This document shows, in pieces, positions 1-64,000 of a stretch of 64,000 bases of DNA. The DNA lies in contig NZ_QVFV01000004.1 in NCBI RefSeq assembly GCF_004212215.1, positions 186,001 to 250,000 of the forward strand, in the 5' to 3' direction. The position numbers were made by a program, and so were the translations under genes. The number at the start of each line of letters is the position of its first letter. Within the stretch, counting starts at the first letter, position 1. The stretch is from Leptolyngbya iicbica LK. Its GTDB lineage: Bacteria > Cyanobacteriota > Cyanobacteriia > Phormidesmidales > Phormidesmidaceae. A model generated the notes under the pieces. The model saw only the letters and a program-made list of their open reading frames with translations. It had not been told where the DNA came from and did not search any database.

Positions 1-967
1 CAAAGCTGTCGGCATCTTGGGCGGCGTAAAAATATCCTGCCGGACTGGTCATTTCTCGCTGCAGCCAGGTTTTGGTAAGGGCGATCGCCCGCTCAAAGGC
101 GGGTTCGTGCAGTCCTAGACTCCACAGTTCCGCCAGATATTCCACAATCTGGCCGTTGTCGTACAGCATTTTTTCAAAATGGGGCACGGTCCATGTCGGG
201 TCCACGGTGTAGCGATGAAACCCCCCACCCACATGGTCAAAAATGCCGCCCAACGTCAAATCTAAGCCTCGTTGCTGGCACACTTCCAACGAGTCAGGCT
301 GGGTCTCGCCCAAAATATTAAAGCGTCCCCCTCGCAGCGCCGCCAGCGCGTAGGGCATCATCGGAAAGCGCGTGCCGTTATCCGTCGGGGCTAAGACCTG
401 GGCACACAAACCGACTCCCCGCTCAAATAGCTCTTGACTTAAATCTTCACTCGCGGGCAGGGTCGCCGACTGCTGCAGATTTTTGAGAATCTCGGCTTTG
501 ACCGCGGTCAGCTTTTCGGTCTCGGTATCGAAATATTGTCGAAGGGCGTGCAGCACTTGCAGAAAGCCTGGTCGCCCATATTTTTGTTCGGGCGGAAAAT
601 AGGTGCCCCCGTAGAACGGCACCAGGTCGTCTGGTGACAGAAAAATGTTCAGCGGCCAGCCCCCCTGACCCACCATCATTTGCAGCGCTTGCATGTAGAT
701 GCTGTCGATGTCGGGGCGTTCTTCGCGATCGACTTTGATGGGTAAAAAGTGCTCGTTGAGGTAAGCGGCGATCGTGGCATTCGAAAAGGCTTCGCCTTCC
801 ATCACCGTGCACCAGTGACAGCTGGAATAGCCGATCGATAGAAAGATGGGCTTCCCTTCACGGCGAGCGGTGGCTAACGCTTCCTCGCACCAAGGCCACC
901 AATCTACCGGATTATCGGCATGTTTGCGCAGATATAGACTCTGGGCATGGGCAAGACGGTTAGACAT
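1..967 (-). CDS. DUF255 thioredoxin-like protein (YyaL/SSP411 family), 3' part beyond the window
   Basis: The ATG is at 967 and the frame stays open to the left edge, so about 322 N-terminal residues are visible and the C-terminal part is missing. The N-terminus reads NRLAHAQSLYLRKHADNPVDWW, then SIGYSSCHWCTVMEGEAF, the family's thioredoxin-like CxxC (CHWC). Further family hallmarks follow: KVDREERPDID, GGWPLNIFLSP, GGTYFPPE and, later, GGGFHRYTVD with VPHFEKMLYDN at the start of the six-hairpin glycosidase-like part. Family members are usually about 680 residues. They are annotated as thioredoxin-domain proteins of uncertain substrate, and the true reaction is not known to me. The neighbour at 1004-1729 is on the same strand but separated by a short gap, so co-transcription is possible. 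Confidence 0.93.
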   Translation of the reverse strand, partial: MSNRLAHAQSLYLRKHADNPVDWWPWCEEALATARREGKPIFLSIGYSSCHWCTVMEGEAFSNATIAAYLNEHFLPIKVDREERPDIDSIYMQALQMMVGQGGWPLNIFLSPDDLVPFYGGTYFPPEQKYGRPGFLQVLHALRQYFDTETEKLTAVKAEILKNLQQSATLPASEDLSQELFERGVGLCAQVLAPTDNGTRFPMMPYALAALRGGRFNILGETQPDSLEVCQQRGLDLTLGGIFDHVGGGFHRYTVDPTWTVPHFEKMLYDNGQIVEYLAELWSLGLHEPAFERAIALTKTWLQREMTSPAGYFYAAQDADSF

Positions 968-1003
968 CACAAACTTGGGGACGCATCCCCCACAATCTAG
1001 CGT

Positions 1004-1729
1004 CTAAACACACCCATCGGGCCAGGTGACGGCAGGAAATTGCCCCGCCCGATATTGCACGACCTTGCCGTCAGCATCGGTTTCGAAGACTAGCCGGAAG
1101 AGGGCCAGTTCGGGATCTTGGGGTGTCAGGGTCAGAAACTCGCCTTGGGTATAAGGGTTGGGTGTGGCCTCGATTTGGCCCGGATACAGTTCGTCAATGT
1201 CTTTTAAAGTCGAGCCGATCTTGGCTCCACTCACGGTGGCTAGGGAACTGCCTGGCCATACATCAATGCGAATCACGCGGTTATCCACCACCATAAATCC
1301 CAGCGCTTGGGAGACCGAATCAGGCTGGTAGTAGGCGCAGTCGCCGCCCACATTGCTGCCAATCGGCACGAGCGGCAGACCCAGCGCATCGGTGGCTTCT
1401 TCCAAGGTCATGCCAATTTGGATAGGGCCAATGCCAGTCAAGCGAACTTCCGCGTCTTGGAAAACCGATTCTTCGACTAAAATTTCAGGATTGCTGGCGG
1501 CGATCGCTCGTTTCATTAAAGGCAAGTACAGCAATGACTTGGCGGCTGAGCCGAGCGGCTGCAAAGCGTTGGACACGGTTGATTGATCCGCCTGATCGAC
1601 AGGGGTCAAGGTCGGTCTGCTTGAGGCCGGGACGGCAGGAGCAGTGGCGCTGGAATGGTGCGTCATAATGGCACCAATGCCGACCAAGCTTAACAGTGCC
1701 GCTGCACCAACTAAGGAAACTTTGCTCAT
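1004..1729 (-). CDS. secreted or membrane-anchored hypothetical protein
   Basis: I do not recognise this 241-residue protein. It starts with a basic residue followed by a hydrophobic stretch (VSLVGAAALLSLVGIGAIM), consistent with a signal peptide or anchor. A Ser/Thr/Pro/Ala-rich linker follows. The C-terminal half (about residues 95-241) contains GIGPIQIGMTLEEATDALG and later SGAKIGSTLKDIDELYPGQ. This duplicated pattern, glycine-initiated strand then helix, recalls small periplasmic repeat folds of the BamE/SmpA-like type, but that is only a resemblance. Two cysteines (GGDCAYY and the third-last-residue region PDGCV) could form a disulfide. An extracytoplasmic location is inferred; function is unknown. 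Confidence 0.72.
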   Translation of the reverse strand: MSKVSLVGAAALLSLVGIGAIMTHHSSATAPAVPASSRPTLTPVDQADQSTVSNALQPLGSAAKSLLYLPLMKRAIAASNPEILVEESVFQDAEVRLTGIGPIQIGMTLEEATDALGLPLVPIGSNVGGDCAYYQPDSVSQALGFMVVDNRVIRIDVWPGSSLATVSGAKIGSTLKDIDELYPGQIEATPNPYTQGEFLTLTPQDPELALFRLVFETDADGKVVQYRAGQFPAVTWPDGCV

Positions 1730-1921
1730 AGGGCTTCCGACACAACTAGCAGTTTACATCTTGAAACAGGGAACATTAGACTCTTTTAACCGATTACCTC
1801 CCCTTTTGTCAGTCAAATGCCAACATTTTTCCGCATAAATACCTAAAAATCGGTCGATTAATTCCTCAATTCTCTCGCCCAATTCCCCATTCACTTGCTG
1901 CTTTAGGTCCAGGATTTAGAC

Positions 1922-2791
1922 GTGCGTCCCTCTTCTCGGTTATCTTCATCCTCTCTCATGGCTCGCCGCCGTCAGCGCCGCCCGAGTTGGTTACCCTTTT
2001 TGGTGGTTTTAGGTCCGTTTGTGGGGGCAGCGGGGTGGTTGGTCACCACCGGGTGGCCCGTTAGCCATAACCTGGGTCTGGTCGGTGAGGCTGACCTGGC
2101 GCCATCGGCGGCTGACCCAGCATTTTTGGGCGACGCGACCCCGCAGCCGTTAGTTGTGCCCGCGCCTACGGTGCCCAATAGCAGCAATGAGAAACGGCTA
2201 GCGCCCACGCGATCGCCCCTCGCCTTTGCTGATGTCCCCGAAGGCTACTGGGCAAAGCCCTATATCGATGCCCTTACCGCTCGCGAAGTGCTCAACGGTC
2301 TGCCGGATGGCACCTTTGCTCCCAATCGACAGCTGAGCCGAGCGGAGTTGGCGACGCAAGTCGCGAATGCGTTCGACATTCCCGCTAACACCCCAGCTAA
2401 AGCCTTTGGCGATCTCGCCCCCGATTACTGGGCGGCTGAGCCGATTGCCGAGGCTGTGCAAATGGGTTTCATGAAGGGCTATCCGGGGGACGAGTTCCGG
2501 CCCGATGATTTAGTGTCGCGCCTCCAGGTATTGGTGACCCTCGCCACGGGGCTGTCGCTACCCGTGACGGAGGAGTCACAGCAGCAATTGCAACAATATC
2601 AAGACTGGGAAACGGTGCCCGACTGGGCGCGTCCCCAAGTTGAGGCGGCCATCCATGCAGGCATCATTCGTCCTCAACCCGGCACAGAAAATCGGCTGCG
2701 CCCCCAAGAGATTGCCACACGGGCCGAAGTCGCCACATTGGTATATGCTGCGCTCGCCTATCTGGGCGAGGTGCCCGCTAAGCCTGAGTGA
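1922..2791 (+). CDS. SLH-domain protein with N-terminal membrane segment
   Basis: A 289-residue protein: a basic start (MARRRQRRPSW), one hydrophobic segment (LPFLVVLGPFVGAAGWLV), a variable linker, then S-layer-homology-type repeats from about residue 100. The first repeat reads FADVPEGYWAKPYIDALTAREVLNGLPDGTF followed by PNRQLSRAELATQV. The second reads FGDLAPDYWAAEPIAEAVQMGFMKGYPGDEFRPDD, and a third degenerate copy runs from DWETVPDWARPQVEAAIHAGII to RPQEIATRAEVATLVYAAL. In cyanobacteria SLH domains bind cell-wall polymers (outer-membrane porins, S-layer-like proteins); this one has no barrel and is probably held in the inner membrane facing the wall. The listed start is GTG at 1922; an ATG at 1958 giving MARRRQ is an equally good alternative. 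Confidence 0.88.
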   Translation: MRPSSRLSSSSLMARRRQRRPSWLPFLVVLGPFVGAAGWLVTTGWPVSHNLGLVGEADLAPSAADPAFLGDATPQPLVVPAPTVPNSSNEKRLAPTRSPLAFADVPEGYWAKPYIDALTAREVLNGLPDGTFAPNRQLSRAELATQVANAFDIPANTPAKAFGDLAPDYWAAEPIAEAVQMGFMKGYPGDEFRPDDLVSRLQVLVTLATGLSLPVTEESQQQLQQYQDWETVPDWARPQVEAAIHAGIIRPQPGTENRLRPQEIATRAEVATLVYAALAYLGEVPAKPE

Positions 2792-2895
2792 TTCTAAGGC
2801 TAAAAAAAACTCCCTGAATGTGGCACAGGGCAGCTATCCAAGGTCAAATTCACAAGTGAACATCTTGCTTTATCCAGCGACCGGTCGCCAACAAA

Positions 2896-2931
2896 AACGC
2901 CATTCAGCGCTGGTGCAAACTGAATGGCGTT
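2896..2931 (-). terminator. 12-bp perfect stem, terminator of the coiled-coil gene
   Basis: AACGCCATTCAG (2896-2907) and CTGAATGGCGTT (2920-2931) are perfectly complementary around a 12-nt loop. On the minus strand the second arm runs into a T-rich tract (GGCGTTTTTGTT), the layout of an intrinsic terminator for the gene ending at 2960. It lies between two convergent genes and may also stop readthrough from the plus-strand SLH gene. Confidence 0.8.
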
Positions 2932-2959
2932 GATGGCGTAATTTAACGTTGTGGCAGGA

Positions 2960-3532
2960 TTAGCTGGTGAAACCGGGGAGACTGACCCCCTCGGTAAAGC
3001 TGGGCAAATCGAGTTGTTGCGATCGCCGAGTCCGCACTGCCAAGCGATAGCTCACGCTCTGCAATTCCGCCTGTAAGCGACGATTTTCACCCTGCAATTG
3101 CTTGATCTTGTCGCGCACGGTCACCATGCGCTCGTCAAATTTTTGTTTGTAAACCTTGGGCAGTTCTTGCACGACCTGCTCTAGCATCCGGGTGCGATCG
3201 GTCAGTTCTTGCACGGTCTGGCGCAGTTGAACGGTTTCCGTGCTGCGTTCTTCGAGCTGACCCTGATAGTAGGTAACCTGCTTTTCGACACTTTGCAATT
3301 GCTCGCGCAGGGCTTTGACCTCAGCTTGTTGCTGCTCTGAAGCTTCGGTCGTCGCAGGTACTACACCGGCATTGCCTTTCACCAGGCGAAATAATTCACG
3401 CGAAAGCTGCTGTACCAGCTCGTCACGCATTTGCAACTCTTCGCGCAGACGGGTCATCTCCGCCTGCTGTGCAGCATATGCAGAATTTGAGTTCATCACT
3501 TGCGTCACACCACTAACCCTTATTCCCAACAA
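2960..3532 (-). CDS. coiled-coil hypothetical protein, Npun_F5560-like
   Basis: A 190-residue, highly charged protein dominated by heptad-like helices: MTRLREELQMRDELVQQLS, then LFRLVKGNAG, VKALREQLQSVEKQVTYYQ, LRQTVQELTDRTRMLEQVV and IKQLQGENRRLQAELQSV. The tail ends SYRLAVRTRRSQQLDLPSF. There is no signal peptide or membrane segment. From memory the LVQQLSRELFRLVKGN block and the VSYRLAVRTRR end match a cyanobacterial family annotated as 'Npun_F5560 family'; I cannot verify this. Its role is unknown; a structural or scaffolding protein is plausible. An alternative start at Met13 (3496) would begin right before the coiled-coil region. A strong terminator follows at 2896-2931. Confidence 0.8.
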   Translation of the reverse strand: MLGIRVSGVTQVMNSNSAYAAQQAEMTRLREELQMRDELVQQLSRELFRLVKGNAGVVPATTEASEQQQAEVKALREQLQSVEKQVTYYQGQLEERSTETVQLRQTVQELTDRTRMLEQVVQELPKVYKQKFDERMVTVRDKIKQLQGENRRLQAELQSVSYRLAVRTRRSQQLDLPSFTEGVSLPGFTS

Positions 3533-3955
3533 CGTTTAGAAGCACTTTACTTGCGAGTTGCGCACCTGATTATCCTATGCCTGTAGCACTGGGCGGTTCG
3601 ACACTCACTTGGCCATTGCCAAAAAGCCGTAGTTATCGAATCCCCATAGAACTAGCCCATAACAGACCAATTTGCCGATACTTTAACACCACATCCTATA
3701 AATGCAACCACTTTATACAAATCATTGCTGAAAAAGCGGGTATAGAAGCGGCTGAATGAGCATCCAGAGGCTGTGGTCACATTGAGGAGGGCGAGCTGTG
3801 ATTTGTGTGTCCTTAATGTTTGCGCTGTGGAATTTGTTGATGTGTAACACAGGGGTTTGCACCGTAGAGCTATGGGCCTATTTGAAGCCGTTTGGGTGAT
3901 TTGTTTAGCCAATCGCTGTGGATATTCAAATTAATTGCAACAACTACAAACGCAA
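3533..3955. other. non-coding spacer, no gene seen
   Basis: Between the starts/ends of two minus-strand genes. The only open frames are short, with unusual composition and no recognisable ribosome-binding site or family motif. It should hold the promoter of the coiled-coil gene at its left end. I see no tRNA-like or strongly folded element apart from the terminator recorded at 3956-3985. Confidence 0.6.
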
Positions 3956-3985
3956 AATGCCGCTAGGCGATTGTCTAGCGGCATT
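3956..3985 (-). terminator. 11-bp perfect stem-loop, terminator of CPP1-like gene
   Basis: AATGCCGCTAG (3956-3966) pairs perfectly with CTAGCGGCATT (3975-3985) around an 8-nt loop. Reading the minus strand, the second arm ends GGCATT and continues TTGCG, giving a short T run. It lies 39 bp downstream of the stop of the gene ending at 4025. Confidence 0.8.
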
Positions 3986-4024
3986 ACTGAAGACAACACA
4001 GAGTGGAAAATCGCTGAAGGTGGC

Positions 4025-4645
4025 TTATCGCAAGAAGCTGGTTACCATCCATAAGACAATCATGCTAACGATTGCCGCAACTTGCTGAGTCACGAGGTCA
4101 GCGCTGGCTCCAGACATGGCCGCTGCCTGTGGACCTAACGCCTGACCAATCAAAATACCAATTGTCAGGCCAACGACTAACCCCACCACAGTCAAGAGCA
4201 GCGCTCGCCAGAAGCGATATTCTTTACGGTTGATGAAATAGATAGAGACTCCGACGCCGAGGGCCAGCGCGAGAGAAGGGCCAGCCAGACTCACGACAGC
4301 GAGAATCCCGAAAATCCCTGCAGGGACTAGGATGTCGTTGCGATCGGGCGTATCCAGAAAGTTGTCTAACCAGGCGGGACGTTCAACACTGGGGGTAGCA
4401 GATTGGGCCACCGGCTTTTCGGGCGTCGCCTCGGCAAATCGAATGCGATCGGGCACTTTGATTTTACCCTCTTGGCGGAGTCGTAGCCGTTCCATCAAGA
4501 TGGCGTCATAGGCCGCTTCGATGGCTTCTTTTTGCTTGCGATCGTCTTCACAGTCGGCAATCAGACGCTCCTTAGCCTCTTGAATCTCCTCAAAGGAAGA
4601 GTTTTCATCAAGCCCGAGCGTATCGTAGTAGTTTTGGTCACTCAT
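4025..4645 (-). CDS. CPP1-like (DUF3353) chaperone-like membrane protein
   Basis: About 206 residues from the ATG at 4645 (MSDQNYYDTLGLDENSSFEEIQ). The N-terminal about 65 residues are J-domain-like: YYDTLGLDENSSFEEIQEA, then ALIADCEDDRKQKE-type helix and IEAAYDAILMERLRLRQEGKI. The J-protein HPD tripeptide is absent, as in the plastid protein CPP1 (chaperone-like protein of POR1). The C-terminal half has several hydrophobic segments (ILVPAGIFGILAVVSLAGP, LALGVGVSIYFI, ALLLTVVGLVVGLTIGILIG, VAAIVSMIVLWMVTSF), so it is a membrane protein. CPP1 stabilises protochlorophyllide oxidoreductase in plants; the cyanobacterial role is inferred. AGAG about six bases before 4645 favours that ATG over upstream in-frame starts (4651, 4714). 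Confidence 0.88.
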   Translation of the reverse strand: MSDQNYYDTLGLDENSSFEEIQEAKERLIADCEDDRKQKEAIEAAYDAILMERLRLRQEGKIKVPDRIRFAEATPEKPVAQSATPSVERPAWLDNFLDTPDRNDILVPAGIFGILAVVSLAGPSLALALGVGVSIYFINRKEYRFWRALLLTVVGLVVGLTIGILIGQALGPQAAAMSGASADLVTQQVAAIVSMIVLWMVTSFLR

Positions 4646-5068
4646 CGACATCTCTATTGGGTAGCCCAGTGCATCTATATCGTTCAATAACGCGACATCG
4701 CCGCCCTTCAGCAAAGCTGAAGTAAATAAACTCTATCACCGTCAATGTTGTCAGCTTTCTCTATATACTAAGCCCACTCTACGGAATCTTGTGAGACCGG
4801 ATGAAGAAGTTTAGTAAGGAGATGGGTACTCTTCATAAGGAGTCAACCGAAGGAGTATCCAACCTGACTCAGCTTTATCAATACTTTACAAGAAGTGCTG
4901 AGACGCTGGGACAAGACGGAATCTTCACGGTTTATCTTGCTGGTGTTCCCTGACTAAAGTGTTTCTGAAGAAACGTTACTGAAGACTCTTGATCACCGAC
5001 TTATGAGTCAGCTCGATCTAAGGTTAGGCAATTCTCCCCTTGTGTTGTTTTGGTAAGACATTTGCACC
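4646..5068. other. divergent promoter region
   Basis: This spacer separates the leftward CPP1-like gene from the rightward response regulator and must carry both promoters. An imperfect hairpin with G-U pairing is formed by GGGTACTC (4824-4831) and GAGTATCC (4853-4860). Several GGAG/AAGGAG strings occur around 4815-4855 but no convincing open frame follows them. No gene is seen. Confidence 0.55.
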
Positions 5069-5779
5069 ATGGCCACTGCCAAGATTCTTGTTGTTGATGA
5101 TGACCCCGCTGTTCGTAATCTGGTCTATCGCTTTTTGTCGAAGCAGAACTATGAAGTTGAATCTGCCGAGGATGGCAAAAGTGCCTTAGCAAATTTTGAA
5201 CAACTCAATCCGGACTTAGTCGTCCTTGATGTCAATCTGCCGGACGCGAACGGGTACGACCTGTGCAAAGAAATGCAGGCCCGCACTGGCGTGTTTGTGC
5301 TGATGCTGACTAGCCGCAGTGATGAAGCGGATAAAATTCGGGGCTTTACGGAGGGGGCCGATGATTACCTCACAAAGCCGTTTAGCTTGGGTGAGTTAGA
5401 GGTCCGCGTGGGGGCCATTCTCAAGCGCCAGCGACCCGTCACAACTGCCGAACAGCAGTGCCTCAGCTTTGACAGTTTAGAGATTGATCCTGTGCGGCGA
5501 GAGGTGACCCTAGCGCAAGAGATCGTCCCGCTGACGGCGTTGGAATTTGACCTACTCCATTTTTTGGCGAGCCATCCGGGCCGCGTCTGGCGCCGGGCAG
5601 AACTCATTCAAAAAGTGTGGGATTACGAATATGTGGGCGACCAACGGGTGGTCGATGTCCATATCGGGCAAATCCGCAAAAAAATTGAGTTAGATACCAC
5701 CCAGCCCGCCATGATTCAAACGGTGCGCGGTGTTGGCTACAAGTTTGAGCCACCGGCCAATGCTGTCGCTTCTTCCTGA
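5069..5779 (+). CDS. OmpR/PhoB-family response regulator
   Basis: A 236-residue two-domain DNA-binding response regulator. The receiver domain (about residues 5-118) has the acidic pocket DDD (10-12), the phosphoacceptor Asp54 in LVVLDVNLPDANGYD, Thr81 in LMLTS and Lys103 in YLTKPF, so it should be phosphorylated by a histidine kinase. The C-terminal winged helix (about 130-230) has the OmpR-type signature LTALEFDLLHFLASHPGRVW, the recognition-helix part VVDVHIGQIRKKIE and the wing TVRGVGYKF. No kinase gene is adjacent; the nearest in this window is at 29882, and pairing cannot be judged. The stop is 11 bp from the convergent aldo/keto reductase. Confidence 0.95.
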   Translation: MATAKILVVDDDPAVRNLVYRFLSKQNYEVESAEDGKSALANFEQLNPDLVVLDVNLPDANGYDLCKEMQARTGVFVLMLTSRSDEADKIRGFTEGADDYLTKPFSLGELEVRVGAILKRQRPVTTAEQQCLSFDSLEIDPVRREVTLAQEIVPLTALEFDLLHFLASHPGRVWRRAELIQKVWDYEYVGDQRVVDVHIGQIRKKIELDTTQPAMIQTVRGVGYKFEPPANAVASS

Positions 5780-5790
5780 TTTGGCCCTTC

Positions 5791-6762
5791 TCAGCGCCAG
5801 GCTTGGCTGACGCGGGCCAGCTGCTCGTGCTCGGCGGCAGACATAGACCAGCCCAGCACTCCTGCATTTTGGATCGCTTGGCTGGCGTTCTTGGCACCAG
5901 GAATGGGGATGATATTGCCGATACAGATTAACCAGTTCAAGGCGACTTGGGCGGGCGTTTTGTCGTGGGTTTCGGCGATCGCTCGCAGCGTTTGCAAGAC
6001 TAATTCGATTTTGGTCAAGCCAGCGGCACTAAAGCGAGGATTCAACTGCCTAGCGCCTTCTGGTTTAGACGCTTCATTGGCGGCGTATTTGCCCGTCAGC
6101 AAGCCCTGGGCCAGCGGACTGTAGGCCAAGATGGTGACGTCGAGTTGGCGTGCCATCTCCAACACGCCGTTGGTTTCGGGCTTGCGGTGCAGGAGGGAAT
6201 ATTGCACTTGATTTACCGCGAGGGGAATGCCGCGTTCACCCAAGTAGCTGTGGGCCACTTGCATTTGTTTAGCGGAATAGTTGCTAACGCCAATGGCTTT
6301 GACACGCCCCTGTTTGACTTCGTTGGCCAGGGCATTCATCAAGTCTTTTTGTCCGAGAAAAAAGTCGAGGGGCCAATGCACCTGATATAGATCCACACAG
6401 TCGAGTTGTAGGCGACCAAGGCTGGCGGTGAGGGTGTCGGCGACAGCTTGAGGAGACCACCGCCAGGGCAAGGGAAAATATTTGGTCGCAATCGAGACGG
6501 GCTGATCGACCTGTTGGAGAAAGCGACCAATCAAGCGCTCTGATTCACCCAAGCCATAAACTTCGGCGGTATCAAAAAAGTTCACACCAGCCGCGACGGA
6601 AGCCTGAAACGCGGCTAGTAAATCGGCTTCGGTATAGTCTTTGCCATAGCTCCAAAAGAAGGAGTCGCCCCAGGCCCAGGTGCCGACGCCCAGCGCTGGA
6701 ATGGTTGGGCCGTCAGGCGCAAGCGCGATCGCTTGCGTGTCAGTTTGAAAGGGTAAAGTCAT
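5791..6762 (-). CDS. aldo/keto reductase
   Basis: A 323-residue soluble NAD(P)H-dependent oxidoreductase of the (beta/alpha)8-barrel aldo/keto reductase superfamily. Catalytic tetrad residues are visible in their usual settings: Asp and Tyr in NFFDTAEVYGLGESERLIG, Lys in VSIATKYF and His in DLYQVHWP. Later motifs are IGVSNYS, LAVNQVQYSLL, LAYSPLAQGLLTGKY, and the cofactor-binding end ALNWLICIGNIIPIPGAKN. Cyanobacterial members reduce aldehydes or ketones; the natural substrate cannot be read from sequence. It is convergent with the response regulator and separated by 47 bp from the DUF3143 gene upstream, so it could be the distal member of a transcript with it. Confidence 0.95.
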   Translation of the reverse strand: MTLPFQTDTQAIALAPDGPTIPALGVGTWAWGDSFFWSYGKDYTEADLLAAFQASVAAGVNFFDTAEVYGLGESERLIGRFLQQVDQPVSIATKYFPLPWRWSPQAVADTLTASLGRLQLDCVDLYQVHWPLDFFLGQKDLMNALANEVKQGRVKAIGVSNYSAKQMQVAHSYLGERGIPLAVNQVQYSLLHRKPETNGVLEMARQLDVTILAYSPLAQGLLTGKYAANEASKPEGARQLNPRFSAAGLTKIELVLQTLRAIAETHDKTPAQVALNWLICIGNIIPIPGAKNASQAIQNAGVLGWSMSAAEHEQLARVSQAWR

Positions 6763-6809
6763 AGCGACAAAGGGTAGAGCAACGATCAGGACTAGCCGAG
6801 TCTAGGACG

Positions 6810-7082
6810 TCAAGGACCTGAAAAAATTGCTTCTTCGAGATCTTGGCGACTGAGGGAATATTTAAAAACGCGCTGCACGTCTTCACCAACGGGCGGGGCG
6901 TTGAGATACCGCACCACAATTGAGTCCACATCCAGGGCGATATTGGCTTGCCAATCGGTTTTCTCGACGTGCCACTCATGGAGGGCTTCAGAGTTTTGAT
7001 GGCATCCCTGCTCGCGCAGCCACTGTTCGATATCTGGCAAAGGATGATTGTAGAGAGGCGTATCAGCGCTGGGCATCACCAT
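6810..7082 (-). CDS. DUF3143 domain protein
   Basis: About 90 residues from ATG at 7082 (MVMPSADTPLYNHPL); Met3 at 7076 is an alternative. The protein matches the small cyanobacterial DUF3143 family as I know it: LYNHPLPDIEQWLREQGC, then an EWHVEKTDWQANIALDVD segment and VVRYLNAP followed by FKYSLSRQDLEEAIF. It lies 29 bp downstream of the J-domain gene, an arrangement I recall in other cyanobacteria, so the pair probably forms one transcript and may work together. Function is not known. It has no signal peptide or transmembrane segment. Confidence 0.85.
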   Translation of the reverse strand: MVMPSADTPLYNHPLPDIEQWLREQGCHQNSEALHEWHVEKTDWQANIALDVDSIVVRYLNAPPVGEDVQRVFKYSLSRQDLEEAIFSGP

Positions 7083-7111
7083 AAAGCACACAAAAACCTG
7101 TAAGGCAATTT

Positions 7112-7708
7112 TTATATTATCTTCGGAGATAATTCCATTGGGGGCAAGGGACGCGGGCTCGTCGAGGATGGATCGACCGCTGGGGACTGCTCGATGGAGA
7201 CGGGAGGGGAGGTCGTTTCCGGAGCTGGCAGCGTGATAGATTCGGCGGTGGAATCGTCCGGGGAATACAACACGAGTTCGCCTTTGCTCCAGCCCACGGT
7301 GACGACTAACAGCAGGCAACCGACAAAGGTCAGCCCCAAAATAAACAGAGCGAATAATTCGCCAGGAGAGAGGGGGCGATCGTTGGGGTCTAAGTAGGCG
7401 TTGTCTTTGGGATATTTGCCGCGCTCTGAGGCTGGACGATTGAGATAGGTCGGCACTTGCACGACTGCCACGCGGGAAATGCCAATGCTGTAATCGTAGG
7501 CGGTGCGTTTTTCTGGATTACTGAGGGTGGCGTAGGCGTCGTTGAGGTATTTGAATTTTTCTGTGGCGATCGCGGGCGGCAGCGTCGTGGTGTCGGGGTG
7601 ATACAGCTTGCTCATATCCCGATAGGCGCGGCGAATTTCCTGCGGTGAGGCAGTCGGCTTCACGTTTAGCAGGGTGTAGTGATTGGGCGTGGGGTTGGGT
7701 GGGGTCAT
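7112..7708 (-). CDS. J-domain protein with C-terminal membrane anchor
   Basis: A 198-residue DnaJ-type co-chaperone. The J domain occupies about residues 8-75: HYTLLNVKPTASPQEIRRAY, the DnaK-contacting HPD in LYHPDTTTLPP, and KFKYLNDAYATLSNPEKRTAYD. There is no Gly/Phe-rich or zinc-finger region, so this is a class C protein. A single hydrophobic segment (LFALFILGLTFVGCLLLVVTVGW) anchors it near residues 120-142, followed by a Pro/Ser/Thr-rich tail. The expected job is to recruit DnaK to a membrane site. It is four bases downstream of the YaaW-like gene and 29 bp upstream of DUF3143, so all three look like one leftward operon. Confidence 0.93.
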   Translation of the reverse strand: MTPPNPTPNHYTLLNVKPTASPQEIRRAYRDMSKLYHPDTTTLPPAIATEKFKYLNDAYATLSNPEKRTAYDYSIGISRVAVVQVPTYLNRPASERGKYPKDNAYLDPNDRPLSPGELFALFILGLTFVGCLLLVVTVGWSKGELVLYSPDDSTAESITLPAPETTSPPVSIEQSPAVDPSSTSPRPLPPMELSPKII

Positions 7709-7712
7709 CCGC

Positions 7713-8564
7713 TTAGCACTCCGCCAATTCGCATAACGACTCGCCTCGGGTTAGGCGAATTTGCGCCAGCGTAAAGACGGCAGGAATGATGCGGCTGTGG
7801 TTGGTGGCGATCGCTCGCCAACCCAAATCGGCAAAGAACCAGGCCCACATGGCTGGCCCCAGCACCGCAAAAAAGCTCCGGGTCGCGGTGTAGCGAGCGG
7901 CATTGACTGCCATGCCCCGTGAGGCCATCGCCACGGCCACCCGTCCCTGCAACTGTCCTGCTATCGTCAACCCGCCGCGAGCGAGGGTTTGCTGCGCTAA
8001 TTGTTGACGGGCGACTTGCCAGGCAAACTGGCGGGCAATCTGTTGTAAGAGCCAGGGCCGAATCACCGCACTCATCGCGATCGCGCTGCCCCCTTTCATC
8101 AACAACCCGAGGGGATTGCGCTGGAGCGGAATCGGCAACCGATGGAAGTTTTCATGATCAACGATGGCTGTCTGCACCCGTTGTTGCAATGCCCGGCGAT
8201 CTCGCTGTGGTAGCCGCTGCCAGGCTTTTTCCATCACATGCAAAAACACTTCTGCCTCCAAATCGGTAGTCGGCAGGGTGTCGGCGTAGGGCAGGCGCAA
8301 ATGTTGGCAAATCTGGATCAGCGCTTGCCGATATGAGACGCCTCGGCTGCCGCCGCGCATCACTGTTACCCCATCGGCGGCCAGATAGCGGAACCGTGCC
8401 TCTAGCTGATCGAGCCAGTGGCGACGACTGCCCCGCTGCAGATCAACGGGATCCGGATTGCACAAGTAGTCTAAAGGGTTCAGCTTGGGACGAAACAACA
8501 GTTCCGTCAACGCTTGTAGCTCATCCTCGGTCGCTAGCTCTAAGGCCGTACGCAGTTCATCCAC
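7713..8564 (-). CDS. YaaW-family (UPF0174) protein
   Basis: A 283-residue protein. The N-terminus (MDELRTALELATEDELQALTELLFRPKLNPLDYLCNP) and the following RHWLDQLEARFRYLAADG plus SYRQALIQICQHLRLPY match the YaaW family found in cyanobacteria and enterobacteria. A hydrophobic Ala/Gly-rich C-terminal half (GLTIAGQLQGRVAVAMASRGMAV and FFAVLGPAMWAWFFADLGWRAIA) suggests membrane association. Biochemical function is not established. It is the first gene of a leftward cluster with the J-domain protein, four bases apart, hinting that it may be a client or partner of the chaperone. Confidence 0.83.
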   Translation of the reverse strand: MDELRTALELATEDELQALTELLFRPKLNPLDYLCNPDPVDLQRGSRRHWLDQLEARFRYLAADGVTVMRGGSRGVSYRQALIQICQHLRLPYADTLPTTDLEAEVFLHVMEKAWQRLPQRDRRALQQRVQTAIVDHENFHRLPIPLQRNPLGLLMKGGSAIAMSAVIRPWLLQQIARQFAWQVARQQLAQQTLARGGLTIAGQLQGRVAVAMASRGMAVNAARYTATRSFFAVLGPAMWAWFFADLGWRAIATNHSRIIPAVFTLAQIRLTRGESLCELAEC

Positions 8565-8796
8565 GGCAAGATACTCAATCTAGGCCAATCATTTATCCTA
8601 TTTTAAGCATCTGCAAGAAAGCCGCGCAAAAGGGATTCTCAAAGCCGAGGCTAGCGGTTGGCAGCCCTCACCCTCGGGCGGAGAAAAAACGATGGTGGCT
8701 GGCCCAAGGGCTATTGGCGCGGAGGCTGGTGGGCAGAGAGGGACTGGATGGCCTCGGCCAGATGTCGGAACGACAGGCAGAATTAGGCGCAGCAAC

Positions 8797-9936
8797 ATGA
8801 CGGTACAGGATGTGATCATAGTCGGGGCAGGATTGGCGGGGTTGGTCTGTGCCCAGCGTTTGCAGCATGCCGGATACCAAGTTTGCCTGCTGGAAAAATC
8901 CCGGGGCTTGGGCGGGCGACTAGCCACCCGCCGCATTAATGGCGTGCCCCTTGACCATGGCGCTCGCTATCTGAGCAATCATGGCGATCGCCTGCAACAG
9001 CTCATGGCGAAGTGGCAGAGTCAAGGCATTTTGGCGCCATGGCAGCCCCACAGCTTTGCGCTAAATGCCGAGGGCGTCTTACAAGCTCAACCCACTCGCC
9101 AATCTTATTTTGTGGCTCCGGCTGGGATGAATGCGATTGGCAAACAGTTGGCCCAGGGGTTGACGATTTATCGTCAGCAGCGATTGGTGGGCTTAGCGCT
9201 GACTGAGCAGAAAACCTGGCAACTCACCGCTGAAATGGCGACGGATCAATCCCTGGTGGAACATCACGCTCGTGCGGTTGTGTTAGCGTTACCAGCTCCA
9301 CAGATTTTGCCGATTTTGGCACCGCTGGAGGCGATCGCCACCATTCAACCCCTGCGGCAAGCTCTGGCAACTGTCACTTATGCGCCCATTATTACGGTGA
9401 TGGCGCAGTACGCTAACCCCCAACCGCAAGGGACCGAGCCGTTGCTGTGCCCCCCGACTGATCCGTGGTTGGTCGAAGGGCATCCAGATACACCGCTGTT
9501 TTGGGTCGGTCAGGACAGTAGTAAGCGTTCTACCCATGAGCAGTCAGAGGAGACTCCGCTCAATGCTGAGATCAATGTCGTGATGCATAGCAGTGCGGCG
9601 TTTGCGCACAACTGGTTTGACTTGCCCGATTTGCAGCCCATTGGTCGTGCCCTGCTGGCCCAAGCCAGCGAATTCATTGCGACTTGGCTGCATGAACCGC
9701 AATCGTGGCAGGTGCATCGCTGGCGCTATGGGCTTGTTGAAACGCCCTGCGCCGAGGCTCTGCTGACCACCGCTCAACCACTGCCCCTAGCGGCCTGTGG
9801 TGATTGGTGCGGGTCAGCCAATTTAGATACCGCCTTGGAATCTGGCTGGGCTGCTGCTGAGGCCATTCACACCGCTCTAGGGGGTGAGGCGCTGCCCTCG
9901 TTTCCGACAGGCTTAGTGAATACCGCGAGTGATTGA
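8797..9936 (+). CDS. renalase-like FAD-dependent oxidoreductase
   Basis: About 379 residues from the ATG at 8797 (MTVQDVIIVGAGLAGLVCAQR); an upstream in-frame ATG at 8692 would add an unlikely Gly/Arg-rich leader. The N-terminal Rossmann dinucleotide fold GxGxxG is followed by LLEKSRGLGGRLATRRINGVPLDHGARYL, the FAD-binding 'GG' motif and the DHGA(Q/R)Y block typical of renalase-like amine oxidases. The C-terminal FAD motif CGDWCGSANLDTALESGWAAAE is also present. The protein should be a soluble flavoenzyme; renalase family members oxidise aberrant dihydronicotinamides, but the substrate here is unproven. It is flanked by unrelated genes. Confidence 0.9.
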   Translation: MTVQDVIIVGAGLAGLVCAQRLQHAGYQVCLLEKSRGLGGRLATRRINGVPLDHGARYLSNHGDRLQQLMAKWQSQGILAPWQPHSFALNAEGVLQAQPTRQSYFVAPAGMNAIGKQLAQGLTIYRQQRLVGLALTEQKTWQLTAEMATDQSLVEHHARAVVLALPAPQILPILAPLEAIATIQPLRQALATVTYAPIITVMAQYANPQPQGTEPLLCPPTDPWLVEGHPDTPLFWVGQDSSKRSTHEQSEETPLNAEINVVMHSSAAFAHNWFDLPDLQPIGRALLAQASEFIATWLHEPQSWQVHRWRYGLVETPCAEALLTTAQPLPLAACGDWCGSANLDTALESGWAAAEAIHTALGGEALPSFPTGLVNTASD

Positions 9937-10148
9937 GGTCGCCTTGCGGGTACTTGCCCGATCTGTCGAGATCTCCAAAGCCTGCCGCGGGGCCGCTGGT
10001 GAGAATATTGGAGTGAACGCGGCGCTGTCTGGTGACTGGAAGCCCGGCCGATGTTTGAGCTTAAATGAAAGTACTGTGCATAATGCCGACGGCTAACAAA
10101 AGCTGCGAGTGGTGGCGACAGCATCAATCTACGGTGGTCTGGATCTGA

Positions 10149-11462
10149 ATGGTGCGACTACAAACTAGCCCCAACGATGTGGACGATAGCGCGATCGCCC
10201 TGACTGCCGAACAGGCCGAGGCGCTGGATGCCTTGCAAGCCTTTGTTACCAGCACCGAAAAGCTGTATTTGCTGACGGGCTACGCGGGCACGGGCAAAAC
10301 GACCCTGCTGCAAATCTTCATCGCGGGTTTACGCGAGGCAGGGGACGATCGCAAGATTGTGCTGTCGGCTTTTAGTAACAAGGCGACTAAGGTACTCGCC
10401 ACCATGGCCGATGACTGGCAACTCGACGTCGATGCCATGACTTGTTGCACCTTGTTGGGTCTGCGGCCTGTCATCAATGAGGAGACGGGCAATCAAGAAT
10501 TTCAGCCCGATCGTAAGCAGGGTAGTCAGGTCGATCGCTACCGTCTGATCATTGTGGATGAATGCTCGATGGTGAATGAAGAACTGTGGCGCTTACTGGT
10601 GAACGCGGTTTCCAATCTCTACAGCAGTACGCAGATTTTGTTTGTGGGCGATCCGGCCCAACTGCCCCCGGTAAATGAGCCGGAATCCGCCTGCTTTCGC
10701 GAAATCCTCAACAAGGCGGAATTGACCGAAGTGGTGCGCTACGGCGGCGCGATCGGCGTGATTGCTGAAGACATTCGCCGCAATTTGGAGCGCGATCGCC
10801 TGCCCCGATTTCAAACGGATGTGAACCGCGATCGCACCGAGGGCTGCTTTGTGCTGCCGCGATCGATTTGGGAGCGCCTGATGCTCAAAGCGTTCACCAG
10901 TGATGCGTATCAGTTCAACCCCGATCAGGTGCGAGCGTTGGCCTATACCAACCGCCGCGTCGCCCACCTCAATCACAAAATTCGCCGCGCCATTTACGGC
11001 CCGACAGCCCTCCGCTTTGTGCCGGGGGAGCGCCTGATTGCCAGCAATCCCTGCATCGATGAGGAATCGATCATTTTGCCCACCTCTGCTGAATGTGAAG
11101 TCATCGAAGCCCGCCGCACTCGCGATGGCGAATGGCCCATCTGGCTGCTGTCAGTCGAAACGGATGAAGGCCACTTTCGGAACCTACGGGTACTGCACGA
11201 ATCCGGCGAGAGTGAGCTGAAGCTAAAACTCGACGACCTGGCCCGCAATAAAAACTGGATGGCCTTTTGGGATCTCAAACAGTACTTTCACGATGTTGAC
11301 TATGCCTACAGCCTCACCATCCACAAAAGCCAGGGCTCGACCTTTCAAGATGTATTTGTCGATGTGCCCTCCATGCTCGCCAACCGCAACATCATCGAGC
11401 GCAACCAGCTCTGCTACGTCGCCCTCACCCGCGCGGCCAAACGGTTATTTGTTTATCAATAA
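10149..11462 (+). CDS. RecD/Dda-like DNA helicase (SF1B)
   Basis: A 437-residue ATP-dependent helicase resembling the exonuclease V alpha/Dda group. Motif I is LLTGYAGTGKTTLLQ (about residues 41-55), motif II VDECSMVNEELW, motif III FVGDPAQLPPVNE, and the C-terminal UvrD-type motifs are YSLTIHKSQGSTFQDVFVD (motif V) and CYVALTRAAKRLFVY (motif VI). No N-terminal extension and no nuclease domain are present, so this is a stand-alone 5'-3' helicase rather than RecD of a RecBCD complex, whose other subunits are not here. It probably acts in DNA repair or replication restart. Its upstream neighbour is 212 bp away; it seems monocistronic. Confidence 0.93.
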   Translation: MVRLQTSPNDVDDSAIALTAEQAEALDALQAFVTSTEKLYLLTGYAGTGKTTLLQIFIAGLREAGDDRKIVLSAFSNKATKVLATMADDWQLDVDAMTCCTLLGLRPVINEETGNQEFQPDRKQGSQVDRYRLIIVDECSMVNEELWRLLVNAVSNLYSSTQILFVGDPAQLPPVNEPESACFREILNKAELTEVVRYGGAIGVIAEDIRRNLERDRLPRFQTDVNRDRTEGCFVLPRSIWERLMLKAFTSDAYQFNPDQVRALAYTNRRVAHLNHKIRRAIYGPTALRFVPGERLIASNPCIDEESIILPTSAECEVIEARRTRDGEWPIWLLSVETDEGHFRNLRVLHESGESELKLKLDDLARNKNWMAFWDLKQYFHDVDYAYSLTIHKSQGSTFQDVFVDVPSMLANRNIIERNQLCYVALTRAAKRLFVYQ

Positions 11463-12837
<1,375 letters not shown>

Positions 12838-12860
12838 GCGATCGCGATTGACACCATTAC

Positions 12861-12899
12861 AGACTGGATGTCGATGGTTCGATGTCCAGTCTTTTTTTT
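12861..12899 (+). terminator. intrinsic terminator of gap1
   Basis: AGACTGGA (12861-12868) pairs with TCCAGTCT (12885-12892), followed directly by a run of eight T residues (12892-12899). It begins 24 bp after the gap1 stop codon. The layout is that of a classical rho-independent terminator. Confidence 0.92.
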
Positions 12900-13136
12900 G
12901 CCGTAGTCGTCATTAATCAAGCTGAAGCGGTTTTTGGGTGGTTCATGAGTTGCGATCGCTCCAGGTACCCGGTCCCTGCCGGATGTTCCAATAATCTTAG
13001 GTCGTGACCAAGGGACCGGGTGCCTCGGCTTTAAGTCGGTTCCAAGGGGGCGTCGTGAAAGGCACGCAGCATGGCATCCTAGCACTGCTGTCAGGGCTCA
13101 ATTGGCTTCAGGGAAGAGGTTAAGCTGATAAGCCAC

Positions 13137-13304
13137 TTATTCGATGACCCGCCCTAGGCATACGAGTAGCGCGCTGAGCAAGCCTAAGGAAACGAGTACG
13201 AGCAGCAACATCCCCAGATTTTCGGGAAAATCTGCATTGCTGCTATTTTGTAGGCTATCGATAGGCGCGTAGGCCAGTTCGGTTGATGAATGTTGAGTCA
13301 CCAT
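13137..13304 (-). CDS. possible 55-residue single-span membrane protein
   Basis: A short open frame from ATG at 13304 to TAA at 13137. The translation begins MVTQHSSTELAYAPID, then a polar stretch, and ends with one strongly hydrophobic segment, NLGMLLLVLVSLGLLSALLV, and a short charged tail (CLGRVIE). That order (polar N-terminus, single helix, brief tail) is typical of real small membrane proteins and unlike random frames in this GC-moderate DNA. There is no strong ribosome-binding site (only AGAAGCGA just before the ATG). I recognise no family. It lies between the gap1 terminator and msrA in otherwise empty sequence. Confidence 0.5.
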   Translation of the reverse strand: MVTQHSSTELAYAPIDSLQNSSNADFPENLGMLLLVLVSLGLLSALLVCLGRVIE

Positions 13305-13402
13305 TCGCTTCTAGGCTTGAGTGGACGCTTGTCCCATCATAGCTAGTGACCTCAGGCAGCCTAAATCATGCCAGGGCAAGTCGTCCTAATCTAAACAAGA
13401 AT

Positions 13403-13430
13403 GGCTCGGGATGCGATCGCACCCCAAGCC
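13403..13430 (-). terminator. HIP1-centred palindrome downstream of msrA
   Basis: A 28-bp interrupted palindrome, GGCTCGGG / CCCCAAGCC around TGCGATCGCA, with only two mismatched positions. It lies 35 bp after the msrA stop on the minus strand, with a modest T-rich stretch beyond (ATTCTTGTTT). It may act as the msrA terminator, but it could equally be a HIP1 site whose flanks happen to pair. Confidence 0.45.
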
Positions 13431-13465
13431 GTAAATTCAATATTTGCTTTTCAGAGTGGCCTGGC

Positions 13466-14119
13466 TTACACGCTCAGGCCAGTTGGGCAAGCGACGCCGG
13501 TACCGCCCAACCCACAGTAACCACCAGGATTTTTCGCCAGATACTGCTGGTGATAGTCTTCCGCGTAGTAGAACTCGGGCGCATCCAAGATTTCGGTCGT
13601 AATTTTGCTGTACCCTTCCTGCTTCAGACGCTGCTGGTAGGCATCGCGAGACGCTTCGGCCAACTTGCGTTGCTCGTCTGAGTAGGTATAGATTCCCGAA
13701 CGATATTGAGTGCCCGTGTCATTGCCCTGGCGCATACCCTGGGTCGGATTGTGATTTTCCCAAAAGACTTTGAGAATGCCCTCGTAGCTAATGACGCTGG
13801 GATCGTAAACCACGAGTACGACTTCGTTGTGGCCTGTCATGCCAGAACACACTTCGCGATATGTCGGATTCGGCGTATAGCCTGCGGCATAGCCCACTGC
13901 CGTGCTGTACACACCATCGGTTTGCCAAAACTTACGCTCAGCTCCCCAAAAGCAGCCCATGCCAAATAAGGCAGTTTCCATGCCAGCGGGAAAGGGGGGC
14001 TTGAGGGCATTGCCGTTGACATAGTGCTTATCGGGCACCGGCATCGGTTCGCTGCGGCCCGGCAGCGCTTCGTCAGGGCTGGGAAGTTCAAGCTTTTTGC
14101 CAAAGCCAAATAACACCAT
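13466..14119 (-). CDS. msrA: peptide-methionine (S)-S-oxide reductase
   Basis: A 217-residue MsrA, which reduces methionine-S-sulfoxide in proteins and thereby repairs oxidative damage. The catalytic motif GMGCFWGAE has the nucleophile Cys56. [29 protein letters not shown] and the [12 protein letters not shown] block are standard. The C-terminal [14 protein letters not shown] carries Cys202 and Cys211, probable resolving cysteines regenerated by thioredoxin. The first 45 residues ([15 protein letters not shown]) form an extension also seen in other cyanobacterial and plant MsrA proteins. Cytosolic. The gene appears monocistronic. Confidence 0.96.
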
Positions 14120-14301
14120 AGGTTTGTCTCAAAGATTGATGTAAGCGTCCTGTTTCACTATAAAACACGCTTTTTGTCGTCACCCTAAGAAATGGCTGAG
14201 AAACCGTGGGGAAAACCGTAAAGCGGCTAAATCGCGTGGATAATTCCACTCCTTTAGTCACTCTCCTGATGGTGAGAACTCTCGGGACCGAGAGATACGT
14301 G

Positions 14302-16005
14302 TTATCCCACCGTTTCCTTGAGCGGAGTCGGGGACGGTGGGGTCGCTTGCTGACGCTGGACGATCGCTAACCCGGTCTCTAGAGCTTGCAGGCGATCGCT
14401 CAACCAGTGGTCATCCGGCACCAGGGCACCAATACCGAGCTTTTCCAAACGGCGTTGCACTTTGCCCGTTGCGCCTACAATCATCACGTCGCGATTATCT
14501 TCCACCGCTTCTTGTACGGCATTTTCTAACGCTAGGGAAGAAGTGACGCCTAAGACGGGGACTTCGCTCAGGTCAATAATCAGCACATCATAGGTGCCGA
14601 TCGCATCGTGCTCGCGAGAAATCGCCTTAGCGACGCCAAAAATCATCGGCCCGCTGAGATGGAACAGCAGGAGGCGGCCATTGGCCTGATCAAGGATGGC
14701 CTTTTCCTCAGCGGAGAGAACGATTTGATCATCGGCATCCGTGATGGTTTTCACCGATTCGGTCTGCAACTCTTCCAACCGAGCAATGGTGAGAATGTTG
14801 GCGATAAAGACACCCACTGCCACGGCGACCATTAAGTCGACAAAGACAGTCAAAGCGACCACGCTATAAACGATCCCGGCAGCTTTCCAAGAAATTTTGT
14901 GAACCCGCTTGAGGAAGCCCCAATCGATAATGTCGATACCCACCTTGAGAACGATGCCCGCGAGCACCGCGAGGGGAATGCCCGAAGTTAACGGCGCTGC
15001 CCACAGCACGACTACCAACAAAATCAAGGCGCGGCTGATCCCCGAGAGGGCGGTGCGTCCGCCAGCCTGAATATTCACAACGGTCGCCGTGGTGGCACCG
15101 GAACCCGCAATGCCCCCACAGAGGCCCGTCACGATATTGGCAATGCCCTGACCAATCAGTTCCTTATTGGACTTGTGCTCGTGGCGGGTGAGGCTGTCAG
15201 ACACCAAACAGGTCAGTAGACAGTCGATGGAGCCGACCATACCCAGCACCATCGCGTTGACAAACATCAGGCGCAGGTTGCCGGGGGTAAAGGTCGGGAA
15301 CTGAAAGTCCGGTAACCCAGGGGTGATTTCGCCAATGGTGGAAATGGTGCGGATGTCGATGTTGCGCAGAAAAATTAAGGAGACGAGGGTGCCAATGACC
15401 AGCGCCACTAACTGAGGCGGCACATACCGCTTGAGTGTATTGGGATAGAGGAATAAAATCGCCAGGGTCAAAATGCCGAGTCCCGTTTCCCACGGACTGA
15501 GGTTGGCAATCAGCGTGGGCAAGTTGGTGATGACGCCCAGGACGCCTCCCGTCGGCGTCTCTTGACCGAGGAAAGGGGCAATCTGCATGAAAATCAGAAT
15601 CACACCGATGCCCGTCATAAAGCCTGAGATGACGTTGTAGGGCAGCATGGTGATGTAGCGCCCCAGCTTCAGCAAGCCAAAAGCGATTTGAAAGAGGCCC
15701 GCCAGCATCACCACGGTAAACGCCATGGCTAAGCCGTTTTCAGGGTCGCTGGCGGTGGTCGCTGCGATAACGGCTGTAATGATGACCGTCATCGGACCAG
15801 TCGGTTCAGAAATCAGGCTGGGAGTGCCGCCGAATAAGGCTGCAAAAAAGCCGACGAGAATTGCCCCCCAGAGGCCAGCGGCGGCCCCCGCGCCCGAGGC
15901 AATCCCGAAGGCGAGGGCCATGGGCAAGGCGACGACGGCAGCGGTAAGACCGCCGAGAATGTCGCCCCGCAGGTTGCGGAAGTTTATGCGGTTAGTAATA
16001 GCCAT
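14302..16005 (-). CDS. bicA: BicA-type SulP bicarbonate transporter
   Basis: About 567 residues from ATG at 16005 (MAITNRINFRNLRGDILGG); an upstream in-frame ATG at 16038 adds 11 poorly conserved residues. The protein follows cyanobacterial BicA, as I know it, almost block for block: LTAAVVALPMALAFGIASGAGA, GGTPSLISEPTGPMTVI, DSLTRHEHKSNKELIGQG, NIQAGGRTALSG and DIIDWGFLKRVHKIS. A cytoplasmic STAS domain follows (about residues 430-545, LLLFHLSGPMIFGVAKAISREH). BicA is a Na+-dependent, low-affinity, high-flux HCO3- transporter of the inner membrane in the CO2-concentrating mechanism. It is the last gene of a leftward operon after the SulP and stress-protein genes (gap to the latter 56 bp from this start). 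Confidence 0.93.
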   Translation of the reverse strand: MAITNRINFRNLRGDILGGLTAAVVALPMALAFGIASGAGAAAGLWGAILVGFFAALFGGTPSLISEPTGPMTVIITAVIAATTASDPENGLAMAFTVVMLAGLFQIAFGLLKLGRYITMLPYNVISGFMTGIGVILIFMQIAPFLGQETPTGGVLGVITNLPTLIANLSPWETGLGILTLAILFLYPNTLKRYVPPQLVALVIGTLVSLIFLRNIDIRTISTIGEITPGLPDFQFPTFTPGNLRLMFVNAMVLGMVGSIDCLLTCLVSDSLTRHEHKSNKELIGQGIANIVTGLCGGIAGSGATTATVVNIQAGGRTALSGISRALILLVVVLWAAPLTSGIPLAVLAGIVLKVGIDIIDWGFLKRVHKISWKAAGIVYSVVALTVFVDLMVAVAVGVFIANILTIARLEELQTESVKTITDADDQIVLSAEEKAILDQANGRLLLFHLSGPMIFGVAKAISREHDAIGTYDVLIIDLSEVPVLGVTSSLALENAVQEAVEDNRDVMIVGATGKVQRRLEKLGIGALVPDDHWLSDRLQALETGLAIVQRQQATPPSPTPLKETVG

Positions 16006-16061
16006 GTTGTCATCAGTAGTCATAACCATAGTCAGCAAAAGAATGGGAGCGATCGCTCCCG

Positions 16062-16925
16062 TTAGCGAAATAGCAATACGGGGACGGGGCTAATCTGTAA
16101 CAGCTGCAGCGTGGTACTGCCGATAATCAGGCGACGAATGCGGCTATGACCGTAGGCCCCCATCAGCAACAAGTGCATTTGATGAGTTTCGATATAGTCG
16201 GCGATCGCCGTTTCGGGCACCCCAGGAATGAACTGACAGATCGGTTGCCATCCCGCCGCCTGCGCTTGCTGGTCAGCTTCCTTGAGGTGAGCCTGAGCGA
16301 CTACATCATCCGCTTTTTTGCCAACCGTTACAATATGTAACGCCAATCCTTTAAACGCTGGCGAAGCTAAGAGAAAGGTCAGCATCTTTTGCGCACTGGG
16401 ACTCCCGTCATAGGCCAACAGCAGTCTTTCAATCGGTTGATAATCTCGGGTCGTAATCAAACAAGGTTTATGACTGGCCCGGACAATTCGCTCAACTTTG
16501 GTGCCCAGATGGTCTTGGGCAAACTCTGCCGCTTCACCCCGCTTGCCCAGCATGATCAAGTCGGCTTCAGCTTCAAAATCCTGCAGGATATCCACCAGGT
16601 AGCCCGTTTCATGGATGAGCCGCAGTTGGGTAGCGCCCGCCGCGTGCAGTTGCTGCTCGGCATCTTGCAAAATTAGCTGGGCTTTTTGATGGTTGAGTTT
16701 GGCTCGTTCATGTTCCAATTCGACCAACTGGTCAAGGAGCTCACGAGAGGCCCCGAGCCCGATCGCTCCGCTGTAGTTGCCCGTGGAAGCCACTTTTTGG
16801 CTGCGAATGTCAGACACATAGAGTACGTCCACCTGGGCCTGCAACCGGGGGGCTAACCACCCAGCATATTGGTAGCTGCTCTGGGCAAAGGTCGACCCAT
16901 CGGTACAAAGCAAAATATGTTTCAT
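16062..16925 (-). CDS. tandem universal stress protein
   Basis: A 287-residue protein made of two UspA domains. The first (about 1-145) begins MKHILLCTDGSTFAQSSYQYAG and contains LIMLGKRGEAAEFAQDHLGTKVERIVR. The second (about 150-287) begins RLLLAYDGSPSAQKML and ends MGAYGHSRIRRLIIGSTTLQLLQ, with the ATP-binding pattern G-x2-G-x9-G-S/T. ATP or AMP binding by domain 2 is therefore likely. It is placed between two anion-transporter genes, 11 bp after the first and about 56 bp before bicA, so it is probably co-expressed with them and may sense energy status for transport. That regulatory role is inference. Confidence 0.93.
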   Translation of the reverse strand: MKHILLCTDGSTFAQSSYQYAGWLAPRLQAQVDVLYVSDIRSQKVASTGNYSGAIGLGASRELLDQLVELEHERAKLNHQKAQLILQDAEQQLHAAGATQLRLIHETGYLVDILQDFEAEADLIMLGKRGEAAEFAQDHLGTKVERIVRASHKPCLITTRDYQPIERLLLAYDGSPSAQKMLTFLLASPAFKGLALHIVTVGKKADDVVAQAHLKEADQQAQAAGWQPICQFIPGVPETAIADYIETHQMHLLLMGAYGHSRIRRLIIGSTTLQLLQISPVPVLLFR

Positions 16926-16936
16926 CGACTCTCGTT

Positions 16937-18466
16937 CTAATGATCTGCCAGGTTATTGAGGGCATTGGGATCGTTATGGGTCGCCAGTCGATTGAGCAGC
17001 GACTGACTCGCATCATTAATGCCCAGTAGCTCGACATCGGCCCCATGGCGGCGAAATTTGAGCACCACCCGATCAATCGCATTCACCGCCGACTGATCCC
17101 ACAGATGGGCATGGCTGAAATCGACAATCACCCGTTCCAAATCTTCCTCAAAGTCAAAGGCATTGAGAAATTCTTCGACCGATACAAAAAAGAGTTGACC
17201 CGCCACTTTATAGGTGCGCTCCATGCCGTCTTCACTGAGCACCGAGTCCACAAAGACGACTTGCGCAATCTTATTGGAGAAAAAAACCGTACTCAGGGCA
17301 ATGCCCACAATGACGCCGATCGCCAAATTGTGGGTGTAAATCGTGATGATCACCGTGGTCACCATCACCGCCGTTTCGCTTTTGGGAATGCGACGGACAT
17401 TTTTGATCGAGGCCCAGTTAAACGTGCCGATGGAAACCATGATCATTACCGCCACCAGTGCCGCCATGGGAATCTGGCTTACCCAGCGCCCCAGTGCCAG
17501 GATGAAAAACAGCAAGAACACCCCTGCCGATAGCGTCGAAAGCCGTTTGCGTCCGCCTGACTGGATATTGATGACCGACTGGCCAATCATGGCGCACCCG
17601 GCCATACCGCCAAAAAAGCCCGTGATGATATTTGCGATGCCCTGGCCTTTGGCTTCCTGGTTTTTGTCGCTGGGGGTATCCGTCAACTCATCCACTAGCG
17701 AAGCCGTGAGCAGCGACTCCAGCAGGCCGACGATCGCCATCGTGGCCGATACCGGCACAATGATTTGCAGCGTTTCGAGATTGAGGGGCACCTGCGGCAG
17801 CAGGAAGACAGGCGGCGTGGTTGGCAATTCGCCCATATCCCCCACGGTTGGCACATTTAGATTCAAAGTGATCGCCGCAAGGGTGAGCACGATAATCGCC
17901 ACTAGCGGTGACGGCACCAATTGCGTGATGCGTGGCAGTACGTAAATGATGGCCAACCCGATCGCCACCATCGCGTACACGACCCACGACACGCCCTGAA
18001 GTTGAGGCAACTGCGCCTGAAAGATCAGAATAGCCAGGGCATTCACAAATCCCACCATGACGGCGCGGGGCACAAACTTCATCTGTTTGCCCAGCTTGAG
18101 CACCCCAAACAGAATCTGAAAAATGCCCGTGAGAATGGTGGCCGCAAACAAATATTGCAGCCCGTAATCTTTCACCAGATACACCATCAGCAGGGCCATA
18201 GCGCCTGTTGCTGCAGAAATGAGTCCCGGTCGCCCTCCCACAAATGCGGTCACGACGGCAATGATGAAGGAGGCATACAGCCCCACTTTGGGATCGACTC
18301 CCGCAATGATGGAGAAGGCGATCGCTTCGGGGATCAGCGCCAATGCCACCACGGTTCCGGCCAGCAAATCGCGCGGCACATTGGAAAACCAATCGCGTCG
18401 CAGTTGGGTGGCATTGAACCAGGTGCTGGTGGTCACAGACCTCTCCTTGGCAAAATCGTCAGACAT
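16937..18466 (-). CDS. SulP-family anion transporter, second paralogue
   Basis: A 509-residue inner-membrane SLC26/SulP protein with about 10-12 hydrophobic segments followed by a C-terminal STAS domain (from about residue 415, [19 protein letters not shown]). The SulP signature region is near the start: [34 protein letters not shown], then [51 protein letters not shown] is the conserved central block. It is clearly different from BicA in the adjacent gene, lacking the SEPTGPMTV block, and is closer to a cyanobacterial SulP subgroup of uncertain substrate (sulfate or bicarbonate). It is the first gene of the transporter / stress-protein / bicA operon. Confidence 0.92.
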
Positions 18467-18804
18467 TGAGTGCAGCGGCGATCGCGGCTGATTTAAGTGG
18501 CGCGATCGCGGATCTACCTTGGTTCGAAGTGATCAACAGCCAATAGTCGCGGGTCCGGCAACGGCCATCCCGATTCAATCAAGATTGAGTTAATCAAATC
18601 GAGACAATTGATCAGCACCCCAGGTAGCTCTACTATGCCGGACGCCCGTGACATTCCTCAAGTTTTAATGAGATTGGCGGGGGCATGGGTTGAGGAGGGG
18701 CGATCGCAAATTGCAACGGTCACGGTCTCCCTAGCGCTAGATCTAGGCTCGGATGCGGATGAGAGGGCGATGACACCGATTGATTGAATATAAAACGCTA
18801 ATCG
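18467..18804. other. leader of the carbon-transporter operon
   Basis: A 338-bp spacer between the operon start and the PIN toxin gene. Two GCGATCGC octamers lie in 18479-18510. Around 18570-18600 are AT-rich partial dyads (CAATCAAGATTGAG, GTTAATCAAATCGAG), the sort of sequence LysR-type regulators bind, but this is only suggestive. A 50-codon frame (ATG 18635 to TGA 18787) has no convincing support and I do not call it a gene. Confidence 0.45.
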
Positions 18805-19296
18805 TCAACTACTTTCGTTAACGTCTTGCAAAATTTGGCGATATAAGTCTGGGTGGACTCGAAATTTTGCTTGAACGACGAGTGCGTCCAAAATCGGTTT
18901 CAACTGGGTGATCAGATTGTTTTGCTTGGCCGCGACCAATACGCCCAAGAGCCCGGTGACTTTGAGTCCCAGCCGTTGCGCAACTTGTCTCCCCAAACGT
19001 TCATCAATGAGTAAGCGATCAGCTTGGAGTTCGATGGCTAGAGCAATGGCTGCCGCTTCTCCGAGGTCAAGTGCTGCTTGTAAGCTGGCGACGAGGGCTT
19101 GATCATGCGCTGGCTGCACAACAATCCAGTCGGCCTCTGAGAGTGCAGCAATATCAATGCCAAAAGTTTCGAGCGCGCGAATTTCAGCATCAACGATGGG
19201 CGGAATGACGATTCTGCCATAGAGCCGTTGGAGCAGGGAAAGTTGGTGAATCCTCAACAGATTGCTGACTGGCGAGGTATCACTGATAATTATCAT
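18805..19296 (-). CDS. DUF3368 PIN-like toxin
   Basis: A 163-residue predicted ribonuclease toxin of the DUF3368/PIN-like fold. It starts IIISDTSPVSNLLRIHQLSLLQRLYGRIVIPPIV, with the first acidic residue of the active site (SDTSP), then AEIRALE-type acidic helix. Near the middle LDLGEAAAIALAIELQADRLLIDERLGRQVA gives the central acidic residues (E in GEAAA, D and E in IDERLGR). This matches DUF3368 toxins as I know them. The start overlaps the stop of the antitoxin gene upstream by four bases (ATGA), the usual translational coupling of toxin-antitoxin pairs. Confidence 0.9.
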   Translation of the reverse strand: MIIISDTSPVSNLLRIHQLSLLQRLYGRIVIPPIVDAEIRALETFGIDIAALSEADWIVVQPAHDQALVASLQAALDLGEAAAIALAIELQADRLLIDERLGRQVAQRLGLKVTGLLGVLVAAKQNNLITQLKPILDALVVQAKFRVHPDLYRQILQDVNESS

Positions 19297-19544
19297 TGCC
19301 AGTCGTTTTGGCGGAGGCTGGCAATATCGGCCTGGTAATCAGCGAGGTCGTAATGTAAATTGATGCCGCGATCGTAAAGCAGCGCCTGAAACTGGATTTG
19401 ATGCATCCTCGCAATCTGGCTCGCCGTGCCGAGGGTAATGAGTTCTTGCTGAAAGAGAGCGACAGCGATTTCGCGCAACCAGTCTGCTTGGGACAGAGGC
19501 TGGTCTTGAGTCAAGGGATCAGGAATGTCGAGAGTGATTTTCAT
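19293..19544 (-). CDS. UPF0175-family antitoxin
   Basis: About 83 residues from ATG at 19544 (MKITLDIPDPLTQDQ). A GTG at 19565 would add seven residues (MSGSPPA). The family pattern is visible: LREIAVALFQQELITLGTASQIARMHQIQFQALLYDRGIN with the helix-turn-helix-like centre that gives DNA binding, and the C-terminal toxin-interacting segment LHYDLADYQADIASLRQ. It overlaps the DUF3368 gene by four bases, and both read leftward. The pair should be a type II toxin-antitoxin module with autoregulation by the antitoxin. Confidence 0.88.
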   Translation of the reverse strand: MKITLDIPDPLTQDQPLSQADWLREIAVALFQQELITLGTASQIARMHQIQFQALLYDRGINLHYDLADYQADIASLRQNDWQ

Positions 19545-19709
19545 TGCTGGAGGACTGCCGCTCACTGTTCTCTGATCATAGCGATCCCATGGCTCCCTGG
19601 CTTACGGTGCTTAGAGCTTCAAAATGATGACGCATTGCCATTGCGGGTCTAGTGCGCGCCAGCCGTCATAAAAGGGCATTCAGCCCGCGCACGACTCACC
19701 ACGAGACGA

Positions 19710-20270
19710 CTAAGTATAAAACTGCCAATAACCGCCAACGTAGACCGTGTTGACGAGGAGTAGAATGCCTCGCCCCCAGCGCGATCGCACCCGCCGCCAC
19801 AGCACAAAGCTTGCCACCATCACGAGGCTGAGTTCAGCCAGCGCCCCATAGGCACCATGATGGTCAGGATCCCAATACGACACCGGGCTGACAAAGCGGT
19901 AATTGCTCAACGGCCAAAAATGTTGATGGGCATCTTCGTGGTGTAGGGGCAAATCTTCCAAATGGTGCAGTAGGGCACTGGCCGACAAGGCGATCCCGCT
20001 GGGAGATTTGGCCCAGAGAAACAGCCCCACCCCGCAGAGCGCCAGGGGAATGGAATTGCCGATCGCAAAAATGCTTTGCCAAACGGGCGTGTAATAAGCC
20101 TCATTCCAAATCACTTGCTCGGGCAGGCCCATGACTTTGGCCCAGCCGTAGAAAACGAAAATGGCGGCATCGGGCAACCAACTGCCGAACAAAATCGGCC
20201 AAGTGCACCCCTGGAGGTAGCCCCGGTCTAAAATCGCTAAATTGAGAATACTGTGACTCGGGGTGTTCAT
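19710..20270 (-). CDS. membrane protein of unknown function, YdjM-like
   Basis: A 186-residue integral membrane protein. It begins NTPSHSILNLAILDRGYLQGCTWPILFGSWLPDAAIF, and carries several His/Asp-rich turns, notably ALLHHLEDLPLHHEDAHQHFWPLS. Histidine clusters of this type resemble the metal-binding YdjM-like hydrolase family, and cyanobacterial members are sometimes mis-annotated as a cobalamin protein CobQ. Five or so hydrophobic stretches span the chain. Reaction and substrate are unknown. It is divergent from the cysteine desulfurase, with only 12 bp between the two starts, so their promoters must overlap the neighbouring coding sequences. Confidence 0.75.
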   Translation of the reverse strand: MNTPSHSILNLAILDRGYLQGCTWPILFGSWLPDAAIFVFYGWAKVMGLPEQVIWNEAYYTPVWQSIFAIGNSIPLALCGVGLFLWAKSPSGIALSASALLHHLEDLPLHHEDAHQHFWPLSNYRFVSPVSYWDPDHHGAYGALAELSLVMVASFVLWRRVRSRWGRGILLLVNTVYVGGYWQFYT

Positions 20271-20282
20271 TTCGGTTTTGCC

Positions 20283-21455
20283 ATGGCGCAGCCCTCTCGA
20301 CCCATTTACTTAGATTGCCACGCGACGACGCCCGTCGATCCGCAGGTGGTGGAAGCCATGCTGCCATTCTTTACTGAGCATTTTGGCAATCCGGCTAGCG
20401 TGGGTCACTTCTACGGGTGGGAAGCGGAAGCCGCTGTGCAACAGGCCCGCAACATCATTGCAACAGGTCTCAACGCCGCCCCCGAAGAAATTGTGTTTAC
20501 CAGCGGGGCCACCGAGGCCAATAATTTAGCGATTAAAGGGGTCGCTGAAGCCTATTTCAGCCAGGGTCGGCACATTGTCACGGTGGCGACGGAGCACAGT
20601 GCGGTGCTTGATCCCTGTCGTTATTTAGAGACCTTGGGCTTTGAAGTGACGTATCTGCCCGTTGGATCGGATGGCCTCGTTGCTGTGGAGGAATTGGCGC
20701 GATCGCTGCGGGATGACACGATTCTCGTGTCGGTCATGGCGGCGAATAATGAAATTGGTGTATTGCAACCCCTCGCCGACATTGGGCAGTGCTGCCATGA
20801 GCGGGGAGTGCTCTTCCACACAGATGCCGCCCAAGCGATCGGCAAAATTGACCTTGATGTGCAAGCGCAACATATTGATTTGCTCTCCCTGACCGCTCAC
20901 AAAGTCTACGGTCCCAAGGGTATCGGGGCGCTGTATGTGCGTCAGCGACAGCCTCGGGTCACGCTGGCGGCGCAACTGCACGGCGGGGGGCACGAACGGG
21001 GACGGCGATCGGGTACCCTTTACACGCCGCAAATTGTGGGTCTGGGCAAAGCGCTGGAGTTGGCGTGGGCCAGTCAAGCGAGCGAGCAAGCCCGGTTGGG
21101 AGAGATGCGCGATCGCCTCTGGCAAGCTCTGCAAGATTTACCCGGAGTGCAGCTCAACGGTCACCCCACTCAGCGCCTCGCCCATAATCTCAATCTCAGC
21201 GTTGCTGGTGTGGATGGCCAAGCCCTGCTCTTGGGCCTCAAAAATGTGGTGGCCCTCTCGTCGGGCGCGGCTTGCAGTTCCACCAGCACCGCCCCTTCTC
21301 ACGTGTTGAAGGCATTGGGCCATACCGACGATCTCGCCTACGCTTCTCTGCGGTTTGGCCTGGGTCGCTTCAACACCCCCGCAGAGATGGACCAAGTCGC
21401 TCAGGCCTGCCGCGAAACGATCGCGGCGCTGCGTTCTGGAGTAGCGGCCAGTTAG
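20283..21455 (+). CDS. cysteine desulfurase (IscS/NifS type), copy 1
   Basis: About 390 residues from ATG at 20283; an upstream GTG at 20253 is possible but overlaps the divergent gene. This PLP enzyme removes sulfur from cysteine for Fe-S cluster or thio-cofactor assembly. Visible residues: LDCHATTPVDP at the start, His105 (VATEHSAV), the PLP-binding Lys207 in SLTAHKVYGPKG, and the active-site Cys331 in SSGAACSSTSTAPSHVL. The loop HGGGHERGRRSGT is typical of the IscS/NifS branch. A second, different desulfurase lies at 40878. No iscU or other Fe-S genes are adjacent. Confidence 0.95.
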   Translation: MAQPSRPIYLDCHATTPVDPQVVEAMLPFFTEHFGNPASVGHFYGWEAEAAVQQARNIIATGLNAAPEEIVFTSGATEANNLAIKGVAEAYFSQGRHIVTVATEHSAVLDPCRYLETLGFEVTYLPVGSDGLVAVEELARSLRDDTILVSVMAANNEIGVLQPLADIGQCCHERGVLFHTDAAQAIGKIDLDVQAQHIDLLSLTAHKVYGPKGIGALYVRQRQPRVTLAAQLHGGGHERGRRSGTLYTPQIVGLGKALELAWASQASEQARLGEMRDRLWQALQDLPGVQLNGHPTQRLAHNLNLSVAGVDGQALLLGLKNVVALSSGAACSSTSTAPSHVLKALGHTDDLAYASLRFGLGRFNTPAEMDQVAQACRETIAALRSGVAAS

Positions 21456-21608
21456 TGGTCATGCGTGAATCACGATGCTGCTGCTCGCAACCTGGCATAG
21501 ATCCCCTAAGCTATTCTTCGGGATGGCTGTTGATGATGACTCCGGCTCTGCGATCGCCCCGCCCGCTAGCTGTCCACTGCCCACCCCATCGTTGTTGGCC
21601 CTGATTTC

Positions 21609-22322
21609 ATGACCTTAAAAGACCAGCTCATTCAAGAACTTGAAGGGGTCGCCGATCCCGTGCTGGGCCAAGTGCTCGACTTTCTCCAATTTCTCAAGGC
21701 AAAGCAGGCTCCCGCCGCCACGCCCTCCATGCCGACGCCACCAGAGAGCTCGGGACAGGCAACTGAGGCGACGACGCCTACCGACGCATCGTCCGCATCG
21801 TCTTCAGATGCCTTGCCGACCGTCAAAGCGATTTACACCGATGGCGCTTGTTCGGGCAATCCTGGGCCGGGGGGCTGGGGCACGGTGCTGTATTTCGACG
21901 ACGGCTCGGTGCATGAGTTAGGGGGCCGCGCTGACCAGACCACCAATAACCGCATGGAAATGCAGGCCGCGATCGCCGGTTTGCAAGCCCTCATCGCGAC
22001 AGGACAAACCACCCCGGTGGAATTATTTACCGATAGTGAATACGTCAAAAAAGGCATCACGCAATGGATTAGTGGTTGGAAGCGGCGAGATTGGCAAACC
22101 TCTGCCAAAAAGCCTGTGCTTAACAAAGACTTGTGGCAAGAATTAGACACCGTCAATCAGGCCGCCAAACAACAAACCGGCGCCCCCATTCAGTGGACTT
22201 ATGTCCGTGGCCATACCGGCAATGTGGGGAATGAGCGCTGCGACGAAATTGCGCGGGCTTTTTCTCAAAATCAAACAATTTCACTCAAGCAACATCCCCA
22301 AGCGCGGCATCTTAACGCTTAA
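21609..22322 (+). CDS. rnhA: ribonuclease HI with DUF2281-like N-terminal segment
   Basis: A 237-residue protein with two parts. Residues about 1-35 (MTLKDQLIQELEGVADPVLG, VLDFLQFLKAKQ) resemble the short DUF2281/antitoxin-like helix pair. A Pro/Ser/Thr-rich linker follows to about residue 73. Residues about 75-225 are RNase HI: IYTDGACSGNPGPGGWG, NNRMEMQAAIAGLQAL, LFTDSEYVKKGI, VRGHTGNVGNERCDEIA, providing the Asp-Glu-Asp-Asp catalytic set with the His in RGHTG. It degrades RNA in RNA-DNA hybrids. Classical RNase HI is about 150 residues, so this carries some 80 extra N-terminal residues. Confidence 0.94.
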   Translation: MTLKDQLIQELEGVADPVLGQVLDFLQFLKAKQAPAATPSMPTPPESSGQATEATTPTDASSASSSDALPTVKAIYTDGACSGNPGPGGWGTVLYFDDGSVHELGGRADQTTNNRMEMQAAIAGLQALIATGQTTPVELFTDSEYVKKGITQWISGWKRRDWQTSAKKPVLNKDLWQELDTVNQAAKQQTGAPIQWTYVRGHTGNVGNERCDEIARAFSQNQTISLKQHPQARHLNA

Positions 22323-22436
22323 AGGAAATGCAGAATAGATAATCATCTTTTGTAAAGCAAGAAAGGATTGATGTAATTAAGCGGGCCTTTTTCAACAGAA
22401 GGCATAGAATAGAGGCGAGTTTTCTAAAGGAACATA

Positions 22437-22718
22437 ATGGCTGATTCAGGGGTTAACGACGCCATCGAAACCACCGAAAATTTACCCCGAGAGGCGCGAG
22501 TCACGCAGTTGCGCAACATGATCGATACGCTGCATATTGCAGATGCGATCGCCAAAGAAGGCTACTTAATCACCAGTTCTGAGTTAGCCGATTTGATGGA
22601 TGTGAACGCCAGCGCTGTTACCAGTCGTGGCGAATATTGGGCTTGGCGTAATTGGTCAGTGTCTCGGGTCCGCCGTGAGGGTAACCAAATTCTCTGGCAA
22701 TTAGAGCGGCTGGACTAA
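22437..22718 (+). CDS. small winged-helix-like cyanobacterial protein
   Basis: A 93-residue protein with a well placed ribosome-binding site (AAAGGAAC, about 7 bases before the ATG). The sequence has an HTH-like centre: IDTLHIADAIAKEGYLITSSELADLMDVNASAVTSRG, followed by EYWAWRNWSVSRVRREGNQILWQLERLD. The SSELADLMDVNASAV segment fits a recognition-helix arrangement and the acidic/Trp tail a wing. I recall similar small proteins in other cyanobacteria without a defined role. DNA binding is inferred. It follows rnhA by 114 bp. Confidence 0.72.
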   Translation: MADSGVNDAIETTENLPREARVTQLRNMIDTLHIADAIAKEGYLITSSELADLMDVNASAVTSRGEYWAWRNWSVSRVRREGNQILWQLERLD

Positions 22719-22785
22719 CCGCCTCCGTACCGGACGGGTGATGCAGCGTCCAACGACGCGCGGCTTTGATGCTGGCTGCGATCGT

Positions 22786-22920
22786 TTACTTGTTGGGCCG
22801 GGTTTGATATACCTGAAACGCGATCAATCCCACTAAGCCCAAAAAGAAGATAGCGGCAGACATATCTGCTGAACTACCCGGTAACGGTAAATAAAGCGCG
22901 ATAACGGAAGAAAAAATCAT
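22786..22920 (-). CDS. possible 44-residue single-span membrane protein
   Basis: An open frame from ATG at 22920 to TAA at 22786 translates to a hydrophobic N-terminal stretch (MIFSSVIALYLPLPG), a short turn (SSADMSA), one clear transmembrane helix (AIFFLGLVGLIAFQVYQT) and a basic end (RPNK). An internal ATG at 22863 would give a 25-residue protein containing just the helix, close to the size of known small thylakoid-membrane subunits. I could not match it to any photosystem or cytochrome b6f subunit. There is no clear ribosome-binding site. It lies between two plus-strand genes in otherwise empty DNA. Confidence 0.42.
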   Translation of the reverse strand: MIFSSVIALYLPLPGSSADMSAAIFFLGLVGLIAFQVYQTRPNK

Positions 22921-23058
22921 CGTGACTGTTAGGGCTGACAACCTTGCAACAGCAAACTGTTTGGCTTGCTGCTCAGCTCACTGGGTGTTGAGCTCTCTCC
23001 TGAGCTTATCGTCTTTAACCGCCCGCACCGCCACCCTGTCAGCATCCAGGATAGACCT

Positions 23059-23562
23059 ATGCCTACTCCACAACCGCCAGATTCAGATGCCGAGATAGAT
23101 CGGGCCATCGAGCAGGAAATTCGCCAGGGGCGCAAATTTACGCTGGCAGATGCCATCAGTCAGGAAGGCAGTGATTTTTTGAAGGGGGAATCCCCCATTC
23201 CCAAGCTGGTGCAGGTAAAAAATGCGATCAAGCAGTTCGTGGGCCTACATTTGCAAGACTCGTCAGGGGCGTTGCAGGCCACCTTATTAACGGTGATACA
23301 AGCGGACGACGTGATTTGTAGTCGGCATTTTGAAACGCCGTTGCAGGCTTTGGCGGAAATGTTGCAGCCCTTACTCTCCCATGATGTCCACCTGCGGGAG
23401 TTTGTGCGGCAGGTCGATATGCGCTGGGGTCACATGTATGATGAGCGACCTCATTTCGAGCGTCCCGGCCATCCTCCCCATCCTGATGATGAGTACACGA
23501 TCGCGTCCGTGCGATCGCAGCTCCAAGCCTTGATGGCTGCCGTGCAACAGCATTCCTCGTAA
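23059..23562 (+). CDS. cyanobacterial hypothetical protein
   Basis: About 167 residues from ATG at 23059 (MPTPQPPDSDAEIDRAIEQEI); an in-frame start at 22966 would add an unlikely 31-residue leader. The middle reads FTLADAISQEGSDFLKGESPIPKLVQVKNAIKQFVG, then a long helical segment DDVICSRHFETPLQALAEMLQPLL and a His-rich stretch HMYDERPHFERPGHPPHPDDEYTI. There is no signal peptide or membrane segment. I have seen similar proteins in other cyanobacteria but know no function. It lies 10 bp upstream of the methyltransferase gene, suggesting an operon. Confidence 0.75.
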   Translation: MPTPQPPDSDAEIDRAIEQEIRQGRKFTLADAISQEGSDFLKGESPIPKLVQVKNAIKQFVGLHLQDSSGALQATLLTVIQADDVICSRHFETPLQALAEMLQPLLSHDVHLREFVRQVDMRWGHMYDERPHFERPGHPPHPDDEYTIASVRSQLQALMAAVQQHSS

Positions 23563-23572
23563 TTGCCGTCCT

Positions 23573-24058
23573 ATGTCTGAGCCGTCTAAAAACCGTCCAG
23601 ATATTGCCTATATTCCGACCCCCGACGATGCCGTTGACGCCATGTTGGAATTGGCTCAAGTGGGCGCTGATGACGTGCTGTATGACTTGGGCTGTGGCGA
23701 TGGTCGACTCTTGATTCGAGCGGCGACCCGGTGGGGCACGCGCGGCGTCGGTATTGATATCGATCCTGCCTGCATTCAGCAAACGCGCCAAAATGCTCAA
23801 ACGGCTGGAGTTGACCATCTGCTGACTCTGCAACAAGGCAACTTATACGACAGCGATGTTGCAGCGGCCACCGTGGTGGCTCTCTATTTGCTGCCCCATC
23901 TCAATGCCCGGCTCTGTCCGCGCTTACTGCAACAGTTGCGTCCCGGTGCCCGCATCGTGTCTCATCAGTTCGACATGGGCGACTGGGAACCCGATGAAAT
24001 TTTGACGCTCCCTGCTTCCGAAGAGGAGTCCGTAATTTATCTTTGGAAAATTCGTTAG
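23573..24058 (+). CDS. class I SAM-dependent methyltransferase
   Basis: A 161-residue small methyltransferase. The glycine-rich SAM site is DVLYDLGCGDGRLLIRAATRWGTRGVGIDIDP, with motif I DLGCGDG and the acidic end of strand 2 in GIDIDP. Motif II/III correspond to TVVALYLLPHLNARLCPRLLQQLRPGARIVSHQF. The upstream segment DIAYIPTPDDAVDAMLELAQVG resembles FAM173-like methyltransferases (lysine methylation of ATP synthase or elongation factors in other organisms), but the target here is unknown. It follows the hypothetical gene by 10 bp and is followed by a structured non-coding stretch. Confidence 0.9.
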   Translation: MSEPSKNRPDIAYIPTPDDAVDAMLELAQVGADDVLYDLGCGDGRLLIRAATRWGTRGVGIDIDPACIQQTRQNAQTAGVDHLLTLQQGNLYDSDVAAATVVALYLLPHLNARLCPRLLQQLRPGARIVSHQFDMGDWEPDEILTLPASEEESVIYLWKIR

Positions 24059-24430
24059 GGCTGATTTGCAGTTATAGCAGAGGCTCGAAAGGTTCAAGGT
24101 GTACGGTATACGGAATGCTTTTACCGTCAGCAATTCGGCCACTGAACGTGACTTCATCTGATTGCGGTTCGCTATACGAGGAATGCGGATGGCATCAGTT
24201 GATCTGGTCGCTGTCGTGGTTCATCGGTCAGTAGGTTAGGGGACGGGGCCCTCGAACTGGCCCTCACTGTTTTGGTAGAGCCGACAGGGACCCGTCCCCT
24301 GATGATTTTAGAAACCCGTCCGCTGATGATTTGATTGGTAGAGCAAATGAGATTGCGCGATCGCGGCCAATAAAGCAGTTCATTTGAACTGACTTGTGAT
24401 AACCTGAGGCGAATCGTCACCCGCTCAATG
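24059..24430. other. structured spacer with long-range inverted and direct repeats
   Basis: No gene is seen. AGGGGACGGG (24238-24247) and CCCGTCCCCT (24291-24300) are a perfect 10-bp inverted pair enclosing 43 bases. Inside and beyond, two near-identical 19-mers (24290-24308 and 24314-24332, one mismatch) are separated by five bases, and TTGGTAGAGC appears at both 24272-24281 and 24335-24344. This density of pairing is unusual for the window. It may be a transcribed leader, a decayed small element, or the end of the upstream transcription unit. Confidence 0.6.
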
Positions 24431-24547
24431 TTGCAACAAGCGTTGCAGTTTTATGGCGCTCTCTGATCGTGACGATTGCAACAAGCTGTTGCAGTTTTAT
24501 ATTTGCCCCTCTGACTTAAATACTGCAGCAAGCTGTTGCAGTATTGA
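24431..24547. repeat. three tandem palindromic units before the DUF1016 nuclease gene
   Basis: Three units start at 24431, 24476 and 24523, spaced 45 and 47 bases. The core of unit 2 is the perfect dyad TGCAACA-AGC-TGTTGCA. Unit 1 has one base missing in the right arm and unit 3 has CTGCAGCAAGCTGTTGCAG. Units 1 and 2 share GCAGTTTTAT after the core and CTCTGA further on, so the repeat reaches beyond the dyad. Unit 3 overlaps the probable translation-initiation region of the gene starting at 24559. They could be operators, RNA hairpins, or a repeat-containing RNA. Confidence 0.75.
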
Positions 24548-24558
24548 GCCTCACCGCT

Positions 24559-25626
24559 ATGGCTGCTTTACTTCCCTCGCAAAGCCCGGAATACGAAGAC
24601 CTCATCACGCATCTCAAAGACCGGATTCGGCAGGCCCGGGTGCGATCGGCCTTGGCCGTCAATCGGGAGTTGGTCTTACTCTACTGGTACATTGGGCGCG
24701 AAATTTTGCAACGCCAAACGGAGCAAGGTTGGGGTAGTAAAGTGATCGATCGCATCGCCCAAGATCTGCGCCAGGCGTTTCCAGAAATGAAGGGGTTTTC
24801 GCCGCGCAACCTGCACTACATGCGGGCCTTTGCCGAAACCTACACCGACGAATCAATTCTGCAACAGGTGGTTGCAAATTTGCCGTGGGGCCATAATGTG
24901 CGGCTGATGGAAGCCGTGAAAGACCCAGAAGCCCGCCTCTGGTATGCGCAACAGGCGATCGCCCATGGCTGGAGCCGCAATATTTTAATGACGCAGATTG
25001 ACCAGCAGCTCTACGGGCAAAAGCAAAGCAGCGCGATTACTAATTTTGAGCGCACGCTGCCCGATGTGCAGTCTGATCTCGCCCGTGACTTGGTCAAAAA
25101 TTCCTATACTTTTGACTTTCTGGCGATCGCTGCGGATGCTCAAGAGCGCGATGTGCAAAAAGCGCTGGTCGATCACATTCGTGATTTTTTACTAGAGTTG
25201 GGCGTGGGATTTGCCTTTGTCGGCAGTCAATACCATCTGGAAGTGGGGGGCGAAGATTTCTATATCGACCTGCTGTTTTATCATCTCAAACTGCGCTGTT
25301 TTGTAGTGATTGATTTGAAGATGGGCGACTTTCAGCCCGAGTTTTCTGGCAAGATGAATTTCTATGTTTCAGCAGTTGATGATTTACTCCGTCATGGTGA
25401 CGATCGCCCCACGATTGGCATGATTTTGTGTCGGTCTAAAAATAAAGCGATCGCTGAATATGCTCTCCGCGATTTGCAAAAACCCATCGGCATTTCGACC
25501 CATCGCACTGATAAAGAACTGCCTGACCCACTTAAGCCCGAGCTACCGTCGGTAGAGCGATTAGAGCAAGAACTCAGTAACGTTGATTTGCGGACTAATC
25601 AAGCGGGCGATCGTAACAATGTGTAA
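24559..25626 (+). CDS. YhcG/DUF1016 PD-(D/E)XK nuclease-domain protein
   Basis: About 355 residues from ATG at 24559 (MAALLPSQSPEYEDLITHL); an upstream TTG at 24544 is less likely. The N-terminal domain (about 10-165) reads RSALAVNRELVLLYWYIGREI, GWGSKVIDRIAQDLRQAFPEMKGFSPRNLHYMRAF, and LPWGHNVRLMEAVKDPEARLWY, the DUF1016 N-terminal signature. The C-terminal nuclease-like domain has VGSQYHLEVGGEDFYIDLLFYHLKLRCFVVIDLKMGDF, where Asp and the DLK triad fit a PD-(D/E)XK active site, then MNFYVSAVDDL and GMILCRSKNKAIAEYAL. Family members are often linked to restriction loci; here none is adjacent. Three palindromic repeats stand immediately upstream, and no Shine-Dalgarno sequence is obvious. Confidence 0.92.
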   Translation: MAALLPSQSPEYEDLITHLKDRIRQARVRSALAVNRELVLLYWYIGREILQRQTEQGWGSKVIDRIAQDLRQAFPEMKGFSPRNLHYMRAFAETYTDESILQQVVANLPWGHNVRLMEAVKDPEARLWYAQQAIAHGWSRNILMTQIDQQLYGQKQSSAITNFERTLPDVQSDLARDLVKNSYTFDFLAIAADAQERDVQKALVDHIRDFLLELGVGFAFVGSQYHLEVGGEDFYIDLLFYHLKLRCFVVIDLKMGDFQPEFSGKMNFYVSAVDDLLRHGDDRPTIGMILCRSKNKAIAEYALRDLQKPIGISTHRTDKELPDPLKPELPSVERLEQELSNVDLRTNQAGDRNNV

Positions 25627-25944
25627 TTATCCAGTTCCTTTTGTTAATCCCAGATCTACAATTCCGACTGATGCGAACGATGAGTCGATAGGTCTACCAG
25701 ATTAACCGCCTTGATCTCACAAAAAAGGTTGATTTTCTAACAATTTGGGCATACATAAGAGAGCATCAGTTGCATCTTGATAGATGAGCAAATGGATACT
25801 AGCGATCGCCCATCAAGGACTCGCTTAGAGAGACTGAAATAACTATTTTTCTGAGCATAGCTGTTAATAGCTCATGAAAATTTTCGGTGGCCCGGCGCTT
25901 CATCTCGATGGGGCAACCGGATGATCCAATCAGGAGATGCGGTC
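25627..25944. other. spacer, no gene seen
   Basis: A 318-bp, relatively AT-rich interval. Nothing beyond short chance frames is visible. Its right end carries AGGAG at 25932-25936, the ribosome-binding site for the small gene starting at 25945. Confidence 0.55.
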
Positions 25945-26196
25945 ATGTTTACGACCTGCCAAAAACCTTCACAATTACTCGACCAGATTAGAGTTGACTG
26001 CGGTCGCGGTTGGACGCGACTCAAATTCACGAAAGACTTGCAACTGCGCCAACAGGCATTGACCGATAAGCGATCTCAAGCACCTCTCAACCAAGCTGAA
26101 CTGGCAGAGCTCGATGCCATTCACGAATTGAAGGCCATTTGCAACTTTTTTAACCAGCAAATGGTGTATCAGCAGCACAGCAGCGTGCGCTGTTAA
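25945..26196 (+). CDS. small hypothetical protein
   Basis: An 83-residue frame (MFTTCQKPSQLLDQIRVDCG). AGGAG at 25932-25936, 8 bases before the ATG at 25945, supports this start over the ATG at 25921. It is polar and helical: TRLKFTKDLQLRQQALTDK, then LNQAELAELDAIHELKAICNFFNQQMVYQ. I recognise no family. No membrane segment or signal is seen. It converges on the sugar-binding lipoprotein gene 29 bp away. Confidence 0.55.
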   Translation: MFTTCQKPSQLLDQIRVDCGRGWTRLKFTKDLQLRQQALTDKRSQAPLNQAELAELDAIHELKAICNFFNQQMVYQQHSSVRC

Positions 26197-26225
26197 CGCT
26201 GACGGCAACGATAGAGGGGCGATCG

Positions 26226-27548
26226 CTATTCTGGCTCTGGCCAACTGGCCTCAATGTCAGCGAGTACGGCTGCGGCGTCTGCACCCCCGACATAATCCAC
26301 CATCCCCGTCCAAAAGGTGCCGGTGCCTATCGCTCCCGGCATGAGATCTGACCCGTCAAACCGGATCACCGAAGCGTCTTGAAGAATCGCGGCTTGATTC
26401 CGGGTCAGCGCATCGGGATAAGCGTCTAGGCTGACTTCGTTGTGGGGAGAAATGTATCCCTCATTCGCCCAGTGGGTATGGGCCTCGACCGATGCCAAGT
26501 GTGCCATCAGGGCCGTGGCCGCTGGGGAGTCGTTGAATTGGGCATACACAATGCCGCCGACTAACACGGGCGGCGGCTCACTGGTCATACCCGGCAAGGC
26601 AAAGACGTCCACCGTTTCTTCGGGGATCAAGCCGCTGGGCAAAAAGTCACTGATAAAGCTGGCCTGACGGTGCAAATAGCAGCCGGGCGGCTCGCTGAAT
26701 AAGGGGGCAGGCGCATCGCCAAAGGGGATGCTAATCGCTCCCGTGGGGCCGCCACGTACCTGCGTCTCGTCACGCACAATCTCTCCAAACGTCTCCAGTG
26801 CTGCCTCCACCGCCGGAGCATTGAAGGGAATGTCGTGGCTGACCCACTCGTCGTAGACTGAGGGGCCAGCTTGCCGCAGCAAAATTTCCTCGACCCAATC
26901 TGTCCCGACCCAGCCTGTTGCCGCGCCGCTTTCCATGCCCAGACACCAGGGCGTGTTGCCATCGGCAATTATTTGCTGGCTCAGGGCAGTCAATTCGTCC
27001 CACGTCGTTGGAATGTCATAACCAGCGGCGGCAAAGGCCTGGGGATTGTACCAGACCAAGCTTTTCACATCGGCCCGCATCCAGACGCCATACACGTCAC
27101 CGTCGACGCTGGCGAGATCGAGCCAGTAGGGGGCATAGGCCGAGGTCAGAGGCTCCCGCGCTTGGGGAATCAAATCTCCCCGTTGAGCAAACTCCAGCAT
27201 CAAGCCAGGTTGGGGAAACAATGCGATATCAGGCGCATTGCCCGCATCAACGCGGACGGCGATGAGGGTGGTAAAGGCGTCGGTTCCTTCGTAGACGACT
27301 TCAATGCCCGTCGCTTCAGTGAAGGGAGCGATCGCGGCCATCAGCTTATCTTCGCCATTTCCCGTCAGCGTCCCGAGAATGGTTACGGTTTCACCGACTA
27401 AAGTATCGCCCTCGCTGGTGCCCTCTGGAGCACCGGAATTGCAACCTACCAGGACACCGCAGCTAGCCAGTATCGCCAGCCAACGCACCGCTCGGCGACA
27501 CCAACGATCTGCCTCCAACGCCAGCGGCTTGCCGCAACCTTCGCCCAT
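26226..27548 (-). CDS. extracellular sugar-binding lipoprotein of an ABC importer (AglE/GgtB-like)
   Basis: About 440 residues from ATG at 27548 (MGEGCGKPLALEADRW); a start at 27596 directly abutting the lepA stop is also open. A hydrophobic signal ends in the lipobox LVGC (WLAILASCGVLVGCNSG), so the mature protein is a lipid-anchored periplasmic solute-binding protein. The body resembles the alpha-glucoside/glucosylglycerol binding group: TVTILGTLTGNGEDKLMAAIAPFTEATGIEVVYEG, DIALFPQPGLMLEFAQRGDL, and WDELTALSQQI. No permease or ATPase gene is adjacent, so partners would be encoded elsewhere. It lies downstream of lepA on the same strand. Confidence 0.9.
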   Translation of the reverse strand: MGEGCGKPLALEADRWCRRAVRWLAILASCGVLVGCNSGAPEGTSEGDTLVGETVTILGTLTGNGEDKLMAAIAPFTEATGIEVVYEGTDAFTTLIAVRVDAGNAPDIALFPQPGLMLEFAQRGDLIPQAREPLTSAYAPYWLDLASVDGDVYGVWMRADVKSLVWYNPQAFAAAGYDIPTTWDELTALSQQIIADGNTPWCLGMESGAATGWVGTDWVEEILLRQAGPSVYDEWVSHDIPFNAPAVEAALETFGEIVRDETQVRGGPTGAISIPFGDAPAPLFSEPPGCYLHRQASFISDFLPSGLIPEETVDVFALPGMTSEPPPVLVGGIVYAQFNDSPAATALMAHLASVEAHTHWANEGYISPHNEVSLDAYPDALTRNQAAILQDASVIRFDGSDLMPGAIGTGTFWTGMVDYVGGADAAAVLADIEASWPEPE

Positions 27549-27596
27549 GATTTTCCCATCTCGTTGACCTCGCCTTATCTTCCGGCGGGTGGGCAT

Positions 27597-29402
27597 TTAG
27601 GTCAACTTCAGCACCGCCATAAAGGCATCCTGCGGTACATCCACGGTGCCGATCGCCTTCAGCCGCTTCTTACCCTTGGCTTGCTTTTGCAACAGCTTTT
27701 TCTTCCGAGAAATGTCGCCGCCGTAGCATTTCGAGAGTACGTCCTTGCGCAAAGCAGGAATACTTTCACTCGCTACCACCCGACTGCCGATCGAAGCCTG
27801 TAGCGGAATCTTAAACTGGTGGCGCGGAATCAACTCTTTGAGCTTTTCTACCAGGGCCTTACCCACGTAATAAGCTTTGTCACGGTGGACAATGTTCGCC
27901 AGAGGATCAGCCGGTTCGCCATTGATTAAAATGTCGAGCCGTACCAAATTGTTCACTCGGTAGTCAATTAGGTGATACTCCATGCTGGCGTACCCCTTCG
28001 AACGCGACTTGAGCTGATCAAAAAAGTCGGTCACGACCTCTGCCAAAGGCAGCTCATACACCAGCGCCGTCCGTGACTGCGCGAGGTATTTCATGTCTTT
28101 GAACTCGCCCCGCCGACTTTGACACAGTTCCATCAGCGGGCCGACATATTCTTCAGGAGTCAACATTTCGACCCGCACGTAAGGTTCGGCAATGGACTCG
28201 CGCTCTTGGGGCGACGGTAGCGTGCTGGGGTTGTCGATTTCCACGACCGTGCCGTCTAGCAGGGTTACCTGATATACCACCGAGGGAGCTGTTGTGATCA
28301 GATCGAGGTCGTACTCCCGCTCTAACCGCTCTTGCACAATTTCCATGTGCAGCAGCCCAAGAAAGCCACAACGGAAGCCAAATCCCATCGCGCTGGACGT
28401 TTCCGGCTCATATTGCAGCGCGGCATCATTCAGCCGCAGCTTTTCTAGGGCGTCACGTAAGTCTTCATACTGATCTGAGTCGGTGGGAAACAAGCCACAA
28501 AAGACCATCGGCTTGGCTTCTACGTACCCCGGCAGCGGTTTTTCGGCGGGTTGTTTTACGAGCGTCATGGTGTCGCCAACCCGCGCGTCTTCCACTGCTT
28601 TAATCGCCGCTGAGAAGTATCCCACTTCCCCAGCGTGCAGGGCCTCTACGGGCACTTGTACGGGCGAGAGCACCCCTAGTTCGTCCACTTCATATTCTTT
28701 TTTGGAGGCCATGAGCCGGACGGTGTCACCCTTTTGCAAGGTGCCATCCATCACCCGGAAGTAAACGATGACACCCCGGTAGGGATCGTAGTAGCTGTCA
28801 AAGATTAGGGCGCGCAGCGGTTCGTCTACCGTGTCTTGGGGCGGCGGTACTTTGTCCACGATCGCTTCCAAGATCTCATCGATCCCGATCCCGGCTTTCG
28901 CGGAGGCCAAAATGGCTTCGCTACAGTCCAGACCAATGACATCCTCGATCTCTTGTTTGATGCGATCTGGCTCGGCTCCCGGCAGGTCAATCTTGTTCAG
29001 CACGGGAATGATTTCTAAATCATGCTCGAGCGCTAAATAGACGTTCGCCAGGGTTTGCGCTTCGACACCCTGAGACGCATCCACCACCAGCAGCGCGCCC
29101 TCGCAAGCGGCTAGGGATCGTGAGACTTCATACGAAAAATCAACGTGTCCCGGGGTGTCAATCAGGTTCAGCACGTAGGTTTCACCATCTTTGGCGGTGT
29201 AGTTCATCCGCGCCGCTTGCAGCTTGATGGTGATGCCCCGCTCTCGTTCCAGATCCATCGTGTCGAGAAACTGGTCTTTCATGTCGCGATCGCTTACAGC
29301 GCCAGTCTTATGCAACAAGCGATCGGCCAAGGTCGATTTGCCGTGATCGATATGCGCGATGATGCAAAAGTTACGAATTCGAGAGACAGGTGCGTCAGTC
29401 AT
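27597..29402 (-). CDS. lepA: elongation factor 4 (LepA)
   Basis: A 601-residue translational GTPase that back-translocates or remobilises stalled ribosomes. The G motifs are all present: [14 protein letters not shown] (G1), GITIKLQ (G2), DTPGHVDF (G3), [10 protein letters not shown] (G4) and [11 protein letters not shown] (G5). The LepA-specific C-terminal domain ends [30 protein letters not shown]-like and [33 protein letters not shown], the family hallmark. Length is normal for the family (about 600). The downstream neighbour on the same strand is the sugar-binding lipoprotein, which starts within 50 bases and could be co-transcribed. Confidence 0.98.
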
Positions 29403-29881
29403 ACAAGGATGGCGTCCTCAAAGAAAGCAAATAGTCTGTTACTAAGTTTAATCGGATTTATCAGCAGACGGAATCCTGCGATGAAATTCCTGACTGATCA
29501 GATCGGCAGTCGGTACCGATGCGGGTGCGTTACTGGTCTGGCGGGCCTTTGAGGCGAGACGCTGCCATGAGCAGCGGTGGCATGTTGCGATTGTTACAGT
29601 CATTTGCTGTCGACCTCAAGGCGATCGCGGGCACGCTGATAACGCAATGAGTAGCAGGCAATCGCTAGTAAGAGCGGCTATAACAGGATAAATGTTTGCG
29701 AGTTGCCACAATATTGGTGTGGTTTGTCCTAACTGGGGGAGTCAAAAATCTTGTTTGATTTCCGGCCTTTGTTGTAACCCATTCGCTGCACTCGATGCCT
29801 AGATGTGCGTGTTTGGCCGATCAAATCACAGTCTGTTAACCCTGCTCGCTTCTTGCCGTTAAGCCCCTTTCTTCAACTGCT
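29403..29881. other. divergent promoter region of lepA and the histidine kinase
   Basis: A 479-bp interval without a convincing gene. It contains several GCGATCGC-type sites and a small dyad (TGCCA / TGGCA, about 29562-29583). Both genes read away from it, so two promoters are expected, but I cannot place them confidently. Confidence 0.5.
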
Positions 29882-31621
29882 ATGCGGATCCCGTCCCCTC
29901 AAACCTTGTCCCAGACTGACTCGCAGACCGAAGATGCGGCTTTCCCGGCAAGCGCGTACCTCTTGCCAGAAACGTTGCCACCGCTGCTATTTGTAGTGGA
30001 TGAGTCGGGGTACCTGCAGAGCCTAGAATGGTCGGTCGCGGAAGAATTTGGGGTGCAACCTACGAGTTGGGTGGGGCGATCGCTCGAACAGTTGCTCAGT
30101 AACTTTAATGCCCTTGATATCGATTTTCAGGCTGATGTGCCAGTGAGCACCGCAGACCCCTGGCAAATGCAGTTTCCGAGTGGTCAGCTCACGGGCGTTG
30201 TGCAACTGTGTCCCCTTTCGCTGGATTCGGGACGGAGCTGGATGGGGGCATTTAAGGTCATTGATTGGAGCCCGGCAGTCGGGGTGGCCCAAGCGCCCTA
30301 TCAAATTGCTGAGCGACAGCTCACGCGACTCACCTGGTCAATTCGCCGGACCCTCGACTTAGAAACGATCTGGCAACAGACTGTGGAAGAGTTGGCGGCG
30401 ATTTTGGTCGTCGAATGGGGGATCTTTTGTGCCTATGAAGCTCCGAACCAACCGTTGCCTGTGATGGCTAAGGTGCAAACTGCTGCTGTTGAGTGCCCGT
30501 TAGGCGAGACGCTTAGCTTTTCCGACTATCCCAGTCTGTCTGCTGTTCTGCGTAATCCCCAGCCGCTGGTCTTAGCCGCGATTGACCAAGCTGTGGAAAA
30601 TGCCGCGATCGCTGACGGCACTTACCTCGTGGCAGCCACGCGCCATCTGGGTGAAATCAATGGCGTCATTATTCTCAAGTCACCCAATGCGACCGGCTGG
30701 CAAGGGCTCGACATGTCACTCTTGCAAGCCGTGATGGAACAGGTTGGGACAGCGATCGCCCATGCCCATTTATTTCGCGATGCGCAGGGATTGGCCGACG
30801 AACTGCAAGCGGCTAACCAACGCCTGCGCCAAAAGCATCACGAGCTCGAAGAAGCGCGTCGTCTGGCCGAAGAAGCCTCCCGGTTGAAAAGTGAATTCCT
30901 AGCCAACACGTCCCATGAACTCCGCACACCGCTGAATGGCATGATCGGCTTCCTGCGGCTGATTTTGGATGGCATGGCGGATGATCCCCAGGAACAAGAC
31001 GAGTTCTTGCAAGAGGCCCATAAATCCGCCATTCACCTGCTGAACTTGATTAACGACGTGCTCGACATCGCCAAAATTGAGGCGGGCAAGATGCAAATCG
31101 ACATGTCACAGGTGAAATTGAGTGAGCTGTTTGCCAATGTCGAAAACTTCACCCGACCTCAAGCAGAGCGCAAAGGGCTGCGGTTTGAAATCCAGCAGCC
31201 CCTGACCCATGACGAAATCATTATCAACGGCAACTATCAGCGACTGCTCCAGGTCATGCTGAACCTGATTGGCAACGCCATCAAATTCACTCACGAAGGC
31301 CACATCACCATCAGTGCCGAAATCAAATCGCAAAAGGTGCAATTCAAAGATCAAGAATGGCCAGGCACGGTCAAGGTCAGCGTGGCCGACAGCGGCATTG
31401 GCGTCTCGCTAGAGAAGCAAGATCGTCTGTTCCAAACTTTCAGTCAAGTGGATGGTGAGCGCACCCGCCAGTATGGTGGCACGGGGCTAGGGCTCGCCAT
31501 TTCTCAACGGTTGATTGAGGCCATGGGCGGTGTGGTGCAGTTTATCAGTATGGGTGAAGGGCTGGGCTCCACCGTGACCTTTACGACACTGCTTTATCAG
31601 GAGCCGGTGCTGATTGAATAA
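29882..31621 (+). CDS. hybrid-free sensor histidine kinase with PAS and GAF domains
   Basis: A 579-residue soluble kinase. A PAS-like input domain (about 35-115) contains LLFVVDESGYLQSLEWS; a GAF-like domain (about 150-300) contains ELAAILVVEWGIFCAYE and GTAIAHAHLF. A coiled helix LRQKHHELEEARRLAEEASRL leads into the HisKA domain with the phosphoacceptor His (about 346) in LANTSHELRTPLNGMIGF. The HATPase domain has the N box NLIGNAIKFTHEG, G1 SVADSGIGVS and G2 GGTGLGLAIS. No receiver domain or membrane segment is present; the bound signal is unknown. Its 3' end overlaps the convergent tyrA by 41 bp. Confidence 0.94.
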   Translation: MRIPSPQTLSQTDSQTEDAAFPASAYLLPETLPPLLFVVDESGYLQSLEWSVAEEFGVQPTSWVGRSLEQLLSNFNALDIDFQADVPVSTADPWQMQFPSGQLTGVVQLCPLSLDSGRSWMGAFKVIDWSPAVGVAQAPYQIAERQLTRLTWSIRRTLDLETIWQQTVEELAAILVVEWGIFCAYEAPNQPLPVMAKVQTAAVECPLGETLSFSDYPSLSAVLRNPQPLVLAAIDQAVENAAIADGTYLVAATRHLGEINGVIILKSPNATGWQGLDMSLLQAVMEQVGTAIAHAHLFRDAQGLADELQAANQRLRQKHHELEEARRLAEEASRLKSEFLANTSHELRTPLNGMIGFLRLILDGMADDPQEQDEFLQEAHKSAIHLLNLINDVLDIAKIEAGKMQIDMSQVKLSELFANVENFTRPQAERKGLRFEIQQPLTHDEIIINGNYQRLLQVMLNLIGNAIKFTHEGHITISAEIKSQKVQFKDQEWPGTVKVSVADSGIGVSLEKQDRLFQTFSQVDGERTRQYGGTGLGLAISQRLIEAMGGVVQFISMGEGLGSTVTFTTLLYQEPVLIE

Positions 31622-32450
31622 AGTCAGGACGGGCTGCGTAGTTAGTCGCCAAAACATCGGCCACTGCCTCCCAATCAGATTGCTGAATCTTTTCGGTTAA
31701 ATCCTGCAAGGCCTGCTGATAGGCTTGCAGCGATCGCAGCACCTCATCCCGGTTATAGCGGGCCATCATCAGCCCTAACTCCGGGTGACCGCCGCCCACT
31801 CGACTCGTATCTCGAAAGCCCGAACTGGCAAACTGTTGGGCTAACTGGCGCACCGTCTCATCAGATTCGCTAAGACAGGCTTGAATCAGACTGCCGCTCA
31901 CCATGACCGGCAAATGGGAAATCCACGCCACGGCTCGATCATGCACTGCTGGCGAGCAGGTAAACACCTGAGCTTGCAAGCTGTGAGCCAGTTCGGTCAA
32001 CAGGGCTAAAGCTGTGGGCGGCGTTTGTTCGGTCGGCGTAATCACATAGGCCCGCTGCGCAAAGAGTCCCGCCTCGGCCACCGCAATCCCTACCTCTGAC
32101 TTGCCAGCCATGGGATGACCGCCGACAAAATTAGGCCACTGTGCACTGAGGCGATGGACGATCGCCCCTTTGACCGACCCCACATCCGTCAACACGGTGG
32201 TAGGAGATAGATGGGGAATCAGCTCTAGGGCGATCGCCTCTAATAAATGTATCGGCGTGCAAAGAAACACAATATCGGTTGATTTCAGACTTTGCAGGTC
32301 TGTAGAGGCGTAATCAACTGCCCCACAGGCGATCGCCGCCTCACAAGTCGTCGGGCGCCGGGTCACCCCATATACCTCATGTCCTAGTTGCCGAAAATCC
32401 AGCCCCAGAGAACCGCCAATTAACCCTAAACCGACAATGCCAATGTTCAT
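31581..32450 (-). CDS. tyrA: arogenate/prephenate dehydrogenase
   Basis: A 289-residue NAD(P)-dependent dehydrogenase of tyrosine synthesis. The Rossmann start is IGIVGLGLIGGSLGLDF; family blocks include DIVFLCTPIHLL, VLTDVGSVKGAIV, FVGGHPMAGKSEVG, and AVAWISHLPVMVS. The HPMAGKS and SHLP motifs place the substrate-binding His residues of TyrA. By analogy with the Synechocystis enzyme it is probably arogenate-specific with NADP, but specificity cannot be read directly. Its last 41 bp overlap the convergent histidine kinase gene, so their 3' ends share sequence on opposite strands. Confidence 0.95.
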   Translation of the reverse strand: MNIGIVGLGLIGGSLGLDFRQLGHEVYGVTRRPTTCEAAIACGAVDYASTDLQSLKSTDIVFLCTPIHLLEAIALELIPHLSPTTVLTDVGSVKGAIVHRLSAQWPNFVGGHPMAGKSEVGIAVAEAGLFAQRAYVITPTEQTPPTALALLTELAHSLQAQVFTCSPAVHDRAVAWISHLPVMVSGSLIQACLSESDETVRQLAQQFASSGFRDTSRVGGGHPELGLMMARYNRDEVLRSLQAYQQALQDLTEKIQQSDWEAVADVLATNYAARPDFIQSAPAPDKAVS

Positions 32451-32873
32451 GCCACCTTTTAGCGCTTACACCGCAAAAGCGCCCCTTCAAAGACACCCTA
32501 TCTCAAGCCTGTCACCGAGTTGACGCGACGTTCTGAGTGCGGCCAGAGACTCTCAGCGCTAGGCTGCTCTGCCAGGTGCGATCGCTGCCCCAACATTGGG
32601 TGGTCTGGCTGCGTGAACGGCAATGCCTGCGAAAGGCTCCCCAGCCTCATCATCGGCAAGGCGCATTAGTCGCTTTGCAAAGTCTTGGTAAAGATCCGTA
32701 AGTTTGCGGGCAACCTTGAAATACAACCGTAATTATCCGCGTCGATTACCCAATACTGATGGCAATGATCGACATAACGCACGAACCTGCGATCGCCCCC
32801 TTATTAACCGGGTAAAATTGCCCGCCGTGATGTTGTTTTAGTCAATCGCGTTCTCCCTCCTGCTGCCTGCCCC
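32451..32873. other. spacer, no gene seen
   Basis: A 423-bp interval between divergent tyrA and the pentapeptide-repeat gene. Short frames only; one 18-codon frame near 32760 has no support. It must hold promoters in both directions. A few HIP1-like sites (GCGATCGC) occur and nothing else stands out. Confidence 0.5.
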
Positions 32874-34412
32874 ATGAAGCCTTTACCTGCGCCCGATGCT
32901 GCGGCTCGTTTATTGGACAAATACGCTCAGGGAGAGCGTGACTTTTCTCGCGCCCAGCTCAACGAATGCGTCTTGTCAGGCACTCGGTTACCCAACATCA
33001 TTCTGCGAGAGGCCGACCTCAATGTGGTTAATCTCAGTAACGCCAACCTGAGCCAAAGCGATTTGCAGGCCGCTGTTCTCAATGTCAGTCGATTGAGCGG
33101 TACCAATCTGAGTCAGGCTAATTTGCAAGCCGCTCAAATGAATGTGGCGAACTTGATTCAAGCGATTTTAGTTGGCGCGAACTTGACTGGGGCGTCCTTA
33201 ATTCGCTCAGAATTGTTGCGGGCTGATTTGAGCAATACCAATCTGACCCAGGCCAATCTGCAGGAAGCTGATTTGCGCGAAGTGCGCCTGCGTTGGAGTA
33301 ACCTGACGCGGGCTAATTTGAGCCGTAGCAACTTAAGAAAAAGTAGCTTGATCGGGGCTAACTTGAGCCACGTTCAAGCCCACTCGGTCAATTTAGAAGG
33401 GGCTGATTTGAATAATGCCATCATGATTGGCCTGGAAGGTCGACACGGCAATCTGCGCACCGCAAATCTGAGTGGAGCCAATTTGCGCGGGGCTAATTTG
33501 CGGTGGGCTAATCTGACCGGGGCTAACCTCAAAGACGCCGACCTGACCGATGCCAAGCTTAGCGGAGCCGATTTGACCGGGGCACAATTAGAAGGTGCCA
33601 CCCTCGAAAATACGATCTTGGTCCATGCTGACCTGAGCCGTGCCAATTTGCGACATGCCCGCTGTGTTGGGGCTGACCTGTCGGGAGCCACGATTACCGG
33701 CATCCAAATGCAAGGGGCGATCGTGTACGACATCCAAACTACTGAGATCGTTTGTGAATGGATCGACCTCAGCCTCTATGGTGACCAATCGCAGCGTCGC
33801 TACTTCAACACCGGGCAAGACGTACATGCGTTTCTCAACCAGCGCCCGGCCCAGGTTATGGTAACTATCGACGGAGTGATGACACTCGCAGCCCATGCCG
33901 CGCTAGCTGCCGCGTTTGTTCAGTTAGCAGAAGTAAGTCCGGTCTTATCGCGTCCCCCCAATATTGAGTTGACTAACCGTCACACCCAGCTTGCCTGCAT
34001 GACCGATGACGAAACTGGCTTATCCGCGATCGCTTACCTGGTGACTTTGCCCTTTGTGGATGGACCCGCTATCCAAGCGATTCTCGATACTCTGCATCAA
34101 GAGGGGTTGTCACAATCATCTCGCCCCTTTGCGCTTGACGAGGCCGATCGCGAATTAAACCGTGTCAAAACAATGCTGCAACAACAAGATTTATCTACGC
34201 TCAAAACATTAGTTGCAGATCACACCTTTTTCACCTGGCCTGTGCAAATCAAACTCGTCAATGCTCGGGGCAGTTCTCTAGAGCTATACGCCAATCCTCA
34301 ATTTGGCGTGCGCCGAACTTCGGGTAGCTATGGCATCACGCCCACTGACATGGGGAAACTCTATCAACCGACTCTTGACAATTACCTGACCTTTTTTCGC
34401 TCTGGCCAATAA
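32874..34412 (+). CDS. pentapeptide-repeat protein with unknown C-terminal domain
   Basis: A 512-residue protein. Residues about 25-275 are a run of A(D/N)LxX pentapeptides: LREADLNVVNLSNANLSQSDL, ANLRGANLRWANLTGANLKDADL, SGADLTGAQLEGATL, which fold as a right-handed beta-quadrilateral rod. A short loop leads into a C-terminal domain (about 300-512) of different composition: RRYFNTGQDVHAFLNQR, AYLVTLPFVDGPAIQAILDTLHQEGL and SSLELYANPQFGVRRTSGSYGITPTDMGKLY. I do not recognise that domain. No signal peptide is seen. Such cyanobacterial proteins are abundant and mostly uncharacterised. Confidence 0.92.
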   Translation: MKPLPAPDAAARLLDKYAQGERDFSRAQLNECVLSGTRLPNIILREADLNVVNLSNANLSQSDLQAAVLNVSRLSGTNLSQANLQAAQMNVANLIQAILVGANLTGASLIRSELLRADLSNTNLTQANLQEADLREVRLRWSNLTRANLSRSNLRKSSLIGANLSHVQAHSVNLEGADLNNAIMIGLEGRHGNLRTANLSGANLRGANLRWANLTGANLKDADLTDAKLSGADLTGAQLEGATLENTILVHADLSRANLRHARCVGADLSGATITGIQMQGAIVYDIQTTEIVCEWIDLSLYGDQSQRRYFNTGQDVHAFLNQRPAQVMVTIDGVMTLAAHAALAAAFVQLAEVSPVLSRPPNIELTNRHTQLACMTDDETGLSAIAYLVTLPFVDGPAIQAILDTLHQEGLSQSSRPFALDEADRELNRVKTMLQQQDLSTLKTLVADHTFFTWPVQIKLVNARGSSLELYANPQFGVRRTSGSYGITPTDMGKLYQPTLDNYLTFFRSGQ

Positions 34413-35104
34413 GGATATTGGTGCCCACTGCATCCGGTCACTGGTTGGAGGACAGTGACTGCGGCCACCGTTTCTAGGTCGCGATCGTGCAAACATTGCG
34501 AAGCTGTATATGGAGGAGGGATGACGATCCTTAGCTAAGTGCCCACTGCCGTCCCCGGCAAACGCTAGAAGCTTGATGCTGTAAGCACTTTAGTTTTGCA
34601 CTTAGGCTTTTGAATTTTACGAGGTCTGCTGTTACGGAAAGCCTGTAACCGAGGAGCCAAGGCTGCCACAGCCTTCCCCATCGCCAAACCTTCATGAACA
34701 GTCTGTCAACTTGTGCTCAATTCGTGCCGATGTCCCTGTCAGCTACACATGGCCTCGCTGACGACACCAGAAGTACCAGACAAAACACTGCTGTCACGCA
34801 TAAAGACAGCTTTACAAAAACGCCAAAATCATGTCGAATAAACTTTCAAGGTGATTCTTTATTTTTTGTGAAAAAGTTCAACTTCCTCAAAAATACTGAG
34901 TCTTTTGTCCTGATTTTCGACCACCTTCCCAATTGAGGACCTGGCTCAGCAGCTCAGGGCCTAGCTAAAGTGATAAAAAATTGCAATTAATTCGTGTTTA
35001 CACGGAGCTCACGTTTTTTAAAAATCTGTATTCCAGGTGTAAAAACTGACGTCTCGCTTACGTAAGTCGGCTAAATTAATAGGTAAGCATCTTACTATTC
35101 AATG
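34413..35104. other. long non-coding stretch with a small perfect hairpin
   Basis: Almost 700 bp with no convincing gene. One perfect 7-bp hairpin is AAGGCTG-CCA-CAGCCTT (34659-34675). The right part becomes AT-rich with poly-T/A runs (34850-35060). Frames within it (for example 34694-34936) lack a ribosome-binding site and have unusual composition. Together with 36489-37331 it flanks the unrecognised gene at 35205. Confidence 0.5.
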
Positions 35105-35139
35105 CCAGGAAACTAATCGGGAGACGATTAGCTTCCTGG
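35105..35139 (+). promoter_or_regulatory. 15-bp stem-loop in the leader of the 427-residue unknown gene
   Basis: CCAGGAAACTAATCG (35105-35119), five-base loop, CGATTAGCTTCCTGG (35125-35139). The two arms match except one A-C position, which becomes T-G wobble on the opposite strand. It ends 65 bases before the start codon and is followed by TTGTCAGG, not a T run on the plus strand. It may be a leader hairpin affecting transcript stability or elongation, or the terminator of an unseen transcript. Confidence 0.6.
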
Positions 35140-35204
35140 TTGTCAGGGGCATCCACCAATCATGAATATCATCATTAACGCCTCTAGGAGAGGCCTGTGT
35201 TGCC

Positions 35205-36488
35205 GTGAACCAAAGGGTAGCCTATCCAAGCCGTTCTATCAGCCCACAAGAGCAAACGCTCTATGGTCACCTGTTGGCGTACGCTGAGTGTGCTCCACCA
35301 GAGCAAATGCTCGGTCGGTTCCAGTCACTGTTTATAGACGGCGTCGGATATCCCGACCCAGCGGTTGTCGCTGCTCTCGATCAGATTTTGGCTGATCGAG
35401 GGATTGAGGAGTACTTTCACTTCATTCTCAATCGTTGCTGCCACATTCTAATTAACCGCTGGCAAAGTAACCCGCAACTTCAGTATGCGGTTCCTTTACT
35501 GATTGATCTATTTGAACTGACGCCTTGTGAAAATGTGCGGGAATACTCTCGCAGCCGTCATGTGCGGCATCTTCGTCAAGTTGTTCAAAATTTTACTGAG
35601 ACTGAGCAATACTTGACGCTCAAGCGCTTGGCATTGCTGGTCGACAGTGACTCTAGCCAAAGCAATGATGCTGATCGCCCCTTGGGTAATTTGATCCAGC
35701 GATATCCCTACCTTTACGAATATTGTCTGGTTAGTGAGGATAGCCCAGAAGCGCATCATCAAAATATTCGTCGCATGCAGGCGCAAGCCCAACAAAAATT
35801 TGAGGTAAATCTGTCACACTACGTGACTTACCGGGTTCGTCAGGCACGAATGAAAAAATCTCAGGCGGCGCCTGAAACGATCTCGCGGTTGAAACCAGTG
35901 AGTAATCCGACGTTGCTCAGCGATCGCGAGTTGGTCACCTCCCTCAATCAGTTTTCTGGCAAAGTTGAACACGGTCGCAGCTATCGAGATACTGCTCATA
36001 ATTTCCTCGAACGAAATCAGCACATCGCATTTCGAGATTTTAAGCGAGAGCTGTATGACTATCTTTCGGCAGCCGTCGAACCCGGCTACGGAAAACGTAA
36101 GTTTAATCGCATGCTGGCTGAGCAGCTAGAGCGTACACTGCCTCAAAATGAAGATCAGCCTACTAATGACTTTCTGCTGATTCGTACCTGTAGCCAGTTG
36201 TTAAACTTTTTGGTTTTGGAGTCTTCAGCAAAGCCTCAGCATTTCGTCTTTATTGACTTGATTAATAACCTCGGTCCAATTCTTACGACTGGTCTGCTGA
36301 TCAAGGTGATTCTGTTGTGTCGGAAAGTCAGGCCTTATTTGGAAAAGCGATTTTCAACATTGTTCAATCATTACGAAACTAGCACCCAAAATAATGTTAA
36401 ATGGCTAGTGCAAATGTTTGAAAATCTCAATGTAGCTATGAGCGTTAACTTTGGCTCTACAGATATCTCACATTTTTTGATGAGCTGA
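35205..36488 (+). CDS. large conserved-looking protein of unknown function
   Basis: A 427-residue protein I do not recognise. It starts with GTG (MNQRVAYPSRSISPQEQ); AGGAGAGG at 35186-35193, 11 bases upstream, supports it. It is helical and rich in charged residues throughout: EYFHFILNRCCHILINRWQS, FELTPCENVREYSRSRHVRHLRQVVQN, then EVNLSHYVTYRVRQARMKK and the C-terminal FVFIDLINNLGPILTTGLLIKVILLCRKVRPYLEKRF. The last segment could be amphipathic or hydrophobic but is not a clear membrane span. No DNA-binding or enzymatic motif stands out. It stands alone, flanked by the two longest non-coding stretches of the window. Confidence 0.8.
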   Translation: MNQRVAYPSRSISPQEQTLYGHLLAYAECAPPEQMLGRFQSLFIDGVGYPDPAVVAALDQILADRGIEEYFHFILNRCCHILINRWQSNPQLQYAVPLLIDLFELTPCENVREYSRSRHVRHLRQVVQNFTETEQYLTLKRLALLVDSDSSQSNDADRPLGNLIQRYPYLYEYCLVSEDSPEAHHQNIRRMQAQAQQKFEVNLSHYVTYRVRQARMKKSQAAPETISRLKPVSNPTLLSDRELVTSLNQFSGKVEHGRSYRDTAHNFLERNQHIAFRDFKRELYDYLSAAVEPGYGKRKFNRMLAEQLERTLPQNEDQPTNDFLLIRTCSQLLNFLVLESSAKPQHFVFIDLINNLGPILTTGLLIKVILLCRKVRPYLEKRFSTLFNHYETSTQNNVKWLVQMFENLNVAMSVNFGSTDISHFLMS

Positions 36489-37331
36489 TCGTTGTGGATG
36501 CCAATAATTTGTGCGCACGCCAATAAATTGGACTGAACAGCAGAGGCTGCTGGAAAGTTCCTGAAAAACTCTTGAGAGTCTTCTCTAGAGATTGAAGATG
36601 ATAATTTTGAAGGTGGTGCTGATTTTTCGACTTCTTGCTCAAGATGGGCACCCTCTCTTTTTGCATAAACTTTTTGCATAAATCTGTGATGCTATTGGCG
36701 GGATTCAGCAGTTTAGGTGATGCGGTTTTCGCTATGATAAGCTTGACTCAACAAAGTTTTAGAGTGTCTGAAATCAGTAAGGCAAGGCATTTTGTCAGCT
36801 TGGGGAAATACTCTAGCTTAATGTTGAAATCTCGCTTTTGGATAGTATGTTATTTGTAAATGATAGATGAAGTCACAGGCTTGTAGACAACTAGAATCAA
36901 TTTAAATTGACTGATTTTAGGTTTTCAAAGAACGTCGATTAATTATGTGCTTTGGAGCTTGAGAGCTCGCTCATGTGTTGCCTTTGTTTGATCGATTACT
37001 TGTTGTCTTGGTTTTGAACTACGGTTGAGTGATGTGCACGGAGTTGCTGATATGGCTGTGAAGTGGCTAATCTTTATGATTGTGTATTGGGTTCATTGAT
37101 GCTGATGCTCTTGTTTTAAACTAATGGCTATTTAGCTGGCCTAGAGAATTTCAGGTTTCCTTCGAGGAGCACCTTAATGTAATATCACCAAGAGCATTCA
37201 GAAGAGTCTGATTGAAATCAGATTTTGCGTGTCTCGTCTCATCAGCTAAATATTGCAGGCTGTATGGCATTGATCGCAGCTTGATGATTTATCAATCGTT
37301 CGTTTTTGCATCTACCCAAAAATAATTTGAC
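36489..37331. other. longest non-coding stretch, AT-rich
   Basis: 843 bp in which I find no gene supported by a start site or family motif. It is visibly T-rich on the plus strand, unlike the surrounding GC-moderate DNA, and has no HIP1 octamer that I can see. Short frames (such as 36635-36859) have no ribosome-binding site. It must contain the promoter of the acetyltransferase at 37332. The rest is unexplained. Confidence 0.5.
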
Positions 37332-37793
37332 ATGGTGACTACGCTATCTGTTCCCTTAACCCAGCCTAAAATTATCACGAGGGTGATTGATTATAATTCT
37401 GAAAAAACGCTAATTCATAAGGTCAGAACAGAAGTCTTTGTACATGAGCAAAAGATTCCCGCGCATCTAGAAATTGATGATCTAGATAACGTTTCACAGC
37501 ATGTGTTGGCTACCTATGGGGGACATGCCGTCGGTGCTGGAAGGCTGACTCCGCATGGCAGAATTGGCCGTGTTGCAGTTTCTCGTCCACTCCGGCGTCA
37601 AGGGGTAGGGCAACAGATTATGGCGCTGCTACTGGAGCTAGCCCAACGAAATCATTATCGCGAAGTTGTGTTGTCGGCTCAGCATCATGCGATCGCATTT
37701 TATGAAAAGCTCGGCTTTGAGTGTGAGGGGGAGGAGTTTTTAGAAGTCGGCATTTGGCATGTCACTATGCGCAAGCAAATGTTTTTGTGCTGA
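37332..37793 (+). CDS. GNAT-family N-acetyltransferase (ElaA-like)
   Basis: A 153-residue acetyltransferase. The N-terminal helix includes IHKVRTEVFVHEQKIPAHLEIDDLD, followed by the beta sheet (LATYGGHAVGAGRLTP) and the acetyl-CoA-binding P-loop VSRPLRRQGVGQQIMALLLELA, with Q/R-x-x-G-x-G. The last part is YEKLGFECEGEEFLEVGIWHVTM, typical of the ElaA/YjcF-like GNAT subgroup. The acceptor substrate is unknown. It is a soluble cytosolic enzyme. It converges on the zinc-ribbon membrane protein gene. Confidence 0.92.
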   Translation: MVTTLSVPLTQPKIITRVIDYNSEKTLIHKVRTEVFVHEQKIPAHLEIDDLDNVSQHVLATYGGHAVGAGRLTPHGRIGRVAVSRPLRRQGVGQQIMALLLELAQRNHYREVVLSAQHHAIAFYEKLGFECEGEEFLEVGIWHVTMRKQMFLC

Positions 37794-37932
37794 GTATGCT
37801 GCGAGATCAGCTTCTTCGGCTATGGAAGATGATGTCTACGTTGCGAGTTCAATGTCATGTTGGCATGGTCTAAATTCTGGAACTATTTGCGGCTCCGTTC
37901 ATAGTTCCAGCAAGGCTGCAAACGCTGGTCGT

Positions 37933-38523
37933 TTAGGGACGAGATGAGTAACGCGATCGCGCAATCCGTATTTTGGCGGCAATGTAGAGAGGAATCTGAT
38001 AGTACTCGCCGACCAGCCACAGCACAAAGGTGAGATGGGCCGTCAAAGTGATGATTGCCCATAGGGTTGAAAACGGTAACCCTGTGGTCGGCGTCAACGG
38101 CGGAAACAAGACTCCTGACAGCCAGACTAAGCTGGCTGGGATCACTATTAGCACGACTGCCAGAATGCATATGAGCATTGACAATTCTTGTGCCTTGTCG
38201 CCGCGCATGACCTGCCATCGTTGGCCATTCCATCCCCAGGTTAGGGGTTGGCTACTGTCAACGACTTGGACTTGCTGCTGGGCCAGATTAGCAGCCAATA
38301 TGTGACGGCAAAACTCACAGGCAAACGCATCGGTAAGGATGATCGCCTCAATAGTACCTTGCCGACAAATTGGACAAGGAAAGGCACTATCAAGGCTTAA
38401 GGGCCGTTGGGTGGATGGATCCATGACCTGAGAATGAAACTGTTTTGAGCCAGTCAAAGGAAGTGGCGTGTGTTTATGCTGCCACAGTTCCCTCAGCATT
38501 GCTGAGTAACTCTGTCTGGCCAT
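37933..38523 (-). CDS. membrane protein with zinc-ribbon-like N-terminus
   Basis: A 196-residue protein read leftward. The N-terminal part contains FPCPICRQGTIEAIILTDAFACEFCRHIL, two CxxC pairs 18 residues apart that could bind zinc. A segment VVDSSQPLTWGWNGQRWQVM is followed by two hydrophobic spans (LSMLICILAVVLIVIPASLVWLSG and LWAIITLTAHLTFVLWLVG) and a basic tail (KIRIARSRYSSRP). I recognise no named family, though similar zinc-ribbon membrane proteins occur in cyanobacteria. A start at Met34 (38424, preceded by AGG) is an alternative to 38523. Topology probably puts the ribbon in the cytosol. Confidence 0.75.
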   Translation of the reverse strand: MARQSYSAMLRELWQHKHTPLPLTGSKQFHSQVMDPSTQRPLSLDSAFPCPICRQGTIEAIILTDAFACEFCRHILAANLAQQQVQVVDSSQPLTWGWNGQRWQVMRGDKAQELSMLICILAVVLIVIPASLVWLSGVLFPPLTPTTGLPFSTLWAIITLTAHLTFVLWLVGEYYQIPLYIAAKIRIARSRYSSRP

Positions 38524-38577
38524 ACCGCCATCGTGATTGGCGGTTTCTGGACCTTGCTCAGATCCGCATCGAGAGCG

Positions 38578-39366
38578 TTATCCGACAATGCGGGTATACT
38601 CTTTGCCTTGGTATTCCAAAATGACTAATGGCTGCTGAGAAGAGAGATCTACTGATTTGAGACGAACCTGGCCACCGGCGAGCAAGTCGCCCGCAAAGAC
38701 ATGACGACTCGTCTGACCGTTGCCTTCGCGGACAATGACGCCCACGCGATCGCCCACTTGCACGATGCCGGTTAATTCAACGGTCTCAATTGGACTTTGC
38801 GGTTGAGCATTGGCGCCAGGAAGGCTGCTCGGCAAATTCGGAATCGGTAACGGGTTCGCGGCCATGGGGATGGCTGGCAAGGACGGTGGGGTCACATTTG
38901 CGGTCGGCACTGGCGGCAAGTCTGGCACCTGTGAAATAGACGTTGTGGGCAAATTGGGAGAGACGGGTGCCCGATCAGCACTGACGGCAATTTGTGGAGC
39001 GGCTGTGTTGTTTGCTGTCTCTTCTTGACGAGAGGAGGTGTGGGCCCCGATTGACTGGGTGATAGGCGCAAAGGGGTCGGCGCGTCCGGTCATGACCCCC
39101 GATAAGCGTTCGTCACTTGCGGTGGAACGCACGAGTTCGCTGGGCGTCGCAGCTTTGCGGAGTTCAGCCGATAGCGAAATCATCGGTGACTCAAAGACTT
39201 GGGGGGTTTCTTCGGCTTCGGTTGTGATGGGCGTTGATGCCGTGGTGCTGGAGTTTGGGGCATCCTGGGGCCACAAAACCCGTAATACCCCACCGATGAG
39301 GGCGGCGCTCACAATAATCCCGATGAGTAGCCATTGCGGTCGTTGACGGATAGTCGTTATGTTCAT
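38578..39366 (-). CDS. PilP/GspC-like single-span membrane protein
   Basis: About 262 residues from ATG at 39366 (MNITTIRQRPQWLLIG). One membrane span (WLLIGIIVSAALIGGVLRVLW) is followed by a long Ser/Thr/Pro-rich linker with a GRADPFAPIT sequence. 'RxDPFxP' motifs are typical of type IV pilus and type II secretion alignment proteins in cyanobacteria. The C-terminal domain (about 190-262), VELTGIVQVGDRVGVIVREGNGQTSRHVFAGDLLAGG with LKSVDLSSQQPLVILEYQGKEYT, resembles the beta-barrel of PilP/GspC. Other pilus genes are not adjacent, so the function is inferred from motifs only. A longer start at 39444 is less likely. Confidence 0.75.
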   Translation of the reverse strand: MNITTIRQRPQWLLIGIIVSAALIGGVLRVLWPQDAPNSSTTASTPITTEAEETPQVFESPMISLSAELRKAATPSELVRSTASDERLSGVMTGRADPFAPITQSIGAHTSSRQEETANNTAAPQIAVSADRAPVSPNLPTTSISQVPDLPPVPTANVTPPSLPAIPMAANPLPIPNLPSSLPGANAQPQSPIETVELTGIVQVGDRVGVIVREGNGQTSRHVFAGDLLAGGQVRLKSVDLSSQQPLVILEYQGKEYTRIVG

Positions 39367-39522
39367 AGTCTTTCTTGCCACCAAAGCAAGCTCCCCACGA
39401 TTGCGTTTAAGGATAACGAATCTTGGAAAAAGTGAGACATGCATGTGACAGTGTCGCGATCGCTTCTCTGAGCTCCTGTCGCGGACTGTTCGTATTGTTG
39501 AATTGGGGCACCTAAACCTGGG

Positions 39523-39957
39523 CTAAGACTCATCAGGGGAGGGGCGATCGCGCGCCGCGCGCGGCCAAAGATAAGTCGCCATGAACCTGCCCAATGCTAA
39601 ACACATCAACCCCAGTAGGGGACTGCCCAGACCATAGATGACGCTAGAAGACAGATAAGAGCGATCGGCTAAATTTGCCATGTCTAATTCATAGGTAGAA
39701 AAGGTGGTGTACGCGCCCAAAAAACCGGTGGTGAGCATGAGCCCAATCTCAGGTTTATAGGGGCCTCGCTGTACGAAAACGACGATTAACCAACCCATGA
39801 CCAGACAACCACTGAGATTCACGCCCAAAGTTCCCCAAGGGAAGGCTATCCCAAAGCGCTGGCTGAGGGCGGCACTCAGGTAATGGCGGCACAGCGCCCC
39901 GGAGATCGCGCCTAAACTGACGGCGATCGCCGCTCGTATGTGGGCTTTTTCGAACAT
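39523..39957 (-). CDS. crcB: fluoride efflux channel CrcB
   Basis: About 144 residues from ATG at 39957 (MFEKAHIRAAIAVSLGA); an ORF start at 40071 would add a non-conserved leader. CrcB/Fluc signatures are visible: GALCRHYLSAALSQRFG, PWGTLGVNLSGCLVMGW, and TTGFLGAYTTFSTYELD (the conserved GxxGxxTTFSTF-type block). Four membrane helices are expected, forming a dual-topology dimeric fluoride channel in the inner membrane. Some organisms have two crcB genes; only this one is in the window. I looked for a fluoride riboswitch upstream but saw no convincing match. Confidence 0.93.
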   Translation of the reverse strand: MFEKAHIRAAIAVSLGAISGALCRHYLSAALSQRFGIAFPWGTLGVNLSGCLVMGWLIVVFVQRGPYKPEIGLMLTTGFLGAYTTFSTYELDMANLADRSYLSSSVIYGLGSPLLGLMCLALGRFMATYLWPRAARDRPSPDES

Positions 39958-40136
39958 GATGGCAATGCCTTCAAAGCTAACCAGTGACTCAAAGTTCACA
40001 GTAAAGGAGGGCGAGCGCCAAGACCAACCTTGACACACAGGCCAATATTTTGGCGTTACAAAACGCCGCATTACCCATTTTTCGATGAGAAGCTAGCTAT
40101 GGTCGGGCCTGAGAGGGTGGCGAGGCAGTAGCCTCT

Positions 40137-40865
40137 CTATTGCGTCAGTGCCCGGATGAACTGGCCGAGTTCAGTAAAGAGGCCACCTTTTTTGGGACGC
40201 GGTGGAGAGGAGGAGGAATTGTCGTCTGAGTCGCTGTCATCGGCAAAGAGATTCGCGATCGCTTCCTCGGAGGGCTTGGTGGGAAACTCGCCTAACAGCT
40301 CATAGTCATCGTCCGCAGTTTCGCCCCACACTTGCCAAGGGCCAGGGTAAATGCGCAGCAGCGTTGCCCCCGTTAACGGTTGTAAATAGTAGGCAGTTTC
40401 TAAGGTGCTGAGAAAGCGATCGCGCAGTTGACGAGCAGCATAGCCGATCCCCACTACGGCAATATCTTCTAGCTTCGGATTCAGCATGACGACGTACTTA
40501 CCCGTCGCCTCATTGCAGAGGGCTTCGACCTCATTCACCTCAACGGCGGAAGGTTCGATGATGAGGCAAGCTTCGTCATCGGGTTCTAGCCGACCTTTGA
40601 TTTCGTTAATGCCGCGAATGCTGAAGTCAGGATTATCCCAATCGCGGCGCGCCAAGGCCGCTGCCCCCGCATCGGGGAAATACATTTTGAACGGTAATTC
40701 CAACTCATTCAGCAATGGATAGAACTGCTCGGCAATGGGCATGACCTTGAGTTCTGGAATGTTGAGATTGACCACAATGCGGGGCAATCCGGCCTGAATC
40801 GCGGCGCGGGTAGCCTCTTTGGCTTGGTCAACGGCGGCTTCGATACTGCGGGGGACTCCAGTCAT
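40137..40865 (-). CDS. DUF1995 protein (LPA3-related)
   Basis: A 242-residue protein matching DUF1995 as I know it: SIEAAVDQAKEATRAAIQAGL, IVVNLNIPELKVMPIAEQFYPLL, and PFKMYFPDAGAAALARRDWDN, then EACLIIEPSAVEVNEVEALCNEATG and VVMLNPKLEDIAVVGIGYAAR. The plant homologue LPA3 (low PSII accumulation 3) is a plastid factor, which suggests a role in photosystem II assembly, but the cyanobacterial function is unproven. It is soluble. It follows the second cysteine desulfurase by 12 bp on the same strand, so the two are probably co-transcribed. Confidence 0.88.
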   Translation of the reverse strand: MTGVPRSIEAAVDQAKEATRAAIQAGLPRIVVNLNIPELKVMPIAEQFYPLLNELELPFKMYFPDAGAAALARRDWDNPDFSIRGINEIKGRLEPDDEACLIIEPSAVEVNEVEALCNEATGKYVVMLNPKLEDIAVVGIGYAARQLRDRFLSTLETAYYLQPLTGATLLRIYPGPWQVWGETADDDYELLGEFPTKPSEEAIANLFADDSDSDDNSSSSPPRPKKGGLFTELGQFIRALTQ

Positions 40866-40877
40866 GGCGGTGGTTGG

Positions 40878-42047
40878 TCACACGTTGGCAGGGGTTAAAC
40901 AAGGCAGGGTGCGCGCTAACACTTGGCGCAGGGCGATCGCCGTCCAGTCAATGTCGGCCGTGGTTGTTTGCCGACCCAAGGTGAGGCGAATGCCACAGAG
41001 GGCCGCCCGATCGCTGTATCCCATGGCCTTCAAAATTGGGCTGGGACTCAGCTTACCACTGTGGCAGGCCGACCCGGCACTAATACCAATGCCCGCTAAA
41101 TCCATTTGGCGGACGAGGGTTTTGCCACTGACGGTGTCGCCGTCTGCCGTCGTCAGGCAAAAACTGGCATGGTGTGGCAAGCGATCGCGGGGATCGCCCG
41201 TAATCTCTAAACCTGGGACATCGGCAAGCTGGTGAAAAAGGCGATCGCGCAGTTGAATTAATCGCACCGTTTCAGAGGGCATTTCAGCTGCCGCGAGTGC
41301 CGCCGCGACTCCAAACCCGGCAATGTTAGGCACCGCCTGAGTGCCCGAACGCAGCCCCCCTTCTTGTCCACCGCCGCTCAGGAGAGGCGATAACTCGATG
41401 CCATCACGGATGTATAAAGCCCCAGCCCCTTGCGGGCCATAGAGTTTGTGGCTGGACAATGACATCAGGTCAACCGGCAGGGTTTGCACATCGAGGGGGA
41501 GTCGCCCGGCCACTTGCACCGCGTCAGTGTGGAATAACACGCCTCGGGCTCGTGCGATCGCCCCCATTTCCTCAATCGGCTGTAGCGTCCCGACTTCACT
41601 TTGACCGTAAATGATGGAGATCAGTACCGTGTTTGGACGAATCGCTTGCGCTAAATCGGTGGGATTCACCCGGCCAGTGTGATCAACGGAGAGCCAGGTC
41701 ACTTGCCATCCCTTCGCCGTTAGAAAGCGAGCAGGTTCAGCGATCGCGGAATGCTCTACGCTCGATACGATCAAGTGTTGCGGTGTGGCGTATTGGCGAG
41801 CAATACCCATTATGGCCAGGTTGTCCGCCTCGGTGCCCCCAGCCGTGAAAACAATATTCTCTGGTCTGGCATTAATCAGACTCGCCACTTGCACCCGCGC
41901 CATTTCCAATGCGGTGGCTGACCGATTGCCCCACTCATGCAAACTGGATGGATTGCCCCACTGTTCGGCCATCACAGCCTGCATGGCGGCGATCGCTTCC
42001 GGTCGCGTGGGGGTGGTGGCGCTGTAATCCAGATAAATTTGCATCAT
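40878..42047 (-). CDS. cysteine desulfurase, copy 2
   Basis: A 389-residue PLP enzyme of the NifS/IscS group. Visible motifs: LDYSATTPTRPEAI at the start, TAGGTEADNLAI, His99 (VSSVEHSAI), the PLP Lys in SLSSHKLYGPQGAGALY (about residue 201) and the active-site Cys in AGSACHSGKLSPSPIL (about 322). The loop GGGQEGGLRSGT is close to that of copy 1 but the proteins differ clearly in their ends. Cyanobacteria usually carry several desulfurases with distinct sulfur acceptors (Fe-S clusters, thiamine, tRNA thiolation). Its downstream partner DUF1995, 12 bp away, could hint at a photosystem-related role. The start is MM, so 42047 or 42044. Confidence 0.94.
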   Translation of the reverse strand: MMQIYLDYSATTPTRPEAIAAMQAVMAEQWGNPSSLHEWGNRSATALEMARVQVASLINARPENIVFTAGGTEADNLAIMGIARQYATPQHLIVSSVEHSAIAEPARFLTAKGWQVTWLSVDHTGRVNPTDLAQAIRPNTVLISIIYGQSEVGTLQPIEEMGAIARARGVLFHTDAVQVAGRLPLDVQTLPVDLMSLSSHKLYGPQGAGALYIRDGIELSPLLSGGGQEGGLRSGTQAVPNIAGFGVAAALAAAEMPSETVRLIQLRDRLFHQLADVPGLEITGDPRDRLPHHASFCLTTADGDTVSGKTLVRQMDLAGIGISAGSACHSGKLSPSPILKAMGYSDRAALCGIRLTLGRQTTTADIDWTAIALRQVLARTLPCLTPANV

Positions 42048-42237
42048 TCTGCTGCGAAAGTCCGGTGGCGATCCCGGCGGGACAGTTTTGATCCTAGCAG
42101 GGGGGGCCGTGCTTACGGGAACTTAGCGGCGGTGGGATACATCATGGAACGCTAGGCGGTGGCTGCGACAAATTTCAGTTGGGCAGTTGTGCATTAGAAT
42201 TGTGGGCGTCGCCTCGTCATCATTTAGGAATTCGCTC

Positions 42238-42723
42238 ATGAAAACCTTGATATCGGGACTGTTACTCAGCGGCTCGCTGCTGGCGAGTAGTGCCCCTGCG
42301 GCCTTCGCTCACGCGGCCCAAACGGATTACTTTGTTGATCTCTTTGCAGAAGATCTGGAACTGGAGTTCACCGCGAGCTTTAGTACGGGTGAGCCCATGG
42401 CCGATGCTGAAGTGATTGTGTATGCGCCCGGCGATCGCGAGACCCCTTGGCAAGAAGCCATGACTGACGAAGCCGGACAATTTACCTTTAAGCCTGACGA
42501 GACGTTGGTCGGCGACTGGCGCATTGAATTTGAACGAGACGGCCACCAGGATATCCGCATCGTGCCCATCGACGATAGGGGCATCGACTATCAAAATATC
42601 AGCGACGCAGGCGACACTGAATTTCACGAAATCGCTCACCTGCGCATGGGGTTAGCCGCTCTTTCCGTCACTAGCTTGGCGATCGGCGCGATTGTGCTGC
42701 AACGGCGGAGCAGCCAGCAATAA
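42238..42723 (+). CDS. secreted protein with carboxypeptidase-regulatory-like fold and C-terminal anchor
   Basis: About 161 residues from ATG at 42238; AGGAA at 42226-42230 supports it. A signal peptide (KTLISGLLLSGSLLASSAPAAFA) precedes HAAQTDYFVDLFAEDLELEFTA, then a beta-rich domain: GEPMADAEVIVYAPGDRETP, DEAGQFTFKPDETLVGDWRIEFERDGHQ, the pattern of carboxypeptidase-regulatory-like domains. A C-terminal hydrophobic span (GLAALSVTSLAIGAIVLQ) and basic end anchor it. The layout recalls the extracytoplasmic CbiL/NikL-like proteins of nickel or cobalt import, but no such importer genes are adjacent. Function is inferred only. Confidence 0.75.
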   Translation: MKTLISGLLLSGSLLASSAPAAFAHAAQTDYFVDLFAEDLELEFTASFSTGEPMADAEVIVYAPGDRETPWQEAMTDEAGQFTFKPDETLVGDWRIEFERDGHQDIRIVPIDDRGIDYQNISDAGDTEFHEIAHLRMGLAALSVTSLAIGAIVLQRRSSQQ

Positions 42724-42796
42724 CCACAGACCAGGTTTCAGGTATGGTGCCGCTAACCGACCCGTACCATTGATAAAACTTTAATTTAGCCACTTT

Positions 42797-42841
42797 AGCA
42801 GTGAGGATTCTGTGAATCATTCACTGCTGGAGTTTTTGTTT
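42797..42841 (+). terminator. two-part hairpin terminator after the secreted protein
   Basis: AGCAGTGA (42797-42804) pairs with TCACTGCT (42821-42828), and inside it GATTC (42806-42810) pairs with GAATC (42814-42818), giving an extended stem with small bulges. A TTTTT run starts at 42833. It stands between the gene ending at 42723 and the next start near 42919, consistent with an intrinsic terminator. Confidence 0.85.
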
Positions 42842-42927
42842 GTCTCGCCAAGAGCACGTTAAAGAGAGGTCGATGTAGTCAACGGCTACCAAGCGGCTGA
42901 TGGGGTGTTCTACCACAGGTGAATAAA

Positions 42928-43518
42928 ATGGCTCAGGCAGGCGACTCTTATGCGAGTTCAGGCTACTTCAACGTGATGGAAGGCTTGGTCTCTCAGGAGG
43001 TGTGGCGACAAATCAAAAACATGCCCAGTTGGTTTCGGAAATCTCGACGCTGGTCAGAGGTGATGCCCTACGCCCTGAACCGACTACCGACTCTATACGC
43101 TTCGAGCCAACAAGGATTTCAGCATCAAGTCCGATATGCGCAGCAACAGCTCCAAGCCACCATCAGTCAGGTTGTGAAAGATGCCTTATTGGTGACTCGA
43201 CCTGATCCGCTGGAGCATCGTGGCCAGCTCAAGGTCGAGCATCTCAAAGACTCGGAAGTCGTTTTACAAGCCTTGGGTCAAGTCTTTGGGGAACCCAATT
43301 TAGATTGGGAAACCGCATTGACAAAACTCCAAACCCTGAAGCAAGACACGGCTACTTTTACCGAACTGTGTGCGGCATCCGCGCCAACGTGGACGGCAGC
43401 TAACCCATACCTGTCGACCCAATGGTCGCGTCGTCATCCAGAGGTGGAGGATGCTGAGCGATCGCCCACTGCCCCTCTGAATAGCTCAGGGTGGGAAAAC
43501 CAAATGTATCGCCACTAA
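42928..43518 (+). CDS. ComFB-family late competence protein
   Basis: About 196 residues from ATG at 42928 (MAQAGDSYASSGYFNVME); GTG at 42919 is in frame too, and AGGTG lies 7 bases before 42928. The middle part matches cyanobacterial ComFB as I know it: VMEGLVSQEVWRQIKNMPSW, EVMPYALNRLPTLYASSQQGFQHQ, then QLQATISQVVKDALLVTRPDPLE. ComFB proteins are named for a Bacillus competence operon; in cyanobacteria they have been tied to second-messenger signalling and to pilus-dependent traits. Cytosolic. A terminator follows at 43570, so it seems monocistronic. Confidence 0.83.
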   Translation: MAQAGDSYASSGYFNVMEGLVSQEVWRQIKNMPSWFRKSRRWSEVMPYALNRLPTLYASSQQGFQHQVRYAQQQLQATISQVVKDALLVTRPDPLEHRGQLKVEHLKDSEVVLQALGQVFGEPNLDWETALTKLQTLKQDTATFTELCAASAPTWTAANPYLSTQWSRRHPEVEDAERSPTAPLNSSGWENQMYRH

Positions 43519-43569
43519 AAAAGAGTGGGAATTTAATAAAATTTCGAATTCTGGCAAGCCGCATCTTTG

Positions 43570-43597
43570 AGTTGTCCATCGTAGGGGACAACTTTTG
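43570..43597 (+). terminator. terminator after the ComFB gene
   Basis: AGTTGTCC (43570-43577) pairs with GGACAACT (43586-43593) with an 8-nt loop, followed by TTTG. It lies about 50 bp after the ComFB stop and just beyond the end of the convergent methylase gene (stop at 43615). Confidence 0.75.
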
Positions 43598-43614
43598 AGA
43601 AACCTCAGGTGCCA

Positions 43615-44466
43615 TCAAATCGACGGCACAGGATACGAGGTGATCACCAGTTCCGAGATTTTGCCCCGGCGCTTGGCATTGGAATTGATGGCGCGGGAGG
43701 CTTGAATTTCTTGAATGTGGAATCCGGCATAGAGATCGCGGATAAACTCGCAGTCGGAGTTGGATAACATCACCTGAACACCGCGTTGGGCTAAGGCTAC
43801 AAAGGTCTGCTGGAGCCGTTGTTGATCTTCGGCCCGGAAGCCATAGCGGTTGTAGCCGGTAAAGCTGCTGGTGGCGCTGATGGGATGATAAGGCGGGTCA
43901 AAATAAACAAAATCCTGGGCTGTTGTCGCCTGATCCAGCACCTGAGTGAATTTTCCACAGACGATGTCGGTGTTTTGCAAGGCGATCGCGGCCTGACGCA
44001 GGGTGACCTCGTCGCAGATTTTAGGATTTTTGTAGCGACCCATGGGGACATTGAAATGGCCCTGACGATTTTCGCGGTAGAGGCCGTTAAAGCAAGTTTT
44101 GTTCAGATAAATCAGACGGGCAGCCCGGGATAAGGGCGATCGCAGTTGAGTTTGCGCCCGCATTTGATAGTAGTATTCGCGGCAGTGCGCCGATTGGTGG
44201 CGTTGCAAGAGGGCGATGAGCGCTTCCACATCCGCTTGTACACAGCGATAGACATTTACCAATTCCTCATTCAAGTCGGCTAATACCGCCTGATCGCAGA
44301 ACTGCTGCACATGGAAGAAGATGGCTCCGCCCCCCAAAAAGGGCTCGTGATAACGGCGAAACTGAGCCGGAAAATAGCGACGATACTGTTCCAATAGCCG
44401 CCCTTTGCCCCCTGCCCATTTGAGAAAGGGCCGAGGCTGACACCGAGTTTGCAGAGCTATTGTCAT
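43615..44466 (-). CDS. Dam-type DNA adenine methylase (GATC)
   Basis: About 283 residues from ATG at 44466 (MTIALQTRCQPRPFLKWAGGKG); an upstream start at 44493 is possible. This is an N6-adenine methyltransferase of the D12 class. The SAM motif appears at FLKWAGGKGRLLEQYRRYFP with EPFLGGGAIFFHV and LADLNEELVNVY; the catalytic tetrad is DPPY in VYFDPPYHPISATSSFTGYNRYGF. Similar enzymes in cyanobacteria methylate GATC. GATC is the centre of the HIP1 octamer (GCGATCGC) that crowds this genome. No restriction enzyme gene is adjacent, so it is probably a solitary methylase. Confidence 0.92.
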   Translation of the reverse strand: MTIALQTRCQPRPFLKWAGGKGRLLEQYRRYFPAQFRRYHEPFLGGGAIFFHVQQFCDQAVLADLNEELVNVYRCVQADVEALIALLQRHQSAHCREYYYQMRAQTQLRSPLSRAARLIYLNKTCFNGLYRENRQGHFNVPMGRYKNPKICDEVTLRQAAIALQNTDIVCGKFTQVLDQATTAQDFVYFDPPYHPISATSSFTGYNRYGFRAEDQQRLQQTFVALAQRGVQVMLSNSDCEFIRDLYAGFHIQEIQASRAINSNAKRRGKISELVITSYPVPSI

Positions 44467-44685
44467 GAAGCGATGTCGGGAGCGATCGCCCAACCCTGGC
44501 AGTGAACGGTTTCTACCAGCGGTTTCGACCTTTGTCCCGCTTTGATACAGATGTACTCATTGTAAACGCTGTCGGTCATCGGCCAAATCAATGATTCACT
44601 CCTGAACTGCGATAGGATAAAACCGAAGTTATATCGCAGCAACGATCGCGCTGCCAGTCAACGCACAGTGGCGCTGGGTTGAATT

Positions 44686-44889
44686 ATGCAAGAGTTTTTT
44701 CAAAATGTTTCACGTTACCCCAGATATTTGATTTCTTTTAGTTTGGGGATCTTTTTCAACGCGATTGAACCACTGATGCCGCTACTCAAGCGTCCGACGA
44801 CGGCGATCGCGTTGGTGGGTCTAGTGATTTCCGTCTTCGTCTTTCTGACCTTTACCCTGAGGGCCATGTTGGGGTTGTCGGTGGCCTAA
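44686..44889 (+). CDS. ycf33: DUF751/Ycf33 small membrane protein
   Basis: A 67-residue protein with two membrane spans: LISFSLGIFFNAIEPLMPLL and TAIALVGLVISVFVFLTFTLRAML. The sequence MQEFFQNVSRYPRYLISF matches the DUF751/Ycf33 family found in cyanobacteria and plastids of some algae. Location in the thylakoid or plasma membrane is inferred; function is unknown. It precedes rbfA by 104 bp, the arrangement I know from other cyanobacterial genomes. Confidence 0.9.
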   Translation: MQEFFQNVSRYPRYLISFSLGIFFNAIEPLMPLLKRPTTAIALVGLVISVFVFLTFTLRAMLGLSVA

Positions 44890-44993
44890 CCGTTTCGAGT
44901 GGCCTCAGCCCAGCAACGAGATCAGAAGACTCGTGCAACCCGACTGACCCCCGGTGGATGGTCAGTTTTTGAATTATTGGGAGAAGTATTGTC

Positions 44994-45443
44994 ATGGCTA
45001 ACGATCGGCGAGTCGCCCGAGTGGCTTCCCTTATCAAGCGGGAGGTCAGCCAAATGCTGATGTCTGACATCAAAGATGATCGCGTGGGGGCGGGCATGGT
45101 CAGCGTGACCGATGTGGAAGTCTCCGGCGATTTGCAACACGCCAAAGTGTTTGTCAGCATTTACGGCACTGAGGAAGCGCGGGCGGAAACCATGGCGGGG
45201 TTGATGGCCGCTACCAAATTTGTGCGGCACGAGTTGGGGCAGCGCATTCGGCTGCGGCGCACCCCCGAAGTTTTATTTCGTGAAGACTTGGGGGTCGAAC
45301 GGGGCACTCGGGTGCTGTCGTTGATCAACCAGCTCAGTGCCGAACGCGACTCAAAAGAGCCAGATGAAGAGCCGAGCAGTGATGAGACCGCTGATTTGGA
45401 GGGCGATACTGACGTGCCGGCAGCGACTGAGGAAATGGAGTGA
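44994..45443 (+). CDS. rbfA: 30S ribosome-binding factor A
   Basis: A 149-residue ribosome biogenesis factor acting in late 16S rRNA 5' end maturation and cold adaptation. The KH-like core is intact: [39 protein letters not shown], and [20 protein letters not shown] variable acidic C-terminal tail (residues about 118-149) extends it. Its stop overlaps the start of the GH3 gene by four bases (GTGA), so the two are translationally coupled. Confidence 0.97.
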
Positions 45444-47092
45444 CGACCCTCGGCTTGCCCGATTTCGAGTCATTGTCGCTAGAAGCCCAGATTGCTCAAC
45501 TCGTCGTGGTCCGGGCATCGGGATATTTATTTGATCATCAGCGCCGCTATCCCCAGTGGGAGCTGGATCAGACGAGTCTGCGACATTGCGTAGAGACGTT
45601 AGGGATTGGCGGGGTGATTTTGCTGGGGGGCAGTGCCGTCGAGGTCGGGGTGCGATCGCAGCAACTCCAAGCTTGGGCAGACATTCCGCTACTCCTTGCC
45701 GCCGATATTGAAGAAGGGGTGGGCCAGCGGTTTACCGGAGCCACCCACTTTCCCCCGCCGATGGCGTTATCGGCGATCGCTGATCGAGATCTGGCCCTCG
45801 CGTGTGACTACGCCCAACAAATGGGGGCCATCACCGCCCAAGAGGCGATCGCCATCGGCTTGAACTGGGTGTTAGCGCCCGTGGTGGATGTCAACAATAA
45901 TGCTGACAATCCGGTGATCAATGTGCGAGCATTCGGCGACACACCGGAACGGGTGAGTCAACTCAGTCGCGCCTTTATCCAGGGAGCGCAGCAGTTTCCC
46001 ATATTGACTACGGCCAAACACTTTCCGGGGCATGGCGACACCGCCGTCGATTCGCACCTGCATTTGCCCGAAATTCCCCATGATTTGGCCCGTCTGGAAG
46101 CGGTCGAACTGGCTCCGTTTCGGGCGGCGATCGCTCAGCAAGTGGATGCCGTGATGACGGCTCATCTGCGAGTGCCCACCTTTGATGCGCAACTGCCTGC
46201 CACCCTCTCCCCCGCCATTTTGACCGGACTGCTGCGGCGCGATTTGGGCTTTCAGGGCTTGATTGTCACGGATGCGCTGATTATGGGGGCGATCGCTGAG
46301 CGTTATGGTCCCTACGAAGCGGCCGTAATGGCTTTGGAAGCAGGGGCCGATGTGTTACTCATGCCCGCTGATCCGGCGGGCACGATTGCAGCTGTGGCGG
46401 AGGCAGTGCGTATAGGGCGATTAAATCCCGCCGTGATTCAGGCGGCAGTGGCACGGATTTGGCGAGCCAAGCAAAAAGTCAGCCATGCCCTGACCATTCC
46501 CCCTGAAACCTGCCACGCTTGGGAACATATTCCGCCGCCGCCCGTGCAGTTGGAGCAGTTGGCGACCTCCACCGCGAGGCAGACCCTGCACAACATTTTG
46601 ACCGCATCGATGACGGTGCGCGGTACGGTTACGGATCGGTTGGACTCAGCGCCCCAGTCCCTGGTGATTGTCGATGATGTGCTGATGGCGGACTGGCTGA
46701 GTCCGCAAGCCGGGGCGATCGCGATTCCTACTGCCCAGGGTTATTGCACCCGCTTGGTGGACGGGCGATCGTGTCCCCTGGCACCACTCGATTTCGATTC
46801 TCTGCCGCCGACCCTGCTGCAAATTTTTAGCCGCGGCAATCCCTTTCGTGGGCGGGCGGGATTGAGCGATTTTGCCGCGCAGTGTTTTACCCAGTTAAAT
46901 GCCCAAAACTCTCTGGTGGGACTGGTGGTTTATGGCAGCCCCTATGTGCTGGAGTCGCTGCTAGCGGAGTTACCGCCCACTGTCCCCTACGGTTTTACAT
47001 ATAGCCAGACGCCTGAGGGCCAAGCGGTGCTGCTGACGCAACTCTTTGCGACTAAGGTCCGCACGGTTGGCGATCGCACATTTACCAACTGA
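45440..47092 (+). CDS. glycoside hydrolase family 3 protein (NagZ-like)
   Basis: A 550-residue enzyme starting with GTG at 45440, overlapping rbfA by four bases. The family 3 N-terminal barrel (about 15-335) contains [34 protein letters not shown], and [21 protein letters not shown], the NagZ-type active-site loop with the catalytic His/Asp dyad. DALIMGAI is the later acid region. A C-terminal domain of about 200 residues follows that is variable in the family. It probably hydrolyses beta-N-acetylglucosaminides in cell-wall recycling, inferred from the loop. No signal peptide is seen, so it should be cytosolic. Confidence 0.93.
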
Positions 47093-47102
47093 TGGCGTGA
47101 GA

Positions 47103-47258
47103 CTAACTGGAGGCTTGCGATCGCCGTCGCCGACACCGTTCGGAGCAATATTTCACGTCGTCCCAGCAGTCGGCCCATTTTTTACGCCAGGTAAATGGGC
47201 GCTGACACACTGGACACATCTTGGTGGGTAAATCAGATTTCGATCGCTGCCGTCCCAT
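47103..47258 (-). CDS. DUF2256 zinc-ribbon-like protein
   Basis: About 51 residues from ATG at 47258 (MGRQRSKSDLPTKMCPVCQ). The family core is MCPVCQRPFTWRKKWADCWDDVKYCSERCRRRR, with CxxC and CxxxC pairs for zinc and the basic C-terminus. An in-frame start at 47285 would add nine residues. It converges on the GH3 gene, 10 bp between stops. Function is unknown; nucleic-acid binding is plausible from its charge. Confidence 0.9.
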   Translation of the reverse strand: MGRQRSKSDLPTKMCPVCQRPFTWRKKWADCWDDVKYCSERCRRRRSQASS

Positions 47259-47792
47259 CACTGCCTTACATGCTTCAATTCTCATGATGACGCCAAATGT
47301 CTAGCCATGCCGACCGCTGATTAGTGCCACCTCGGTTACATCACGCCACTTATGACCAGGCAATGGCTTATGACGCTGACGCGCTACGAAAGGGGGCCGT
47401 GTCGGTGCCTGAATGAGGGGACAGTCTTCTTGGTCGGGCCAGTACTCACTATGGCGTTGAAAGCGTCTACAAGCCCAGCTGCAAACTACTTTTGATGAAG
47501 TGCAGAAAATAAATATTAGTTGACTACAGTAAATTTTTGCAGATCTTTACTGTGGGCCTCAACGAACTTCTGTATAGATGTTGAGTGGCCCATATGTTTA
47601 GCCGTCAACTGCGACCAGCAAAGTGACTGCCTAAGGCGATTCAACGGCGAACATACAAGGTATTGATTTCGCTCCTAGTTAGAGCTTTCTCTGACTTGTT
47701 GATGTCGATAATTGCTCCACTCTTGGGTACCTTAAAGGCCGCTAGTGTACTGAAAATTCGTTGCCGATGTGCCCCCTAGCCTCCAGTTGATA
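47259..47792. other. spacer, no gene seen
   Basis: 534 bp with only short, unsupported frames. The composition is close to the surroundings. It should hold the promoters of the DUF2256 gene (leftward) and the TPR gene (rightward). No strong fold or repeat was found. Confidence 0.5.
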
Positions 47793-48203
47793 ATGTCACA
47801 ACAGCTCCCTTCTATTACGCTCCAAACATCGACAGCCCAGATGGCATTATCGTTGCTTGAATCGGGCAATTATCACCAGGCACTGCAAGTCTTTCAGCAG
47901 GTGGCTGATCGCGATCGCACCCTGGATGATTCGGTCAACCAAGCCGTCTGTTTGTTGCACCTCGACCAACCCGAAGCCGCTTTAGAAATCTGCAATCAGA
48001 CCCTCGAATTGAGTGCCGCTCATCCTCAAGCCTGGCTATTTAAGGGCGTGGCGTTGTATCGTCTGGGGCAATATGACGAAGCCTATGCCTGTTATGCTCA
48101 GGCGGCAGCGATCGCTGATCAGCAAACTCCTCACCCCACTCAGCGTCCTTGGGCACGCTGCTGGCAAGCATTAAAGACCGTAACCAAGCGTTTTTCCGCG
48201 TGA
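47793..48203 (+). CDS. small TPR protein
   Basis: About 136 residues from ATG at 47793 (MSQQLPSITLQTSTAQMAL); a GTG at 47769 is less likely. It contains three tetratricopeptide repeats: ALSLLESGNYHQALQVFQQV, DDSVNQAVCLLHLDQPEAALEICNQTLEL and AWLFKGVALYRLGQYDEAYACYAQAAAI, typical of protein-protein scaffolds. No signal peptide or other domain. Binding partners are unknown. It precedes recQ by 142 bp. Confidence 0.9.
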   Translation: MSQQLPSITLQTSTAQMALSLLESGNYHQALQVFQQVADRDRTLDDSVNQAVCLLHLDQPEAALEICNQTLELSAAHPQAWLFKGVALYRLGQYDEAYACYAQAAAIADQQTPHPTQRPWARCWQALKTVTKRFSA

Positions 48204-48345
48204 CGGTGCCTCGCCCACAGTTCTACTCTTCGGTGGCGAGCAGCGAGTGCATCATCCACCGGGGCAGATTGTTGTTAAGACCACTCACGACGCTCATTGG
48301 CACCTCTCGGTACACTAGGGCCTGAGCAACTGCTAGCTGTGTGAC

Positions 48346-50517
48346 ATGTCTGCCCCTGCCTCTACCCAATTTCCGTCTTTAGAGTCGGCTCTCAAGCACT
48401 TTTTTGGCTACGACGAATTTCGGCTGGATCAACGCGCCGTCATTGAGACCTTTTTGAATCATCAAGATTGCCTCGTTGTGATGCCGACCGGAGGAGGCAA
48501 ATCGCTGTGCTATCAACTCCCTTCCCTATTGCGGCTGGGGATCATGGTGGTGGTGTCGCCCCTCATTGCGCTGATGCAAGATCAGGTCGATGCGCTCCGC
48601 AACAACGGTATTGCCGCCACCTTTTTGAACAGTAGCCTGAATCTAGCTGACGTCAGAGAGCGAGAACGGCAGTTGTTGGCCGGGGAAATCAAGTTGCTGT
48701 ATGTCGCCCCGGAACGGCTATTGAGTGAAGGATTTTGGCCCTTTTTGTCCCGGCTGCATCAGCAGGTCGGGATTTCCGGATTTGCCATTGACGAGGCGCA
48801 CTGCGTTTCGGAATGGGGCCACGATTTTCGCCCGGAATATCGGCAACTGCATCAATTACGAACAAGCTTTCCCCAAGTGCCGATGATGGCCCTAACGGCC
48901 ACCGCCACCACCCGCGTGCGAGAAGACATCTGTCAACAATTGGCCCTGCAAACGCCTGCCACCTTTGTGGCAAGTTTTAATCGGCCCAATTTGTATTACG
49001 AGGTCTTGCCGAAAGATCGACAGGCCTATGCTCATTTACTGCGTCACATTAAAGCCCTGACGGGGGCAGCGATCGTCTACTGCCTCAGCCGCAAGCACGT
49101 GGAAGAATTGGCGAGTCGCTTACAGCAAGATGGGGTCGCGGCGCTCCCTTACCATGCTGGCTTGTCCGACGACACTCGCAGTGAGCATCAAAACCGCTTC
49201 ATTCGAGACGATGTGCAAGTTATGGTGGCGACGATCGCCTTTGGTATGGGGATCAATAAGCCCGACGTGCGACTGGTCGCCCATTACGACCTCCCCCGTA
49301 CCCTCGAAAGCTATTACCAAGAGTCAGGTCGAGCCGGACGCGATGGTGAGCCCGCCCACTGCACGGTGTATTTTGGCTATGGCGACGTGTCGTTGATCAA
49401 TTACATCATTGAGCAAAAGGCCGACGAGCAAGAGCAACAAATTGCCCGCCAGCAGTTGCGTCAGGTGCTCGATTACGCCGAGAGCACGGTCTGCCGTCGC
49501 CAAATTCAGCTCAGCTATTTTGGCGAGATGTTTCCGGGACAGTGCGATCGCTGCGACAACTGTCGTTATCCCAAGCCGCTTGAAGATTGGACCATTGAGG
49601 CGCAAAAGTTTCTCTCCTGCGTGGCTCGCTGTCGTGAGCGTTTTGGCATGGTGCACATCATCGACGTGCTGCGCGGGTCGCAAAAGAAGCGGATTTTGGA
49701 ACTCCAGCATGACCAGCTCTCGACCTACGGCATTGGCAAAGATCGTTCTACCGAAGAATGGAAACTCCTGGGGCGATCGCTACTGCATCAAGGCTTAGTG
49801 GAAGAAACCACTGACGGTTTTCCGGTGCTAAAGCTCAACGGAGCAAGTTGGCAGGTGCTCCGTAAGCAACTCGTCGTGCAGATTGCGATTCCCGATACCC
49901 TCAAAGGCGGCAGCGAAGACAGCGTCGAAACCTCTGCTGAAGCGGCTGGACTGCTGGCTCAACTGCGATCGCTCCGCAAACGCCTGGCCGATGCTCAGGG
50001 CATTCCCCCTTACATCGTGTTTACGGAAAGCACGCTTCGGCAAATGGCGCAACGAATGCCGCGATCGCTCACACAGTTCAGCCGCATTTCCGGCGTGGGC
50101 AGTCGCAAACTTGAGCAGTACGGTCAAGACTTTGTCACCGCCATCAACGCCTACTGCGTAGAGCATGGCGTGCAGTCCCCGGCAGCCCAGCCCCAGCGTG
50201 CCTCGGCGCCCACCTCAACCCAGACCCAAACCCTCGAACTCTACCAGGCTGGTCACTCGTTAGATGAGATTGCTCGCTTGCGCAATCTGCGCCACAGCAC
50301 CATCGTCGGCCACCTAGTAGCCTTATTGGCCACCGGCGCTCCCGTCAACCTAGATGACCTCGTGCCGACCGACCGTCAGGTGGCCATTCGACAAGCCCTT
50401 GAAACGGTAGACAGTCCCTATCTGAATGCTGTGCGGGATCACTTAGGAGACACCTATTCCTATGACGAGATTCGTTTAGTGCAGGGGGCTCTGCGGCATC
50501 TCAGCGATGCCTCCTAA
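48346..50517 (+). CDS. recQ: ATP-dependent DNA helicase RecQ
   Basis: A 723-residue 3'-5' helicase. Motif I VVMPTGGGKSLCYQLP, motif II IDEAHCVSEWGHDFRPEY, motif III MALTATAT, motif VI QESGRAGRDGEP are in order. The zinc-binding block has CRRQIQLSYFGEMFPGQCDRCDNC (four cysteines). An RQC winged helix follows, then the HRDC domain (YIVFTESTLRQMAQRMP ... SRISGVGSRKLEQYGQDFVTAI). The C-terminal HTH-like segment LELYQAGHSLDEIARLRNLRHSTIVGHL is also typical of RecQ. It works in recombination, replication fork repair and suppression of illegitimate recombination. Confidence 0.97.
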   Translation: MSAPASTQFPSLESALKHFFGYDEFRLDQRAVIETFLNHQDCLVVMPTGGGKSLCYQLPSLLRLGIMVVVSPLIALMQDQVDALRNNGIAATFLNSSLNLADVRERERQLLAGEIKLLYVAPERLLSEGFWPFLSRLHQQVGISGFAIDEAHCVSEWGHDFRPEYRQLHQLRTSFPQVPMMALTATATTRVREDICQQLALQTPATFVASFNRPNLYYEVLPKDRQAYAHLLRHIKALTGAAIVYCLSRKHVEELASRLQQDGVAALPYHAGLSDDTRSEHQNRFIRDDVQVMVATIAFGMGINKPDVRLVAHYDLPRTLESYYQESGRAGRDGEPAHCTVYFGYGDVSLINYIIEQKADEQEQQIARQQLRQVLDYAESTVCRRQIQLSYFGEMFPGQCDRCDNCRYPKPLEDWTIEAQKFLSCVARCRERFGMVHIIDVLRGSQKKRILELQHDQLSTYGIGKDRSTEEWKLLGRSLLHQGLVEETTDGFPVLKLNGASWQVLRKQLVVQIAIPDTLKGGSEDSVETSAEAAGLLAQLRSLRKRLADAQGIPPYIVFTESTLRQMAQRMPRSLTQFSRISGVGSRKLEQYGQDFVTAINAYCVEHGVQSPAAQPQRASAPTSTQTQTLELYQAGHSLDEIARLRNLRHSTIVGHLVALLATGAPVNLDDLVPTDRQVAIRQALETVDSPYLNAVRDHLGDTYSYDEIRLVQGALRHLSDAS

Positions 50518-50635
50518 GACGCCGCTGCCAATCCGTCAGCTAACTGTTCTAAATGTCGTATTGCCGTCAGATTTTAAGCTATTCTTTATGAGTGCTTATG
50601 CACTGCTGTGAATAAACTTCTTTGATTGTTAGGTT

Positions 50636-51469
50636 ATGACGACTCCGACCCGATACCCCATCATGGCGATTGGCGGGGCAGAAGATAAGGTCGGTAAGCT
50701 TACCATCTTGACGGCTTTTTTTGAGAGCGCGGGCGGTCAGCAAGCCACGATTGGCATCGTTCCCTGTGCTTCTCAAGAGCCCAGTGTTGTTGGTGCTCGT
50801 TACTACAAAATCTTCACCGAACTTGGTGCCCAAAACGTTCAAGTGTTAGACATTCGCAGTCCCCGAGAGTGCGATGAAAATCGTTGGTTAGAACTGTTGG
50901 ATGGCTGCACAGGGGTATTTCTTTCCGGCGGGGATCAAGTGCGATTGTTTGACTTCATCAACAACAGCACGTTTATGGCGGCCATTATGCGGCGTCTGCA
51001 CTTGGGGACACTAGTGGTTGCAGGTACCAGTGCGGGCGCTGCAGTGATGGGCGAAAAAATGATTTCCGGTGGTAGTAGCGGTGAATCGCCCAACCGTTCT
51101 TTAGTTGACCTGATGGATGGCCTGGGTATCATTCCTGAGCTACTGGTTGACCAGCATTTTCATAACCGCAATCGTATGGCGCGACTGTTGAGCGCGATCG
51201 CAGCTTATCCCGATAAGTTGGGCATCGGTATTGACGAAGACACCTGTGCAGCGTTTCGTGGCGACGGCACGTTCGAGGTGATCGGCAAAGGCGCGGTCAC
51301 GATTATTGATCCCGGTGGTCTGACCCATACGAATCATCGTTTGTCTGATGTTACCTCTCCCCTGAGCCTGCATGACCTGCAAGTACACGTGCTAAGCGCG
51401 GGCGATCGCTACAACTACAAAAGTCGCTCAATTTGTGCCTCAGTGATTGAAATGACCCCATCTCTCTAA
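50636..51469 (+). CDS. cphB: cyanophycinase
   Basis: A 277-residue serine exopeptidase that cleaves cyanophycin (poly-Asp with Arg side chains) to beta-Asp-Arg dipeptides. The nucleophile is Ser132 in VVAGTSAGAAVMGE, the same number as in the Synechocystis enzyme. Other family blocks: GGAEDKVGKLTILTAFFESAGG, GVFLSGGDQVRLFDFINN, and LGIGIDEDTCAAFRGDGTFEVIGKGAVTIID. Cytosolic. cphA starts 477 bp downstream on the same strand, so turnover and synthesis of the nitrogen reserve are encoded side by side, though the gap suggests separate regulation. Confidence 0.97.
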   Translation: MTTPTRYPIMAIGGAEDKVGKLTILTAFFESAGGQQATIGIVPCASQEPSVVGARYYKIFTELGAQNVQVLDIRSPRECDENRWLELLDGCTGVFLSGGDQVRLFDFINNSTFMAAIMRRLHLGTLVVAGTSAGAAVMGEKMISGGSSGESPNRSLVDLMDGLGIIPELLVDQHFHNRNRMARLLSAIAAYPDKLGIGIDEDTCAAFRGDGTFEVIGKGAVTIIDPGGLTHTNHRLSDVTSPLSLHDLQVHVLSAGDRYNYKSRSICASVIEMTPSL

Positions 51470-51946
51470 GTCCTGAAATGTTAGGCTGGCGGCTCAAATT
51501 GTCTGGAACCAAATCACTCCTGTCAAGCTAACTCCGTTGCCATAATCGCTGACTTTCTCTAACGAAATGTCATCACCTGTTGACAAGTGCCACGAGCTTT
51601 TGTGGTTCTCAGATGAATGCTGTATTATCGACTACAGTTGTTGAATCCCCTTCAAATTCCATTGTTCGGCATCCCGTTAGTGCTTTTATCCAGCAGCGTC
51701 GATTTGGAAATTATTCTTTGACTATCAAAATTCTGTCTTCAAGTGAATTTTTTTCCTCTGTGAATCGTCTACAAAATGAATCAGGTTAAGTCTGTGAATC
51801 AGTCAAAATCGCTAGGCTAGTTTTTACAGGCTTGTTTACTTGGTACTTGCACCTGAAGGAGCAAGCAAGCTCTGCGTACCTCAGGTGACACCTTCTGTGA
51901 AAGCTTTTACGCTGTCAAAGTCCGCCAAAATACCCCTTCTCCGCCT
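51470..51946. other. cphA leader with a nested hairpin
   Basis: No gene is supported; one 58-codon frame from 51613 has no ribosome-binding site. CACCTGA (51850-51856) pairs with TCAGGTG (51881-51887), and the enclosed GAGC (51859-51862) pairs with GCTC (51869-51872), giving a two-level hairpin about 60 bases before cphA. It could regulate cphA transcription or translation. Confidence 0.55.
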
Positions 51947-54640
51947 ATGAAAATTCTGCAAACTCGTACCCTGCGTGGCCCTAACTACTGGAGCATTCGT
52001 CGCCCCAAGCTGATTGTGGCTCGCCTGGATTTAGAAGATTTGGCCGATCGCCCCTCTGACACTTTGCCTGGTTTCTACGAAGGGTTAGTGGCAGTGTTGC
52101 CCAGCCTCGAAGAACATTATTGTTCGCCGGGTTGTCGCGGCGGTTTCTTGAGCCGAGTGCGTGAAGGCACGATGATGGGTCACATCGTCGAGCATGTTGC
52201 TCTAGAGCTGCAAGTGCTGGCAGATATGGAAGTTGGGTTTGGGCGCACCCGTGAAACAGGTACCCCCGGCGTTTATCAGGTCGTCGTGGAGTATAAAAAT
52301 GAGGCCGCTGGGCGTTATGCGACTCGGGCGGCGGTGCGACTTTGCCAAAGCATTGTGGAAACTGGCAGCTATCCAGAGCGCGAATTGAGAACTGATTTAG
52401 CTGATTTGCAGGAACTCCGCGCTGAGGTATCTCTGGGGGCAACGACAGAAGCGCTAGTCGCGGAAGCCGAAGCGCGCGGCATTCCCTGGATGGAACTCGA
52501 AGAATGTGATTTGTTCCAACTAGGGTACGGCAAGTATCAAAAACGAGTACAAGCTGCTTTGACTTCCTCTAGTAACGTGCTTGGGGTAGAACTGGCTTGT
52601 GACAAAGAGCGGACCAAGGCGGTCTTAGAAGAAATGGGGGCACCGGTTCCAGCGGGCCGAGTTATTTTTGCTTTTGATGAGTTGGAAACCACCATTGAGC
52701 GTCTGGGCGGCTATCCCATCGTCATCAAGCCCTTGGACGGTAATCATGGCCGGGGCATTACCACCGATATCCGTTCCTGGCGGGATGCTGAAGCGGCCTA
52801 CGATCGCGCCAAAGAAATTTCCAAAGGCGTTATTGTTGAGCACTTTTATACCGGGCGTGATCACCGCATTCTAGTGGTGAATCACCAAGTTGTGGCGGTG
52901 GCTGAGCGGATCCCGGCTCGCGTCATCGGCGACGGTCAGCAAACCATCGCGGCGTTAGTCGAGACCGAAAATCGCAATCCCCGCCGGGGCGATGGTCACG
53001 ATAACGTGCTGACCCAAATTAAGCTCGATGACTCTACTGATGAAATGTTGAGTCGTCAGGGCTTTGACTTGGATACCGTGCTAGCAGCCGGGCAGGTCGC
53101 CTATCTGCGAGCTACAGCCAACCTGAGTACCGGTGGTACCGCGATTGATCGCACTGACGATATCCATCCTGAAACTGTTTGGTTGGCTGAGCGAGTGTCC
53201 CGCATCATCGACTTGGATATTGCGGGCATTGACGTGATTACCACCGATATCACTAAGCCGTTACGCGAGGCCGATGGCGTCATTGTCGAAGTTAATGCTG
53301 CTCCCGGATTGCGGATGCATCTGGCTCCTTGTGAAGGGATTGCCCGCAATGTGGCAGCACCGATTTTGCAAATGCTCTTCCCTCCGGGGACGCCTAACCG
53401 GATTCCTGTCGTTTCGATTACGGGTACCAACGGTAAAACTACCACCACGCGTTTAATCGCTCACATTGCCCGTCAGGTCTATAGTGCGGTCGGTTTTACC
53501 ACGACAGATGGCATTTATATTGGCGATCATTTGATTGAGAAAGGTGACACCACTGGGCCGCAGAGTGCGCAAGTCATTTTGCGTGACCCGACGGTCGATA
53601 TGGCGGTGCTGGAAACGGCTCGAGGCGGCATTTTGCGATCGGGCCTCGCTTTTAATCACTGCGATGTGGGCGTGGTATTGAACGTGGCGGCCGACCACCT
53701 CGGATTAGGTGACATTGACACCATTGACCAAATGGCTCGGGTTAAATCTGTGATTGCTGAAGCAGTTCATCCTGACGGTTATGCCATTCTCAATGCAGAT
53801 GATGAGCGCGTCGCTGCCATGGCCGATCGCGTGGCGGGCAAAGTTGCCTATTTCTCAATGAATGCTCACAATCCCATCGTGCAGCAGCATGTCAAGGAAG
53901 GGGGCATTGCTGCGGTTTACAGTGACGGTCAGCTGGTCATTTTGCAGCAAGAGTGGGTCCTTCGGATTGAAGATGCCAAACAGGTTCCGGTAACGCTTGG
54001 GGGGCGCGCTGATTTCATGATTGCCAATGCGTTAGCCGCTAGTTTGGCGGCCTACGTACAAGGCATTCAGATTGATCAGATTCGCGCTGCCTTGCGTAGT
54101 TTTGAAGCCTCGGCCAAGCAAACTCCAGGGCGCATGAACCTCTTTAATCTTGGCGATTACCATGTGCTGGTGGACTATGCCCACAATACGGCTGGTTATG
54201 AAGCCGTCGGCAGCTTTGTGAAAAATTGGGCTGGCCCTACGGTTGGTGTGATTGGTGGACCTGGCGATCGCCGCGATGAGGATCTGATCGGTCTAGGACA
54301 GCTCTCTGCCAGCTTCTTTGATCAAATTATTGTGAAAGAAGACGACGATGGTCGCGGACGTCCGGCTGGCGAAGCCGCTGATTTCATTGTTCAAGGCATC
54401 ACTGCAACCGCCCCATCATCTCTGCCTTACACGGTCGAATTGGATGAGGTGACCGCGATCGAATCAGCCTTGGACAACGCGCCTAAAGATGCCTTGGTGG
54501 TGATCTTTCCTGAGCAGGTGAGCCGAGCAATCGAGCTAATCATGGCGCGTAATCCCGTGACGGAGCCTGCTCAAGACACGTCCACTGACTTGTCATTTGA
54601 TGCTTCTCCACTGGAGCCGATGTCGGTCGGCGGTCAGTAA
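51947..54640 (+). CDS. cphA: cyanophycin synthetase
   Basis: An 897-residue ATP-dependent ligase that adds Asp to the backbone and Arg to its side chains, making the storage polymer cyanophycin. The N-terminal part (about 1-160) is the primer-binding domain, then an ATP-grasp domain (about 210-475; GYPIVIKPLDGNHGRGITTDI, VNAAPGLRMHLAPCEG). The C-terminal Mur-ligase-like domain (about 480-860) has VSITGTNGKTTTTRLIAHIA near residue 490, CDVGVVLNVAADHLGLG, and HVLVDYAHNTAGYEAV. Length agrees with other CphA proteins. It follows cphB. Confidence 0.98.
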   Translation: MKILQTRTLRGPNYWSIRRPKLIVARLDLEDLADRPSDTLPGFYEGLVAVLPSLEEHYCSPGCRGGFLSRVREGTMMGHIVEHVALELQVLADMEVGFGRTRETGTPGVYQVVVEYKNEAAGRYATRAAVRLCQSIVETGSYPERELRTDLADLQELRAEVSLGATTEALVAEAEARGIPWMELEECDLFQLGYGKYQKRVQAALTSSSNVLGVELACDKERTKAVLEEMGAPVPAGRVIFAFDELETTIERLGGYPIVIKPLDGNHGRGITTDIRSWRDAEAAYDRAKEISKGVIVEHFYTGRDHRILVVNHQVVAVAERIPARVIGDGQQTIAALVETENRNPRRGDGHDNVLTQIKLDDSTDEMLSRQGFDLDTVLAAGQVAYLRATANLSTGGTAIDRTDDIHPETVWLAERVSRIIDLDIAGIDVITTDITKPLREADGVIVEVNAAPGLRMHLAPCEGIARNVAAPILQMLFPPGTPNRIPVVSITGTNGKTTTTRLIAHIARQVYSAVGFTTTDGIYIGDHLIEKGDTTGPQSAQVILRDPTVDMAVLETARGGILRSGLAFNHCDVGVVLNVAADHLGLGDIDTIDQMARVKSVIAEAVHPDGYAILNADDERVAAMADRVAGKVAYFSMNAHNPIVQQHVKEGGIAAVYSDGQLVILQQEWVLRIEDAKQVPVTLGGRADFMIANALAASLAAYVQGIQIDQIRAALRSFEASAKQTPGRMNLFNLGDYHVLVDYAHNTAGYEAVGSFVKNWAGPTVGVIGGPGDRRDEDLIGLGQLSASFFDQIIVKEDDDGRGRPAGEAADFIVQGITATAPSSLPYTVELDEVTAIESALDNAPKDALVVIFPEQVSRAIELIMARNPVTEPAQDTSTDLSFDASPLEPMSVGGQ

Positions 54641-54676
54641 CTACTCGGGAAGACTCTCTGACAATATGATGACAAT

Positions 54677-54722
54677 AGCCTCTCCTCTCGAACCGTAACG
54701 ATGCTCTTGAGGGGAGGCTTTG
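54677..54722 (+). terminator. terminator after cphA
   Basis: AGCCTCTCCTC (54677-54687) pairs with GAGGGGAGGCT (54709-54719) with one T-G wobble, then TTTGTC. It starts 36 bp after the cphA stop. The short T tract is modest, but the stem is strong. Confidence 0.75.
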
Positions 54723-54796
54723 TCGTACAACTTTAATTTTGACGCTGTCTTAGCTCGTCTTGATCGCGGCAGAAAATTGCTGTGTGTACTCGGGTT

Positions 54797-55003
54797 CTAG
54801 CTGACGACACAGTTGCTCGGCACCAGTCGCACTAAACCGGAATCAAGGGCTTCCATCAAAAGCTCTAAAACTTCTGCGTCCCCTTCTGGAAGATACCCCA
54901 GTCGCGTCAGTTCGTTATTGATAGCTTGTTCTAAATCTGGGGTGAGCTGATGAATCGACAAGACTCTGCTGACCAGTGTACGAATACTACTATGAGGCCT
55001 CAT
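54797..55003 (-). CDS. small helical hypothetical protein
   Basis: A 68-residue frame read leftward: MRPHSSIRTLVSRVLSIHQLTPDLEQ, then INNELTRLGYLPEGDAEVLELLMEALDSGLVRLVPSNCVVS. It is acidic and helical without signal or membrane segment. I recall similar small proteins in cyanobacteria but know no function. It is close to the downstream terminator of cphA, facing it. Evidence is only the coding-like composition and helix pattern. Confidence 0.6.
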   Translation of the reverse strand: MRPHSSIRTLVSRVLSIHQLTPDLEQAINNELTRLGYLPEGDAEVLELLMEALDSGLVRLVPSNCVVS

Positions 55004-55316
55004 ATTTACTAGCCCTTTAAGTTTATTGCTCTAATTTTCGTTGAAATGATGGCGATTCTCTGTGATCAACTCCTTTCTTAAAAAGTGATCGTGACAATTA
55101 CAGATCGGTGATTCTAGTCACTAGCCAATTTTGTGCGCCAGGATACTGTGCGTGAAAATACTTAACTGAAACTTTATATAAGAGCAAAGCGTCATCAAGA
55201 TTGTAAGAAATCGGCGCTAATGCAGTGTTCAGACCTTTGCTGCCTGGCTTATTTTCAGAGCATTAGTTTTAAATGCTTCTTCGTCAGCACACGTCAATGG
55301 CTTGGAGTCCTTAGTG
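55004..55316. other. spacer before the STAS gene
   Basis: 313 AT-rich bp separating the starts of two divergent genes. It should contain both promoters. GGAG at 55305-55308 lies 8-9 bases before the ATG at 55317. Nothing else is recognisable. Confidence 0.5.
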
Positions 55317-55637
55317 ATGCAAAGTATTCAATCCGCTTTAACGATCGTTCAACTGAGTGGTGCGCTTAATGCGGCTAACGCGCGTACCCTGCAGGCCCAA
55401 CTCGTTGAACACATTACTGCCGATCACTCAGCGGGTCTGATGGTCGATATGAGCGGTGTTGAGTCCCTCGATAGTGCTGGCTTAGTTGCGTTGATTTCGG
55501 CTCTGCGGATGGCGCGTAGTTTGAGTAAGCGCTTTTGTCTTTGCTCGGTGCCTCCTTCGATTCAAATTGTGTTTGAGTTGACGCAGTTAGATCAGGTCTT
55601 TGAATTCGCTGGTGATTTTGCTGTCAAGGCTGCTTAA
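55317..55637 (+). CDS. STAS-domain protein (anti-sigma-factor antagonist type)
   Basis: About 106 residues from ATG at 55317 (MQSIQSALTIVQLSGALNA); upstream in-frame alternatives at 55302 and 55314 exist. The fold is a stand-alone STAS domain: the ALNAANARTLQAQLVEH start, then SGVESLDSAGLVALISALRMARSL, where Ser in LDSAGL is the phosphorylated residue of SpoIIAA-like antagonists. FVCLCSVPPSIQIVFELTQLDQVFEF-like ending is typical. It would be regulated by a cognate anti-sigma kinase not encoded here. In cyanobacteria such proteins also regulate motility and exopolysaccharide. A HIP1-centred palindrome just after it may be its terminator. Confidence 0.92.
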   Translation: MQSIQSALTIVQLSGALNAANARTLQAQLVEHITADHSAGLMVDMSGVESLDSAGLVALISALRMARSLSKRFCLCSVPPSIQIVFELTQLDQVFEFAGDFAVKAA

Positions 55638-55655
55638 CGACACTGCGGTCAGACA

Positions 55656-55684
55656 ACTTTTCCGCGATCGCGGAAAAGTCTTTT
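55656..55684 (+). terminator. perfect 24-bp palindrome centred on HIP1, probable terminator
   Basis: ACTTTTCCGCGA and TCGCGGAAAAGT are complementary throughout (55656-55679), so the central HIP1-like CGCGATCGCG is the middle of a perfect palindrome. It begins 18 bp after the STAS gene stop and is followed by CTTTT. It is thus a probable intrinsic terminator, and also the most symmetric site in the window. Confidence 0.8.
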
Positions 55685-56056
55685 CGATAGTTACGGATGC
55701 AGCAAGCACATTGCATCAGGGTGGGATGGCTGTGTGAGTGATCCCATGACCTGTACGGCCACGCACCTGATACAGTTGCAGATGTCACTTGGTGTTCCAG
55801 TTGAGCGCTACTACAGCTGGGTGTGGTCATGGGTGATTGCTGAGTTGCCTCAATAGCTAACGGCGACGAGATCAGCGATCGCTTTAACGCTTCAGCCTTG
55901 ACCGTAGCCTACTCCTGCGTGGTGGCCTGCTGTGCATTGAGCCTTGGGCGACTCACGTTTTACTAAGCTTTTTGAAGCGAAGTGCTGATTCATGTTGGGC
56001 TTCGTCACAGTAGAGTGAACAGGCAGCGCGCGATTTACAGCGGGAGCAAACAGGTC
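55685..56056. other. spacer, no gene seen
   Basis: 372 bp between the STAS-gene palindrome and the GvpG-like gene. Frames are short and unsupported. GGGAG at 56042-56046 is the probable ribosome-binding site for the next gene. A promoter for it is expected here. Confidence 0.5.
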
Positions 56057-56332
56057 ATGGTTTTGCGTTTACTCTTAGCCCCAATCACAGGGCCATTTAC
56101 CGGGGTCACCTGGATTGCTGAAAAAATTCTCGACCAAGTCGAAGATCAAACTGATGAGCTGGAGGCGCTGCAGAAGCAACTGCTGACCCTGCAACTCGCG
56201 TTTGATATGGGTGACATTCCTGAAGCAGAGTTTGAAGACGAAGAAGAAGAGCTGCTCTTGCGTATTCAAGCCATTCAAGATGAGCGCGCCGCTGAGCAAG
56301 CCGAAGCTGAGGCTGTGGACGAGGAACTCTGA
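56057..56332 (+). CDS. gas vesicle protein GvpG-like
   Basis: About 91 residues from ATG at 56057 (MVLRLLLAPITGPFTGVTWIAEKI). GGGAG lies 10 bases upstream. The pattern LLLAPITGPFTGVTWIAEKILDQV, then LEALQKQLLTLQLAFDMGDIPEAEFEDEEEELLLRIQAI matches GvpG (xxPxxGPxxGxxWxAExI, followed by the acidic helix). GvpG is an essential assembly factor in gas-vesicle operons. Here it stands alone: no gvpA, gvpC, gvpF/L or gvpN is in the window. It may be a residual or re-purposed gene, or a member of a split cluster elsewhere. Confidence 0.8.
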   Translation: MVLRLLLAPITGPFTGVTWIAEKILDQVEDQTDELEALQKQLLTLQLAFDMGDIPEAEFEDEEEELLLRIQAIQDERAAEQAEAEAVDEEL

Positions 56333-56558
56333 TTGGATGCAGGTGCTACATCAGTCAATCGGCTTTTCAACCAGTCAGGAACGGCTGGGTAATGAGAAGG
56401 CGATTGAGGAACGAAACCGGATCGTTGAGACAGGTATCCTGCCAGACTATTTTCTTGTTTGAATATCGGTGCTTTGAATGTCAGCGGGTGAACTGTCGTC
56501 TCTGGAACCTGAGGCATTGTCGATAAAAAGCTCGCGCCAAAGCTCTCGTGACGGGTGG

Positions 56559-56822
56559 CTACTGCATCATAAATGGGGTCTCATAGACGCGAACAATTCG
56601 GAACTGGAGAGAGGTTGTCTGTTGTTGCCAGGTTAGTTTATCGATGACGACGTCGGCATGGGCTTGCCAATGCTCGTTGACTAAGCAGAGTGGAACATCG
56701 ATCGGAAATATACGATAGCCATGTTTGTTGACTTCGTGGCGACTCCCAAGCTCCAGCACGGCTGGATATCCTTTGGCAGTTTTGAGTTTAAGAATGCTGT
56801 TGACTTGGCAGGGCATTCCCAT
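56559..56822 (-). CDS. DUF2584 family protein
   Basis: An 87-residue protein that matches the small cyanobacterial DUF2584 family: MGMPCQVNSILKLKTAKGYP, VLELGSRHEVNKHGYRIFPIDVPLCLVNEHWQAHADVVI, and DKLTWQQQTTSLQFRIVRVYETPF. The fold looks beta-rich. Function is unknown. It faces the GvpG gene convergently, with 226 bp between their stops, and lies beyond the thrC gene (162 bp). Confidence 0.85.
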   Translation of the reverse strand: MGMPCQVNSILKLKTAKGYPAVLELGSRHEVNKHGYRIFPIDVPLCLVNEHWQAHADVVIDKLTWQQQTTSLQFRIVRVYETPFMMQ

Positions 56823-56984
56823 AGAGGAGTTTCCTCAGCTGAAGATTAGGTGGCCGATTCCCATGCATGGATGACCGCTGTCATCGCGATCGCACCCGTC
56901 CTCAGGTATGTTACGGCGAAGAGTGGTCACTCGGTCAAGTGCGCTTCTCGGCTAACTTTTCTGAACTGGAGGGTGGCACCGAAT

Positions 56985-58376
<1,392 letters not shown>

Positions 58377-58554
58377 CAGTTGTCATTATGTTCCGAGTTA
58401 GCACCTCAGGGCTAGGGGGTAAGCCGTGAAGGTTGACTGGAGAGGTAAAAAATCAGTGTCTCAGGCTACTAAAAGCAAGATTGGAATGGTTGCATGGTTG
58501 CATTAAGGCCCTGAAAGGCAGCAGCAAGGTCAGGCTAATGAAGAGCCGGGGTGG

Positions 58555-59424
58555 TTAGAGACATCGGCGGGGGTACACAACCTCGACGTTGACGGCGTAT
58601 GCTTTGGCCTCATTGTCATTGGGGAGCCGGTATTGGCCAGTACGCACCCAGTCTTCTGCTTGTTCGTCCAAAATGGCGTATCCGGTCGAGCTGACGACTT
58701 CTGGCAAGCGCCGAAAGTTGCCCACCTCATCGACGACGACCATCAGCGTTCCCCGCAGCGGCGGCGCATCTAAACAGGCGGCTCCTAATTCATAGGGGAG
58801 CTGTAATGGGTCGGCGAGGGACGGCACAGTTTGTCCCGGCACCGTCCAAGCGTCATAGATGCTTAAGGCTTGAACGGGATTTTCTTCTAAATCAAAGTGT
58901 TGGGTGCCGTCGTATTGATACTCACCAGGATCTTGCAAACGCTCCTGGAGGGTCGGCGGGGGCGGAGGTGTTGTCAGCCCGGGCGAACCAGGTTCTGGAG
59001 GCAGCTCACCTACCGGATCTGGCCCTGGTGCTCTCGGTTCCGTCCTGGGCTCGGGTGATGTTGGCGGGGGCGTATCGATGGGTGGTGGTGGCGCATTGGT
59101 CGGTGAGGGCGGGGGGACGGGCGATCGCTCCACCACTGGTCGGGATAGGTCTTGCGGCTCAGACCCAGAGGTCTCGACAGGCCGCTCAGTAGGAGGCCGC
59201 AGAGTGTCACTGGGCAAAATGGCGACATCCATTGTCGCGGTGGCTTCTGGCTCTGGCGGAGCGGGTGGGGCGGGGCGGATTTCTGGCTCTGGCCAGGGCA
59301 ATCCCAATACAATGCCGTGGGCCAGTACAGACAACGCCACTACGGCCAAAAAGTAACGCGATCGCGTCTTGATAAGTTGTTGGGAACTGAGCTGAGCCAC
59401 CAAGTTGACCTGCACTGCTATCAC
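58555..59424 (-). CDS. TonB-like energy-transducing protein
   Basis: A 289-residue protein from GTG at 59424 (MIAVQVNLVAQLSSQQ). One membrane span near the start (YFLAVVALSVLAHGIVLGLP) is followed by a Pro-rich periplasmic linker (PAPPAPPEPEATA, then PPPPIDTPPPTSPEP). A TonB-C-like terminal domain (about residues 200-289) follows, with PPLRGTLMVVVDEVGNFRRLPEVVSSTGYAILDEQAEDWV and the end VEVVYPRRC. TonB transfers proton-motive energy to outer-membrane receptors. No exbB, exbD or receptor genes are nearby. Cysteines at both ends of the last domain could form a disulfide. Confidence 0.88.
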   Translation of the reverse strand: MIAVQVNLVAQLSSQQLIKTRSRYFLAVVALSVLAHGIVLGLPWPEPEIRPAPPAPPEPEATATMDVAILPSDTLRPPTERPVETSGSEPQDLSRPVVERSPVPPPSPTNAPPPPIDTPPPTSPEPRTEPRAPGPDPVGELPPEPGSPGLTTPPPPPTLQERLQDPGEYQYDGTQHFDLEENPVQALSIYDAWTVPGQTVPSLADPLQLPYELGAACLDAPPLRGTLMVVVDEVGNFRRLPEVVSSTGYAILDEQAEDWVRTGQYRLPNDNEAKAYAVNVEVVYPRRCL

Positions 59425-59552
59425 CGCTGGGAAGGTTGTCAGCCAGGGTGGCTGATCCTGTCGGTCTCTTCCACGATAGCGAGGTGGGTAGCGGTGCGAT
59501 CGCGGGGCAGACAGTTCCCACAGTGACCATCGCGGACTGAAGCAGGCTTACC

Positions 59553-60032
59553 TTACTCGACCACAATGCGCTCGGGTTCTCCCTCCACATGGACGCGAAA
59601 GACGATCGCCCGCGCCCCCTCGGGGCCACCGCGCGGGGCATGTTCAGCTTCAGGAGCAATGACGAGGGCATCGCCCGCCTGCACCATGCGTTCCGGTTGG
59701 CCTTCTTCCACGTGTATGGCGGAACCTTCGATGATGTACACAAATTCTTCGCCAGGATGATAGTGGGGCGGCACTTCGGCGTTGGGGGGAATCACCACGT
59801 CGGAGATAATCACCTCCAGCCCCTCCGCCCCGGACAACGCCTGCCGCAGCATCTCGTTAGAGCCGGGGGGCGGATAAAACGCCGGGGGAGCCTCCGTGGC
59901 TGCTGCGGTGTCGGGCGGGTCGGACGCGCCCGGCTCACAGACCTCTGGTTGGGTAGGTTCGGGGCTGGCGACTGGAGGAGCCGAGCAAGCGGTGATGAGT
60001 AAAGCAGAAAGCGCGATCGCCCAGGTTTTCAT
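59553..60032 (-). CDS. cupin-domain lipoprotein
   Basis: A 159-residue protein. The signal ends at a lipobox (KTWAIALSALLITACSAPP), so it should be a lipid-anchored, extracytoplasmic protein. A cupin domain (about 55-155) has EVPPHYHPGEEFVYIIEGSA with the metal-binding His residues, DALVIAPEAEHAP with another His, and RVHVEGEPERIVVE. The reaction is unknown; many bacterial cupins of this kind are quercetinase-like or simply ligand-binding. It is leftward and adjacent to the TonB-like gene (128 bp), but no functional link is evident. Confidence 0.9.
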   Translation of the reverse strand: MKTWAIALSALLITACSAPPVASPEPTQPEVCEPGASDPPDTAAATEAPPAFYPPPGSNEMLRQALSGAEGLEVIISDVVIPPNAEVPPHYHPGEEFVYIIEGSAIHVEEGQPERMVQAGDALVIAPEAEHAPRGGPEGARAIVFRVHVEGEPERIVVE

Positions 60033-60096
60033 GGTGTTTTCCTCAGCGGGGCAAAAGTTGCCTCACAGCATAGCCTCACCTGGGGTCAAACGATGA

Positions 60097-60336
60097 TCAC
60101 TGGACGGGAGCTACTGCATTATTTTGCAGGCGTTCGCTCAGCCACAGTTTAATCACCGCATCGCGTTCTACGCCCAGACGCTGGGCTTCGCGATCGAGGG
60201 CCGCGATCATCCATTGCGGAAAGCTGATTTCCACGGATCGCGCTGCTAACTCTGGGCGTTTGAGGGTCGAGAGATCAAAATGCTCCAATACGTCTTCGCC
60301 ATCATCAAATTGGCGGTCTAAATCTTCAGCGTTCAT
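60097..60336 (-). CDS. orphan BrnA-like (CopG/RHH) antitoxin
   Basis: About 79 residues from ATG at 60336 (MNAEDLDRQFDDGEDVLEHF). AGGAAGAGGAAA lies just upstream. The layout is that of BrnA antitoxins: LDRQFDDGEDVLEHFDLSTLKRPEL, then the ribbon-helix-helix SVEISFPQWMIAALDREAQRLGVERDAVIKLWLSERLQ, which binds DNA. A BrnT ribonuclease toxin normally sits directly upstream, overlapping it; instead the upstream neighbour is the STAND/TPR ATPase, 62 bp away. No BrnT-like frame is seen in the interval. It might regulate in trans or be an antidote to a toxin encoded elsewhere. Confidence 0.8.
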   Translation of the reverse strand: MNAEDLDRQFDDGEDVLEHFDLSTLKRPELAARSVEISFPQWMIAALDREAQRLGVERDAVIKLWLSERLQNNAVAPVQ

Positions 60337-60398
60337 AGAGCGATATTTCCTCTTCCTGCTACCCAGCCACCCTCTTACCCTCACACCCAACTACCCTG

Positions 60399-62741
60399 CT
60401 ACTCCTCGCCCCCTTCCAAAAGTGCCTGAAAGCGGGGATCGTGGCGAATTGTGTCAAAGTCAGGATCGGTCTTCGCCATCTCGCGATATCGGTCAGGCTT
60501 TAGATGAATGGCTTGTGCTAACCAAGAACAGGCTTGATTAGAATCACTCAACAGCCCGTAAGAGCAAGCCATATCGTAAGTAGCTCCGGCATGGTTCTTG
60601 TCAATCTCTAAAGCCTTTTTGCAACTTTCGATCGCTTCATCAGCAAGTTTTAGATGAAGCAGAGCAATGGCTTGACCATCCCAGATATCAGGATCGGTGG
60701 AGTTGATCACTAGGGCAGCACTATAGGCGGTGATCGCCTCTTCATAGCGGCCTAAATTGCACAGCGCAACGCCTTTGTTGTTCAGCGCTGCGTGGCGGTC
60801 GGGTTTGATTTTCAGGGCCGCGTCATAGGCCGCGATCGCCTCTTTATAGCGTCCTAACCAACTTAATGTATTTCCTTTTTCGGAGAGCGCTTCGAGGTAA
60901 TCGGGTTTGAGGTTTAATGCAGCGCTGTAGGTCTCGAGTCCTTCAGTAAGTTTCGCTAAGGCCTCTTCTTCACATCCTTTCTGTCGGAGATATAATGCTC
61001 GCCGAGCTAGCGCACTGCCTTTTTGATAAAGTGCTTCGTGGCGTAAGTTAGGGCTGACAATCGCTAAGATGGTGTCCAAAACAGAGATCTCCATAGCCCA
61101 ATGGGAAAGCACTTTTGGACGCACCTTCTTCAAAAACTGCCGTTGCTGGTAGCCCAACAACGGGTGCTCGTCTAATTCGAACTCTGCTCTAATCGCTTGA
61201 AACGGGATAGTCACAAGCTCACTTGCATCGTAAAAGTGAGCATTAAACATGTGAGTGGCAAAAGGCCGTTGGAAATCAACTTGTCCAGAAAAGAGCAAGT
61301 GATATAAGTACTCTGAACGCAGTTCTAGCCAGGCTGGATTCTTGTAATTGTCCTCTGGCGAGCTATGCGGCAGCACCATTGACTCTGATAAAGCGGCAAA
61401 ATAATCTGCCAAATTGCTGTGAATAGTTTCTAACTCATCGCGTTCTAACGATTGCCGAAAGACATCTCGTGCCACATCGTCCAGCCGCCAGCGTTTGCCA
61501 ATCGGTTCGGCAAACGAGAGTTGCGTCAGCCAGCCATAGCAGTTTTGCCCTTCATCCACCGCCGTCGCAAAATCCAGCCCTTGCTGCTCGGTCAAATAGC
61601 GAATTAGCTTGGAGTCAAACCAGCGACAGCAGGCCGCCAGTTGCACCACCCGCTTTTGCGTGTCGTTCAGTCCCTGCAACAGCAGCCGTACAATCTCTTG
61701 ATTGCCCTGGTCAAAGTCCAGCGTCCGCCCTTTCTCGCTCTGCTCCCGTATCCAGTTCAGGTAGTAGGGCAGCCCCCGCGTTACCCGACCGATATTGGCC
61801 ACCTGAGCGTCATCGGTCATGCCAATTTCCGCCAAATAAGCTTGCGTCTGCTCTGGCGTAAAGCGCTCCACCGTCAGGTCTCGCACCACATCCCGATCTT
61901 GGTGTAGCTTACGCCAGCCCTCCGTTTTCAATAGGCTGTGTCGCCCCGCCACCATCAGTCGCACACGCTGCGCCGATAGGTCGGTATTCCCCAGCAGCGT
62001 GCGCCACAGCCAGGTATCAATCACCCCCGGCACCTTCTCATAGGTATCCAGCACCAGCAGGATGGGTTGCTGGTTTGCCTGCTGGCTCAGCCCCTCAGCA
62101 AATGCCTGGGTCAGTTGCGGCAAGGGCTCCAGCATCAGCCGCTGCAAGGCTTGGTCGCGCTTTGTTGCTTTGTGCTGTTGCAACAGTTGTTGCAAACTAT
62201 CCTTCAGCGACAATCCGGCCACTGCTGCATCGATCCCTTTATCCACCAGCGCATTTGCCGCTTTTTTACCCGTTTCTGGCAGTGCCAACTCACCGAAAGT
62301 ATCGACCCCAAATTTCAGTAGTTGTTTAACCTGGGTCACCTGTTCCGGTGTCGCCGCGCCCCATCCCGCTGCTGCCTGGGTCGAGAGCTGATGTACGGTG
62401 TCAAAATACCGCTCATGGACTTCCCAAAACGGATCGCGGCTCCAGCTATCTTTGACGGCCAACTGCTCATACAGCTTCGCCATCAGCGGAATCGGCTCAT
62501 CAATGCCTTCCGTCAGGCCAAAGGACACCGTCGCAATCTTGGCAGTTTCCCCGTGGATTTCCTTAGCTTTGCGCGTCAGGGTCGATTTACCCACGCCCCC
62601 AATGCCCCAGGCATTAAAGACGGTGGGGCTATTCTGCGGTGATTTGAATGCAGCTTCCAAAGCAGCGAGAAAGTCTTCGGCTTCGGGACGCGAGACGTAG
62701 GGCTGCTGGGGCATAGAGGTCAGGTTGGGAAAAGCTGCCAC
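60399..62741 (-). CDS. STAND-type ATPase with C-terminal TPRs
   Basis: A 780-residue protein. The P-loop is NAWGIGGVGKSTLTRK (about residues 43-58) and the Walker-B-like region is QQPILLVLDTYEKVPG (about 236); the sensor region GLPYYLNWIREQSEKGRTLDF follows. This is an AP-ATPase/NB-ARC-like signalling switch. From about residue 575 to the end are tetratricopeptide repeats: GNTLSWLGRYKEAIAAYDAAL, GVALCNLGRYEEAITAYSAAL and AIALLHLKLADEAIESCKKALEI. Unlike many STAND immune proteins there is no obvious N-terminal effector domain, as the protein starts only about 40 residues before the P-loop. A shorter start at Met10 is possible. Confidence 0.88.
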   Translation of the reverse strand: MAAFPNLTSMPQQPYVSRPEAEDFLAALEAAFKSPQNSPTVFNAWGIGGVGKSTLTRKAKEIHGETAKIATVSFGLTEGIDEPIPLMAKLYEQLAVKDSWSRDPFWEVHERYFDTVHQLSTQAAAGWGAATPEQVTQVKQLLKFGVDTFGELALPETGKKAANALVDKGIDAAVAGLSLKDSLQQLLQQHKATKRDQALQRLMLEPLPQLTQAFAEGLSQQANQQPILLVLDTYEKVPGVIDTWLWRTLLGNTDLSAQRVRLMVAGRHSLLKTEGWRKLHQDRDVVRDLTVERFTPEQTQAYLAEIGMTDDAQVANIGRVTRGLPYYLNWIREQSEKGRTLDFDQGNQEIVRLLLQGLNDTQKRVVQLAACCRWFDSKLIRYLTEQQGLDFATAVDEGQNCYGWLTQLSFAEPIGKRWRLDDVARDVFRQSLERDELETIHSNLADYFAALSESMVLPHSSPEDNYKNPAWLELRSEYLYHLLFSGQVDFQRPFATHMFNAHFYDASELVTIPFQAIRAEFELDEHPLLGYQQRQFLKKVRPKVLSHWAMEISVLDTILAIVSPNLRHEALYQKGSALARRALYLRQKGCEEEALAKLTEGLETYSAALNLKPDYLEALSEKGNTLSWLGRYKEAIAAYDAALKIKPDRHAALNNKGVALCNLGRYEEAITAYSAALVINSTDPDIWDGQAIALLHLKLADEAIESCKKALEIDKNHAGATYDMACSYGLLSDSNQACSWLAQAIHLKPDRYREMAKTDPDFDTIRHDPRFQALLEGGEE

Positions 62742-62874
62742 AATTTTAGCTTTGGAGCGAAAACTCAGCAGCCCCCCTAGTCAGCAACCGCCGCACAGAT
62801 GATGAGAAGGGTGCGATATCGCGCCCCATCACCCGCAAGAAAGCTGACGGGGGCAATTGACCGCTGTGCTCGTC
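62742..62874. other. short spacer with a partial palindrome
   Basis: GGGTGCGATATCGCGCCC (62809-62826) is palindromic apart from one T-G pair. It lies between the STAND gene start and the vWA gene stop, both on the minus strand, and could be the vWA terminator, but no T tract follows. Confidence 0.45.
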
Positions 62875-63672
62875 CTACGTGCCAAAGCCGCCGAGAGAGG
62901 TTTGGCTAAAGCTGCCTGCACTCTGGCTGGCCCGCACCGCTGACTGAGAAAACAGCGCAAACGCCTGACGAATGTCGGTTTGGCTATTCCCCGGTGTCAA
63001 AATCCACTCATCGCGAATGCCCATCTCGCGAAACACTTGGTGAAAATCGGTATCACCGTCATCAATGCCCATCGCTGCAACGATGTGGTTCTCACTGCGC
63101 AGCATATCGTCCACAATCACCTTCACGTCCTTCGCAGCAGTGCGGCGCGAGTGGCAGTCGGCTCCGTCCGAAATAATCAGCGTGACCGATCGCGCCGGTA
63201 CCCCATTGTCGATAAACTCTTGGGTCTTGGCGAGCACCGTGCCCAACAGCACCACCGTCTGCTCGTACAGCGGCGTGCCCTGGCTGGGGTCGTAGTTTTG
63301 GCTATCCATCCGTACCGCCTGAGTCACGGGACAGTAGGGATAGAGCACGTGGCCGTTCAAATAGCGATTGTGGATCAAAATTTGTTCTTGTTGGGGGGAA
63401 GTCAGCAGGGCATCGAGCACGGTGTTGTGCCCGGCCCGCACCACGGCACTATTGCCCGCAAAGCGAATCGAGCCGGAATCGTCGGGCATCAGCGTCACGA
63501 GGACGACTTCGCTAGCCATCACGTCATCGACGGGGGTGCCCAGACCCGCCTGAATTTGCAGGCCAATGTCGGTCACGTTCAGCGCTTGCATCGCTGCCGC
63601 AGAGAGTGCGCCATCGTTGTGGGCGGATTGGAAGAGGTCGTTGATGTTGGGCGTGGAGTTGGTGGGGTTCAT
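62875..63672 (-). CDS. von Willebrand A-like protein
   Basis: A 265-residue protein. A vWA-like fold is indicated by VVLVTLMPDDSGSIRF, which supplies the DxSxS metal-ion site (DDSGS), a Thr region around HNTVLDALL, and LIISDGADCHSRR, with the Asp of the third metal-site segment. After these, LRSENHIVAAMGIDDGDTDFHQVFREMG continues the fold. The N-terminal segment TPNINDLFQSAHNDGALSAAAMQAL is helical and unfamiliar. No signal peptide or membrane segment; it should be cytosolic. A second frame of similar type lies just upstream, at the window edge, and the STAND gene is downstream. Confidence 0.8.
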   Translation of the reverse strand: MNPTNSTPNINDLFQSAHNDGALSAAAMQALNVTDIGLQIQAGLGTPVDDVMASEVVLVTLMPDDSGSIRFAGNSAVVRAGHNTVLDALLTSPQQEQILIHNRYLNGHVLYPYCPVTQAVRMDSQNYDPSQGTPLYEQTVVLLGTVLAKTQEFIDNGVPARSVTLIISDGADCHSRRTAAKDVKVIVDDMLRSENHIVAAMGIDDGDTDFHQVFREMGIRDEWILTPGNSQTDIRQAFALFSQSAVRASQSAGSFSQTSLGGFGT

Positions 63673-63875
63673 GGTGGTTTCCTGGTTGAGTAAGTGGAAA
63701 TGGGGCTAGGGGGCTGGGGATCGGGAGGGGCGAGGGGGCAAAGCGTAGTTGAGGAATTTGAGAGGAGGAGCGAAAGGGACAGGTTGACCATTTGCAGGCA
63801 TACAATCGGCTCCCCTGCTCCCGCGCTCCCCCGCTCTTCCCCAGATTCTGTAGCGTTGTCGACAAGAACCCGGCG
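63673..63875. repeat. purine/pyrimidine-biased low-complexity spacer
   Basis: About 200 bp rich in GGGAGGGGCGAGGGGG-type runs and CCCCTGCTCCCGCGCTCC-type runs. It looks like the low-complexity C/T and G/A tracts often found between cyanobacterial genes. It separates the two vWA-like frames and shows no gene. Confidence 0.6.
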
Positions 63876-64000
63876 TCAGCTCAGGTCGTCGGTCGATCGC
63901 ATAATCTGCATCCCGGCATCGGCAAAGCGCTGGAAGGCAGCATCGGCGGCATCGGTGAAGTCCACCACGCCGGGAACGACCACCGGAGACGAGCAATCTT
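63876..64000 (-). CDS. 3' end of another protein, vWA-like, cut by the window edge
   Basis: An open frame entering from the right edge and ending with TGA at 63876. The visible 41 residues read [20 protein letters not shown], then [20 protein letters not shown]. The compact hydrophobic-to-helix pattern is compatible with the last segment of a vWA domain, and its neighbour at 62875 is vWA-like, but identity cannot be settled from so little sequence. It is on the same strand as that neighbour. Confidence 0.55.

Follow-up and report, generated by a model that had tools for sequence, protein, structure and literature searches.

Three palindromic units stand in tandem directly before a gene for a DUF1016/YhcG nuclease in Leptolyngbya iicbica LK, within the window analysed here (a stretch of 64,000 nucleotides), and the locus raises the question of what such an array does and which molecule reads it. 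An operator array, a structured leader controlling translation and an RNA partner of the nuclease had all been proposed in an earlier note. Comparison of the sequences, together with a structural model, makes it probable that the palindromes are the cognate sites of a ParB-like domain of the gene's own product, and that the upstream copies form a likely autoregulatory operator array. The location of the sites, their compensating changes, the code that links them to the protein, the upstream copies and the upstream sites of genes that have no in-gene palindrome were all computed directly.

The three units are present, at spacings of 45 and 47 and with small corrections to their coordinates (Table 1); the core of the second is a perfect dyad, as had been described, and units 1 and 2 do share GCAGTTTTAT and CTCTGA. 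The third unit had been placed over the initiation region of the nuclease gene, but, with the ATG at 24559 as the assigned start codon, its core stops 18 nt before the start and belongs to the leader. With up to one mismatch, TGCAACA-N3-TGTTGCA has three matches in the 5.7 Mb genome (one for a reversed control pattern), namely units 2 and 3 and a site inside the gene, and because all three fall within 400 bases at the DUF1016 locus, with none outside it, the dyads at this gene are not a matter of chance. Palindromes of the REP/RAYT type were rejected, since no copy with up to one mismatch occurs away from the locus and the element is thus not dispersed in the genome. The interval between the methyltransferase gene and the dyads also holds a 15-base inverted repeat, AGGGGACGGGGCCCT / AGGGACCCGTCCCCT, with 93% complementarity (24238-24300), together with a direct repeat of 19 bases (at 24290 and 24314) in the region 24238-24332.

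Table 1. Coordinates, in the window, of the palindromes, the nuclease gene and the parts of it discussed in the text
Feature	Position	Strand	Description
Upstream dyad 1	24432-24447	.	Core TGCAACAAGCGTTGCA, 2-base centre
Sigma70-like promoter match	24476-24503	+	TTGCAA-16-TATATT; consensus match only; overlaps dyad 2
Upstream dyad 2	24477-24493	.	TGCAACAAGCTGTTGCA, perfect TGCAACA-AGC-TGTTGCA
Upstream dyad 3	24524-24540	.	TGCAGCAAGCTGTTGCA, TGCAGCA-AGC-TGTTGCA, one change; arms extend to 24519-24545
DUF1016/YhcG nuclease gene	24559-25626	+	355 aa; PF17761 and PF06250; PADLOC PDC-S02
Codons of helix 82-94	24802-24840	+	Covariation of residues 82/83/86 with the palindrome's outer dinucleotide
In-gene dyad	24860-24876	.	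TGCAACAGGTGGTTGCA; falls in the codons for LQQVVA (residues 101-106), where the palindrome is conserved in the family
Codons of helix 110-119	24886-24915	+	WGHNVRLMEA; covariation of residues 111/114/115 with the palindrome's inner bases
PD-(D/E)XK nuclease domain (YhcG_C)	25087-25548	+	Pfam match

The protein belongs to the DUF1016/YhcG family, with both Pfam domains above the curated cut-off: DUF1016_N at residues 19-153 (159.8 bits, cut-off 32.8) and YhcG_C at residues 177-330 (208.8 bits, cut-off 32.5). By the latter and by the PADLOC profile PDC-S02 (E 2e-152), which is listed as candidate defence, it is a member of the same group as E. coli YhcG. DUF1016 matches were found in 86 of the 143 genomes searched (the host and its relatives), with up to 14 per genome and three in the host, and homologs occur on 487 plasmid and 15 phage records, while K-12 yhcG has a match in 4417 of 5426 complete E. 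coli genomes. A second host paralog (L006, G000:C3:119099-120589) has an imperfect palindrome with 6/8 pairs and adjoins a ParB-like gene (HTH_ParB match at C3:120401).

The near-palindrome that had been noticed inside the gene is confirmed, and it turns out to be a widely conserved element of the family. In a codon alignment of 128 homologs, for which loci of the same gene were merged (the survey of upstream DNA has 132 rows, of which L057 and L069 are one gene), 112 carry it with six or more of the eight arm pairs formed; all eight pairs are formed in 65 genes, seven in 31, six in 16 and fewer in 16. Over 8888 combinations of position and centre, perfect 7-bp arms around a 5-nt centre were found at this place in 78 of 128 genes, against at most 4% at unrelated places, and 88% of the cells are paired here, compared with a mean of 25% for all combinations and 64% at the best unrelated place. 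The arms compensate for each other across genes, as in GTGCAACA, GTCCAGCA, GGCCAACA, GTGCTACA, GTGCAAGA and GTGCACCA, and the encoded amino acids vary along with them (VQQVVA, VQQLAG, GQQAVG, VLQVIA, VQEVLA, VHQAGA). Among the 128 genes, nucleotides 2 and 16 are paired in 115 against 65 expected under independence, 5 and 13 in 108 against 56, and 6 and 12 in 108 against 81; nothing can be learned from the pair (3,15) or from the flanking AATT, which hardly vary. Synonymous recoding with the protein held fixed gives a mean of 3.98 of 8 pairs, versus 6.84 observed, and in any of 500 trials perfect sites in at most two genes, versus 65. In phylogenetically independent pairs, nt2 and nt16 change together (mean 10.6:0, same to opposite; median p 0.001), and parsimony assigns 26 and 24 changes to the two sides of the pair (2,16) and 30 to the pair jointly, with 33, 24 and 34, respectively, for (5,13). 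Presence of the palindrome as a trait takes 9 changes on the tree.

More distant homologs have the element in the same place. K-12 yhcG has a perfect palindrome with 15-bp arms, AAAGATTTGGCAGAC-GCT-GTCTGCCAAATCTTT, in the corresponding stretch, which was matched by eye, next to a second unit that has apparently decayed; E. coli E21 and BL21 have two units and an O157:H7 strain one (L212, L210, L215, L169), and L226 has two units 54 nt apart. Further loci were drawn from the class of an Achromobacter genome, from viral contigs, plasmids and phages, from two alleles of E. coli and from additional paralogs of cyanobacteria. Among them, the longest palindrome lies at the in-gene place in 38 of the 49 genes that have the placing motif; in five (L198, L218, L243, L244, L247) a palindrome is found there and a longer one elsewhere, and by this longest-palindrome measure it is absent or poor in six (L207, L221, L232, L241, L245, L253). 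Twenty other loci have no placing motif, and 16 were omitted beforehand as duplicates or truncated copies, among them L170, which is not a duplicate and has the palindrome. In the E. coli strains L210 (BL21(DE3), 3001-3405), L211, L213 and L216, yhcG is broken beside insertion elements, and in BL21 the break falls at the end of the second palindrome unit.

If the palindrome is a site, its reader may be the very domain whose codons surround it. A model of the N-domain (residues 1-164, from 23 sequences, pLDDT 89.6) has helices at 82-94, 98-103 and 110-119, and the palindrome codons sit between the first and the last of these, the two that bear the code described below. Compared with 367 aligned PDB chains, the first 12 matches of the model are all ParB/Noc/Spo0J (Z 7.3-9.3), followed by SopB (Z 5.5) and the unrelated Raf1 (Z 5.4), helical domains being able to reach middling Z scores by chance. 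Foldseek gave a weak best match (E 0.68, probability 0.92), and a search of PDB chains with profile A2 (58 sequences) brought up no ParB at E up to 10. By sequence comparison, no solved relative was found for the window protein, E. coli YhcG or the N-domain profile, whose matches to uL24m and to a designed protein were judged to be chance. The nuclease half came out poorly in an initial whole-protein model, the interpretation of which was confined to the other half. The DUF1016 motifs GFSPRNL..MR and WGHNVRLL resemble the ParB motifs GKSR..V.N and AGHARALL. On this resemblance and the aligned ranges, residues 82-83 would be equivalent to ParB 173, and residue 111 to ParB 201. DUF1016_N, as modelled, resembles the DNA-binding domains of ParB/Noc, and the two systems may be alike in the fold of that domain, besides having a palindrome in common (parS/NBS in the case of ParB/Noc, a putative site in that of DUF1016). 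A parS site can also fall within the parB (spo0J) gene itself.

The correspondence extends to how specificity may be set. According to one study, ParB/Noc specificity is switched at two separated positions, residue 173 for base position 1 and residue 201 for base position 6, with 179/184 as permissive residues (PMC7383237); on our reading, position 1 is the outer and position 6 the inner base. The DUF1016 residues 82/83/86 and 111/114 form a similar arrangement. Considering protein columns outside the palindrome, the highest mutual information with the inner bases was found at residues 111, 114 and 115 (z 30.7, 27.0 and 16.3), and with the outer dinucleotide at residues 83, 82 and 86 (z 35.5, 23.5 and 11.4). 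This link is not one of coding identity, because residues 82-86 are encoded before the palindrome and 111-115 after it. In the 112 genes with at least 6/8 pairs, CAACA goes with G111 in 29 of 36 (S in 7), CAGCA with F111 in 17 of 21 and with G in the other four, CACCA with K/R111 in 17/17, CAACG with R-I-A in 10/10, CAGCG with R-Q in 6/6, CTAC with G-Q in 8/8, CAAG with Y in 10/10 and CAGGA with Y-Q-A in 4/4. As for the outer dinucleotide, all 71 genes with TG have R83, as follows from two tabulations taken together, and none of the 41 others does, so that this rule fits 112/112; TC/TT goes with R82 and S/T83, GC with R-S-K, and GT with Q-T-K in 5/6.

Shared ancestry was taken into account with independent pairs on the tree, in which same-direction changes on average prevail over opposite ones for outer TG and R83 (10:0, p 0.002), nt7 G and R111 (6.7:0.3, median p 0.016), nt6 G and Y111 (6:0, median p 0.03), nt5 C and K111 (6.5:0, p 0.03) and nt5 G and F111 (5.3:0, median p 0.06). 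Further single comparisons were flat, weak or opposite: for residue 114, nt5 A with V (2.0:0), G with C (4.9:2.0), G with I (0:2.6) and C with Q (0:3.5); for residue 115, nt4 T with A (0.5:1.3), nt1 G with T/I/V (0.3:3.4) and nt2 C with A (2.5:3.3); and for residue 83, nt1 G with T (0.3:0.5) and nt2 C with S (4.1:0, p 0.125). The combination of nt5 C with K/R111 and Q114 (0 same, 1-3 opposite) was an ill-chosen trait, in place of which K111 alone was used. Among 43 held-out genes with a palindrome, 20 are of a known inner type, and residue 111 was predicted correctly in 18 (misses in L221 and L237), against 10 for always guessing G and a mean of 7.1 and maximum of 15 for permuted data. The rule of R83 if and only if TG held in 24 of 25 held-out genes of at least 45% identity (miss in L206), a count that includes L192, L218, L219 and L220, which have Q or A in place of S/T at residue 83, and, for L192, a site in the wrong register. 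A distant, YhcG-like branch has a pattern of its own, noticed after the fact, with S111 accompanying nt6 A in 7/7 genes and T111 accompanying nt6 G/T in 8/8 (L205 included), and with L241 and L246, which have S111 with nt6 C, as exceptions. In the two-unit E. coli alleles the outer bases differ within one gene, each unit being symmetric, and strict sequence reading therefore fails for some outer pairs.

Upstream copies are much less widespread than the in-gene palindrome. A scan of 290 genomes for exact TGCAACA-N3-TGTTGCA gave 49 sites, spread over 43 genomes, and the reversed control gave 2. Of the sites inspected, which are all except five in G009, G133, G206, G232 and G279, 28 are at DUF1016 genes (14 upstream, 14 in-gene) and 16 are elsewhere. 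The survey of upstream DNA comprised 132 loci, with the G002 gene represented twice, and covered 17-3000 nt per locus, with less than 300 nt in six (L027, L031, L081, L083, L113, L156). Dyads with up to one mismatch precede 10 genes (L008, L067-L070, L013, L015, L016, L059, L168) from genera g1, g7, g8 and g11 of one family, in 1-3 copies at positions -35 to -1228; the trait is not cleanly that of one clade, because the tree needs two changes. Weaker upstream dyads, with two mismatches, were found in L114 and L145, and a search with each gene's own arms gave one other upstream copy with up to one mismatch (L035, at -90). A conserved repeat of about 46 bp had been proposed as something to look for ahead of DUF1016 genes; what precedes these 10 genes, which belong to few related genera, are dyads that vary in spacing and number. 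Homologs with no trace of the repeats had been named as evidence against the proposal, and upstream copies are indeed missing in most homologs, although the same homologs carry the in-gene palindrome. A second genomic copy of TGCAAG-N5-CTTGCA is, by our estimate, within chance.

Three genes (L015, L016, L168) have no in-gene palindrome (0-2/8 pairs) and keep TGCAACA-N3-TGTTGCA upstream, in agreement with the code, in which R83/G111/V114/R115 predicts TG-CAACA. The site is therefore separable from its coding role, which fits an operator, and these genes presumably lost the in-gene copy after the upstream one had arisen. Seven others (L017-L019, L021-L023, L027) count against the proposal, since they bear R83 and G111/V114/R115 and yet neither the gene nor the DNA just ahead of it yielded a palindrome (232 nt of upstream DNA being covered for L027); L017 and L018 have one in-gene match each, with up to two mismatches, outside the usual place. 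Six of the seven, all of genus g2, belong to genomes with exactly one exact site, TGCAACACGCTGTTGCA, inside a nucleoside hydrolase gene (L061-L066, in G037, G006, G019, G026, G039 and G034), identified as such by Pfam on one of them; this orthologous site makes up six of the 16 exact sites found elsewhere. At this site lies the longest stretch of codons that are the same in all six orthologs (6 in a row), which overall have 55 of 200 amino-acid-invariant degenerate codons identical. It is possibly a relocated site, a reading that is only suggestive because g2 genomes without the DUF1016 type have no close ortholog of the hydrolase (a 32% identical match in G030, none in G042). Another of the 16, in G001, lies beside a gene for the same methyltransferase as in the window; the G001 piece (L056) carries this methyltransferase together with a dyad and an ORF related to one of 216 aa in G002, with no DUF1016 gene on the piece examined. 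The gene of a Tenacibaculum plasmid (L253) has no good in-gene palindrome, and AATTCTCGCACGGTTGTGCGAGAATT stands just ahead of it, at about -31 relative to the ORF start as assigned; here the site may have moved independently. The palindrome-less DUF1016 gene of L018 is preceded by direct repeats, recognised by eye, of some 34 bp.

Taken as a mechanism, DUF1016_N, probably as a dimer, would read the palindrome through two elements in each half-site, with helix 82-94 responsible for the outer dinucleotide and the inner bases left to helix 110-119. In most of the members examined, the site would lie within the DNA encoding the stretch between the two reading helices and, because of that position, site and reader would be inherited together. 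The window gene and nine relatives have extra copies upstream, which in the window extend over the promoter-like match and the leader and would most likely act as a repressor operator array; that promoter-like match is the only one in 24040-24700, and the 0.4 expected in shuffled sequence counts against it. The protein most likely binds its own palindrome or palindromes and so limits its own expression; we infer the physical binding, the dimer, the repression and the direction in which sites moved. KorB-like repressors and the C proteins of restriction-modification systems have autoregulated operators, which are likewise palindromic and near the promoter of their own gene. The DNA-binding domain of KorB (1r71, Z 6.4) matched the first model and is absent from the list of the second. 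Unlike KorB-like repressors, the DUF1016 reader is fused to a nuclease and its usual site is inside the ORF, and a position 300 nt inside an ORF would be uncommon for a repressing operator, which counts against the proposal. The family also differs from ParB/Noc in its C-terminal PD-(D/E)XK nuclease, in having its own palindrome per gene type within the coding region of the DNA-binding domain, with many types per genome, and in that no ParB N-terminal/CTPase domain was found in the window protein, where DUF1016_N and YhcG_C are the only Pfam domains above cut-off. None of the ParB-like proteins of the relatives had the expected motif. Of the three readings proposed at the outset, the operator array is the best supported, by the flexible positions of the site and by a sequence predictable from apparently DNA-reading residues of the gene's own product.

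More tentatively, DUF1016/YhcG proteins could be self-addressed nucleases, in which the DNA encoding part of the domain is the sequence read and the types serve as an identity code for regulation and possibly exclusion; a resident nuclease would recognise copies of its own kind, and its site may duplicate in tandem, move upstream and perhaps, in g2, into another gene. A purely nuclease-directed form, in which the palindrome is a target or tag that steers the nuclease to DNA bearing a gene of its own type, as kin exclusion among mobile elements, is unlikely. The fusion of reader and nuclease, the PADLOC listing as candidate defence and the plasmid and phage homologs agree with it, as does the scarcity of same-genome paralogs that share the inner 5-nt type (3 of 77 typed pairs against 10.7 expected, P 0.0024, from the 25 genomes in which two or more paralogs were typed, of whose paralogs these are a subset). 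However, such a shortage could come alike from cross-regulation, since cross-repression also selects against paralogs of the same type, and avoidance of the 7-nt type is not significant (2 against 4.3, P 0.18); moreover, the nuclease would be directed at its own resident gene, and upstream copies by a promoter-like match and leader look regulatory.

The palindrome might instead work as an RNA hairpin, bound by the protein in the mRNA for translational control, or as an attenuator or RNA partner, which we consider improbable. Its arms can form hairpins, dyad 2 scores as terminator-like (one of 4 such sites in 24040-24700, against 0.6 expected), symmetry in the E. coli alleles sometimes goes beyond the protein-linked bases, and genes with at least 6/8 pairs have T-G at nt2 five times and G-T at nt5 seven times, where A-C never occurs and C-A once. 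Over all mispairs, on the other hand, there is no G-U excess (16 G-T/T-G against 29 A-C/C-A), no Rfam match was obtained, and in L069 (G002; 1201-3001) a 216-aa ORF separates the far dyads (-1146, -1228) from the DUF1016 gene. With the dyad of homologs also lying inside the ORF, the structured leader and the RNA partner fare less well than the operator, the terminator-like score of dyad 2 being what speaks for the leader. The recognition code and the modelled ParB-like fold favour double-stranded DNA over RNA as the substrate.

Template switching yields symmetric arms without selection, and copying of changes from arm to arm in a quasi-palindrome could account for the outer bases of the E. coli units, which vary symmetrically; as a general explanation it is very improbable, since it leaves the links to residues 83 and 111, encoded outside the palindrome, unexplained, and has no account of the held-out prediction, the same place in distant homologs or the upstream copies of predicted type. 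We give as little credence to the idea that the upstream dyads serve some unrelated regulator of the host: many repressors do have their operator dyads over promoter-like matches, but the genome has no copy with up to one mismatch outside the DUF1016 locus, and the motif is that of the conserved in-gene palindrome and fits the gene's own code. A type III toxin-antitoxin array, suggested by tandem repeats ahead of a nuclease gene, can be set aside, as the protein is DUF1016/PD-(D/E)XK and not a ToxN-like RNase, and the upstream repeats are not kept in homologs, with 1-3 dyads of up to one mismatch at variable spacing in 10 genes only.

No palindrome, operator, binding site or code is described for DUF1016/YhcG/PDC-S02, and no function is given for YhcG/DUF1016, in the literature covered, to which subscription papers and bioRxiv largely do not belong; PDC-S02 and E. 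coli YhcG thus appear there without the features found at the window gene. In the portions of these sources available, the N-domain is called unknown and mainly helical (PMC1189080), DUF1016 is placed on mobile elements (PMC4316617), an antisense RNA is reported at yhcG (PMC7967276) and the family is merely named (PMC11341870; PMC11719660), while a term search of PMC12704722 returned neither DUF1016 nor YhcG. These widespread nucleases now gain a candidate binding site, a two-place amino-acid-to-base code and a ParB-like mechanism, all put forward here as predictions. The results point to a bacterial gene family whose coding DNA bears the putative recognition site of its own product, with which it co-evolves. 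If true, the family would provide many orthogonal pairs of protein and site, and a route to asking what the role of the nuclease is.
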